Shown one piece after another: positions 1 through 35,061 of a stretch of 35,061 bases of DNA. Origin of the DNA: Candidatus Coproplasma avicola (GTDB lineage Bacteria > Bacillota > Clostridia > Christensenellales > Borkfalkiaceae); contig DVHK01000133.1 in the NCBI GenBank assembly GCA_018712135.1, positions 1 to 35,061 of the forward strand, written 5' to 3'. A program made the translations under genes and the position numbers. Below the pieces are notes generated by a model. The model searched no databases and was not told the DNA's origin. It saw nothing but the letters and a program-made list of their open reading frames with translations. Positions within the stretch are counted from its first letter, which is position 1. Each line of letters starts with the position of its first letter.

Positions 1-46
1 ATTTTTCCGCGCGCCCGCTCGCCGTATATTGCTGTTTTGTGCGCCG

Positions 47-262
47 TTATACGCGGCGGAAGTGCTTTATGCGCCGCGCGGCAAATATTATGCAAACCGA
101 ATAACCGTCGTCGGTCTTTGTAAGGTTTAATTCGGGTTTGCCGTCGCATTCAAAATAATCGGCGCACACCCTCTTGAAATCGCTCATGAAAAGCTGCTTT
201 TCGCCTTCGGTCATCTCTTCGCGGTCGGCAAAGAGGCTGTCCGCAAGTATTTCGCTGTTCAT
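47..262 (-). CDS. Small hypothetical protein coupled to the MinD-like ATPase
   Basis: A 71-residue acidic-then-basic protein that I do not recognise. Its ATG overlaps the stop of the upstream MinD-like gene in an ATGA arrangement, so the two are almost certainly translated together. The N-terminal half is rich in Glu/Asp and probably helical, and the C-terminus ends in an Arg/Lys-rich tail (AARRIKHFRRV). There is no signal peptide or membrane segment, so it is expected in the cytoplasm. The coupling suggests a partner or regulator of the ATPase, but that is inference. The gene is complete, and the 46 bases beyond its stop show nothing I can call. Confidence 0.6.
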   Translation of the reverse strand: MNSEILADSLFADREEMTEGEKQLFMSDFKRVCADYFECDGKPELNLTKTDDGYSVCIIFAARRIKHFRRV

Positions 263-990
263 ATCTTTCTCCTCATTTTTCGCTTTATGTACCCGCCTAT
301 GCCCGCGTAACCGCGCATGGCGGGGTAAATTTTGCCCGCGCCCGAGGCTATGCGCGCGGCGGTCATTTTAAATGCCTTAACACTGTCCTGCCTCATTCCG
401 CCCAGCGGAATGGTCAGATCCTCGGGTATGATTCCCATAAGGGGCGCGTGCAGCAGGGCGGCTATGTCGGCGGGCGGCATGATCGCGCCGTCGTAAACCA
501 GTCCGCCGTTGACTTTATTTACGATGACTCCCGCGCCTTCAAATCCGCAGTCCGTAAGCTCGTTGAGGCATATATCGGCCCCTTTTATGCCCGTGGGGTA
601 GGGTTCGCATATGGCGACGGCCCTGTCGCACTTGTCGCGCGCCGCCCTGTCGCACAAAACATAGTCGAATTGGCTCTCGACTTCGCCCGCGGCGGAGGAT
701 ATATATTTTCTGTCCGCGCAGCCGTAACAGGGCATTATAAAGAAGTTGGGCGAACGGGGGTGTTCTATTATGACCTGCTTTACTCTGCACGCGCCCCTGC
801 GCGCCTCCTCTATGGTATAAACCTGCAACCCGGCGCAGCCTGAAATGGTCAGCCCTGCGGGGTAGCGCAAATCGCCGTCGACAAACAGCACGCGCTCGCC
901 CGAATGCGCAAGAGCAAGTCCCACGCCCACGGCGCAGGTCGTCGTTCCTGCCCCGCCCTTGTGCGAGGCAAAATAAATTTTAACTGCCAT
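259..990 (-). CDS. MinD/ParA-family (SIMIBI) P-loop ATPase, variant Walker A
   Basis: A 243-residue ATPase of the MinD/ParA/TadZ group, which use ATP-driven dimerisation to position cell-division, partition or surface machinery. The N-terminus carries the deviant Walker A motif as KGGAGTTT (about residues 9-16): the signature first lysine is kept, but the canonical P-loop lysine (KGGxGKTT) is threonine. The switch-like VLFVDGDLRYP follows at about residue 36, and a VNK-like nucleotide-base motif (GVIVNKVNGG) lies in the second half. The track starts this ORF at 1137, but the ATG at 990 has a good AGGTG ribosome-binding site and begins at the conserved beta strand. The C-terminal end is basic (GGYIKRKMRRKI) and could be a membrane- or DNA-contacting tail. 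It is divergent from yqfC and coupled to the 71-residue gene. Whether it is MinD-like, ParA-like or TadZ-like cannot be settled here. Confidence 0.85.
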   Translation of the reverse strand: MAVKIYFASHKGGAGTTTCAVGVGLALAHSGERVLFVDGDLRYPAGLTISGCAGLQVYTIEEARRGACRVKQVIIEHPRSPNFFIMPCYGCADRKYISSAAGEVESQFDYVLCDRAARDKCDRAVAICEPYPTGIKGADICLNELTDCGFEGAGVIVNKVNGGLVYDGAIMPPADIAALLHAPLMGIIPEDLTIPLGGMRQDSVKAFKMTAARIASGAGKIYPAMRGYAGIGGYIKRKMRRKI

Positions 991-1147
991 ATAATCACCT
1001 TTTTGTGCTCTCATTATAAAATATCCGCCGCCGAAAAATGTGTGCAAATTGCGCGTAAAAAGCCTTTGTTTGTCGCAAACGCCCGCGCGCTTACCTCTTC
1101 GGCGCGGGCGCCTGCATGTGCGCGCCCCTTTTTGCATAAATTAATGT

Positions 1148-1393
1148 ATGGAATTTTTGCAGGAAATTTTAAGCGCCGCGGGCGCGGATACGCTGCGCGC
1201 GTTCACCGTCGTGCCCGGCTTCGGCGGCTACTTCAAGGGCGTAAAGGGCGTAACCGAGTTTTCGCCCGGCAAAATCGTGCTCGCCGTCGGCGACATGCGC
1301 GTAAGCGTCGAGGGTGAAAACCTCACCGTGGGCAGGTATTTCATGGGCGATATGTTCATTTCGGGGGTGATAAGCAGTGTTTGCATCTTATAA
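1148..1393 (+). CDS. yqfC: Sporulation protein YqfC (YabP/YqfC family)
   Basis: An 81-residue protein of the YabP/YqfC family. The central pattern of short strands (VTEFSPGKIVLAVGDMRVSVEG, then a GRYFMGDMFISG C-terminus) fits the family, and the gene sits directly before yqfD and phoH as in Bacillus and clostridia. YqfC is known as a sigma-E-dependent mother-cell protein whose biochemical role is unclear. The ATG at 1148 gives the expected family length, although no strong ribosome-binding site precedes it. The 3' end overlaps the GTG start of yqfD by 17 bases. The 157-base divergent region upstream contains a GC-rich hairpin but no promoter I can assign with confidence. Confidence 0.85.
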   Translation: MEFLQEILSAAGADTLRAFTVVPGFGGYFKGVKGVTEFSPGKIVLAVGDMRVSVEGENLTVGRYFMGDMFISGVISSVCIL

Positions 1394-2279
1394 TCTCGCC
1401 CGCATTTCGGTGGTCGCCCCGCCCGAAACGGTCATAAAAAAGCTTTCGCAGGCAAATATTCCGCTTTCGGGGCTGCAAAAAAAGGGTGCGGTCACAACTT
1501 TTGCTGTCGGCGACAATTACATTAAAAAAGTTTTTGCAATTTTTGCACACCCGTGTTATAATATATGCGTAATAAAATACGGGGGTCTGCGTTCGCTCGC
1601 CGTGCGCGTTCTTTCGCGCGCGGGCGCGATAGCCGGAGCCGCCGCATTTATATGCGCCATTGTCATTTCGCAGTCGTTCGTGTTCAAGATAGACGTGGTG
1701 GGAAGCGGTTCATACCTCGCGTCCGAAGTGCGCGCCATTCTGCGTGAAGGCGGGGTGCGCGTCGGGGGGATATATTCCGCCGTCGGCGAGCCCGTCGCCG
1801 TCTCGCGCATCATGGCGCTGCCGCAGGTCACTTTCTGTTCGATAAGCAAGCGCGGCACGGCGGTTATAGTCGACGTCGAGTGCGACGCCGAAAGTTCGTC
1901 GGGCGTTTCGCGCGCGCCCCTTCTCTCGCCCGTCGCGGGCGAGGTGCAGAGCATAGTCGCAATATGCGGCACGCCCTGTGTGACGGTCGGACAGCAGGTG
2001 AATGTCGGCGACGAGCTAATTTCCCCGCAGTACATCTCGTCCGACGGCAGCGTTGAGGCGTGCATATGCGTCGGATACGCGCGCATAAAAGTTTCGGCCG
2101 AAATTTCCGTGGCGGCGGAGGAGGAGAGCGAGCAGGCGCTCCGTTCGGCTCTCGCCGCGGTAAATCTGTATTCGGACAGCGCCACGGTCACGTCTTACAG
2201 CGCAAAAGCCGCGTCGGGCGGCGTAATTTATACGGTAAATTTTACATATACTTATACGGCAAGCGTAAATATGCAATAA
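1377..2279 (+). CDS. yqfD: Sporulation membrane protein YqfD
   Basis: A 300-residue YqfD-family protein, a sporulation factor needed at the engulfment/coat stage in Bacillus. The N-terminal 65 or so residues form a cytoplasmic domain, followed by one hydrophobic segment (about residues 75-100, AIAGAAAFICAIVISQSFVF). After it comes a large extracytoplasmic region with a POTRA-like start (FKIDVVGSGSYLASEVRAIL) and a beta-rich segment (PLLSPVAGEVQSI...VGQQVNVGDELIS) typical of the family. The start is GTG at 1377, preceded by GGGGGTG and overlapping yqfC. It is shorter than the roughly 400 residues of Bacillus YqfD, apparently by having a shorter tail. It lies 14 bases upstream of phoH in the same operon. 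Confidence 0.88.
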   Translation: MFASYNLARISVVAPPETVIKKLSQANIPLSGLQKKGAVTTFAVGDNYIKKVFAIFAHPCYNICVIKYGGLRSLAVRVLSRAGAIAGAAAFICAIVISQSFVFKIDVVGSGSYLASEVRAILREGGVRVGGIYSAVGEPVAVSRIMALPQVTFCSISKRGTAVIVDVECDAESSSGVSRAPLLSPVAGEVQSIVAICGTPCVTVGQQVNVGDELISPQYISSDGSVEACICVGYARIKVSAEISVAAEEESEQALRSALAAVNLYSDSATVTSYSAKAASGGVIYTVNFTYTYTASVNMQ

Positions 2280-2293
2280 ATTTGCGGAGGTTT

Positions 2294-3295
2294 ATGGAGA
2301 TAACCAAAAGAGTAAGCCTGGGCGGCGTGGACAAGCTTTCGCGCGTGCTCGGCACATTCGACGAAAATCTTAACATCATCATGCACGAGCTGGGCGTCAC
2401 CGTCCGCGTTGACGGGCTTGACGCCGTCATATCGGGCGAGGACGAGCCCGCTAGTCAGGCGGCTGACGTCATCGAAAACCTCGCCTTGCTGTCAGAAAAC
2501 GGCGAAAAAATCGACAAAGGCAGGGTAATATACTGTATAGAGCTCGCCAAAGAGGGCAAGGCTTCGGACATAACCAAGCTGTCCTCCGGCACGGTCACCA
2601 TAACTTCGCGCGGCAAACCGATAAAGTGCAAAACCGTCGGGCAGAAGCTGTATGTCGACGCAATAAAAAACAACACCGTCGTTTTCGGAGTAGGCCCCGC
2701 GGGCACGGGCAAAACCTATCTCGCCGTATGTCTCGCCGTGCAGGCGATGAAGCAGAAGCAGGTCGACAAAATAATTTTAACCCGCCCCGCCGTAGAAGCG
2801 GGCGAAAAACTCGGCTTTCTCCCCGGCGATTTGCAGACAAAGGTAGACCCCTATCTGCGACCTTTATACGACGCCTTGCAGGAGATGCTCGGGCTCGAAA
2901 CCTATACAAAACTCATGGAGCGCGGCTCGATAGAGATAGCTCCGCTGGCATATATGCGCGGGCGAACGCTTTCAAACGCCTTCATAATTTTAGACGAAGC
3001 GCAGAACACCACCGTCGAACAGATGAAAATGTTTTTAACCCGCCTGGGCGACGGCAGCAAAATGGTCATTACGGGCGACGTAACGCAGGTAGACCTGCCC
3101 GAGGGCAAGCGCAGCGGGCTCGTTCAGTCGACGCGCATCCTGCGCGGCATAGAGGGCATTAAAATTATCTCCCTCACCGCCAAGGATGTCGTGCGCAATC
3201 CTCTCGTCATGAGCATAGTCCGCGCGTATGAGCGCGCGGAAGCCAAAGGAAAAGAAGATGAAAAGAAAACTATCCAAAAAGACGATCAGCCTTAG
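2294..3295 (+). CDS. phoH: PhoH-like ATPase (PhoH/YbeZ family)
   Basis: A 333-residue PhoH family ATPase, a P-loop protein linked genetically to YbeY and to RNA/ribosome metabolism. Walker A is GPAGTGKT (about residue 133) and Walker B ILDEAQN (about residue 231). The conserved TRPAVEAGEKLGFLPGD stretch and TGDVTQVDLP are both present. The N-terminal part resembles the KH-like region of this family. The track ORF begins at 2060, but the ATG at 2294 with GCGGAGG seven bases upstream gives the normal family length and avoids a long overlap with yqfD. The 3' end overlaps pgpH by 38 bases, so translation is probably linked. Confidence 0.95.
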   Translation: MEITKRVSLGGVDKLSRVLGTFDENLNIIMHELGVTVRVDGLDAVISGEDEPASQAADVIENLALLSENGEKIDKGRVIYCIELAKEGKASDITKLSSGTVTITSRGKPIKCKTVGQKLYVDAIKNNTVVFGVGPAGTGKTYLAVCLAVQAMKQKQVDKIILTRPAVEAGEKLGFLPGDLQTKVDPYLRPLYDALQEMLGLETYTKLMERGSIEIAPLAYMRGRTLSNAFIILDEAQNTTVEQMKMFLTRLGDGSKMVITGDVTQVDLPEGKRSGLVQSTRILRGIEGIKIISLTAKDVVRNPLVMSIVRAYERAEAKGKEDEKKTIQKDDQP

Positions 3296-4721
3296 TATTC
3301 TGCTTTTCGTTTTAAACGTAATATTGCTGTTTGCAATGATCTTTCTGCTCCTCGAAGTCAACGAGGGGCTCAACGTCATCAACTACATCAGGGTCAACTA
3401 CAACCGCGTGCTGTTCGTCGCCTCGGGCGTAATAATTCTGTCCATGCTGATGTACGCCTATTTTTACTTTGAATGTACCGAAATTCTGACCGATATGTCG
3501 AGGATAGTCGAGTGTTTCGTCCTGCTCGACGTCGCTCTCTTTCTGTCTTTCATAATCGGTCAGCCCAACACCATAGACCCCAACGCCCGCCCGTTTGCCT
3601 TTCTGGCGCTCATGGCGGCAACCCTTTTGGGCAGGCGCGAAGCCGTGTTTTTAAACATGGTTTACGCCCTCATGCTCTTTATAATCGACATCAACTTCAC
3701 CGCAGACGCGCTAGGCAGCAATATGTGGGTGAGCTGTGCCTGCCTGCTCGTCGCGTTCTGCGCGGGCATGACGGCTGTGTTCATAACCCCTGCAATCAAA
3801 TCGAGAATTCAGTCCATTCTCGTCGTATTTATTCTGCTCGTGCCCACCGAACTCATTATCGGCGTCATGGAAATACTCTTCGTCGAAGATAAGGGCGCCA
3901 ACCTCATCGCGCTCGCTTACGGCGCCCTCGGCAGCTTTTTCAGCGTTTTGGGTTACATGATAATTCTTCCCGTGTTCGAGGTGATGTTTTCCGAACTCAC
4001 CGTATTCCGCCTGCGCGAACTTACGAGCGACGATGCAAAACTAATCAAAAAGCTCAAAGACGAAGCCCCCGGCACTTACAATCACTCGGTGGTTGTCGCC
4101 CAGCTCGCCCAGGCTTGCGCCACGGCGATAGGGGAGGACGGCGAACTCGCCCGCGCGGCGGCTTACTATCACGATATGGGCAAGCTTAAAAACCCCGAAA
4201 TGTTCACCGAAAACCAGTCGGACTACAACATGCACAACGAACTTTCGCCCGAGCTTTCCGCCGATATAATCCGTTCGCACACGCGCGACGGCGCACAGCT
4301 GATACGCAAAAACCATCTGCCCGAATTTTTTGCCGACTGCGCCGTTCAGCACCACGGCACCATGCCCATAAAATATTTCTACGCCAAGGCGCTCAAAATG
4401 AGCGACGGCGAGATAAACATAGCCAACTATTCGTATGCGGGACCCACGCCGCGCACCAAAATAGCCGCCATTTTAATGATCGTCGACGCGTCGGAGGCGG
4501 CTTCGCGCTCGCTCAAAGACAGGTCGCCCAAAGCCGTCGAAGAGCTCGTCACCTCGCTGATTGAAGAGCGCCTCGACATGGACCAGTTCGCCGATTGCGA
4601 CATAACTATGCGCGAATTAACCATAATCACCCACACCGTTGCGGCGGTGCTTTCGGGTGTGTATCACACAAGAATATCTTACCCCAAATTAAAAATTTCA
4701 CCCAAGGGTCAAAGCAGATGA
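3258..4721 (+). CDS. pgpH: PgpH-like 7TM-HD phosphodiesterase lacking the 7TMR-HDED domain
   Basis: A 487-residue membrane HD-domain protein in the yqfF/pgpH position. Family members hydrolyse the second messenger c-di-AMP. The N-terminal part is a bundle of roughly seven membrane helices, followed by a cytoplasmic HD domain: TYNHSVVVAQLA, the metal-binding YYHDMGKLKNPEMF (about residue 300), ISHxxDG-like RSHTRDG, VQHHGT and a DASEAASRSL aspartate. These match the PgpH HD pattern well. Bacillus-type PgpH is about 700 residues, with a large extracytoplasmic 7TMR-HDED domain after the first helix. Here helix 1 is followed by only about 20 polar residues before helix 2, so that domain is absent. 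The ATG at 3258 has GGAAAAGAAG upstream and is preferred to 3228. Its stop overlaps ybeY (ATGA). Confidence 0.92.
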   Translation: MKRKLSKKTISLSILLFVLNVILLFAMIFLLLEVNEGLNVINYIRVNYNRVLFVASGVIILSMLMYAYFYFECTEILTDMSRIVECFVLLDVALFLSFIIGQPNTIDPNARPFAFLALMAATLLGRREAVFLNMVYALMLFIIDINFTADALGSNMWVSCACLLVAFCAGMTAVFITPAIKSRIQSILVVFILLVPTELIIGVMEILFVEDKGANLIALAYGALGSFFSVLGYMIILPVFEVMFSELTVFRLRELTSDDAKLIKKLKDEAPGTYNHSVVVAQLAQACATAIGEDGELARAAAYYHDMGKLKNPEMFTENQSDYNMHNELSPELSADIIRSHTRDGAQLIRKNHLPEFFADCAVQHHGTMPIKYFYAKALKMSDGEINIANYSYAGPTPRTKIAAILMIVDASEAASRSLKDRSPKAVEELVTSLIEERLDMDQFADCDITMRELTIITHTVAAVLSGVYHTRISYPKLKISPKGQSR

Positions 4722-5191
4722 ACGACATAAAAATTTATTGCGAAGATTACGACTTTTCCGACCTCGCCGCCGCATTCGGCGGCGAGGTCAGGTGCGACTG
4801 CACCCTGTCCGCCGAAATAATTTTCACCGACGAACAGGGCATAAGGGAGCTAAACGCCCGCACGCGCTCGGTAGACAGCGTCACCGACGTGCTGTCCTAC
4901 CCCTCGTTCGACGGTGACCCCGAGGGCGAAATTTTGCAGGCCCGGCACCCCTTTGAAACCGACGAGGACGGCTGCGTGTTTATCGGCTCCATAGTCATCT
5001 GCCGCAAGCGTGCAGAGGAGCAGGCGGCCGAATACGGTCACTCGGTAGAGCGCGAAATCAATTACCTTGCCGCCCACGGCGTGTGCCATCTGCTCGGTTA
5101 CGACCACATGGAGGAGGCGGATAAGGCAAAAATGCGCGAAAAAGAGGAAAAAGTGCTGGCAAAAATTCATTTAACGCGGGAGGATACATGA
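4718..5191 (+). CDS. ybeY: Endoribonuclease YbeY / rRNA maturation factor
   Basis: A 157-residue YbeY/UPF0054 protein, a zinc-dependent single-strand endoribonuclease involved in 16S rRNA 3'-end maturation and ribosome quality control. The diagnostic metal site HGVCHLLGYDH lies near residue 125, and the preceding ELNARTRSVDSVTDVLSYP segment is the conserved substrate-groove region. The ATG at 4718 overlaps the pgpH stop and gives the normal length; the track extends falsely to 4595. The stop overlaps the era start (ATGA), so pgpH, ybeY and era are translationally coupled. The diacylglycerol kinase and cytidine deaminase genes that often sit between ybeY and era in Firmicutes are absent. Confidence 0.95.
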   Translation: MNDIKIYCEDYDFSDLAAAFGGEVRCDCTLSAEIIFTDEQGIRELNARTRSVDSVTDVLSYPSFDGDPEGEILQARHPFETDEDGCVFIGSIVICRKRAEEQAAEYGHSVEREINYLAAHGVCHLLGYDHMEEADKAKMREKEEKVLAKIHLTREDT

Positions 5192-6078
5192 AAAGCGGAT
5201 ACGTAGGAGTAATCGGCAGGGCAAACGCGGGCAAATCCACGCTCGTCAACGTGCTCGTCGGCGAAAAGGTGGCAATCGTCTCCCCCAAGCCGCAGACGAC
5301 GCGCGACGCCATAATGGGCGTGCTCACCAAGGAGAACTATCAGATAGTTTTTGTCGATACCCCGGGGCTGTACAAGGCTAAAAACGCCCTGTCCCAGTCG
5401 ATGATGAAGACCACCCAGACCACCGCACGCGACGTCGACCTTATTTTATTCGTGCACGACGGTCACGCGGGTCTGTCCGAAGAGGACATCGCGCTCATAA
5501 AACGCTATTCGTCGGGGGATATCCCCATGCTTATCGCCTATACCAAGATAGACATTATGCCAAAGGAGCGCATACCCGAGGATGTAAAAAAGCTGTTCGA
5601 CGAAGGCATAGAGTGCGACGTTTATCCCGTTTCCGCGCGCAAGGGCACCAACCTTAAAAATTTGGAGGCGGCGATAGCCGACATGTTGCCCGATGGCGAA
5701 AAGGTAATTTCGGACGACATCGTTTCGGACAAGAGCGCAAAGTTCATGATTGCCGAAATAATGCGCGAAAAAATCCTCTTGAAGTATGACAAGGAAATTC
5801 CCCACGGCGTGGCAATCGTCGTCAACACCTTCAAACAGGGCGAAAACGGCGTATATGACATCAATTTAGATATCGTGTGCGAAAAATCCAATCACAAAGC
5901 CATACTCATCGGCAAGCAGGGCGCGGCTTTAAAAGAGGTCAGCTCCTTCGCCCGCAAGGATATGGAAAAATTTTTGGGCGCAAAGGTATTCCTCACCACA
6001 TATGTCAAGGTCAAAGAGGACTGGCGCGACCGCCCCGACCTCATGCGCGACTACGGTTACGACATTAAGAAAAATTAA
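5188..6078 (+). CDS. era: GTPase Era
   Basis: A 296-residue Era GTPase, which binds 16S rRNA near its 3' end and assists 30S assembly. The G domain shows G1 GRANAGKST, the PKPQTTRDAI switch-I region, G3 DTPG, G4 TKID and G5 SARKGTN. The C-terminal KH domain contains KAILIGKQGAALKEV and ends in the typical VKEDWRDRPDLMRDYGYD. Length and domain order are normal. The ATG at 5188 has GCGGGAGG upstream and overlaps the ybeY stop. A short gene of the YqzL type and then recO follow, as in Bacillus. Confidence 0.97.
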   Translation: MKSGYVGVIGRANAGKSTLVNVLVGEKVAIVSPKPQTTRDAIMGVLTKENYQIVFVDTPGLYKAKNALSQSMMKTTQTTARDVDLILFVHDGHAGLSEEDIALIKRYSSGDIPMLIAYTKIDIMPKERIPEDVKKLFDEGIECDVYPVSARKGTNLKNLEAAIADMLPDGEKVISDDIVSDKSAKFMIAEIMREKILLKYDKEIPHGVAIVVNTFKQGENGVYDINLDIVCEKSNHKAILIGKQGAALKEVSSFARKDMEKFLGAKVFLTTYVKVKEDWRDRPDLMRDYGYDIKKN

Positions 6079-6147
6079 CGGCCGTCCCTTTTAATAATCG
6101 CCCTTTATTTTGCGCAAACTAATTTCAGCTGACAAAAGGGGGTGCGC

Positions 6148-6249
6148 ATGAAAAGGGACGACGACGCTGCCGAGCTGGCGTGGAAGATGTTCAAAAAAAC
6201 CGGCTCGATAAGCTATTACATGCTGTACAAGCATTTAAAGGGCAAATAA
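6148..6249 (+). CDS. YqzL-like small protein (not in the ORF track)
   Basis: A 33-codon ORF between era and recO, too short for the supplied track. The product MKRDDDAAELAWKMFKKT... continues GSISYYMLYKHLKGK. It resembles the remembered YqzL family pattern (xxAWxxFxxTGxIxxYLLYK), small proteins of unknown function encoded exactly between era and recO in many Firmicutes. A GGGGGTG ribosome-binding site lies six bases before the ATG. Position, motif and ribosome-binding site agree, so I regard it as real. No function is known to me. Confidence 0.85.
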   Translation: MKRDDDAAELAWKMFKKTGSISYYMLYKHLKGK

Positions 6250-6280
6250 GGCGCGGGCTGTGCCGCGTTGCAGGTGTTCT

Positions 6281-7003
6281 ATGGAAGGCATAAAGGTCAA
6301 CGCGCTCATGCTGCGCGCGGCGGACTACGGCGAAAACGACAAAATTCTCACCCTTTTAACCGCCGAACTCGGCAAAATTTCGGCTGGCATAAAGGGGGTA
6401 AAAAAGGCGGGGGCAAAGCTTAAATTTGCCGCCCAGCCTTTTTGTTTTGCCGAATACATTCTTTCAAAGCGGGGTGAGCGCTACACCGTGACTAACGCCT
6501 CCGAAACCGAAAGTTTTTACGACATCCGCACAGACATAAACAAGTTTTACGCCGCGTCTGCCGTGTGCGAGGCGGCAAACAGCTTAACTTACGGCGGTAT
6601 TGACGATACTCCCGTGTTCACACTCGCCGTTCAGGCGCTTTCAAACATCTGCAACGGGGCTGAGGACGCGGCGCTCATCAAATTTCTGTTGTCGGCGCTG
6701 TCCGCCGCGGGCTACACCGTCGGGCTCGACAACTGCACCGAGTGCGGCTCGCCATTAATTTCCGCCGACAAAATGCGCTTCGACATGAATGCCGGCTCAT
6801 TCACCTGTTGGGACTGCGGCACGGGTGCCGGCACCAGCGGGGTGACTTACAACGTTCTGCGCATGTGCGCGGGCAAAACTTACAGCCCGGGCATGATTAC
6901 GCCCGACGGCGTAAAGCGCGCTTTAAGGCTGCTGCGCGAATATCTCACTTTCAAAACAGACGCAAAGTGCGCAAGCCTAACCGAATATATTCGGTTGCTT
7001 TAA
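6281..7003 (+). CDS. recO: DNA repair protein RecO
   Basis: A 240-residue RecO, the RecFOR-pathway mediator that loads RecA on SSB-coated DNA. The N-terminal OB-fold starts with the typical KVNALMLRAADYGENDKILTLLT. The helical C-terminal part contains a zinc-binding module formed by CTECG and CWDCG (about residues 151-190), and ends in a leucine-rich YLTFKTDAKCASLTEYIRLL region. The ATG at 6281 follows an AGGTG and fits the family start; the track start at 6260 adds unrelated residues. It is the last gene of the yqfC-recO operon, followed by a strong hairpin at 7071-7112. Confidence 0.93.
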   Translation: MEGIKVNALMLRAADYGENDKILTLLTAELGKISAGIKGVKKAGAKLKFAAQPFCFAEYILSKRGERYTVTNASETESFYDIRTDINKFYAASAVCEAANSLTYGGIDDTPVFTLAVQALSNICNGAEDAALIKFLLSALSAAGYTVGLDNCTECGSPLISADKMRFDMNAGSFTCWDCGTGAGTSGVTYNVLRMCAGKTYSPGMITPDGVKRALRLLREYLTFKTDAKCASLTEYIRLL

Positions 7004-7070
7004 ATTTAAGTAAAGAGGAGGCTATCGCGGGCAATATAGTTAAACGACTCGGTTCTTCGTCTAAAAAAAT

Positions 7071-7112
7071 AATCCCCCTGCGGCGCGCAAAAATGCGCGC
7101 CGCAGGGGGATT
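7071..7112. terminator. Strong bidirectional hairpin terminator between recO and the XRE genes
   Basis: A perfect 18-bp inverted repeat (AATCCCCCTGCGGCGCGC and its complement) with a six-base loop. On the minus strand the stem is followed by a run of seven T, fitting rho-independent termination of the XRE genes. On the plus strand it would close the recO operon, with a weaker T stretch. Confidence 0.85.
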
Positions 7113-7133
7113 TACTGTATTGTTGCCCGTAAT

Positions 7134-7352
7134 TTACAGCTGCAAATCCTGGCAGAGTATATAATTTGTATCTACGTCCAGAATTTTGCAAAGGTTCGCC
7201 AAGGTGTCGAGTGCAGGCATTTTTTTGCCGTGGACATAGCAAGAAATCTGTACATAGCTTATCCCGAGCTTTTGCGCAAGTTGAGTTTGTGTCATTCCGC
7301 TCTGCTTTATCGCCTCCGCTAATCTCTGTTGAATTTGCTCTAACGTTACCAT
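7134..7352 (-). CDS. XRE-family helix-turn-helix regulator (paralogue 1)
   Basis: A 72-residue protein that is essentially one Cro/C1-type HTH domain: QRLAEAIKQSGMTQTQLAQKLGI (helices 1-2), then the recognition-helix region SYVQISCYVHGKKMPAL, then DTLANLCKILDVDTNYILC. It should bind operator DNA as a dimer; there is no sensor domain. A close paralogue lies immediately upstream on the same strand. The two are nearly identical around helices 1-2 and 4-5 but differ in the recognition helix. The ATG at 7352 has an AAGGGCGG ribosome-binding site. The target is unknown; self-control through the palindromes at 7617-7656 is possible. Confidence 0.85.
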   Translation of the reverse strand: MVTLEQIQQRLAEAIKQSGMTQTQLAQKLGISYVQISCYVHGKKMPALDTLANLCKILDVDTNYILCQDLQL

Positions 7353-7377
7353 ATGCCGCCCTTATGTAATGCGTTCA

Positions 7378-7590
7378 TTATTCCTCGATACAAAGAATAT
7401 AGTTGGCATCTATATCTAAAATTTTGCAAAGGTTCGCCAAAGTGTCAAGTGCAGGCATCGCCCTGCCCGAAATATATTGCCCTATTGTGGGCTGTTTTAT
7501 TCCCAAGCGCTGTGCAAGCTGTGTCTGTGTCATTCCGCTCTGCTTTATCGCCTCCGCTAATCTCTTCTGAATCTGCTCAATTGTAATCAT
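7378..7590 (-). CDS. XRE-family helix-turn-helix regulator (paralogue 2)
   Basis: A 70-residue single-domain XRE protein, first gene of the tandem pair. The sequence runs IEQIQKRLAEAIKQSGMTQT, then QLAQRLGI, then KQPTIGQYISGRAMPAL, then DTLANLCKILDIDANYILC. I start it at the ATG at 7590, which has GTGAGGAG about seven bases upstream; the track's GTG at 7605 lies inside that ribosome-binding site. It lies directly downstream of a region with two AGGCAWTGCCT palindromes that could be its operator. Such stand-alone XRE proteins occur in mobile-element, antitoxin and housekeeping contexts. No toxin or phage gene is adjacent here. Confidence 0.85.
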   Translation of the reverse strand: MITIEQIQKRLAEAIKQSGMTQTQLAQRLGIKQPTIGQYISGRAMPALDTLANLCKILDIDANYILCIEE

Positions 7591-7616
7591 TTTTAAACTC
7601 CTCACTTATAGAATAC

Positions 7617-7656
7617 AGGCAATGCCTATAAAATGCTTGACTTATAGGCATTGCCT
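7617..7656. promoter_or_regulatory. Twin palindromic boxes upstream of the XRE pair
   Basis: Two 11-bp palindromes, AGGCAATGCCT (7617-7627) and AGGCATTGCCT (7646-7656), lie 29 bp apart centre to centre and 27 bp or more upstream of the paralogue 2 start. The second extends to ATAGGCATTGCCTAT. As a pair they are also inverted relative to each other. This looks like a dimeric operator, probably for the adjacent XRE proteins (inference). I could not assign an unambiguous promoter in this stretch. Confidence 0.6.
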
Positions 7657-7674
7657 ATTATTGCGTATTTGTTA

Positions 7675-7708
7675 AACGCCCGCCGCCTTATTCAAGGCGG
7701 CGGGCGTT
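7675..7708 (-). terminator. Hairpin downstream of the cobalamin-transport genes
   Basis: A perfect 15-bp stem (AACGCCCGCCGCCTT) with a four-base ATTC loop. It lies 27 bases beyond the stop of the ECF S-component gene on the minus strand. The T tract after it is poor (GTTTAACAAATA), so it may terminate weakly or protect the 3' end. Confidence 0.6.
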
Positions 7709-7735
7709 AAATTGGTAATGAAAGTAAGGAAAAGC

Positions 7736-8488
7736 TTACTTTTTCAACTTTTTAAGCGCTGAGGTCAGCGGGTAGAACAAAAGCGCCACCGAAATTATCG
7801 TGCAGACCGTCTGCGGAAGCATGGCGGTGAACGACGCGTAAAAATATGTCAGCGTGCCGCCCGCAGTCATCCCTATTACGAGTGGGGTAATCACGTCGTC
7901 TAAAAGCGTAAAGCACACGGTACAAATCGCCGCCACGGTGGTCACAAAAAATAACAGGAGCAGCCTGCCTTGCGATGTCGACCGCCTGTCTGCAATGCAC
8001 ACCGCATTGAAGGCAATAAAAATTGCGCAGAAAATTCCGCCTAACGCCCATAAAAAGATTTCGACTGTCTCTTCATATATGCGCGAAACTTTTATCAGGT
8101 CGAATCCCGCCGCGCAGAATGCCGCGCAACCAAGCGCGACCAGCGCTACGTTTACGGCAACCTTAAAGAAAAGCGGCAGTTTTTTGCCGTCGAGCTTTCC
8201 CGTCAGCCCGAAAATCAGCCCGAACAGCGGAAAGTATATGCAGTACAGAATGATCACCGAGGGGTAGAAGCCGAACAATATACACCTTAAAAGGGAGAAC
8301 GCCAGCCCTGTCAGAAATCCGAACCGCGCGCCGAACGCGAAAGATGCGCACAGCAAAAGCGCCGTCACGCACTCCACCCCGGGCAGGGCATACAGGGCGA
8401 GCTGCACGCCGATTAAAAGCGCGCACGTCACGGCGACGTATGCAATTTCCCTTGCGGGCGAAAGTCCGCCCGCGCCATGCCCGCGCAT
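7736..8488 (-). CDS. ECF transporter S component, probably cobalamin-specific
   Basis: A 250-residue integral membrane protein with about seven hydrophobic segments. The first half (REIAYVAVTCALLIGVQLAL, then SFAFGARFGFLTGLAFSLLR, then the YFPLFGLIFGLTGK region) is typical of ECF-type substrate-capture (S) components. No ATPase or T-component gene is nearby, so it would use a shared energising module encoded elsewhere (group II ECF, known for Firmicutes). The substrate is inferred as cobalamin because the operon starts with an adenosylcobalamin riboswitch and includes a DUF4430 lipoprotein. The ATG at 8488 lies one base after the upstream stop, so I prefer it to the track start at 8536. Confidence 0.85.
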   Translation of the reverse strand: MRGHGAGGLSPAREIAYVAVTCALLIGVQLALYALPGVECVTALLLCASFAFGARFGFLTGLAFSLLRCILFGFYPSVIILYCIYFPLFGLIFGLTGKLDGKKLPLFFKVAVNVALVALGCAAFCAAGFDLIKVSRIYEETVEIFLWALGGIFCAIFIAFNAVCIADRRSTSQGRLLLLFFVTTVAAICTVCFTLLDDVITPLVIGMTAGGTLTYFYASFTAMLPQTVCTIISVALLFYPLTSALKKLKK

Positions 8489-8489
8489 G

Positions 8490-8972
8490 TCAGTACGACC
8501 AGTAGCTGTAAACGAGGGCGTAGGTATAGCCTTCAACGGCGGGCAGACCGCTCACGCCGTAGCTCGCGCTGTTTAGTGTTTTGCCGTCGTATCCCCACGT
8601 CCCGTAGTCGGCGGAAGAATAAACTACGCTGTCGAGCTCGGTAAGGTCGGTGTAAATCATCCAGCTGTAACCGCTCGTCCCCTCGTTGGTTTGGGCTACG
8701 CCCTCAACCGAGGTTATGTACATTCCGTAGTCGCCCTGCTCCGCTTCAAAGTTTATCTCGCCGTCCTCTTTAAGCGCGCAAAGATAGTCGTAAAGGGTGG
8801 TGTCGTCGGCAAGCTGCATAACGCTGCCCGAAACGGTCAAAACATAGTTGTCGCTGCCGTAGTCGTTTTCTACTTTTACAACGCCGCCATTGCCGCAGGC
8901 GCACAGCGCCGAAAGCGCGGCGGTCGCCGCAACCGCGGCAACCGCCGCGCCCGTTCTTTTTAAATTTATCAT
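8490..8972 (-). CDS. DUF4430-domain lipoprotein, probable cobalamin-binding
   Basis: A 160-residue secreted lipoprotein. It has a signal peptide with an alanine-rich core and a lipobox at about LCA-C (residue 25). The mature part matches the DUF4430 domain, which is related to the C-terminal domain of eukaryotic transcobalamin/intrinsic factor: TTLYDYLCALKED, then GMYITSVEGV, SGYSWMIYTDLTE, and a YALVYSYW end. Such proteins are often encoded with cobalamin ECF S components. It probably captures a corrinoid at the membrane surface and passes it to the S component encoded one base downstream. AAGGAG lies seven bases before the ATG, right after the riboswitch attenuator. Confidence 0.85.
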   Translation of the reverse strand: MINLKRTGAAVAAVAATAALSALCACGNGGVVKVENDYGSDNYVLTVSGSVMQLADDTTLYDYLCALKEDGEINFEAEQGDYGMYITSVEGVAQTNEGTSGYSWMIYTDLTELDSVVYSSADYGTWGYDGKTLNSASYGVSGLPAVEGYTYALVYSYWSY

Positions 8973-8981
8973 AAAAAACTC

Positions 8982-9016
8982 CTTATAAAAAAATAATTCC
9001 CTTTAAAAAAAGGGAA
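8982..9016 (-). terminator. Riboswitch attenuator hairpin before the DUF4430 lipoprotein
   Basis: Read on the minus strand, TTCCCTTT-TTTT-AAAGGGAA forms an eight-bp stem followed by TTATTTTTTTATAAGG. The stem plus U-rich tail sits between the B12 box and the ribosome-binding site, so it is probably the expression-platform terminator. Its stem is A/U-rich and weak; control of the adjacent ribosome-binding site is an alternative. Confidence 0.6.
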
Positions 9017-9104
9017 CGCACAACATTAAAACCCCGGCTTTCGCCGCGGCTCAAATGGCAGGCGTGCGTCCCCTCACGCCGTCATTATCCGGAATTGCTC
9101 CGTC

Positions 9105-9295
9105 CTGTCCTGCGGGTAGGTCTTCCGACTTAATCCCGAAAAATTGCACGCAAATTATTTTGCGCAAATTGCGGCGGGGTGCGCGCCCTTATATCGCCCC
9201 GACCTTCCCGAAAAATTTCAGTGGAGGGGGCGGGCGGCGCAACGGCAGCGGGGGCTGTGCGGCTATAAACCGACTTCCCTATTAAAGCTTTATTC
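9105..9295 (-). ncRNA. Adenosylcobalamin riboswitch
   Basis: On the minus strand the conserved blocks of the cobalamin aptamer appear in order: AATAGGGAAG (9283-9274), then CACAGCCCCCGCTGCCGT, then CCACTG (9224-9219), then GGGAAGG (9209-9203), then the B12 box AGTCGGAAGACCTACCC (9130-9114). It precedes an attenuator hairpin and the DUF4430/ECF genes. In this class, ligand binding normally represses the downstream uptake genes. Boundaries are approximate. Confidence 0.93.
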
Positions 9296-9401
9296 AAAGC
9301 TGCCCGCAGAACATAAATTATACAATACAGTTTAATATAAAGCGCAGCAAATGTCAACCGCGCGCGGTATTTATTTTTATGCGATGTCAATAAAACAAAA
9401 C

Positions 9402-9438
9402 CGGCGGCGCCCTTCCGTAATGCGGAAGGGCGCCGCCG
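9402..9438. terminator. Perfect GC-rich hairpin between the riboswitch and alr
   Basis: A 16-bp perfect stem (CGGCGGCGCCCTTCCG) with loop TAATG. On the minus strand it is followed by GGTTTTGTTTTATTG, so it resembles a terminator reading away from alr. It lies between two divergent transcription units, so its role is unclear. It could isolate the riboswitch transcript from antisense transcription. Confidence 0.5.
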
Positions 9439-9488
9439 AATGAGTTTGTTACTTGCGGCGCGCAGCCAAACAAATGCATACAAAACTA

Positions 9489-9517
9489 TTGCAAACGCCG
9501 CCATAATGTGGTAAAAT
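9489..9517 (+). promoter_or_regulatory. Sigma-A-type promoter for the alr operon
   Basis: TTGCAA (9489-9494), a 17-base spacer and TAAAAT (9512-9517) lie about 40 bases before the alr start. Spacing and position fit a housekeeping promoter driving alr through pheA. Confidence 0.7.
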
Positions 9518-9558
9518 AAAATATAACCAAATTTATCGCCGCCGAATATAATGGTGTT

Positions 9559-10536
9559 ATGCAGAAGAGCATAGCTAAAATCAATCTCGGCGCAATAGAG
9601 CGCAACGCCCGCTACCTCAAAAAACTCGCAGGCGGCGCGCAGTTCATGGCGGTGGTCAAGGCGGATGCCTACGGTCACGGCGCCATACAGGTCGCAAGGC
9701 GGCTTTCGCACATTGCCGATTGTTTTTGCGTCGCCATAGTTGACGAGGGTGTCGAACTCCGCGCCGCAGGCATATCTTCGCCCGTGCTCGTGCTCACTCC
9801 CCCGATGGACAGGGACGACGGCGCGCGCATGGCGGCTTATGACCTAACGGCTACGGTCGCGGATGCAAAGTCCGCCCGCCTCAGCCGCGGGCTAAACGTG
9901 CACATAAAAATCAACACGGGCATGAACCGCTACGGCTGCGTTCCCATGCAGCTAAAAGATCTGATGGCTCAGCTGCAAGACTGCAACGTCTGCGGCGTTT
10001 ACTCGCACATATATGCCCCCCAATCGCAAAAAATCCGCGAAGAACAGCTTACTGTTTTCCGCGCCTGCGCAAAGGTTGTCAAGGATAAATATCCCTCGGC
10101 AGTCGCCCATATCTCGGCTACGGCGGGCACGCTTCTGGGCGGAGATTTCATAATGGACGGCGTGCGCTGCGGAATAGGGTTGTACGGCTACGCGCCGCAA
10201 GGCTTTAAAGATAGTAATCTCACGCCCGCGCTCAGCGTGTACGCGCGCAGGGTGCAGACCTTTGAACCGCCCTTCGGCGGAGGGGTCGGCTACGCCGCCG
10301 CGCAAAAACACTATAATAAGCTGTCAAGCTACCGCGCGGGTTACGCCGAAGGTTTCGCGCGCACCTGCCCCCTCGGCGAGGGCAACCTGTGCATGGATGC
10401 GTTCGTGTCACAGGACGTGGCAGACGAAGTCTGCATATTTTCCGACGCCGAAATTTACGCGCAAAAGACGGGTACAATTTCGTACGAGGTGTTGTGCGCC
10501 GTCACAAAAAGGAGCCTGCGCATATATGAAGGATGA
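9559..10536 (+). CDS. alr: Alanine racemase, compact form
   Basis: A 325-residue fold-type III PLP enzyme that interconverts L- and D-alanine for peptidoglycan. The PLP lysine is in FMAVVKADAYGHG (about residue 34), followed by NTGMNRYGC and the pyridine-nitrogen arginine in MDGVRCGIGLYG. The second catalytic tyrosine is in GGGVGYAAAQ, and the conserved Met-Asp pair is in NLCMDAF. All key positions therefore appear present. It is some 40-50 residues shorter than typical Alr. The C-terminal beta domain is trimmed both before CMD and near the end, although the ISYEVLCAVTKRSLRIY finish is kept. First gene of a long overlapping operon. The ribosome-binding site before the ATG is weak. Confidence 0.93.
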   Translation: MQKSIAKINLGAIERNARYLKKLAGGAQFMAVVKADAYGHGAIQVARRLSHIADCFCVAIVDEGVELRAAGISSPVLVLTPPMDRDDGARMAAYDLTATVADAKSARLSRGLNVHIKINTGMNRYGCVPMQLKDLMAQLQDCNVCGVYSHIYAPQSQKIREEQLTVFRACAKVVKDKYPSAVAHISATAGTLLGGDFIMDGVRCGIGLYGYAPQGFKDSNLTPALSVYARRVQTFEPPFGGGVGYAAAQKHYNKLSSYRAGYAEGFARTCPLGEGNLCMDAFVSQDVADEVCIFSDAEIYAQKTGTISYEVLCAVTKRSLRIYEG

Positions 10537-11062
10537 ACTCAGGTACAAATACAAAATAAAGCGCAAGTACTTTCAGCATTCCCGAAGGGAGGTCGCCGAC
10601 GGCGCCATATCCGACAATGTCGTCGCGCTGTTCGGCGACAAAAACACCTTTTTAATCTATTACTCGTTCGGCTCCGAGGCGGACACAAAAAAACTCATTG
10701 ACCGCCTCATATCCCTCGGCAAACGCGTTTTTCTGCCCCGCGTTGAGGGCAAAAACATGGTCGCCGCGGAGTACGTCGCCGACGGGCTCAAAAAGAGCGC
10801 GCTCGGCGTCTGCGAGCCGCGGGGACAGGCTTATGAAGGGCAGATAGACGTAATAATATGCCCGCTGCTCGCCGTCAATTCAAGGGGCTATCGCTTGGGT
10901 TACGGCGGCGGATATTACGACAGATACCTTAAAAATTCAACCGCCGTAAAGGCGGGCATCGGCTACGATTTTCAGCTTACCGACGAGTTCGAAGAAGACG
11001 GCTGGGACGAGCCTTTGGATATACTCATTACCGAAAGGGGGATTTACCGTTTTGGCAACTGA
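10526..11062 (+). CDS. 5-formyltetrahydrofolate cyclo-ligase
   Basis: A 178-residue protein of the 5-FTHF cyclo-ligase (MTHFS/YgfA) family, which converts 5-formyl-THF to 5,10-methenyl-THF using ATP. The nucleotide/folate motif LGYGGGYYDRYL lies near residue 130. The basic N-terminal segment RYKYKIKRKYF and the PRVEGKNMVAAEY region fit the fold, as does a CPLLAVNSRGYRLGYG substrate loop. The ATG at 10526 has AAAAAGGAG upstream and overlaps the alr end by 11 bases; the longer track ORF is not supported. It overlaps the next gene by 11 bases. Confidence 0.9.
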   Translation: MKDELRYKYKIKRKYFQHSRREVADGAISDNVVALFGDKNTFLIYYSFGSEADTKKLIDRLISLGKRVFLPRVEGKNMVAAEYVADGLKKSALGVCEPRGQAYEGQIDVIICPLLAVNSRGYRLGYGGGYYDRYLKNSTAVKAGIGYDFQLTDEFEEDGWDEPLDILITERGIYRFGN

Positions 11063-11663
11063 ACTCACCGCGCAGCAAAAACGCAACAAATTCAAGCTCG
11101 AATTTCTCGACCTGCTTACGGGCGCAATGTTTCCGCTCGTCATAATGCTGCTTTTCAGCTGCACCATAATAATGTTCGCCGCCTCTGACGACCTCGCCGT
11201 CGCGCTCGTCGCGGTTATCGGCGGCGATATCTTGCTCGCGGGCGCATACGTAATTTTCGGTACAAAAAACGGCGCCACGGCGTATCGCAGGTTTTATCTG
11301 AATGAGACAAAGCGCGCTCTCAACAACACCGAAGAAAAGGTAATTTTCAAAACGGGTGAATACGCGCTGTGGAAGGGCTTTGCCATTCCCGCGCTCGCCT
11401 GCGTGCCCTATATCGTCGTGCAGCTTATAAATATCTGCGCCCCCAACATGGTGTGCACATTTCTTTTGGAATACGCGTTCGGCTGGGCATATTACCCCTT
11501 CAAACTCGCGGGATTGCCCGAAGCTCTCAATTTTATTTTCATAATCTTCCCCGTGGCGGCGCATGCTGTCGGCTACGTTTACGGCAAGGAGAAACAGAAA
11601 AAAATTCAGGCGGAAGAGGCTGCCGAAAGCGCCAAACCCAAAAAGGGCAGGCGCAAAAAATGA
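11052..11663 (+). CDS. Unknown four-helix membrane protein
   Basis: A 203-residue protein I do not recognise. It has about four hydrophobic segments: AMFPLVIMLLFSCTIIMFAA, ALVAVIGGDILLAGAYVIF, AIPALACVPYIVVQLINI and NFIFIIFPVAAHAVGYVYG. A Lys/Ala-rich cytoplasmic tail ends in KPKKGRRKK. The start is TTG at 11052, inside the end of the cyclo-ligase gene, with GGGGG about nine bases upstream. Its stop overlaps rsmD (ATGA). The overlap on both sides and the coding bias support a real gene. The context (folate, cell wall, rsmD, coaD) gives no clear role. Confidence 0.8.
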   Translation: MATELTAQQKRNKFKLEFLDLLTGAMFPLVIMLLFSCTIIMFAASDDLAVALVAVIGGDILLAGAYVIFGTKNGATAYRRFYLNETKRALNNTEEKVIFKTGEYALWKGFAIPALACVPYIVVQLINICAPNMVCTFLLEYAFGWAYYPFKLAGLPEALNFIFIIFPVAAHAVGYVYGKEKQKKIQAEEAAESAKPKKGRRKK

Positions 11664-12223
11664 GGGTGATAAGCGGCAGATACCGCGGGCTTAAACTCAA
11701 CGAATTCGAGGGCAGCGACATCCGCCCCACCGCCGACAGGGTAAAGGAGAGCCTCTTCAATATACTCTTCTCCCGCATAGCTGGGGCGGAGGTGTGCGAC
11801 CTGTTCTGCGGCAGCGGAAGTTTGGGCATAGAGTGTCTTTCGCGCGGGGCGGCGCGCGCCGACTTCAACGACTTATCCCCCCGCTCGATAAAGGTTTTAA
11901 AGGGCAACCTCGCCCGCCTCAAAGGTCAGAACAATTACACCGTAACCTGCGGCGACTATTCGGCTTTTTTAAGGAGCGCGCGGGCGCCATACGACATAAT
12001 TTTTATCGACCCGCCCTACGCCGACGACTGCGGCATATCCGCTTTGCAAATTATAGGCGGGCGCAACCTTTTAAAGGAGGAAGGTCTCGCCGTATACGAG
12101 CGCGACCGCCCCTTTGAAGGGCACATATGCGGGCTTGAAAAGGTAGACGAACGCAAATACGGTAAAACCTATTTAACCTTTTTCGCGCGCGCAGAGGCGA
12201 GCAAAGGGGAGGAGGAAGTATGA
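11660..12223 (+). CDS. rsmD: 16S rRNA (guanine(966)-N2)-methyltransferase RsmD
   Basis: A 187-residue SAM-dependent methyltransferase that modifies G966 of 16S rRNA. The start MRVISGRYRGLKL and the IRPTADRVKESLFNIL block are hallmarks. The SAM-binding motif is CDLFCGSGSLGIECLSRGA, and the catalytic motif IV is FIDPPY. The ATG at 11660 overlaps the previous stop; the longer track ORF is an artefact. The stop overlaps coaD (ATGA). The rsmD-coaD pair matches ylbH-ylbI of Bacillus. Confidence 0.95.
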   Translation: MRVISGRYRGLKLNEFEGSDIRPTADRVKESLFNILFSRIAGAEVCDLFCGSGSLGIECLSRGAARADFNDLSPRSIKVLKGNLARLKGQNNYTVTCGDYSAFLRSARAPYDIIFIDPPYADDCGISALQIIGGRNLLKEEGLAVYERDRPFEGHICGLEKVDERKYGKTYLTFFARAEASKGEEEV

Positions 12224-12708
12224 AAAAATGCGTCTTTGCGGGCACTTTCGACCCGCCCACCGTCGGACACGAGGACGTCGTCAGAAAGTGCCTGAAAATT
12301 TTCGACGAGGTGGTCGTCGCCCTGCTCGTCAACCCCCAAAAAAACTGTCTTTTCAGCGACGAGCAGCGTATGTGCCTTTTAAATAAACTCTTCCTCGGTG
12401 TCAAAGGCGTCAAAGTGCGCACCTTTTCGGGCGCTGCCGTCGACCTTCTTAAAGAGGAGAGCACACCATTCTATGTGCGCGGCGTGCGCGACGCGATAGA
12501 TTTTGAGTACGAAAACCGTAACCACTACGCAAGCAAGCGGCTCATGCCCGAAATAATTTCAATATATCTTCCCTGCGAGCAGAATCACCTTCACGTAAGT
12601 TCTACGCTCGTCAGGAACTCAATAAAATTTTCAAAGGACTTCGCCGATCTCGTTCCTTCATGCATATATGCGGACGTGTTGGCGATGTCGGAGGATAAAA
12701 ATGTTTGA
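12220..12708 (+). CDS. coaD: Phosphopantetheine adenylyltransferase
   Basis: A 162-residue CoaD, which transfers AMP from ATP to 4'-phosphopantetheine in coenzyme A synthesis. The nucleotidyltransferase motif GTFDPPTVGH is at the N-terminus. The conserved YVRGVRDAIDFEYENR is central, and the ISxxxSSTxVR-type motif appears as LHVSSTLVRNSI near the C-terminus. Length is normal. It overlaps rsmD by four bases and aroF by eight. Confidence 0.96.
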   Translation: MKKCVFAGTFDPPTVGHEDVVRKCLKIFDEVVVALLVNPQKNCLFSDEQRMCLLNKLFLGVKGVKVRTFSGAAVDLLKEESTPFYVRGVRDAIDFEYENRNHYASKRLMPEIISIYLPCEQNHLHVSSTLVRNSIKFSKDFADLVPSCIYADVLAMSEDKNV

Positions 12709-13723
12709 AAAGCAAGTTAAAATTCCCGAACCCGAAGAAATAAAGGCAGCCATGCCCATGCCCCAAAAGCTGGTTGAAATCAAAAAAGTGCGCGACAAGA
12801 TGGTCGCCGACGTAATCACGGGGCAGAGTGACAAGATGATAGTCATCGTCGGCCCTTGCTCGGCTCATGCCGAAGCCCCCGTTTTGGACTATGTAGAGCG
12901 TTTGGGCAAGCTCAACGACGAGGTAAAGGACAAGCTCGTCCTCGTTCCCCGCATCTACACCAACAAGCCCCGCACCAAGGGCGTGGGGTATAAGGGCATG
13001 TTCTCCCAGCCCGATCCCAAAAAGGGCGAGGACATTTTGAAGGGCATATATGCCATCCGCGACCTCAACATCCGCGCGATAGAGGGTTCCGGTCTGACCG
13101 CCGCCGACGAAATGTTGTACCCCGCCAATTACAACTACGTCGACGACCTCCTTTCGTACGTTGCCGTCGGCGCGAGGAGCTGCGAAAATCAGCTTCACCG
13201 CCTGGTATCCAGCGGCGTAGACGTCTCCGTCGGCATCAAAAATCCCATGAGCGGGTCGGTCATGGTCATGCTCAACTCGATATACGCCGCGCAGTCGGGG
13301 CAGGTATTCAAGCTCAACGGCTGGCAGGTCAAAACTACGGGCAATCCCCTCGCGCACGGCATTTTGCGCGGCGCGGTAGACGGCTACGGCAACGATATTC
13401 CCAATTTCCATTACGAAACGGTAATGCAGGCGGCTGACGGCTACGCAAAGTCGGGGCTCAAAAATCCTGCAATTATAATCGACGCAAATCACTCCAACAG
13501 CGGCAAAAAGTGCCGTCAGCAGATAAGAATATGCGAAGAGGTAATGCAGAACCGCCTTTACGACGCTGACTTCAAAAAGATCGTCAAGGGCTTCATGATC
13601 GAAAGTTTCATCGAAGAGGGCAACCAGAAGGAGGACGTCGTCTACGGCAAGTCGATAACCGATCCCTGCCTCGGCTGGGAGGATACCCGCAGGTTGCTTT
13701 TGGACATCGCCGCAAAAGTTTAA
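12701..13723 (+). CDS. 3-deoxy-7-phosphoheptulonate (DAHP) synthase, type I
   Basis: A 340-residue class I DAHP synthase of the AroF/G/H type, which condenses phosphoenolpyruvate and erythrose 4-phosphate to start the shikimate pathway. Typical motifs are IVGPCSAH, PRIYTNKPRTKGVGYKG, the AIEGSGLTAADEML segment and IIDANHSNSGKK. The catalytic metal-site region GFMIESFIEEGNQ and the SITDPCLGWEDT end complete the match. The ATG at 12701 has GTCGGAGG upstream. It is followed after 29 bases by prephenate dehydratase, giving a phenylalanine-oriented pair. The short N-terminal extension resembles the regulatory tail of the E. coli enzymes; which amino acid inhibits it is not visible. Confidence 0.95.
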   Translation: MFEKQVKIPEPEEIKAAMPMPQKLVEIKKVRDKMVADVITGQSDKMIVIVGPCSAHAEAPVLDYVERLGKLNDEVKDKLVLVPRIYTNKPRTKGVGYKGMFSQPDPKKGEDILKGIYAIRDLNIRAIEGSGLTAADEMLYPANYNYVDDLLSYVAVGARSCENQLHRLVSSGVDVSVGIKNPMSGSVMVMLNSIYAAQSGQVFKLNGWQVKTTGNPLAHGILRGAVDGYGNDIPNFHYETVMQAADGYAKSGLKNPAIIIDANHSNSGKKCRQQIRICEEVMQNRLYDADFKKIVKGFMIESFIEEGNQKEDVVYGKSITDPCLGWEDTRRLLLDIAAKV

Positions 13724-13752
13724 GACGCTCAGTATTGCAAAGGAGTACCGCA

Positions 13753-14553
13753 ATGTCGCTTAAAACAGGTTACCTGGGCCCGGAGGGCAGCTATTCCCAG
13801 ATCGCCGCGCGCTTGCTTGCGCAGGGCGAATATCTGCCATATCCGTCCTTTTACGCGCTCGTCGGCGCGCTGCAAGAAAACAGCGTAGACGGCATAGTAT
13901 TGCCCGTAGAAAACTCTTTAAACGGCGGCGTCATGCAAAATCTCGATCTCTTGCAGGATGCTGAAGGTATTACGGCGGTGCGCGAGGTCAATGTCAGAAT
14001 AGATCACCGTCTCGTCACGTTGAAGGGGGCGGATTTGGACGGCATAACGGCGGTGTATTCCCACGCGCAGGCGCTCGGTCAGTGCGCAAAATTTCTGCAT
14101 ACCAACCTGCCGCAGGCAAAGCTCATACCCACTCAGTCAACGTCAGCCTGCCTTAAAAAAATAAAAACTTTTGCCGACGCAGGCATTATAGGAGCGCAGG
14201 AGGTGGACGAAAGGTTTGCCCTCTCGCCCGAATGCATATCGGACGAGCCCCTCAACTATACGCAGTTTCTCTACGTGGTAAAAGGCAGTCCCGACATGTC
14301 CCGCCACACAAAAAAGATGTTTTTATCCATAACCTGCGCCCACAAACCGGGGTCGCTGATGGCGGCTCTGTCGGTGTTCGCCGACGGCGGCATGAACCTC
14401 ACAAAAATTGAAAGCCGCCCCATCAAGGACAGGGTGGGCGAGTACAGGTTTTTTATCGAGGCTGAGGCGGACTGCGCTTTGCCGCATACGCGCTCTGCGC
14501 TCAATTCGCTCGGCAATATGTGCAGCTCTGTCAAAATTCTGGGCTGTTATTAA
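13753..14553 (+). CDS. pheA: Prephenate dehydratase with ACT domain
   Basis: A 266-residue monofunctional prephenate dehydratase, converting prephenate to phenylpyruvate. The catalytic domain starts GYLGPEGSYSQIAARLL and includes LPVENSLNGGV. The active-site threonine motif is NYTQF, where most members have TRF. A C-terminal ACT domain (about residues 185-266) carries GSLMAALSVFADGGMNLTKI and the phenylalanine-binding ESRP, so feedback inhibition by phenylalanine is expected. No chorismate mutase domain is fused. The ATG at 13753 has AAAGGAG nine bases before it; the track's upstream TTG is inside the leader. Last gene of the alr operon, convergent with ylbJ, with only 32 bases and no clear terminator between them. 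Confidence 0.95.
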   Translation: MSLKTGYLGPEGSYSQIAARLLAQGEYLPYPSFYALVGALQENSVDGIVLPVENSLNGGVMQNLDLLQDAEGITAVREVNVRIDHRLVTLKGADLDGITAVYSHAQALGQCAKFLHTNLPQAKLIPTQSTSACLKKIKTFADAGIIGAQEVDERFALSPECISDEPLNYTQFLYVVKGSPDMSRHTKKMFLSITCAHKPGSLMAALSVFADGGMNLTKIESRPIKDRVGEYRFFIEAEADCALPHTRSALNSLGNMCSSVKILGCY

Positions 14554-14585
14554 ATTGCAGGAAATGCGGCTGAGCGGCGTGGATT

Positions 14586-15527
14586 TCACAGCGCCAGCGG
14601 AAGCAGCAAAACAAAGCACAGCGCGCCCTGCGCGCACTTTGCAAGTATAAATTTTGTCGGCTTTACCCCGCACTTCGTCAGGTAGCACAGCTGCTGGGCG
14701 AGTATCGAGGCGCCGCCGAATGTAATCAAAAATCCCGCAAGCGGCAATGCGAGCGCCCCGCCCTCCGCGGCGAGACCGGCGCAACCGCCCGTTGCCTCTA
14801 TCAGTCCATAGCAGAAATTTGCGGCATTTTTATCAAAAAGCGGCGTAAGAATCCACTCCAAGGGCAATAACACATTAAAGTCGTGCGCCGCGCGCGAAAG
14901 CGTGTAAAAAAAGCATATAAATCCGCCCGCGACCAGCACGGAAATTACCGCCGAATAAAAGACGTCGTATAAAATATTCCCGTCGCCGGTCGTCAGCCTT
15001 TTGGCGCATGTCTTTTGCGCGTCTTTCTTTTTGGCGAGGCATATTGCAAGTCCGACTGCCATGACCGACACGAGATGCGCGGCGAGCGCCGCCGCGCCGT
15101 AACCTTTATTGCCGAACATATTCTGTCCCACGCTGCCTATAATAAACAGCGGGCCGGAAGTCGAGCACAGCGGCGCCAATCTTTGCGCGTCGTCCGCCGA
15201 TATCTCGCCCCGTTCGCAGTATTCGCATACAATTCTGCTGCCTGCGGGATAGCCCGAAACGGCGCTCATTACAAAAATTACCGCTGCGGCGGGCGGCAGT
15301 CCGAAGAATTTTCCCGCCCTTTCAAAAGGTCTGGCGGCGAGTTTTGTCCCGCCCGTCTTGATTAAAAGCATGGTTATGACCATGAACGGAAAGAGCGCGG
15401 GTGCCACGCACTTCGCCCACAGCGCCATGCCCTCGAAGCAGGCGGGCACATACCTTTCGGGCGAACATGCGAGTATGGCGGCAAAGGCGATAAGCGCGGC
15501 ATATAACGGTACATATTTTATTTTCAT
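14586..15527 (-). CDS. ylbJ: Sporulation integral membrane protein YlbJ
   Basis: A 313-residue polytopic membrane protein with the YlbJ signature: a nucleoside-recognition (Gate)-like core containing CVAPALFPFMVI, then MSAVSGYPAGSRIV, and APLCSTSGPLFIIGSVG. YlbJ is a sigma-E-controlled sporulation protein needed for normal spore-envelope formation in Bacillus; its transported substrate is unknown. Its neighbours (rsmD-coaD upstream, patatin protein next door) match the Bacillus ylbH-I-J-K order, but here ylbJ is on the opposite strand. The start is 31 bases from the divergent patatin start. Confidence 0.9.
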   Translation of the reverse strand: MKIKYVPLYAALIAFAAILACSPERYVPACFEGMALWAKCVAPALFPFMVITMLLIKTGGTKLAARPFERAGKFFGLPPAAAVIFVMSAVSGYPAGSRIVCEYCERGEISADDAQRLAPLCSTSGPLFIIGSVGQNMFGNKGYGAAALAAHLVSVMAVGLAICLAKKKDAQKTCAKRLTTGDGNILYDVFYSAVISVLVAGGFICFFYTLSRAAHDFNVLLPLEWILTPLFDKNAANFCYGLIEATGGCAGLAAEGGALALPLAGFLITFGGASILAQQLCYLTKCGVKPTKFILAKCAQGALCFVLLLPLAL

Positions 15528-15558
15528 AGTACATAATTATTTGTTCAAGAGGTTTTTT

Positions 15559-16356
15559 ATGAGTAAAAAGTTAGGGCTTGCCCTCGGTGCGGGCGGCGCG
15601 CGCGGCTGTGCGCACATAGGTTTTTTGCAGGCGCTCGAAGAGGAGGGCATCAGACCCGACATAATTACGGGCTGTTCCATGGGCGCAGTCGTCGGCGGGG
15701 CGTATGCCTCGGGCATGACGGTCGAAGATTTGCTGTCCACCGTGCGCGAGCTTAAAACTTCCGACCTTATCGACCTCGACGGCATGGCAATAACCAAGCT
15801 TGCGCTGTTCAAGGGCAACAAAGTGCGCAAAATTCTGCTCTCAAAGTTCGGCGACGTCACTTTCGATAAATTGAGCATTCCCTTCGCGTGTTACGCCGTC
15901 GACATCCTCGGCGGCAGGCTGACCCTCCTCGACGAAGGCAGCGTGGCTGATGCCGTGCGCGCCTCGTCGGCAATTCCCACGGTGTTCCGCCCCGTCCAGC
16001 ACGGCGATATGCTGCTCGTCGACGGCGGAGTGCTCTGCCGCGTGCCCGTAAAGCATTGCAGGGAGATGGGTGCCGACGTCGTAATTGCCTTCGACGTGCT
16101 CTCCAACACGGGCGAAAGGGTGGATAAGGTTCCCAACATAATCGCCAAAGTGCTGCGCGTGTACGATATAATGGACTACAACCAGAACGAGTTCGCCAAG
16201 CGCGACTTCAAAGACAGTTACAATCTGTGGCTTTCGCCCCCTATGGACGGACTGAGCGCCTACAACGTAAAGGACGCCGAAAAGGCTTACGAGCTGGGTT
16301 ATGCTTACAGCAAGGAACACATGCCCGAAATAAAGGAACTGCTTTCGGACTGCTGA
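15559..16356 (+). CDS. Patatin-like phospholipase (YlbK/RssA type)
   Basis: A 265-residue patatin-family acyl hydrolase, cytoplasmic. The oxyanion motif GAGGARG is at the N-terminus, the nucleophile elbow is GCSMG (G-x-S-x-G), and the catalytic aspartate is in LLVDGG. YlbK of Bacillus and RssA of E. coli are relatives, with no firmly known substrate. The ATG at 15559 has AAGAGG upstream and begins exactly at the conserved KLGLALGAGGARG strand; the track extension to 15358 runs into ylbJ. It lies four bases upstream of rarA, so the two are likely cotranscribed. Confidence 0.93.
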   Translation: MSKKLGLALGAGGARGCAHIGFLQALEEEGIRPDIITGCSMGAVVGGAYASGMTVEDLLSTVRELKTSDLIDLDGMAITKLALFKGNKVRKILLSKFGDVTFDKLSIPFACYAVDILGGRLTLLDEGSVADAVRASSAIPTVFRPVQHGDMLLVDGGVLCRVPVKHCREMGADVVIAFDVLSNTGERVDKVPNIIAKVLRVYDIMDYNQNEFAKRDFKDSYNLWLSPPMDGLSAYNVKDAEKAYELGYAYSKEHMPEIKELLSDC

Positions 16357-16360
16357 TATT

Positions 16361-17674
16361 ATGGATTTATTCGATTTTAACGGCAATGCCGAGGCTGCAA
16401 AGCCGCTCGCCGAGCGTATGCGCGCCAACAACCTTAACGACTTCATAGGTCAGAAGCACATAGTTGCCGAGGGCAGCCTGCTGCGCCGCGCTATCGCGCT
16501 CGACCGCCTGGGCAGTTGCATATTTTACGGCCCTCCCGGCACGGGTAAAACTACCCTCGCCAATATAATCGCCCAGACCACCCACGGCGAGTTCATAAAG
16601 CTCAATGCCGTACAGGCGGGCGTGGCGGACGTTAAAAAAGCCGTGCAGGAGGCGGAAAACAACTTGAAGATGTACGGCAAGCGCACCTATCTCATGCTCG
16701 ACGAGTGCCACCGCTTCAACAAGACCCAGTCCGATTCCCTCCTGCCCGCCATCGAGCAGGGAACTATTATTTTTATAGGCTCCACTACTGAAAATCCCTA
16801 CGCCTCGATGACCCCCGCAATAGTTTCGCGCTGCCGCGTGTTCGAGTTCAGGCGGCTTTCGCCGCAGGATATTATGGGGGCAATGCAAAAAGCCCTCGTC
16901 GATAAGCGCAAGGGGCTGGGCATGTACGACGTCACCGTCGACGGCGACGCGCTCAACCACATCGCCCAAACTGCGGGCGGCGATCTGCGCTCCGCGTACA
17001 ACGCCTTGGAGCTCGCCGTTCTTACCACCCCGCCGGAGGAGGGAGGGCACATTCACGTCGCTCTCGCCGACGCCGAGCAGTCCATACAAAAAAAAGCGCT
17101 CTCGTATAACGAGGACGATTATTACGACTATCTTTCGGCGTTCTGCAAATCGCTCCGCGGCAGCGATTCTAACGCCGCCCTTTACTACGCCATGCGCCTC
17201 ATTTCGGGCGGGTGCGACCCCATGCTTGTCGCCCGCAGGCTGGCAATTCACTCCGCCGAGGACGTCGGCATGGCAGACCCGCGCGCCATGCAGATGGCGG
17301 CTTCCGCCATGTACATACTCGAAAAAACGGGCGCTCCCGAGGGGCTGATACCCCTCTCCGAGGCGATAATTTACGTGTGCGAAGCCTCAAAGAGCGGCTC
17401 CGTCAAGTCGGCGATGTTCGCCGCTAAAGCTGACGCCGAAAACGTGCGCGACGACGACGGAGTTCCCGCGTACCTGCGCGACCATTCCTACGACAGCCGC
17501 GAGGGCAAAAAGCAGGCGGCGCAATACAAATACCCGCACAACTACCCCAACGGCTACGTTGAACAGCAGTACCTGCCCGACGGCTTAAAGGACAAAATTT
17601 ATTATGTCCCCGGCGACAGGGGGTACGAAAAGACCGTTCACGAAATCCGCCGCCAGAAGGGCAAAAAGGATTGA
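16361..17674 (+). CDS. rarA: Replication-associated recombination protein RarA (MgsA)
   Basis: A 437-residue clamp-loader-like AAA+ ATPase that acts at stalled replication forks. The N-terminal [20 protein letters not shown] is typical of RarA/WRNIP1. Walker A is [10 protein letters not shown], Walker [10 protein letters not shown], and sensor 1 STTENPY; an arginine in SRCRVFEF completes the AAA+ site. The C-terminal MgsA tetramerisation part includes [20 protein letters not shown] and [16 protein letters not shown]. Complete and of normal length. No strong ribosome-binding site precedes the ATG, so coupling to the patatin gene is likely. A terminator follows. Confidence 0.95.
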
Positions 17675-17697
17675 GCGCGAAATAAGTTATTGCATTT

Positions 17698-17724
17698 AAG
17701 CTGCGCGCGTACGCAGCTTTTTAT
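17698..17724 (+). terminator. Rho-independent terminator after rarA
   Basis: The stem AAGCTGCG/CGCAGCTT with a six-base loop is followed by TTTTTA, 24 bases beyond the rarA stop. Confidence 0.75.
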
Positions 17725-17757
17725 GTATGACCGAAATGTGTATTTTTTCTTTTCGTC

Positions 17758-17809
17758 ATTTCTCCATGCGCCGGCGGCGACTAGAGTCGCCGCCGGCGCA
17801 TGGAGAAAT
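17758..17809. repeat. 25-bp perfect inverted repeat ending in GGAGAAAT
   Basis: Two perfectly complementary 25-base arms (ATTTCTCCATGCGCCGGCGG... and its complement) are separated by only two bases. The outer ends carry the TGGAGAAATCT motif found in the family A repeats elsewhere in the window, so it is probably a symmetric relative. No T tract follows on the plus strand. In RNA it would be a very stable hairpin; in DNA a potential cruciform. Confidence 0.85.
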
Positions 17810-17907
17810 CTGTCTGCAAAAATCGTTTTTGAAATAAATGTCAGGTTTTGCGCCTTTCAGATGTTTTATATATAAGGCATATTCAAGTGTGCTCTATATG
17901 CCGTACA

Positions 17908-17936
17908 TTGAACTTTGCGCAAATAAAACAGATAAT
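17908..17936 (+). promoter_or_regulatory. Putative promoter for the orphan lipoprotein
   Basis: TTGAAC (17908-17913), a 17-base spacer and GATAAT (17931-17936), 28 bases before the lipoprotein ATG. Position and spacing fit a sigma-A promoter. Confidence 0.55.
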
Positions 17937-17964
17937 TTCAAAATAATTTAAAGGGGGTAATATA

Positions 17965-18477
17965 ATGAAAGCACTGTCAAAAATTTTTAAAATTGTAACT
18001 TTGTCCGCGCTGTGCGCCGCGGCGTGCATGGCGATCGCCGGCTGCGGCAGCGACGTGAACACCGCCGAAACGGACAACAACTTTCTCACGGCGCTGTGTC
18101 AAAGCGGCGAACTTTCAAAGGACGATATAAAAAATATCGCCGCGCTGCGTGCAGGCTACGTGGCTTTGGCCGACAGCTTAACGCAGAGCGAGGAGGACTA
18201 CAGGCGGGTGGATTTCACACCGTCGCAGCCCGAACCTTTGGACGACGGGATAAAGCGGCGCATAGAGGAGGACTTTGTTTCAGAGAACGCCTGGGCATCG
18301 TCCTGCGAGGTAAAAGATTTTTACGGGCAGTACGGCGATTATTACGTGGTCGAAATTTTCGCCCGACCCGTCGAAGATGTGGAGTACACTACCGAGGTGT
18401 GGCCGCTCATCGTTGAGGGCATTTTTATGGGATACGTGGGCAATACGTCCTATCCGTACCCCTGGCAGAGCGATTAA
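17965..18477 (+). CDS. Hypothetical lipoprotein
   Basis: A 170-residue predicted lipoprotein with a basic start MKALSKIFKI, a hydrophobic core and the lipobox AIAGC (cysteine at about residue 27). The mature part is acidic, with FLTALCQSGELSKDDIKNIAAL helices followed by a strand-rich C-terminal segment (GDYYVVEIFARPVEDVEYTT). I do not recognise a family. The ribosome-binding site AAAGGGGG lies before the ATG, and it has its own likely promoter and terminators, so it is a single-gene unit. It is exported and lipid-anchored; the role is unknown. Confidence 0.85.
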   Translation: MKALSKIFKIVTLSALCAAACMAIAGCGSDVNTAETDNNFLTALCQSGELSKDDIKNIAALRAGYVALADSLTQSEEDYRRVDFTPSQPEPLDDGIKRRIEEDFVSENAWASSCEVKDFYGQYGDYYVVEIFARPVEDVEYTTEVWPLIVEGIFMGYVGNTSYPYPWQSD

Positions 18478-18535
18478 ATTTTGAGATTATAAGGCGGCTG
18501 CCATTAAAAAAATAAGCGTGCTGTAAAAAGAGCAT

Positions 18536-18580
18536 ATTTTGCACGCGGAAAGCCAAAGGCTTTCCGCGTGCAAAATTTTA
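18536..18580 (+). terminator. Terminator after the orphan lipoprotein
   Basis: A 19-bp perfect stem (ATTTTGCACGCGGAAAGCC) with an AAA loop and a short TTTTA tail, about 60 bases past the lipoprotein stop. The A-rich 5' and T-rich 3' arms make it effective in both directions. Confidence 0.75.
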
Positions 18581-18583
18581 AGG

Positions 18584-18618
18584 GCGCGGCGGGGAATTCT
18601 TCCCCGCCGCGCGGCGTT
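18584..18618 (+). terminator. Second, adjacent GC-rich hairpin
   Basis: A 13-bp perfect stem (GCGCGGCGGGGAA) with a TTC loop, followed by GGCGTTTTCG. It lies immediately after the previous terminator and may be a back-up terminator or part of the repeat-rich intergenic region. Confidence 0.5.
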
Positions 18619-18681
18619 TTCGTGTCCTCGGCGAATGCTTTCGGCAACACAAAATTTGTTTATAGGCATTAAAAATACTAT

Positions 18682-18830
18682 GTCATTTCGACTAAGTGAC
18701 CAAAGGGAACGCATGGAGAAATCTCGCCTTATGGAGAAATCTCGCCTTACTGATAGATTTCTCCACTTCGGCGCTCTGCGCCTTTGGTCGAAATGACAAG
18801 GGGTGACTTTACGCGTTGCTCGAAATGACA
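18682..18830. repeat. Family A dispersed repeat (copy with internal duplication)
   Basis: A forward unit GTCATTTCGAC...GGAGAAATCT is followed by a tandem TTATGGAGAAATCTCGCC duplication. An inverted unit AGATTTCTCC...GGTCGAAATGAC follows, and then a further CGAAATGACA end. The outer ends are complementary, so the element is one large imperfect inverted repeat. There is no ORF inside. Confidence 0.85.
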
Positions 18831-18846
18831 TAAGCAGCAGAATCAG

Positions 18847-18914
18847 TTGTCCGTAAAAGGGGCGGGGAGAACGGCAACGACGTTTGCGGAATAGGATACA
18901 GCGGAACGCTGTCA
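18847..18914 (+). repeat. Family B dispersed repeat (degenerate copy)
   Basis: TTGTCCGTAAAAGGGGCGGGG, then TTTGCGGAATA and CAGCGGAACGCTG, matching the family B layout seen at 22439, 27191 and 30931. It follows a family A copy as in the other composite copies. The rest of this gap, up to about 19110, holds no gene I can support. Confidence 0.7.
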
Positions 18915-19110
18915 GAATAGATTATATCAATTTGCCGCCCCCGCATTTTTTGATGCCCGTCATAATTTTTTGCCCCGCAAAGTATATTATCATGTAACCT
19001 GCGGCATCGCCGAATGCGCCGCAGACGGTCGGTTTCGGCAAGAGAATACATAATCCGACAAATTAATTTAAAATTTTCAGGCAAATTTGTTTTATCATCG
19101 GGGTACAACT

Positions 19111-19872
19111 TTGGCATACGTTTTAAAAATCAAGGGCGTTATCATCTGTTTCTTCATCGCGGTCGTCATAACCGCGCTGTCGCTTTCGGCTTACTATTCG
19201 GGCGCTTACGCCGTCTATTTCGGCGCAACTACGCGAAAGCTACCCATATATGCCGTTGGCACGGAAGAAAAGGTAGTCGCGCTCTCTTTCGACTGCGCGT
19301 GGGGCACCGAACACACCGACGACATTCTCTCCGCGCTCGAACGCGAAGATGTTTCGGCAACGTGGTTCATGGTCGAATTTTGGACGGAAAAATATCCCGA
19401 ATACGTCAAGAAAATAGACGAGGCAGGGCACGAAATAGGTACCCATTCTGCCACCCATTCGTATATGTCCCGCCTGACCGAAGAGGAGATAAGCGCCGAG
19501 CTGCGCTCGTCCTCGCAGGCTATTGAGGACATCACGGGCAAACCTGTCGAACTTTTCCGCCCGCCTTATGGCGACTATAACGACCTTCTCATAACCACGG
19601 CGGAGGCGGAGGGGCTGTTCACCATCCAGTGGGACGTTGACAGCCTCGACTGGAAGGATCTTTCGGCAAACGACATCGCCATGCTCGTAATCAACGCCGT
19701 GCAGCCCGGCAGCATAATACTCATGCACAACAACGGTCTGCACACCGCCGAAAGCCTGCCGGTTATAATCTCCACGCTCAAAAACAGGGGCTATACCTTC
19801 AAGCCGATAGGGCAGATGATATACCGCGACGGTTACACCCTCGATTCGGACGGACGCCAACAGTTGACTTAA
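19111..19872 (+). CDS. Polysaccharide deacetylase, PdaB-like
   Basis: A carbohydrate esterase 4 family protein of about 253 residues with one N-terminal membrane segment (ICFFIAVVITALSLSAYYSGAY) and an extracytoplasmic NodB domain. The catalytic/metal motifs are VALSFDCAWGTEHT (the FDxxWG form typical of PdaB), EIGTHSATHSYMS with the two metal histidines, and LFRPPYGDYN. HNNG and FKPIGQMI close the fold. PdaB-type enzymes act on peptidoglycan during sporulation in Bacillus (known for the family, inferred here). The start is uncertain: the TTG at 19111 with GGGGT upstream is preferred to the TTG at 19087. It lies 24 bases upstream of the OB-fold gene. Confidence 0.88.
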   Translation: MAYVLKIKGVIICFFIAVVITALSLSAYYSGAYAVYFGATTRKLPIYAVGTEEKVVALSFDCAWGTEHTDDILSALEREDVSATWFMVEFWTEKYPEYVKKIDEAGHEIGTHSATHSYMSRLTEEEISAELRSSSQAIEDITGKPVELFRPPYGDYNDLLITTAEAEGLFTIQWDVDSLDWKDLSANDIAMLVINAVQPGSIILMHNNGLHTAESLPVIISTLKNRGYTFKPIGQMIYRDGYTLDSDGRQQLT

Positions 19873-19896
19873 AGATAAACAAAAAGAGGTACGTTT

Positions 19897-20592
19897 ATGA
19901 ATGTCAACAGCGAACAGAACAACAAGGTCTACTTATGCGGAACGATAGTATCCAAGGCGGAATTTTCTCACGAGGTGTTTGGCGAGGGCTTTTATGAATT
20001 TTTTGTGCGCGTCAACCGCCTTTCGGGTCAGGCGGATACACTGCCCGTAACTATATCCGAGCGGCTCATGACTCCCGAAATGCAGGTGGGGCAAACGCTG
20101 TGCGCGCTCGGTCAGTTCCGCTCGTACAACAAGCTCGAAGGCGGTCGCTCCCGCCTCATGCTCACTGTATTCGTGCGCGAGGTGCTGTCGCAAGCCCCCT
20201 CGGCAAACCCCAATTCTGTCGTGCTTTCGGGCTACATCTGCAAACCGCCCGTCTACCGCACAACGCCATTCAACCGCGAAATCGCCGATCTTCTGATAGC
20301 CGTCAACCGCTCATACAACAAGTCGGACTATATCCCCGCCATAGCGTGGGGCAGAAACGCCCGCTTTGTTTCCAAAATGGAGGTGGGGGACAGGGTGGTT
20401 CTGTCGGGCAGAATACAGTCGCGCGAGTATCAGAAAAAGCAGGCGGACGAATCCTTCGTCACTATGACGGCTTACGAAGTTTCCATCTCCAAGCTCGCCT
20501 TATACGACGAGTTTTCGCCCTTCGACATAGACGAGGAGTTCGCGCTCTTCACCCGCCCGCACGCCGAACACAGCCATGCGGATAAATTGTAA
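19897..20592 (+). CDS. Tandem OB-fold single-stranded-DNA-binding-like protein
   Basis: A 231-residue protein with two consecutive OB-fold-like halves: NKVYLCGTIVSKAEFSHEVF through VFVREV (about residues 9-95), and NSVVLSGYICKPPVYRTTPF through TAYEVSISKL (about 106-205). The second half contains ADLLIAVNRSYNKSDYIPAI, AWGRNA and GDRVVLSGRIQSREY, strongly resembling SSB/PriB. The acidic SSB tip (DDDIPF) is missing; the protein ends in a His-rich HAEHSHADKL. It is therefore probably an accessory SSB-like protein rather than the main SSB. The ribosome-binding site AAAGAGG precedes the ATG. Possibly cotranscribed with the deacetylase, though the pairing makes no obvious functional sense. Confidence 0.8.
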   Translation: MNVNSEQNNKVYLCGTIVSKAEFSHEVFGEGFYEFFVRVNRLSGQADTLPVTISERLMTPEMQVGQTLCALGQFRSYNKLEGGRSRLMLTVFVREVLSQAPSANPNSVVLSGYICKPPVYRTTPFNREIADLLIAVNRSYNKSDYIPAIAWGRNARFVSKMEVGDRVVLSGRIQSREYQKKQADESFVTMTAYEVSISKLALYDEFSPFDIDEEFALFTRPHAEHSHADKL

Positions 20593-20733
20593 AAGATGCA
20601 GGCGGCGCGGGTAAAAGTACTCAAATGGCGGCATATATGCCCCGTTCAACGCGTATTTTTCGCAAAAATTTTAAGATAAATTTTTATCGATATATGGTAT
20701 AAAAAATTTTAATATATTTTTTTTGAAAATAGT

Positions 20734-20762
20734 GCGCCCGCCGTTTGCAAAACGGCGGGCGC
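20734..20762. terminator. Hairpin between the OB-fold gene and the MATE gene
   Basis: A perfect 13-bp stem (GCGCCCGCCGTTT) with a three-base loop, after an A/T-rich stretch and 21 bases before the MATE start. There is no T tract on the plus side. It may be a terminator, a leader structure of the MATE transcript, or a processing site. Confidence 0.5.
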
Positions 20763-20783
20763 AAGACTATAATCATTTGCGCT

Positions 20784-22196
20784 ATGGAAGAAAAACTCGT
20801 CAAAAAATCAGGCACCACCGATCTTACGCACGGCAACGTGTGGAAGGTACTTCTTTTATATTGCCTTCCCATTTTCGGCAGCGCAATGGTGCAGCAGCTC
20901 TATTCCCTCGTCGACCTCCTCGTCGTCGGCAACTTTGCCGCCAATTCAAACCTCGCGGTCAACGCCGTCGGCAACGCAACAACGATCGTCAACATCTTAC
21001 TCGCCTTCGCGCTCGGCGCAAACGCGGGCTGTTCGGTAATCGTCGCGCAATACTTCGGCGCCAAAAACCATTTAAAGGTCAAGGAAACGGTAAACACTTC
21101 AATAGTAACCTTCTCCGTTCTGTGCGCCGTAACCATGGTTCTCGGCTTCGGGCTGGGCAACGTTTCCATGGATCTTTTAAGCGTAGACTCGTCCTACCGC
21201 GCCGACTGCCTTACATACTTGTATGTATACGCCGGCTCCATGCCATTCGTATTTCTGTACAACACGGGCTGCGGAATATGTTCGGCGCTCGGCGATTCCA
21301 AAACGCCCTTCATCTTCCTCGTAATGTCATCCCTTTTAAACGTCGTGCTCGACCTTCTGTTCGTGTGCGTGTTCCATTGGGACGTAGCCGGCGCGGCGTG
21401 GGCAACCTTCATTTCCCAGGCAATATCCGCAGCCCTTACGGCGTACGTGCTCGCCCGCAAGCTTAAAAAATTGCCCTGCGAGCAAAAGCCGCGCATGTTC
21501 GTCAAGGACATAAGCCGCAGTCTTATGATAGCGTCTGTTCCCGTCATATTGCAGAACGCGTTTGTTTCGGTGGGCAACTTCTTCGTCGGCAAGCGCATAA
21601 ACGACATCGGCATAGACGCCACCACGGGCTTTACCGCAGCGTTCAAGCTCGTGTCCATGGCAAATATGGGCGTCAGCCAGATGACGAGCGGACTGGCAAA
21701 TTTCTGTTCGCAGAATAAAGCGGTGGGGGAGTATAAGCGCATAGTAAAGGGGCACCTCGTCGTGCTCGTCTACTGCCTGATAACTAACGCCATATTCATG
21801 GCGGCGTTCATATCTGCGCCCGAATTTTTTACTCGGTTGTTCGTCGACTCCTCAAAACTTACGCCCGACGCGCTCGCGTACTCGTGTAACTTTATTGTAA
21901 TAGTCACTTCCTTCCTGCCCGTCGTGTGCGTAAAAATAGTGTGCGACGGCGCCGTGCGCGGCTGCGGCGGCAACCTCGGCTTTACCATTTCAACTTTCAC
22001 CGATTTAATCCTGCGTGTAGCTTTCGTGTACATACTCACGGGTCCCATGGGCTTTTCGGGCGTAAGCTGGGCGTGGGCAATCGGCTGGTCGGTTTCAATG
22101 TTCATTGCGGCGGGCTTCTATTTTGCAATACCCTGCCTGCGCCCCATATTCTTCAAAAACCACAAACCCAAGCAACCCAAACCCGATTTAAAATAA
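20784..22196 (+). CDS. MATE-family multidrug/metabolite efflux protein
   Basis: A 470-residue integral membrane protein with about twelve helices in two homologous halves, typical of MATE antiporters (usually Na+ or H+ driven export of cationic compounds or metabolites). The N-terminal motif WKVLLLYCLPIFGSAMVQQL and YSLVDLLVVGNFA are diagnostic. The second half repeats the pattern (SLMIASVPVILQNAFVSVGN, then DAATGFTAAFKL-like sequence). The start is placed at the ATG at 20784; no clear ribosome-binding site is visible. It is monocistronic with a terminator behind it. Substrate unknown. Confidence 0.92.
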   Translation: MEEKLVKKSGTTDLTHGNVWKVLLLYCLPIFGSAMVQQLYSLVDLLVVGNFAANSNLAVNAVGNATTIVNILLAFALGANAGCSVIVAQYFGAKNHLKVKETVNTSIVTFSVLCAVTMVLGFGLGNVSMDLLSVDSSYRADCLTYLYVYAGSMPFVFLYNTGCGICSALGDSKTPFIFLVMSSLLNVVLDLLFVCVFHWDVAGAAWATFISQAISAALTAYVLARKLKKLPCEQKPRMFVKDISRSLMIASVPVILQNAFVSVGNFFVGKRINDIGIDATTGFTAAFKLVSMANMGVSQMTSGLANFCSQNKAVGEYKRIVKGHLVVLVYCLITNAIFMAAFISAPEFFTRLFVDSSKLTPDALAYSCNFIVIVTSFLPVVCVKIVCDGAVRGCGGNLGFTISTFTDLILRVAFVYILTGPMGFSGVSWAWAIGWSVSMFIAAGFYFAIPCLRPIFFKNHKPKQPKPDLK

Positions 22197-22225
22197 TTTA
22201 AATTTATATTCACTGTGCAATATAT

Positions 22226-22262
22226 GCCGGGCAACGTGTCGTTGCCCGGCTTTGTCATTTTG
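22226..22262 (+). terminator. Terminator after the MATE gene
   Basis: A ten-bp perfect stem GCCGGGCAAC/GTTGCCCGGC with a five-base loop, followed by TTTGTCATTTTG, 29 bases past the stop. Confidence 0.75.
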
Positions 22263-22313
22263 TTAAACAATGCGTAGTATTTCGATTAAGCTATCACATA
22301 CGCCCCTTACCCT

Positions 22314-22422
22314 GTCATTTCGACCGAAGGCGCAGAGCGCCGAAGTGGAGAAATCTGTCAGCAAAACAAGAACAAGGCGAGATTTCTCCGCGCGTTCGCG
22401 TTGCTCGCTTGGTCGAAATGAC
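22314..22422. repeat. Family A dispersed repeat
   Basis: The forward unit GTCATTTCGACCGAAGGCGC...GTGGAGAAATCT is joined by about 25 bases to the inverted unit GAGATTTCTCC...TTGGTCGAAATGAC. The inner GGCGCAGAGCGCC is itself a small hairpin. It is followed by a family B copy. Confidence 0.88.
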
Positions 22423-22438
22423 ATTAGTAATTAAAAAG

Positions 22439-22518
22439 TTGTCCGCAAGAGAGGCGGGGTAAAGTGATACTGTCTGATTGCGGAGCTTGTCCGCGGGGAC
22501 ACTCCGCTGGAACGTTGC
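22439..22518 (+). repeat. Family B dispersed repeat
   Basis: TTGTCCGCAAGAGAGGCGGGG, then GTGATAC, GATTGCGGAGC, and a GGAACGTTGC end. The first 21 bases are identical to the copy at 27191. It lies between the family A copy and the leucine T-box promoter. Confidence 0.8.
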
Positions 22519-22577
22519 TGTCCGAACAATACTTTTGAGCGTATAGCTTTGGCATCATTTTAATTTTGTCAAATCGC

Positions 22578-22606
22578 TTGCAATTTTTTCATATATATGT
22601 TATTAT
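22578..22606 (+). promoter_or_regulatory. Promoter of the leucine T-box/leuA transcript
   Basis: TTGCAA (22578-22583), a 17-base spacer and TATTAT (22601-22606), about 20 bases before the T-box leader. Confidence 0.75.
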
Positions 22607-22624
22607 AAGAACAGTTTAATACTA

Positions 22625-22885
22625 TAATGCGATGAAGCGGAATATTAAAATTGTCTTTTGGTTTCAGAGAGCTGCCGCAAGGTGCAAGGCAGCCGAAAAA
22701 GCTTTTCGAACTCGCCGCGGAGCAGATCGGGTGAACTTTAAGTAGCCCGGTACGGTTTCCCGCCGTAAAACGGGCAGGGTGTATATGCACCTGTGAGGCG
22801 GCAGCTTAGTTGCCGTGAAGAAGAGTGGTACCACGCACGGGGCGGCGTCTCTTTAATTTTAAAGAAACGCGCCCCGTTTTTGCAT
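22625..22885 (+). ncRNA. T-box leader, leucine-specific (CUC specifier)
   Basis: A full T-box leader precedes leuA. Visible elements are AGAGAG and GGTGCAAGGC of stem I, a specifier region CGAACTCGCC with CTC at 22711-22713 (a leucine codon), and the T-box GAGTGGTACCACGC (about 22823-22836). The competing terminator ACGGGGCG...CGCCCCGTTTTT lies at 22837-22881. Uncharged tRNA-Leu should stabilise the antiterminator and allow leuA transcription. The specifier call is by position and agrees with the gene. Confidence 0.93.
22837..22882 (+). terminator. T-box-controlled terminator
   Basis: ACGGGGCGGCGTCTCTTT pairs with AAAGAAACGCGCCCCGT, followed by TTTTT. The 5' arm overlaps the end of the T-box sequence, as needed for a terminator/antiterminator switch. 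Confidence 0.88.
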
Positions 22886-22916
22886 ATTTTTATGCTCAAA
22901 CACTGTAAGGTATAGC

Positions 22917-24575
22917 ATGAACAACTACAAAAAGTACACAAAACAATTCTTCCTTCCCCCCGAGCGCTGCATGGACTGGGCTGAAAAATCCATGATAGAA
23001 AGCGCCCCCGTCTGGTGCTCGGTCGACCTCCGCGACGGCAATCAAAGCCTCGTCGAGCCCATGGATTTGCAGACCAAAATCGAGTTTTTTAAACTGCTCG
23101 TACGTATAGGCTTCAAGGAAATCGAAGTCGGCTTTCCCGCCGCGTCCGAAACGGAGTACGCCTTTATGCGCGCCCTCATCGACGGCGGTCTCATCCCCGA
23201 CGATGTCACCGTTCAAGTGCTCACGCAGGCGCGCGAACACATAATAAAGCGCACTTTCGAGGCAGTAAAGGGCGCAAAAAACGTAATTGTGCACGTGTAC
23301 AATTCAACATCCGTCGCCCAGCGCGAACAGGTTTTCGGCAAAGACAGGCAGGCAATAAAAAAGATTGCCGTCGACGGCGCCCGCCTTTTAAAACAGCTCG
23401 CAGAGCAGGAGGGGGCGCGCTACCGCTTTGAATATTCCCCCGAATCGTTCACGGGCACCGAGCCTGAGTACGCGCTCGAAGTGTGCAACGCCGTCCTCGA
23501 CGTGTGGCAGCCGTCGGCGGAAAGAAAGGCAATAATCAACCTTCCCGCCACGGTAGAAAACGCAATGCCCCACGTCTATGCACAACAGGTGGAGTACATG
23601 AACAAACACCTTAAATACCGCGACGGCGTAGTTTTATCCCTTCACCCCCACAACGACCGCGGCTGCGGAGTTGCGGCGGCGGAAACGGGTCTGCTCGCGG
23701 GCGCGGACAGGATGGAGGGCACGCTCTTCGGCAACGGCGAGCGCACGGGCAACGTCGACATAATAACCCTCGCCATGAACATGTATTCGCAGGGCGTCGA
23801 CCCCGGGCTGGATTTTTCGGATATGCCCGCCATAACCCAAAGCTACAAAATGTACACGGGCATGCCCGTCAGCCCCCGCCAGCCCTACGCGGGCGAGTTG
23901 GTGTTCGCCGCCTTCTCGGGTTCCCACCAGGACGCCATCGCCAAGGGCATGGCTTTCCGCGAGCGCACAAACCGTCAGATTTGGGACGTACCCTATCTGC
24001 CCATCGACCCCAAGGACGTCGGCAGGGAATACGAAAGCGACGTCATCCGCATCAATTCCCAGTCGGGCAAGGGCGGCGTAGGCTACGTCATGCAGACGGC
24101 TTTCGGCATAAACATGCCCCGCGCCATGAAAGAGGACATGGGTTATAAAGTAAAGCACGTCTCCGACGTCACCCACAGCGAGCTTAAACCCGCAGATATA
24201 TACGAAGTATTCAAAAATAATTACCTCCAAAACCGCCCCGTGTTCGACATAACCGAGTGCCATTTCAGGCAAATCGACGGCATAGAGGCGTGCGTTTCTC
24301 TGTCGCACGGCGGCAAGGTGACGCAGGTTATTTCCAAGGGCAATGGCAGGCTCGACGCCGTTTCCAACGCGTTGAAGGCTTATTTCGGCAAAGAATACAC
24401 CCTTTCTTGCTACGAACAGCACGCCCTCACACAGGGGTCGCGCTCCAAGGCGATATCGTACGTCGGCGTGGAGGCAGACGGCAGAATGTTCTTCGGCGCT
24501 GGCGTAGACGACGATATAATCAAGTCGTCATACAAGGCGTTGGTTTCTGCTGTAAACAATATGCTTAAAGCTTAG
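22917..24575 (+). CDS. leuA: 2-isopropylmalate synthase (LeuA type 2)
   Basis: A 552-residue 2-isopropylmalate synthase, the first committed enzyme of leucine synthesis, condensing acetyl-CoA with 2-ketoisovalerate. It is the longer form related to actinobacterial and fungal enzymes: MDWAEKSMIESAPVWCSVDL, the DLRDGNQSLVEPM active-site segment, FPAASETEY, the metal motif HPHNDRG (about residue 242) and GNGERTGN. After the TIM barrel comes the C-terminal LeuA regulatory domain (about residues 430-550), with GKVTQVISKGNGRLDAVSNA and TQGSRSKAISYVGV, so leucine feedback inhibition is likely. It is controlled by the T-box upstream. No leuB/C/D follow. The hairpin array starts one base after the stop. 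Confidence 0.96.
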   Translation: MNNYKKYTKQFFLPPERCMDWAEKSMIESAPVWCSVDLRDGNQSLVEPMDLQTKIEFFKLLVRIGFKEIEVGFPAASETEYAFMRALIDGGLIPDDVTVQVLTQAREHIIKRTFEAVKGAKNVIVHVYNSTSVAQREQVFGKDRQAIKKIAVDGARLLKQLAEQEGARYRFEYSPESFTGTEPEYALEVCNAVLDVWQPSAERKAIINLPATVENAMPHVYAQQVEYMNKHLKYRDGVVLSLHPHNDRGCGVAAAETGLLAGADRMEGTLFGNGERTGNVDIITLAMNMYSQGVDPGLDFSDMPAITQSYKMYTGMPVSPRQPYAGELVFAAFSGSHQDAIAKGMAFRERTNRQIWDVPYLPIDPKDVGREYESDVIRINSQSGKGGVGYVMQTAFGINMPRAMKEDMGYKVKHVSDVTHSELKPADIYEVFKNNYLQNRPVFDITECHFRQIDGIEACVSLSHGGKVTQVISKGNGRLDAVSNALKAYFGKEYTLSCYEQHALTQGSRSKAISYVGVEADGRMFFGAGVDDDIIKSSYKALVSAVNNMLKA

Positions 24576-24576
24576 G

Positions 24577-24827
24577 GTGAAATGCGCGCATAGCGCGCGT
24601 GAAATAGCGGCGTCACCGCTGTGAAATGCGCCAAAAGTCGGGTCAAAATGCCTGCTCTGCCAATGGCGCGAGAAATGCAACCTGTCGGTTGCGTTGAGGC
24701 AGACGATTATTATTTAAAATACTTTTACCATAACGCGCGGTTTAAGACCGCGCATTTCACAAACGCAAAGCGTTTATTTCACTCCGCGGCAGCGGAATTT
24801 CACGTATGGCGCAGCCATACATTTCAC
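24577..24827 (+). repeat. GTGAAAT/ATTTCAC hairpin array (ladder-like palindromic element)
   Basis: GTGAAAT at 24577, 24599 and 24621, a degenerate TCAAAAT at 24643 and GAGAAAT at 24670 form the first half. After a 40-base centre, the reverse complement ATTTCAC occurs at 24754, 24776, 24797 and 24821. Between successive 7-mers sit different short hairpins: GCGCG-CATAG-CGCGC, AGCGG-CGTCA-CCGCT, GCAACC-TGTC-GGTTGC, GCGCGGT-TTAAG-ACCGCGC, AAACGC-AAA-GCGTTT, TCCGC-GGCA-GCGGA and GTATGGC-GCA-GCCATAC. The period is about 22 bp. The 7-mers can pair across the centre, leaving facing side hairpins. It is probably the 3' UTR of leuA or an independent element. Function unknown. Confidence 0.9.
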
Positions 24828-24848
24828 ATATTTTATACTCTTGTGCAT

Positions 24849-24877
24849 TTGACAACGCAGTGGGGTAGTGATATAAT
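24849..24877 (+). promoter_or_regulatory. Consensus sigma-A promoter for lgt
   Basis: Perfect TTGACA (24849-24854), 17-base spacer and perfect TATAAT (24872-24877), 44 bases before the lgt ATG. Confidence 0.9.
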
Positions 24878-24921
24878 CTTAACCGTAGCTAAACGCTATA
24901 ATAATTGCAAGGACAAATTTT

Positions 24922-25818
24922 ATGCATCCTCAGGCACTTTTCCATGTGTTCGGTCAGCCCGTGTATGCCTACGGCATATGCATGGCTGTCGGAATAATCG
25001 CCTGTTTCATCTTTCTGATGTGGGCGTTCTGGTACCGCAACTTCAACGAAGAAGCTTCGGACAAAATTTTAATAATCGGTATTCTCGCCACGGCGTTCGG
25101 CATATTCATGGCTATGGTCTTTCAGTCGCTCTACGACTATATCGAAGACCCCTCCGAAGGTTTCAGACTCAACACGTCCATGACCTTCTACGGCGGTCTG
25201 ATAGGCGGCGTAAGTTCATTCCTCATCGTGTGGAACCTTTACATCTTCGTAATTGCCCCGCGTGCAAAATCCAAGCTGTTGCAGAACAACATGAACGCCA
25301 CCCTGACCGACGCGCTGCCCATAATCCCCATGGGCATAACCATTGCCCACGCATTCGGCAGACTGGGTTGCTTTTTCGGCGGCTGCTGCTACGGCGCGCC
25401 CACCGATTCGTGGATAGGTCTGCCCTGCGCCCATGGCTACAACGCCGAACTCGGCATGACAATGGACGGCGTAAACGTCATTCCCGTGCAGCTCATGGAG
25501 TGCATATTCCTGTTCATTCTCACGGGCATAATGATAGTTTTATACTTCAAGTTCAACTTCAACTGCAATTTCGGCGTCTATGCCATTGCCTACGGTGTGT
25601 GGCGATTTATAATCGAATTTTTCCGCGTAGACCATCGCGGTTCGTTCATCCCCGGGCTCACCCCTTCGCAGCTTTGGGCGATAGTAATGGTAATACTCGG
25701 TATTGCATATTTCTTCCTGTATAAGTATTTGTTCAAACGCATGATGAAACACCCCGAGTTGCAGCCCTCTCTTCACGCAAAGGGCGGCGAAAAGGCAGAG
25801 GAAACTCCCGCAGAATAA
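24922..25818 (+). CDS. lgt: Prolipoprotein diacylglyceryl transferase
   Basis: A 298-residue polytopic membrane enzyme that transfers diacylglycerol from phosphatidylglycerol to the lipobox cysteine of prolipoproteins. The Lgt signature HAFGRLGCFFGGCCYG lies near residue 150, and the C-terminal YGVWRFIIEFFRVD is conserved. The region that reads HGGLIGG in E. coli is TFYGGLIGG here, so the functionally important histidine is tyrosine. A charged cytoplasmic tail (GGEKAEETPAE) ends the protein. It could modify the lipoproteins encoded in this window (the DUF4430 protein, the orphan lipoprotein, the ABC binding protein). A weak AAGGA precedes the ATG. Single-gene unit with its own promoter and terminator. 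Confidence 0.94.
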   Translation: MHPQALFHVFGQPVYAYGICMAVGIIACFIFLMWAFWYRNFNEEASDKILIIGILATAFGIFMAMVFQSLYDYIEDPSEGFRLNTSMTFYGGLIGGVSSFLIVWNLYIFVIAPRAKSKLLQNNMNATLTDALPIIPMGITIAHAFGRLGCFFGGCCYGAPTDSWIGLPCAHGYNAELGMTMDGVNVIPVQLMECIFLFILTGIMIVLYFKFNFNCNFGVYAIAYGVWRFIIEFFRVDHRGSFIPGLTPSQLWAIVMVILGIAYFFLYKYLFKRMMKHPELQPSLHAKGGEKAEETPAE

Positions 25819-25891
25819 TCAACTTACGGTTTTGCTTTCCGGTTTTTCCAAAAGCGCTCTGCTTAAAACCAATTGATAAACGAATGATAAT

Positions 25892-25936
25892 AAAAAATCA
25901 CACCCGCAAGCTTTTTGCTTGCGGGTGTGATTTTTT
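25892..25936. terminator. Strong bidirectional terminator between lgt and the WYL regulator
   Basis: AAAAAATCACACCCGCAAG and its exact complement form a 19-bp stem with a seven-base loop. The A/T ends supply a T tract on both strands, suiting the convergent genes lgt and the WYL regulator. Confidence 0.92.
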
Positions 25937-25937
25937 G

Positions 25938-25965
25938 TGCGGGCGCGGCATTCGCCGCGCCCGCA
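25938..25965. terminator. Second hairpin in the lgt/WYL convergent gap
   Basis: TGCGGGCGCGGC-ATTC-GCCGCGCCCGCA, a perfect 12-bp stem immediately beside the previous terminator and 30 bases past the WYL gene stop on the minus strand. Confidence 0.6.
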
Positions 25966-25995
25966 TTATTTATATGTCGTTCACAGCAAAATTTA

Positions 25996-26928
25996 TCATT
26001 GCCCCGCATATATGTTGCGGGCAATGGTCTTGACCTCGTCCGCCAGAGCGGCGGGGGACAACACTTTTATCGCGCCGCCGAACGAAAGTATTTTGTTCGC
26101 CAGCCCTTCGCGCGGAAGGGTCACGTCGCACACCAGCGCGTTGCCGCGCGGCTCTATCGAATCGACACCCAGCCATTCCTCGGCGTCGGCGAGCGCCGCG
26201 CGCTCGATTTCAAGCGTTACATCGCACATATCCTCAATCGAATGAAAGAAGTCGAGGGGTATGTCCTCTTTCGAGATGCTCTTTTTTTTAAAGTGCTTGC
26301 CGGTAAAATTAAGCCTTTTTATGCGCCCTATCTTGAAGGTACGCCAGTCGCCCTTGCTGTGGCAGTAGGCGTAAACATACCACACGTTGCGCTTTAAAAT
26401 CAAAACGTGCGGGTCAATGACGCGGGTGGAGTGCTCGCCGCCGCGCGCAATGTAATCTATGCGAATGCTCTCGCACTCGTCGACAGCCTTTTCGCACGCC
26501 TTCATCTTGTCGGAAAAAGCCCCGCGGTCGCCCCATACGCCGCCGTCAACTATGATGTTGCCCGTAACCGTCAGTTCGCGCCTGTCGTTCTTTTTCTGCC
26601 TTTCAATCTTTTCAAGGGCAGAAAGCGCCGCATCGTCGTTAACCTGCGCCGCCCACGCCCTCAGCGCGTTGCACGCCGAATCGTATTCCTCGCTTGACAG
26701 ATACCCCGCGGGCAGGCGGTACGCGTCAGAAATGGATATGCCGCCGTACCTGCCGCGCGTCACCTCTATGGGAATGCCCGCCGCCGACAAATCCTCAATG
26801 TAGCGGTAAACCGTCCTCAGGCAAATTTCGTACCTGTCGGCAAGCTCTTTCGCCGATACTTTGCGGCGGGAGAGCAGGGTGACGAGAATTTTTATCATAA
26901 TGCGGTATTTCAAGGCGGCTTCCTCCAT
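25996..26928 (-). CDS. HTH/WYL-domain transcriptional regulator
   Basis: About 310 residues. The N-terminal HTH_11-type winged helix includes IMIKILVTLLSRRKVSAKEL, CLRTVYRYIEDLSAAGIPIE and the wing TRGRYGGISI. The middle and C-terminal part is a WYL domain (ESIRIDYIARG, HVLILKRNVWYVYAYCHSKG, then DWRTFKIGRIKRL) followed by a WCX-like extension. Such YafY-type proteins sense ligands or nucleic acids and regulate neighbouring or distant genes. The start is ambiguous: ATG at 26928 has no good ribosome-binding site, while a TTG at 26913 has GGAGG eight bases upstream and may be the true start. No obvious regulated partner is adjacent. Confidence 0.88.
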   Translation of the reverse strand: MEEAALKYRIMIKILVTLLSRRKVSAKELADRYEICLRTVYRYIEDLSAAGIPIEVTRGRYGGISISDAYRLPAGYLSSEEYDSACNALRAWAAQVNDDAALSALEKIERQKKNDRRELTVTGNIIVDGGVWGDRGAFSDKMKACEKAVDECESIRIDYIARGGEHSTRVIDPHVLILKRNVWYVYAYCHSKGDWRTFKIGRIKRLNFTGKHFKKKSISKEDIPLDFFHSIEDMCDVTLEIERAALADAEEWLGVDSIEPRGNALVCDVTLPREGLANKILSFGGAIKVLSPAALADEVKTIARNIYAGQ

Positions 26929-27048
26929 ATAATATGACAAAAGTATTGTGCTTCTTAATGTGTGTATAAAAAATTTATCTTTTCGGTCATTTCAACCGGA
27001 TGCGGAATTTATTCATGCTTGCCATTTTGACCAAAATCCAAACACATT

Positions 27049-27111
27049 CCCGCTGTCATTTCGACCGAGCGCAAGCGAGTGGAGAAATCTATCAATAAGG
27101 CAAGTAAATAA
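27049..27111 (+). repeat. 63-bp direct repeat, copy 1 (inside family A)
   Basis: CCCGCTGTCATTTCGACCGA through CAAGTAAATAA is identical over 63 bases to 27254-27316. It is the forward half of a family A element. Confidence 0.92.
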
Positions 27112-27158
27112 GGAATAGATTTCTCGATTGCAGGCTAACGCCTTTCACTCGAAATGAC
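27055..27158. repeat. Family A dispersed repeat
   Basis: The forward unit GTCATTTCGACCGAGCGCAA...GTGGAGAAATCT and the inverted unit ATAGATTTCTC...CACTCGAAATGAC are separated by a short AT-rich linker. A weaker GTCATTTCAACCGGATGCGG fragment lies just upstream at about 26985. It is followed by a family B copy. Confidence 0.88.
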
Positions 27159-27190
27159 ATAACTAGTAAAGAAAAGGAAGAAATAAAAAG

Positions 27191-27258
27191 TTGTCCGCAA
27201 GAGAGGCGGGGCAATTTTAAAGACTCAATTGCGGAACCCGTTGGCGGGGGCACCCCGC
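27191..27258 (+). repeat. Family B dispersed repeat
   Basis: TTGTCCGCAAGAGAGGCGGGG, then CAATTGCGGAACC and GGCGGGGGCACCCCGC. It joins directly to the second copy of the 63-bp repeat. Confidence 0.8.
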
Positions 27259-27316
27259 TGTCATTTCGACCGAGCGCAAGCGAGTGGAGAAATCTATCAA
27301 TAAGGCAAGTAAATAA
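27254..27316 (+). repeat. 63-bp direct repeat, copy 2 (half family A element)
   Basis: Identical to 27049-27111 and offset by 205 bp. This copy lacks the inverted half and runs into an A/T-rich region, so it is a truncated family A unit. Confidence 0.92.
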
Positions 27317-27385
27317 AGATTTGCATTTTGTCAATACTTTTTGCAAAAATTTTCTTAAAAATTCTTAAAAAAATTTTATCATATA

Positions 27386-27400
27386 TGACAATTATTGTCA
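27386..27400. promoter_or_regulatory. Palindrome TGACAATTATTGTCA upstream of the 79-residue gene
   Basis: A perfect 7-1-7 inverted repeat 51 bases before the small gene's start, overlapping a TTGTCA (27395-27400) and close to TATAAT (27412-27417). It has the form of a dimeric repressor site at a promoter. The factor is unknown. Confidence 0.5.
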
Positions 27401-27451
27401 ACTTAATTGTATATAATATATCGTGTAAACAATAATTGAGGAGGCGGCTAT

Positions 27452-27691
27452 ATGAAAATCAACTATGCGGCGTATATAAATTCCCAAAAGATGCGAGTGC
27501 GCGCGGACAGGGAGGACGAGCTTGAACTGTTAACTCCCGACGGTCAGTCGTTCACCATTTACGGCGGCGCCCGCCCCATACGCGACAGTCGCGAAATTTT
27601 AAGCGAGCTCGACGGTCTGTGCGGTCTCAACGTCGGCGAGCGCATGTCCTTCCGCCGCCCCTCGCGCGAGGGGACGTTTACCGCCGCGTAA
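27452..27691 (+). CDS. Small hypothetical protein
   Basis: A 79-residue soluble protein with a strong GAGGAGG ribosome-binding site seven bases before the ATG. The first half looks beta-rich (MKINYAAYINSQKMRVRADR, then ELELLTPDGQSFTIYGGARP); the second is helical and then basic (RDSREILSELDGLCGLNVGE). I do not recognise a family. Codon usage matches its neighbours. It stands alone between the WYL gene and the ABC operon, with repeats on both sides and a palindromic potential operator upstream. Confidence 0.75.
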   Translation: MKINYAAYINSQKMRVRADREDELELLTPDGQSFTIYGGARPIRDSREILSELDGLCGLNVGERMSFRRPSREGTFTAA

Positions 27692-27700
27692 TATAGTGGC

Positions 27701-27860
27701 GTGTTTGCGGAATACAATGCAACGGAACGTATGGATGCGGGGCGGTAAAGCGGCGGCGATTGCGCCCGATTGCGGAATATGAAGCAACGGAATGCTGTCC
27801 GCAAGGTTAGCGGGGTAGTACAGTAATGCTTGATTGCGGAGTTTGATGCAACGGAACGTT
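27701..27860 (+). repeat. Tandem partial family B repeats
   Basis: Two or more degenerate family B segments: TTTGCGGAATACAATGCAAC with GGAACG; GATTGCGGAATATGAAGCAA with CGGAATG; then CTGTCCGCAAGGTTAGCGGG with GATTGCGGAGTTTGATGCAA and CGGAACGTTGC. No ORF explains this stretch. Confidence 0.7.
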
Positions 27861-27895
27861 GCCCGCGCACGCTTAGCGTGCGCGGGCTTTCTTTA
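27861..27895 (+). terminator. Hairpin terminator between the small gene and the ABC operon
   Basis: GCCCGCGCACGC-TTA-GCGTGCGCGGGC followed by TTTCTTTATG. It would end plus-strand transcripts from the small gene. Confidence 0.75.
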
Positions 27896-27975
27896 TGTTC
27901 CATACAGTTTCGCATAGCGCGGGTTGTCGTGTGCGCGGCTTATTTTTTTTGTGTGCCGCACTATGCCGCAGGCAA

Positions 27976-28776
27976 TTACCTTGTAACTATCTTTTCAATT
28001 ATGGCTACGACGGCGTACATTGCCCCCGCCAGCGCGCACAGAATGATTGTGGCGGTCATGACCAGGTCGAGCCTGAACACCTGCCCGCCGTACACAATAA
28101 GGTACCCCAGTCCAGCGCGCGAAACGATATATTCGCCCATTATCGACCCTATCCACGCCAAGCCAACGGCGACTTTAAGGGTATTCATGAGCTGGGGAAG
28201 GGAGGCGGGTATGACAAGCTTTGTCAGCGTCTGCCGCTTGTTTGCGCCCATGGCTCGCATGAGCGTCAGCATAGTGCCGTCCACCTGCAAAAATCCCGTA
28301 AGGGTGTTCATGATGCACACGATAATCGCCACGATTATCGTCATAAAAATTATGGCGGTGTACCCCGTGCCCATCCAGATTATTATTAGGGGGCCGAGCG
28401 CGATTTTGGGCAGCGCGTTCAAAACGACTATATACGGCTCAAAAATTTTTCTCGCGCCGTCGCTCAGCCACAGCGCCACGGCTATCGCATAGCCCAATAT
28501 CACTGCGGCAAAAAAGCCGGTCAGCGTTTCCATCAGCGTTATGCCTATGTGGTAAAACAGGTTGCCCGTGGCGTAAAGTTCGGCTATCGTCGCCGCCACG
28601 CGCGAGGGCGAGCTGGTCACAAAGGGGTCAATAACTTCAAACCGCGCGCACAGTTCCCATAAAACTAATATCGCCGCAAGAAGTCCCAGCCGCGCCGTCC
28701 AGATTATAATTTTTTTGCGCCGCACGCCCTTTAAAAACTTTGCGTGCCCCTCGGAGTATTGTATTTGCTTTTTCAT
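27976..28776 (-). CDS. ABC transporter permease, NitT/TauT (SsuC/TauC) type
   Basis: A 266-residue inner-membrane permease with about six helices. The first is LGLLAAILVLWELCARF, followed by the family pattern VIDPFVTSSPSRVAATI. The EAA loop that contacts the ATPase is RAMGANKRQTLTKLVIPASL, and SIMGEYIVSRAGLGYLI is typical of SsuC/TauC/ThiX-like proteins. It is third in the operon binding protein-ATPase-permease, separated from the ATPase by 54 bases that contain a strong hairpin. The ATG at 28776 has AGG about ten bases upstream. Substrate not determinable; the family includes sulfonates, nitrate, thiamine precursors and others. Confidence 0.93.
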   Translation of the reverse strand: MKKQIQYSEGHAKFLKGVRRKKIIIWTARLGLLAAILVLWELCARFEVIDPFVTSSPSRVAATIAELYATGNLFYHIGITLMETLTGFFAAVILGYAIAVALWLSDGARKIFEPYIVVLNALPKIALGPLIIIWMGTGYTAIIFMTIIVAIIVCIMNTLTGFLQVDGTMLTLMRAMGANKRQTLTKLVIPASLPQLMNTLKVAVGLAWIGSIMGEYIVSRAGLGYLIVYGGQVFRLDLVMTATIILCALAGAMYAVVAIIEKIVTR

Positions 28777-28792
28777 GCGTTAAACCTGTAAT

Positions 28793-28823
28793 GTCCGCCG
28801 CGCCGCAGCGCGGCGCGGCGGAC
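28793..28823 (-). other. Intercistronic 14-bp hairpin between ATPase and permease genes
   Basis: GTCCGCCGCGCCGC and its complement with a three-base loop, lying in the 54-base gap. No T run follows on the minus strand. It may slow 3' decay of the upstream message or reduce permease expression. Confidence 0.7.
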
Positions 28824-28830
28824 TGCAATT

Positions 28831-29559
28831 TTATAATCCCAGTTCGTCGCGCAGCACCTCAAAGGTGCGCGCAAACTGCCCTGAATTGCGCCTCGATTTG
28901 GGTGTGCCGTCGCCGAATGTTATTTCGTGTTCGGCGATGACCCTTGCGGGGCGCGCCGAAAGCACTATAACCTTGTCAGACAGCGCAATCGCCTCCGAAA
29001 TGTCGTGCGTAACCAGAAGCGCGGTTTTGTGTTCGTTCTTTATTATCGACTGCACGTCGTCGCACACTTCAAGCCTCGTCTGATAGTCGAGCGCCGAAAA
29101 AGGTTCGTCTAACAGCAGCAGTTCGGCGCCCGCCGCGAGCGTGCGTATAAGCGCCACTCGCTGCCTCATCCCGCCCGAAAGCTGCGCGGGCTTCTTCTTT
29201 AAAAAGTCTTTAAGCCCGTACTTTTCGGCGAGGGAAAGCGCCCTCTCTTTCTGCTCCGCGCTCTTTTCGCCGCGTATTTCGAGGGGAAGAAAAATATTTC
29301 CTTCAACCGTCCTCCACGGGAACAGTGCGTCGCGCTGCAACATATATCCGCAGTCGCCCCCGCCGCGTATAACCTCGCCGCCCGTCGGTTGCAAAAGGTT
29401 GGCGGCGAGCGAAAGTATCGTCGTCTTTCCGCACCCCGAGGGCCCTATCACCGAAACGAATTGCCCCCGCAGTATGGCGAAGTTAAGCCCCTTCAACGCC
29501 TGCGTTTCGCCGTTTAAGGTGTGGTAGGTGTAGTCTACGTCTTTAAATTGAAGTATCAT
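28831..29559 (-). CDS. ABC transporter ATP-binding protein, NitT/TauT type
   Basis: A 242-residue ATPase of the SsuB/TauB group. Walker A is GPSGCGKTT (about residues 40-48), the Q-loop YMLQRDALFPWRTV is typical of this family, the signature is LSGGMRQR, Walker B LLLLDEPFSALD, and the H-loop LLVTHD. All catalytic residues are present. Its ATG overlaps the end of the binding-protein gene (ATGA). It energises uptake through the permease encoded downstream. Confidence 0.95.
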   Translation of the reverse strand: MILQFKDVDYTYHTLNGETQALKGLNFAILRGQFVSVIGPSGCGKTTILSLAANLLQPTGGEVIRGGGDCGYMLQRDALFPWRTVEGNIFLPLEIRGEKSAEQKERALSLAEKYGLKDFLKKKPAQLSGGMRQRVALIRTLAAGAELLLLDEPFSALDYQTRLEVCDDVQSIIKNEHKTALLVTHDISEAIALSDKVIVLSARPARVIAEHEITFGDGTPKSRRNSGQFARTFEVLRDELGL

Positions 29560-30554
29560 AACCCGTACACTTGTTCATAGACGGCGTGCGCCACGTCGGT
29601 TAAAACGAGTTCGTCAAAGTCTACCCGCCTTTCAAGTTCGCCTGCGCTCTCGATGATGTCCTGCAAGCGGGTGAAAGCGCTCTCTTTCATCGCCATATCC
29701 GTCACCCACGAGTCGATGGCTTTGTAGTTTTCAACCGAAACTTCAAGCGATTGCAGGGTGGTGCCGTCAAAGTATGGCAAAAGCTGCTGTGCCACGGTGG
29801 CGGAGTCGGTTTCGTTGACGTATTTAATCGCCTTTGTCACGGCGCGCAGAAAGCCTTCGATCTTGTCGGGGTTGGCGTCTATATAGCTTTGTTTTGCCAT
29901 AAAGCAGGTGTAGGGCACTTCGCCCGATTCCTGCCCGACGGACGCCACTATGTAGCCCTTGCCCTGCGCCTCGTATTCGCTCGCGGCAGGCTCGAACATC
30001 GTGCAGTAGTCGGCAACGCCGCTTTCGAATGCCGCCGTCATCATGTTGAAGGCGACGTCATAGTTGAGCGTCGCGTTTACGCCTTGTTCTTTGAGCGCGT
30101 ATTCAAAGGTCATGGCGGGTACGCCGCCCTTTCTGCCGGCGAGTATTTCCTTGCCCTCCAAATCCGACCATTCAAAGTCGGGCTGCTCTTCGCGCCCCAC
30201 CAAAAAGCTGCCGTCGCGCTTTGTCAGCTGTCCGAACACCATGGGCAGGTCGTTGCTGCCGCCTATGGCAACGTAAATTGCCGCCTCGGGGCCGCAGAAA
30301 CCTATGTCCGCCCCGCCCGAAAGCACGGCAGCCATTGTGGCATCGGCGCCGCCGCCGTTGGTAAGTTCAATGGTAATTCCCTCTTCTTCAAAGTAACCCA
30401 GCCCGTCGGCGAGGTACATGGGCGCGTAGAATACCGAATGGGTAACTTCGTTTACGCGTATCACGCCGTCGTCGGTCGAACACGAGCTCAAAGCGAGGGG
30501 AGTGGCGGCGGAAAGTATCGCCGCAGCCAAAAGGCAAATAATTTTATTTTTCAA
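29556..30554 (-). CDS. ABC transporter substrate-binding lipoprotein (SsuA/NMT1-like)
   Basis: A roughly 332-residue type II periplasmic-binding-fold lipoprotein with signal peptide MKNKIICLLAAAILSAATPL, lipobox LSSC and an anchored mature domain. EVTHSVFYAPMYLADGLGYF, then GGADATMAAVLSGGADIGFC and GRKGGVPAMTFEYAL are typical of the NMT1/SsuA/TauA-like family. The track starts at a TTG (30569); I prefer the TTG at 30554, which has GGAG nine bases upstream and gives a normal signal peptide. It is first gene of the transporter operon. Ligand identity cannot be read from the sequence, and no riboswitch is visible upstream. Confidence 0.93.
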   Translation of the reverse strand: MKNKIICLLAAAILSAATPLALSSCSTDDGVIRVNEVTHSVFYAPMYLADGLGYFEEEGITIELTNGGGADATMAAVLSGGADIGFCGPEAAIYVAIGGSNDLPMVFGQLTKRDGSFLVGREEQPDFEWSDLEGKEILAGRKGGVPAMTFEYALKEQGVNATLNYDVAFNMMTAAFESGVADYCTMFEPAASEYEAQGKGYIVASVGQESGEVPYTCFMAKQSYIDANPDKIEGFLRAVTKAIKYVNETDSATVAQQLLPYFDGTTLQSLEVSVENYKAIDSWVTDMAMKESAFTRLQDIIESAGELERRVDFDELVLTDVAHAVYEQVYGL

Positions 30555-30586
30555 ATGCGTCGTCTCCAAAAATTTTTTGATATTAC

Positions 30587-30616
30587 ATTTTATGTCGTCG
30601 GCTTAACGTTTGACAA
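30587..30616 (-). promoter_or_regulatory. Promoter of the ABC transporter operon
   Basis: On the minus strand, TTGTCA (30616-30611), an 18-base spacer and TAAAAT (30592-30587), about 33 bases before the binding-protein start. Confidence 0.65.
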
Positions 30617-30733
30617 TTATCGCCCTTTTAATTTATAATATTTTCGTATCACATCTAAAATTATTCTTTGTCATCGCCACGCGTTTTTATCGATTATTGT
30701 CATTGAGACCGGGTGAAAAATACCATAGCCCTT

Positions 30734-30918
30734 GTCATTCCGACTAAGCCCGATGAAGTCGGGCAGTATATCATTTCGACTAAGTGCGGCGCAGCCGCGC
30801 GCACGGAGAAATCTATCGATATTCCCCCTGTCATTTTGACCGAGCGTAAGCGAGCGGAGAAATCTATCAGTAAGGCAAGTGAATGAGGAATAGATTTTTC
30901 GACTGCGCACGAAATGAC
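30734..30918. repeat. Family A dispersed repeats, compound copy
   Basis: Several forward units in series (GTCATTCCGACTAAGCCCGA, then TCATTTCGACTAAGTGCGGC with GGAGAAATCTATC, then GTCATTTTGACCGAGCGTAA with GGAGAAATCTATCAG), followed by an inverted end ATAGATTTTTCGACTGCGCA with CGAAATGACAT. The third unit closely matches the 63-bp repeat at 27049. It is followed by a family B copy. Confidence 0.85.
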
Positions 30919-30930
30919 ATAAGAAAAAAA

Positions 30931-30998
30931 TTGTCCGTAAGAGGGGAAGGGTTATGTGATACCACCCAATCGCGGAGCCTGATGCAACGGAATGTTGC
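30931..30998 (+). repeat. Family B dispersed repeat before valS
   Basis: TTGTCCGTAAGAGGGGAAGGG, then GTGATAC, AATCGCGGAGCCTGATGCAA and CGGAATGTTGC. A short extra family A start (GTCATTTTGAC) follows at 31000. No promoter or T-box for valS is clear in this stretch. Confidence 0.8.
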
Positions 30999-31069
30999 CG
31001 TCATTTTGACAGAGTGTAAGCGCATACCATCGGCAAGGAAATAACAGCAAGTATCAGAGGAACTTTTTT

Positions 31070-33691
31070 ATGGAAAAGATATACAACCCGCACGATTTTG
31101 AGGACAGACTTTATAAGGACTGGGAGGAGCACGGCTATTTCAGAGCGGAGATAGACGAAAACAAAGTGCCATTCACCATAATGATGCCGCCCCCCAACAT
31201 AACCGGTCAGCTGCATATGGGGCACGCCCTCGACAACACTTTGCAGGATGCAATCACGCGCTTTAAGCGTATGCAGGGCTATTGCGCCCTCTGGCTGCCC
31301 GGCACCGACCACGCGTCCATCGCCACCGAGGTCAAAATCGTCGAACAGATGGCAAAGGAGGGGCTTACAAAGCAGGATGTCGGTCGCGAAGGCTTTTTAA
31401 AGCGCGCCTGGGCATGGAAGGAAAAATACGGCGGCAGAATTATCGAGCAGCTCAAAAAAATGGGTTCGTCGTGCGACTGGTCGCGCCTTTCTTTCACCAT
31501 GGACGAAAAATGCTCCAAGGCGGTCAGGGAGGTGTTCGTCAACCTCTATCACAAGGGGCTCATCTACCGCGGCTCGCGCATAATCAACTGGTGCCCCTGC
31601 TGTAAAACGGCGCTCTCCGACGCCGAGGTCGAATATGCCGAGGAGCAGTCCTTCTTCTGGCACCTCAAATATCAGGTTGAAAATAGCGACGAATATCTCG
31701 TCGTCGCAACCACCCGCCCCGAAACGATGTTCGGCGACACGGCTGTCGCCGTCAACCCTGCAGATGCAAGATATAAGCACCTGATAGGCAAAAATGTCGT
31801 TCTGCCCGTCGTAAACAAGCCCATTCCCGTCGTCGGCGACGAACATGCCGACATGGAATTCGGCACGGGCTGCGTAAAGATAACCCCCGCCCACGACCCC
31901 AACGACTTCGAGGTGGGGCTCCGCCACAATCTGCCCGTTGTCCGCGTCATGAACGACGACGGCACCATGAACGAGAACGCCGGCAAGTATGCGGGCATGG
32001 ACAGGTACGAATGCCGCAAACAGCTCGAAAAGGACTTGGAGGAGGGGGGATACCTTATAAAGAAGGAACCCCACGCCCACAACGTAGGGCATTGTTACCG
32101 CTGCCACAGTACGGTCGAACCCATAGTTTCCAAACAGTGGTTCGTAAAGATGGAGCCGCTCGCCCGCCCTGCGATAAACGCAGTGACGTACAAAAAGACT
32201 ACCTTCATCCCCGAAAGGTTTGCAAAAATATATTACAATTGGATGGAGAACGTAAAGGACTGGTGCATATCCCGCCAGCTCTGGTGGGGTCACCGCATTC
32301 CGGTGTGGTACTGCCCCGACTGCGGCGCAGAAATCTGCGAAAAGACCGACCCCACGGAGTGCCCTCACTGCGGCTCCAAAAACATCAAGCAGGACGAGGA
32401 CGTGCTCGACACGTGGTTCTCGTCGGCTCTCTGGCCCTTCTCGACCCTGGGATATCCCGACGATACTCCCGATTTGGATTATTTCTACCCCACCGACCTG
32501 TTGGTCACGGGGTACGACATAATCTTCTTCTGGGTCGCGAGGATGATTTTCTCGGGCCTTGAACACATGCGCAAGGTTCCCTTCCGCTATGTGCTCATTC
32601 ACGGCATCGTGCGTGACGACAAGGGCAGAAAGATGTCAAAGTCGCTCGGCAACGGTGTCGATCCCTTAGAGGTCATCGATAAATACGGCGCCGACAGCCT
32701 GCGTTTTTCGCTTTTGCAGGGCGTCGCCCCCGGCAACGACATGAGGTATTCTGATGCCAAGGTCGAAAGTTGCCGCAACTTCATGAACAAAATCTGGAAC
32801 GCCTCGCGCTATGTCGTAATGAACTGCGACGGCAGAAAGATCAAACCCCTTTCGGAAGTCAAACTCACCCAGGCGGATAAGTGGATAATTTCCAAACTCA
32901 ACTTCGCCGTGCGCGACGTAACCCTCGCCATGAACAAGTTCGAGCTGGGCGTCGCCTGCCAGATTCTTTACGATTTCATGTGGTCGGACTTCTGCGACTG
33001 GTATATCGAGCTCACCAAGCCCGCCCTGTGGTCGGACGACGGCGAGCGCAAGGACAACGCCATTTCGGTGCTGCACTACGTGCTCACCACGGCGCTCAAA
33101 CTTCTTCATCCCTTCGTGCCTTTCATCACCGACGAAATTTACCGCAATCTGCCCGGAACCGAAGGTTCCATAATGGTTCAGGAATTCCCCCGCTACAATT
33201 CCAAGCTCGCCTACAAAAAGGAGTGCGCGGCGTTCGGCGGAGTTATGGATATAATAAAGTCGGTGCGCGCCGTCAAAATTCAGACGGGCTGCGCCCCCTC
33301 AAAAAAAGTCACGCTGTATATCATGGCGGAAAACAAGCGCGTTATCTCAGCCAATGCCGACTCAATTTTAAAGCTCGCGGGCGCAAACGAAATTATATTT
33401 GTAAGTTCGCAGGAAGAGGCGGGTAAAAAGCTCGTAACGCAGGTTCTTTCTTCGTGCACGCTTTATATTCCCATGGGCGAACTCGTCGATATCGAAAAGG
33501 AGAAGGAGAGACTCAATAAAGAGCTCGAAAGGGTTACGGGCGAAATTCGCCGCGCCGACTCAAAGCTCAACAATCAGGGGTTCCTTGCAAAGGCGCCCAA
33601 AAAACTCGTCGACGACGAGCGCGAAAAGCTCAACAAATTCCAGGGCTTGCGCGAAAAAATAATCGAACAATTAAAGGCATTGCAGGATTAA
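31070..33691 (+). CDS. valS: Valyl-tRNA synthetase
   Basis: An 873-residue class I synthetase charging tRNA-Val. The N-terminal YNPHDFEDRLYKDWEEHGYF and PPPNITGQLHMGHAL carry the HIGH motif (HMGH). The CP1 editing domain contains TTRPETMFGDTAVAVNP and PAHDPNDFEVG. A zinc ribbon, CPDCGAEI...CPHCGSKN, lies before DVLDTWFSSALWPFSTLG. The KMSKS loop is GRKMSKSLGNGVDPLE (about residue 520). An anticodon-binding domain and a C-terminal coiled coil (EKEKERLNKELERVTGEIRR) complete it. Length is normal. The ribosome-binding site AGAGGA precedes the ATG. No T-box is visible upstream, and folC, a common neighbour, is replaced by the metallo-beta-lactamase gene. Confidence 0.97.
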   Translation: MEKIYNPHDFEDRLYKDWEEHGYFRAEIDENKVPFTIMMPPPNITGQLHMGHALDNTLQDAITRFKRMQGYCALWLPGTDHASIATEVKIVEQMAKEGLTKQDVGREGFLKRAWAWKEKYGGRIIEQLKKMGSSCDWSRLSFTMDEKCSKAVREVFVNLYHKGLIYRGSRIINWCPCCKTALSDAEVEYAEEQSFFWHLKYQVENSDEYLVVATTRPETMFGDTAVAVNPADARYKHLIGKNVVLPVVNKPIPVVGDEHADMEFGTGCVKITPAHDPNDFEVGLRHNLPVVRVMNDDGTMNENAGKYAGMDRYECRKQLEKDLEEGGYLIKKEPHAHNVGHCYRCHSTVEPIVSKQWFVKMEPLARPAINAVTYKKTTFIPERFAKIYYNWMENVKDWCISRQLWWGHRIPVWYCPDCGAEICEKTDPTECPHCGSKNIKQDEDVLDTWFSSALWPFSTLGYPDDTPDLDYFYPTDLLVTGYDIIFFWVARMIFSGLEHMRKVPFRYVLIHGIVRDDKGRKMSKSLGNGVDPLEVIDKYGADSLRFSLLQGVAPGNDMRYSDAKVESCRNFMNKIWNASRYVVMNCDGRKIKPLSEVKLTQADKWIISKLNFAVRDVTLAMNKFELGVACQILYDFMWSDFCDWYIELTKPALWSDDGERKDNAISVLHYVLTTALKLLHPFVPFITDEIYRNLPGTEGSIMVQEFPRYNSKLAYKKECAAFGGVMDIIKSVRAVKIQTGCAPSKKVTLYIMAENKRVISANADSILKLAGANEIIFVSSQEEAGKKLVTQVLSSCTLYIPMGELVDIEKEKERLNKELERVTGEIRRADSKLNNQGFLAKAPKKLVDDEREKLNKFQGLREKIIEQLKALQD

Positions 33692-33701
33692 AGGCTGAAA
33701 T

Positions 33702-34979
33702 ATGGCAAAAAGAAAATCAAACCGCTCGTCGGATGCCGCCAAGCGCCCCGCAAAACTGCTCACGCGCATAGCGATCGTTCTGCTGATAATAGTTATAATC
33801 TTGCTTGTAATCTATCTCATTCGCCCCGATCTGTTTAACCGCGCGTTTGATCAGTTCAACGACTATAAGCCGCCCGCAACCGGAGAGTTGCCCGAAGGCG
33901 ACGTGACGGAAATAACTTCTGCCGAGCTTTCAATTCACTTCATCGCCCCCGAAGTGCGCGCCAGCGGCGACTGCACTTTGATCAAGGTCGGCGAAACCGA
34001 AGTGCTCATAGACGCAGGCCCCACGCAGGGCAACGCGTCGGCTATTAAAGATTACCTCGAAGATTATTGTACCGACGGGGTAATAGAGTACGTTATTGCC
34101 ACCCACGCCGACAGCGATCATATCGCCGGATTGGTCGGAACGTCATCGGGCGGCAACTACAACGGCATTTTATATAGCTATCAGATAGGCACTATAATAC
34201 AGTTCAACCAGACCAACAAGGATGATGAGACGGCTTCTGGCAATCCCACGCTCTACGGGCGCTATCTCACCGCCGTGGAATATGCACGTAATAACGGAGC
34301 CGATGTGTACACCGCGCTCGACTGTTACAATAGCCAAAACGGCGCGCAGAGCACTTATTACCTCGACGACGAGCACAAAATATCGATGAATATTTTGTAT
34401 AACTATTATTACGAAAATGCCTCGTCGGACGAAAACAATTATTCGGTGTGTATGCTTCTTTCGCAGGAAATTTCGGCGGAGCAGACCAACCATTACCTTT
34501 TCACGGGCGACCTTGAAGAGGACGGCGAGGAGCGTTTGGTGCAAAATAACGATCTGCCCGAGGTAGAGCTGTACAAAGCAGGTCATCACGGCAGCAAAAC
34601 TTCTTCAAACGACTGCCTTCTCGAAGTAATAAAGCCTAAAAACGTAGTCGTCTGCTGCTGCGCGGGCTACAATGAATACGACGCGGCAGAGGAAAATATT
34701 TTCCCCACGCAGGCGTTTATCGACAGAATAGACGGCTACACCCAAAACGTTTACGTCACCATTATGGACGACGGGGCAAACGATACTTTCGCGCCCATGA
34801 ACGGCGACATAGTTTTTTACTATAAGACCGCCGTCGGCGAAGAGGAGGCGGGTCTGCGCCTGTGGTGCTCGCAAAATACCACCGTGTTAAAGGATACCGA
34901 CTGGTTCAAGGCAAACCGCACAAGCGAGGAATGGGGCTGGTCGCAAGCCGATAGAGACTCGTTCGTCTCCCGGCATTAA
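33702..34979 (+). CDS. Membrane-anchored ComEC-like metallo-beta-lactamase-fold protein
   Basis: A 425-residue protein with a basic N-terminus, one membrane helix (about residues 21-42, LTRIAIVLLIIVIILLVIYL) and a surface domain of the MBL fold. The domain resembles the C-terminal domain of ComEC/Rec2: LSIHFIAPEVRASGDCTLIK, LIDAGPTQGN, the metal motif THADSDHIAGL (about residue 135), FTGDLEEDGE and KAGHHGSKTSS. Stand-alone ComEC-like proteins are common in clostridia and are thought to be extracytoplasmic nucleases or phosphodiesterases; the substrate here is unknown. The ATG is ten bases after the valS stop, so cotranscription is likely. Tyr/Asn-rich stretches in the middle (YNYYYENASSDENN) are a lineage-specific insertion. 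Confidence 0.88.
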   Translation: MAKRKSNRSSDAAKRPAKLLTRIAIVLLIIVIILLVIYLIRPDLFNRAFDQFNDYKPPATGELPEGDVTEITSAELSIHFIAPEVRASGDCTLIKVGETEVLIDAGPTQGNASAIKDYLEDYCTDGVIEYVIATHADSDHIAGLVGTSSGGNYNGILYSYQIGTIIQFNQTNKDDETASGNPTLYGRYLTAVEYARNNGADVYTALDCYNSQNGAQSTYYLDDEHKISMNILYNYYYENASSDENNYSVCMLLSQEISAEQTNHYLFTGDLEEDGEERLVQNNDLPEVELYKAGHHGSKTSSNDCLLEVIKPKNVVVCCCAGYNEYDAAEENIFPTQAFIDRIDGYTQNVYVTIMDDGANDTFAPMNGDIVFYYKTAVGEEEAGLRLWCSQNTTVLKDTDWFKANRTSEEWGWSQADRDSFVSRH

Positions 34980-35028
34980 AAATCTGTAAGTAAAAAAGTA
35001 TTTGTAAAAAAGTTTCTGCAAATTATAG

Positions 35029-35061
35029 TATTTGTAAGCGCCGCCGCGACTTTTAGTCGCG
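35029..35061. other. Truncated GC-rich hairpin at the window edge
   Basis: AAGCGCCGCCGCGACTTTTA then GTCGCG forms at least CGCGAC-TTTTA-GTCGCG. It is probably the first part of a longer terminator-like stem cut by the window end, 50 bases after the metallo-beta-lactamase gene. Confidence 0.5.

Follow-up and report, generated by a model that had tools for sequence, protein, structure and literature searches.

What is the array of short repeated words and palindromes that lies between leuA and lgt in Candidatus Coproplasma avicola, and how did it get there? The array occupies positions 24577–24827 of the window, i.e. the whole 35,061-nucleotide stretch of DNA that was analysed. It starts just after the end of leuA (22917–24575, + strand), a gene that owes its name to the initial annotation, whose ORF was checked, and which lies beside lgt in sister genomes too. 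It stops before the lgt promoter (24849–24877, + strand; boxes TTGACA at about 24849–24854 and TATAAT at about 24872–24877), in line with the placement that this annotation had given. Upstream of leuA, a T-box leader (109.6 bits; 22623–22855, + strand) was present, and a cobalamin riboswitch was found at 9098–9322 (− strand).

The left half of the array has the order GTGAAAT-H1-GTGAAAT-H2-GTGAAAT-H3-(GAGAAAT)-H4. Three exact GTGAAAT linkers (24577–24583, 24599–24605, and 24621–24627; + strand) are followed by hairpin H1 (24584–24598), hairpin H2 (24606–24620), and the large hairpin H3 (24628–24669; GCGCCA...TGGCGC), respectively, and a degenerate linker GAGAAAT (24670–24676, + strand), which reads GTGAAAT in other copies, is followed by hairpin H4 (24677–24692). 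After a 42-nt core (GTTGAGGCAGACGATTATT...TTTTACCATAAC; 24693–24734), the right half has the order H5-ATTTCAC-H6-ATTTCAC-H7-ATTTCAC-H8-ATTTCAC, encompassing the hairpins H5 (24735–24753), H6 (24761–24775), H7 (24783–24796; GNNA loop on the + strand), and H8 (24804–24820; GNA loop on the + strand), each followed by an exact ATTTCAC linker (24754–24760, 24776–24782, 24797–24803, and 24821–24827; − strand). The exact linkers were assigned by word match, the hairpins other than H3 by covariation, and H3, the degenerate linker, and the core by alignment of copies. All four ATTTCAC copies that had been claimed were thus retrieved. Concerning the three exact and two degenerate GTGAAAT copies claimed, the exact ones and GAGAAAT stood, but the other degenerate one, GTCAAAAT near 24643, falls inside H3, where the aligned copies have no linker. 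The linkers are spaced approximately 21–24 bp apart on the same DNA face. A ladder score, counting copies of one 7-mer or its reverse complement that are separated by hairpins, reached 5 for this array. Elsewhere in the window it did not exceed 2, and none of 200 dinucleotide shuffles of the 35 kb gave a value above 1.

The initial annotation knew of no named element with this design, yet the Rfam family Gut-1 (RF01706; Rfam class gene/sRNA) matches both halves, back to back in opposite orientation. The match to the right half (24749–24829, − strand; 50.3 bits) passes the gathering score of 50 bits, and the one to the left half (24575–24653, + strand; 38.6 bits) remains below it. The Gut-1 RNA motif was catalogued in 2010 as a non-cis-regulatory ncRNA found in the human gut only (Weinberg et al. 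2010, PMC2864571). It resembles the present array in that each half matches it, in the same 7-mers between hairpins, and in its gut origin; it differs in being described as a stand-alone ncRNA with a 77-nt model, known from environmental sequence only, whereas in the present case it forms one arm of a dispersed DNA element with two inverted arms. As the motif had already been catalogued, what is new concerns its reinterpretation, its architecture, and its partner. Indeed, no earlier description of ladder ends together with an S23-type protein was found in the open-access literature.

Second instances, for which the initial annotation had proposed a search, were abundant. In the own genome (G000; 1.49 Mb, 134 contigs, 77% complete), a 271-bp query retrieved 40 places by BLAST, and 40 Gut-1 half-array matches were present, often as converging pairs. 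All mapped copies (29 of 29) were intergenic, mostly between co-directional genes and near gene 3' ends, both placements being ORF-based and approximate, and they had no recurrent neighbour gene, apart from translations of other repeats. Since the copies are scattered over many unrelated intergenic locations, a leuA 3' UTR structure, as had been suggested, is wrong as the main explanation; leuA-specific regulation was rejected on the same grounds. A second palindromic repeat (TCATTTCGA...GAGAAATCT...AGATTTCTC...GAAATGACA) was nested in several ladders of this genome (L005, L015, L025, and others), often at the H3 position.

The distribution among relatives was patchy. Of 291 class genomes, 49 contained Gut-1; within the family it was present in 25 out of 61, but absent from all four near-complete genomes of the same genus. 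The number of matches ranged from 0 to about 40 between species of one genus. The subfamily of the window's array was retrieved from 6 out of 398 family genomes. A pattern scan of genome contigs yielded at least 118 stretches, mostly from gut Clostridia, with some chance matches elsewhere. The number and spacing of the ladder units varied, and some hairpins were 42 bp long. The leuA-lgt junction of the nearer relatives G348, G349, and G350 contained no ladder and retained the lgt promoter, whereas that of the sister species G429 and G396 did contain one. The window's copy and its G429 counterpart, of which H2 had decayed, differ in 15 of their 48 stem pairs, ten of which changed on both sides and still pair. 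The G396 copy has a different core and apparently the opposite orientation, indicating that inversion or replacement happens. The dispersal of the copies, their patchy distribution, the lack of an insertion at this junction in nearer relatives, and the sister-species copy that carries a gene (see below) all favour the mobile palindromic element that the initial annotation had listed among its options.

The structure of the hairpins is constrained. When nine copies of the own genome were aligned, 94.7% of the hairpin cells across the eight hairpins were paired, and 34 of 48 stem pairs displayed compensatory changes, a number that none of 500 shuffles came near. The covariation that had been proposed as a check on the side hairpins was therefore found, and it agrees with the earlier statement that they share structure and not sequence, except for H3, whose arms are near-invariant between copies. 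The nested ladder that had been put forward is likewise predicted, with the same fold for both RNA strands and for the + DNA strand (z-scores of −5.4 to −6.6). Cross-pairing between the linkers of the two halves agrees with the finding that the words were mirrored as reverse complements in 39 of 44 ladders linked to a PF05635 gene; it is not proven by it, because a single protein reading inverted sites would give the same pattern, and two copies in G032 (L199, at 17164 and 19553) combine left GTGAAAT arrays with right arrays of a non-complementary linker (CATATCGAG).

Such folds raise the question of whether the ladder functions as RNA, either as the Gut-1 ncRNA or as a 3' UTR involved in mRNA termination or protection, its spread being secondary. 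Its listing as gene/sRNA, the very stable predicted RNA folds, the hairpin covariation, also across species at one site, and the tendency of own-genome copies to follow gene 3' ends closely, as REPs do, would fit this explanation. The loops point in another direction. Among 454 distinct hairpins with loops of 3–4 nt, GNA or GNNA loops occurred 255 times on the outward-reading strand versus 11 times on the other strand. The favoured strand thus differs between the two halves, and therefore no one transcript carries all stable loops. Furthermore, the strand modelled for Gut-1 is the one with TNC or TNNC loops, the bias favouring its complement, and GNRA loops (53) were not preferred over GNYA loops (57), whereas RNA hairpins would favour GNRA loops. 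DNA mini-hairpins with GNA or GNNA loops are extraordinarily stable and nuclease-resistant (PMC4686876). As read from the sequences, the loop bias points to DNA that may become single-stranded or extruded at both ends, and it argues against the modelled Gut-1 strand acting as a ncRNA. Together with the unrelated neighbour genes, the missing leuA-lgt copy in nearer relatives, and an association with PF05635 that it leaves unexplained, this makes a structured RNA unlikely as the primary function. In a deep PF05635 outgroup clade (L262 and L274; ATGTAA linkers and few hairpins), the stable loops lay on the opposite strand.

The association with PF05635 was found both at the genome level and at individual loci. 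Genes of this family (23S-IVP/S23) were present in 41 of 49 Gut-1-positive genomes of the class and in 48 of 242 Gut-1-negative ones (p=2e-17); within the family, these figures were 14 of 25 and 2 of 36, respectively (p=1.4e-5). Several compact ladders were directly followed by a promoter and a gene for a PF05635 protein of approximately 115 aa, the ladder ending where the −35 box of this gene starts. Such compact relatives, which come from Oscillospiraceae among other groups, often lie downstream of a tRNA gene and its terminator. A total of 120 distinct PF05635-type genes whose upstream sequence was long enough were sampled, some of which had been chosen for their GTGAAAT arrays and most of which came from ladder-blind PF05635 searches. 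In the 450 nt upstream, 53 had a ladder score of at least 2 and 44 of at least 3. A score of at least 2 was reached by none of the 2400 shuffles and by 8 out of 119 downstream flanks. In the loci examined, no other recurrent ladder neighbour was found. The linker word varied by group (TGAAAT, GCTAAAT, TGATAT, ATGATGTT, TGAATTG, TGAAGTT, and others), and several linker classes may occur within one genome. It largely tracks the protein tree, on which the ten linker classes required 12–13 changes, compared with a minimum of 9 and a shuffled mean of approximately 32–33; physical linkage of ladder and gene alone could make both trees agree. Several results count against a role of this protein, namely the absence of PF05635 from 8 of the 49 Gut-1-positive genomes and the fact that, to our knowledge, the family has no catalytic domain. 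In addition, no PF05635 gene was found in G000 (77% complete) or G429 (85%). The LxVWQKA-type PF05635 proteins sampled had no ladder.

A gene-bearing copy of the window's subfamily was found in G396, a species of the same genus. This 712-bp copy (L524) lies between two ordinary genes and consists of left linkers (1275–1401), one core half (...GGCAGACGATTATTAT...), a PF05635 gene (1483–1833), the other core half, and right linkers up to 1986, one of which reads AATTCAC. The PF05635 gene is the only one between the arrays. Its product matches PF05635 with an E-value of 5e-27 (94.7 bits; gathering score 33.8), and its predicted structure (pLDDT 93) resembles the S23 protein 2RLD (TM 0.87) and the Avd protein 4DWL (TM 0.80). 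The window's core has the same flanks as that of L524 and lacks the gene; this makes a gene-less derivative the best reading of the window's copy, which, in sequence, looks like a MITE, sharing its ends with a gene-bearing element and missing the interior, with a single gene-bearing example. L524 was the only copy found in this subfamily in which two terminal arrays enclose a gene; elsewhere, the ladder lies upstream of the gene. Its protein belongs to a clade that usually has the linker TGAATT, so that the match between linker and protein is not strict.

Taken together, the array between leuA and lgt probably represents, at a rough probability of 0.68, a mobile DNA element spread by an S23/Avd-like protein, in the form of a non-autonomous, MITE-like copy without the gene. 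The ends of this element are arrays of linker-plus-hairpin units in inverted orientation, and complete members carry one gene, coding for a PF05635 protein of about 115 aa with an Avd fold, which is placed between the arrays in the window's subfamily and, in the compact and commoner subfamilies, with the whole ladder just upstream of its promoter. Movement and its mechanism are inferred: this protein may recognise linkers and hairpins once the outward strand is single-stranded, and may act in cis and in trans, causing the element to spread, gene-less copies included. Catalysis would come from host enzymes or some other partner. More speculatively, such elements might form an unrecognised class of bacterial mobile DNA that moves by way of a single-stranded, hairpin-laddered form, its sole dedicated product being an S23/Avd-like protein that reads a family-specific linker, and with host enzymes doing the chemistry; this wider proposal is tentative and its correctness is somewhat doubtful. 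If it holds, one branch of the S23/IVP family would gain a function, and Gut-1 would have to be read differently. Structures of PF05635/S23 proteins have been solved since 2006–2007 and a role in mobility has been suspected since the 1990s, and we know of no established function. The present results suggest that the family helps previously unrecognised mobile DNA to move and that the Rfam ncRNA Gut-1 is an arm of a mobile DNA element. As one PF05635 clade is tied to a specific DNA architecture, the question of function becomes directly testable, and linker words plus hairpins offer a route to such elements, unrecognised till now in gut genomes.

Alternatively, an ordinary transposase or recombinase could move the array as a MITE, in which case the PF05635 protein would be a passenger or would bind the ladder at its own promoter as a regulator; the ladder end at the −35 box of compact copies is indeed operator-like. 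Similarly, some compact copies (e.g., L282 and L177) interrupt an intrinsic terminator at its loop, leaving a perfect arm on either side; this type of target is known from other mobile elements. Such insertions were found for 13 of 185 flank pairs, some of which were counted on both strands, versus a swapped-flank mean of 2.9 (maximum 7), and are real for some copies and not general. No target-site duplication was recognised at the copies. A 3.3-kb stretch in G032 (L193, 9136–12410), lying between left and right ladder arrays with matching inner ends, was considered as a transposase carrier and rejected, as its interior holds Rhs/YD-type tail ORFs, possibly cargo, without a transposase; a long version with such cargo would also fit the present alternative. 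However, the transposase family screened, Y1, including RAYT, did not co-occur with Gut-1 (p=0.31) and was rejected as a partner, PF05635 is the only recurrent neighbour in the loci examined, and the L524 arrays enclose PF05635 alone, which renders this alternative improbable as well. A static array of sites bound by a protein in nucleoid organisation or partition, as had also been suggested, would suit the strictly conserved word on one DNA face, but is very unlikely in view of the 0 to about 40 matches within one genus, the variable units and 42-bp hairpins, and a loop bias towards single strands.

The preferred reading, a mobile element associated with an S23/Avd-like protein, invites comparison with known systems. 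REP, BIME, and REPIN sequences with their RAYT (PMC3116915, PMC3733652) likewise combine a short tag with an adjacent palindrome, form inverted pairs, and are dispersed over intergenic regions, with gene-less copies next to rarer gene-bearing ones. The ladder element differs in its 7-nt linkers, its 3–5 units per side, its unconserved hairpin sequences, and its partner of another fold, without an associated Y1 transposase; GTGAAAT or a family-specific word takes the place of the GTAG or CGTC tag. The intervening sequences of 23S rRNA genes with an S23 ORF, such as that of Coxiella (PMC4990558), share the protein family, and an earlier suggestion that they are mobile elements encoding a mobility component is attributed in that paper to Ralph and McClelland (1993). 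Ladder copies, in contrast, lie outside rRNA, between protein-coding ORFs, and have ladder ends and a PF05635 protein of another clade. Avd of diversity-generating retroelements (4DWL, 8UB7) appears to share the fold, as modelled, but these elements have a reverse transcriptase as partner, which was rejected here: none was linked to the ladders, and RVT_1 was present in just 6 of 61 family genomes and absent from nearly all ladder-rich ones. The ladder element hence behaves like a REPIN or a MITE and belongs to neither the REP-RAYT systems, the rRNA intervening sequences, nor the diversity-generating retroelements. A PADLOC search gave no match.

Finally, ladders were also encountered in other sources. 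A contig listed as viral (IMGVR_UViG_3300031555_007195; L397 and L474), which may be host DNA, contained tandem ladders and a PF05635 gene that is 79% identical to that of L132. Outside the Clostridia, an Akkermansia MAG (L060) carried a PF05635 gene together with a ladder-like array with ATAACC linkers.
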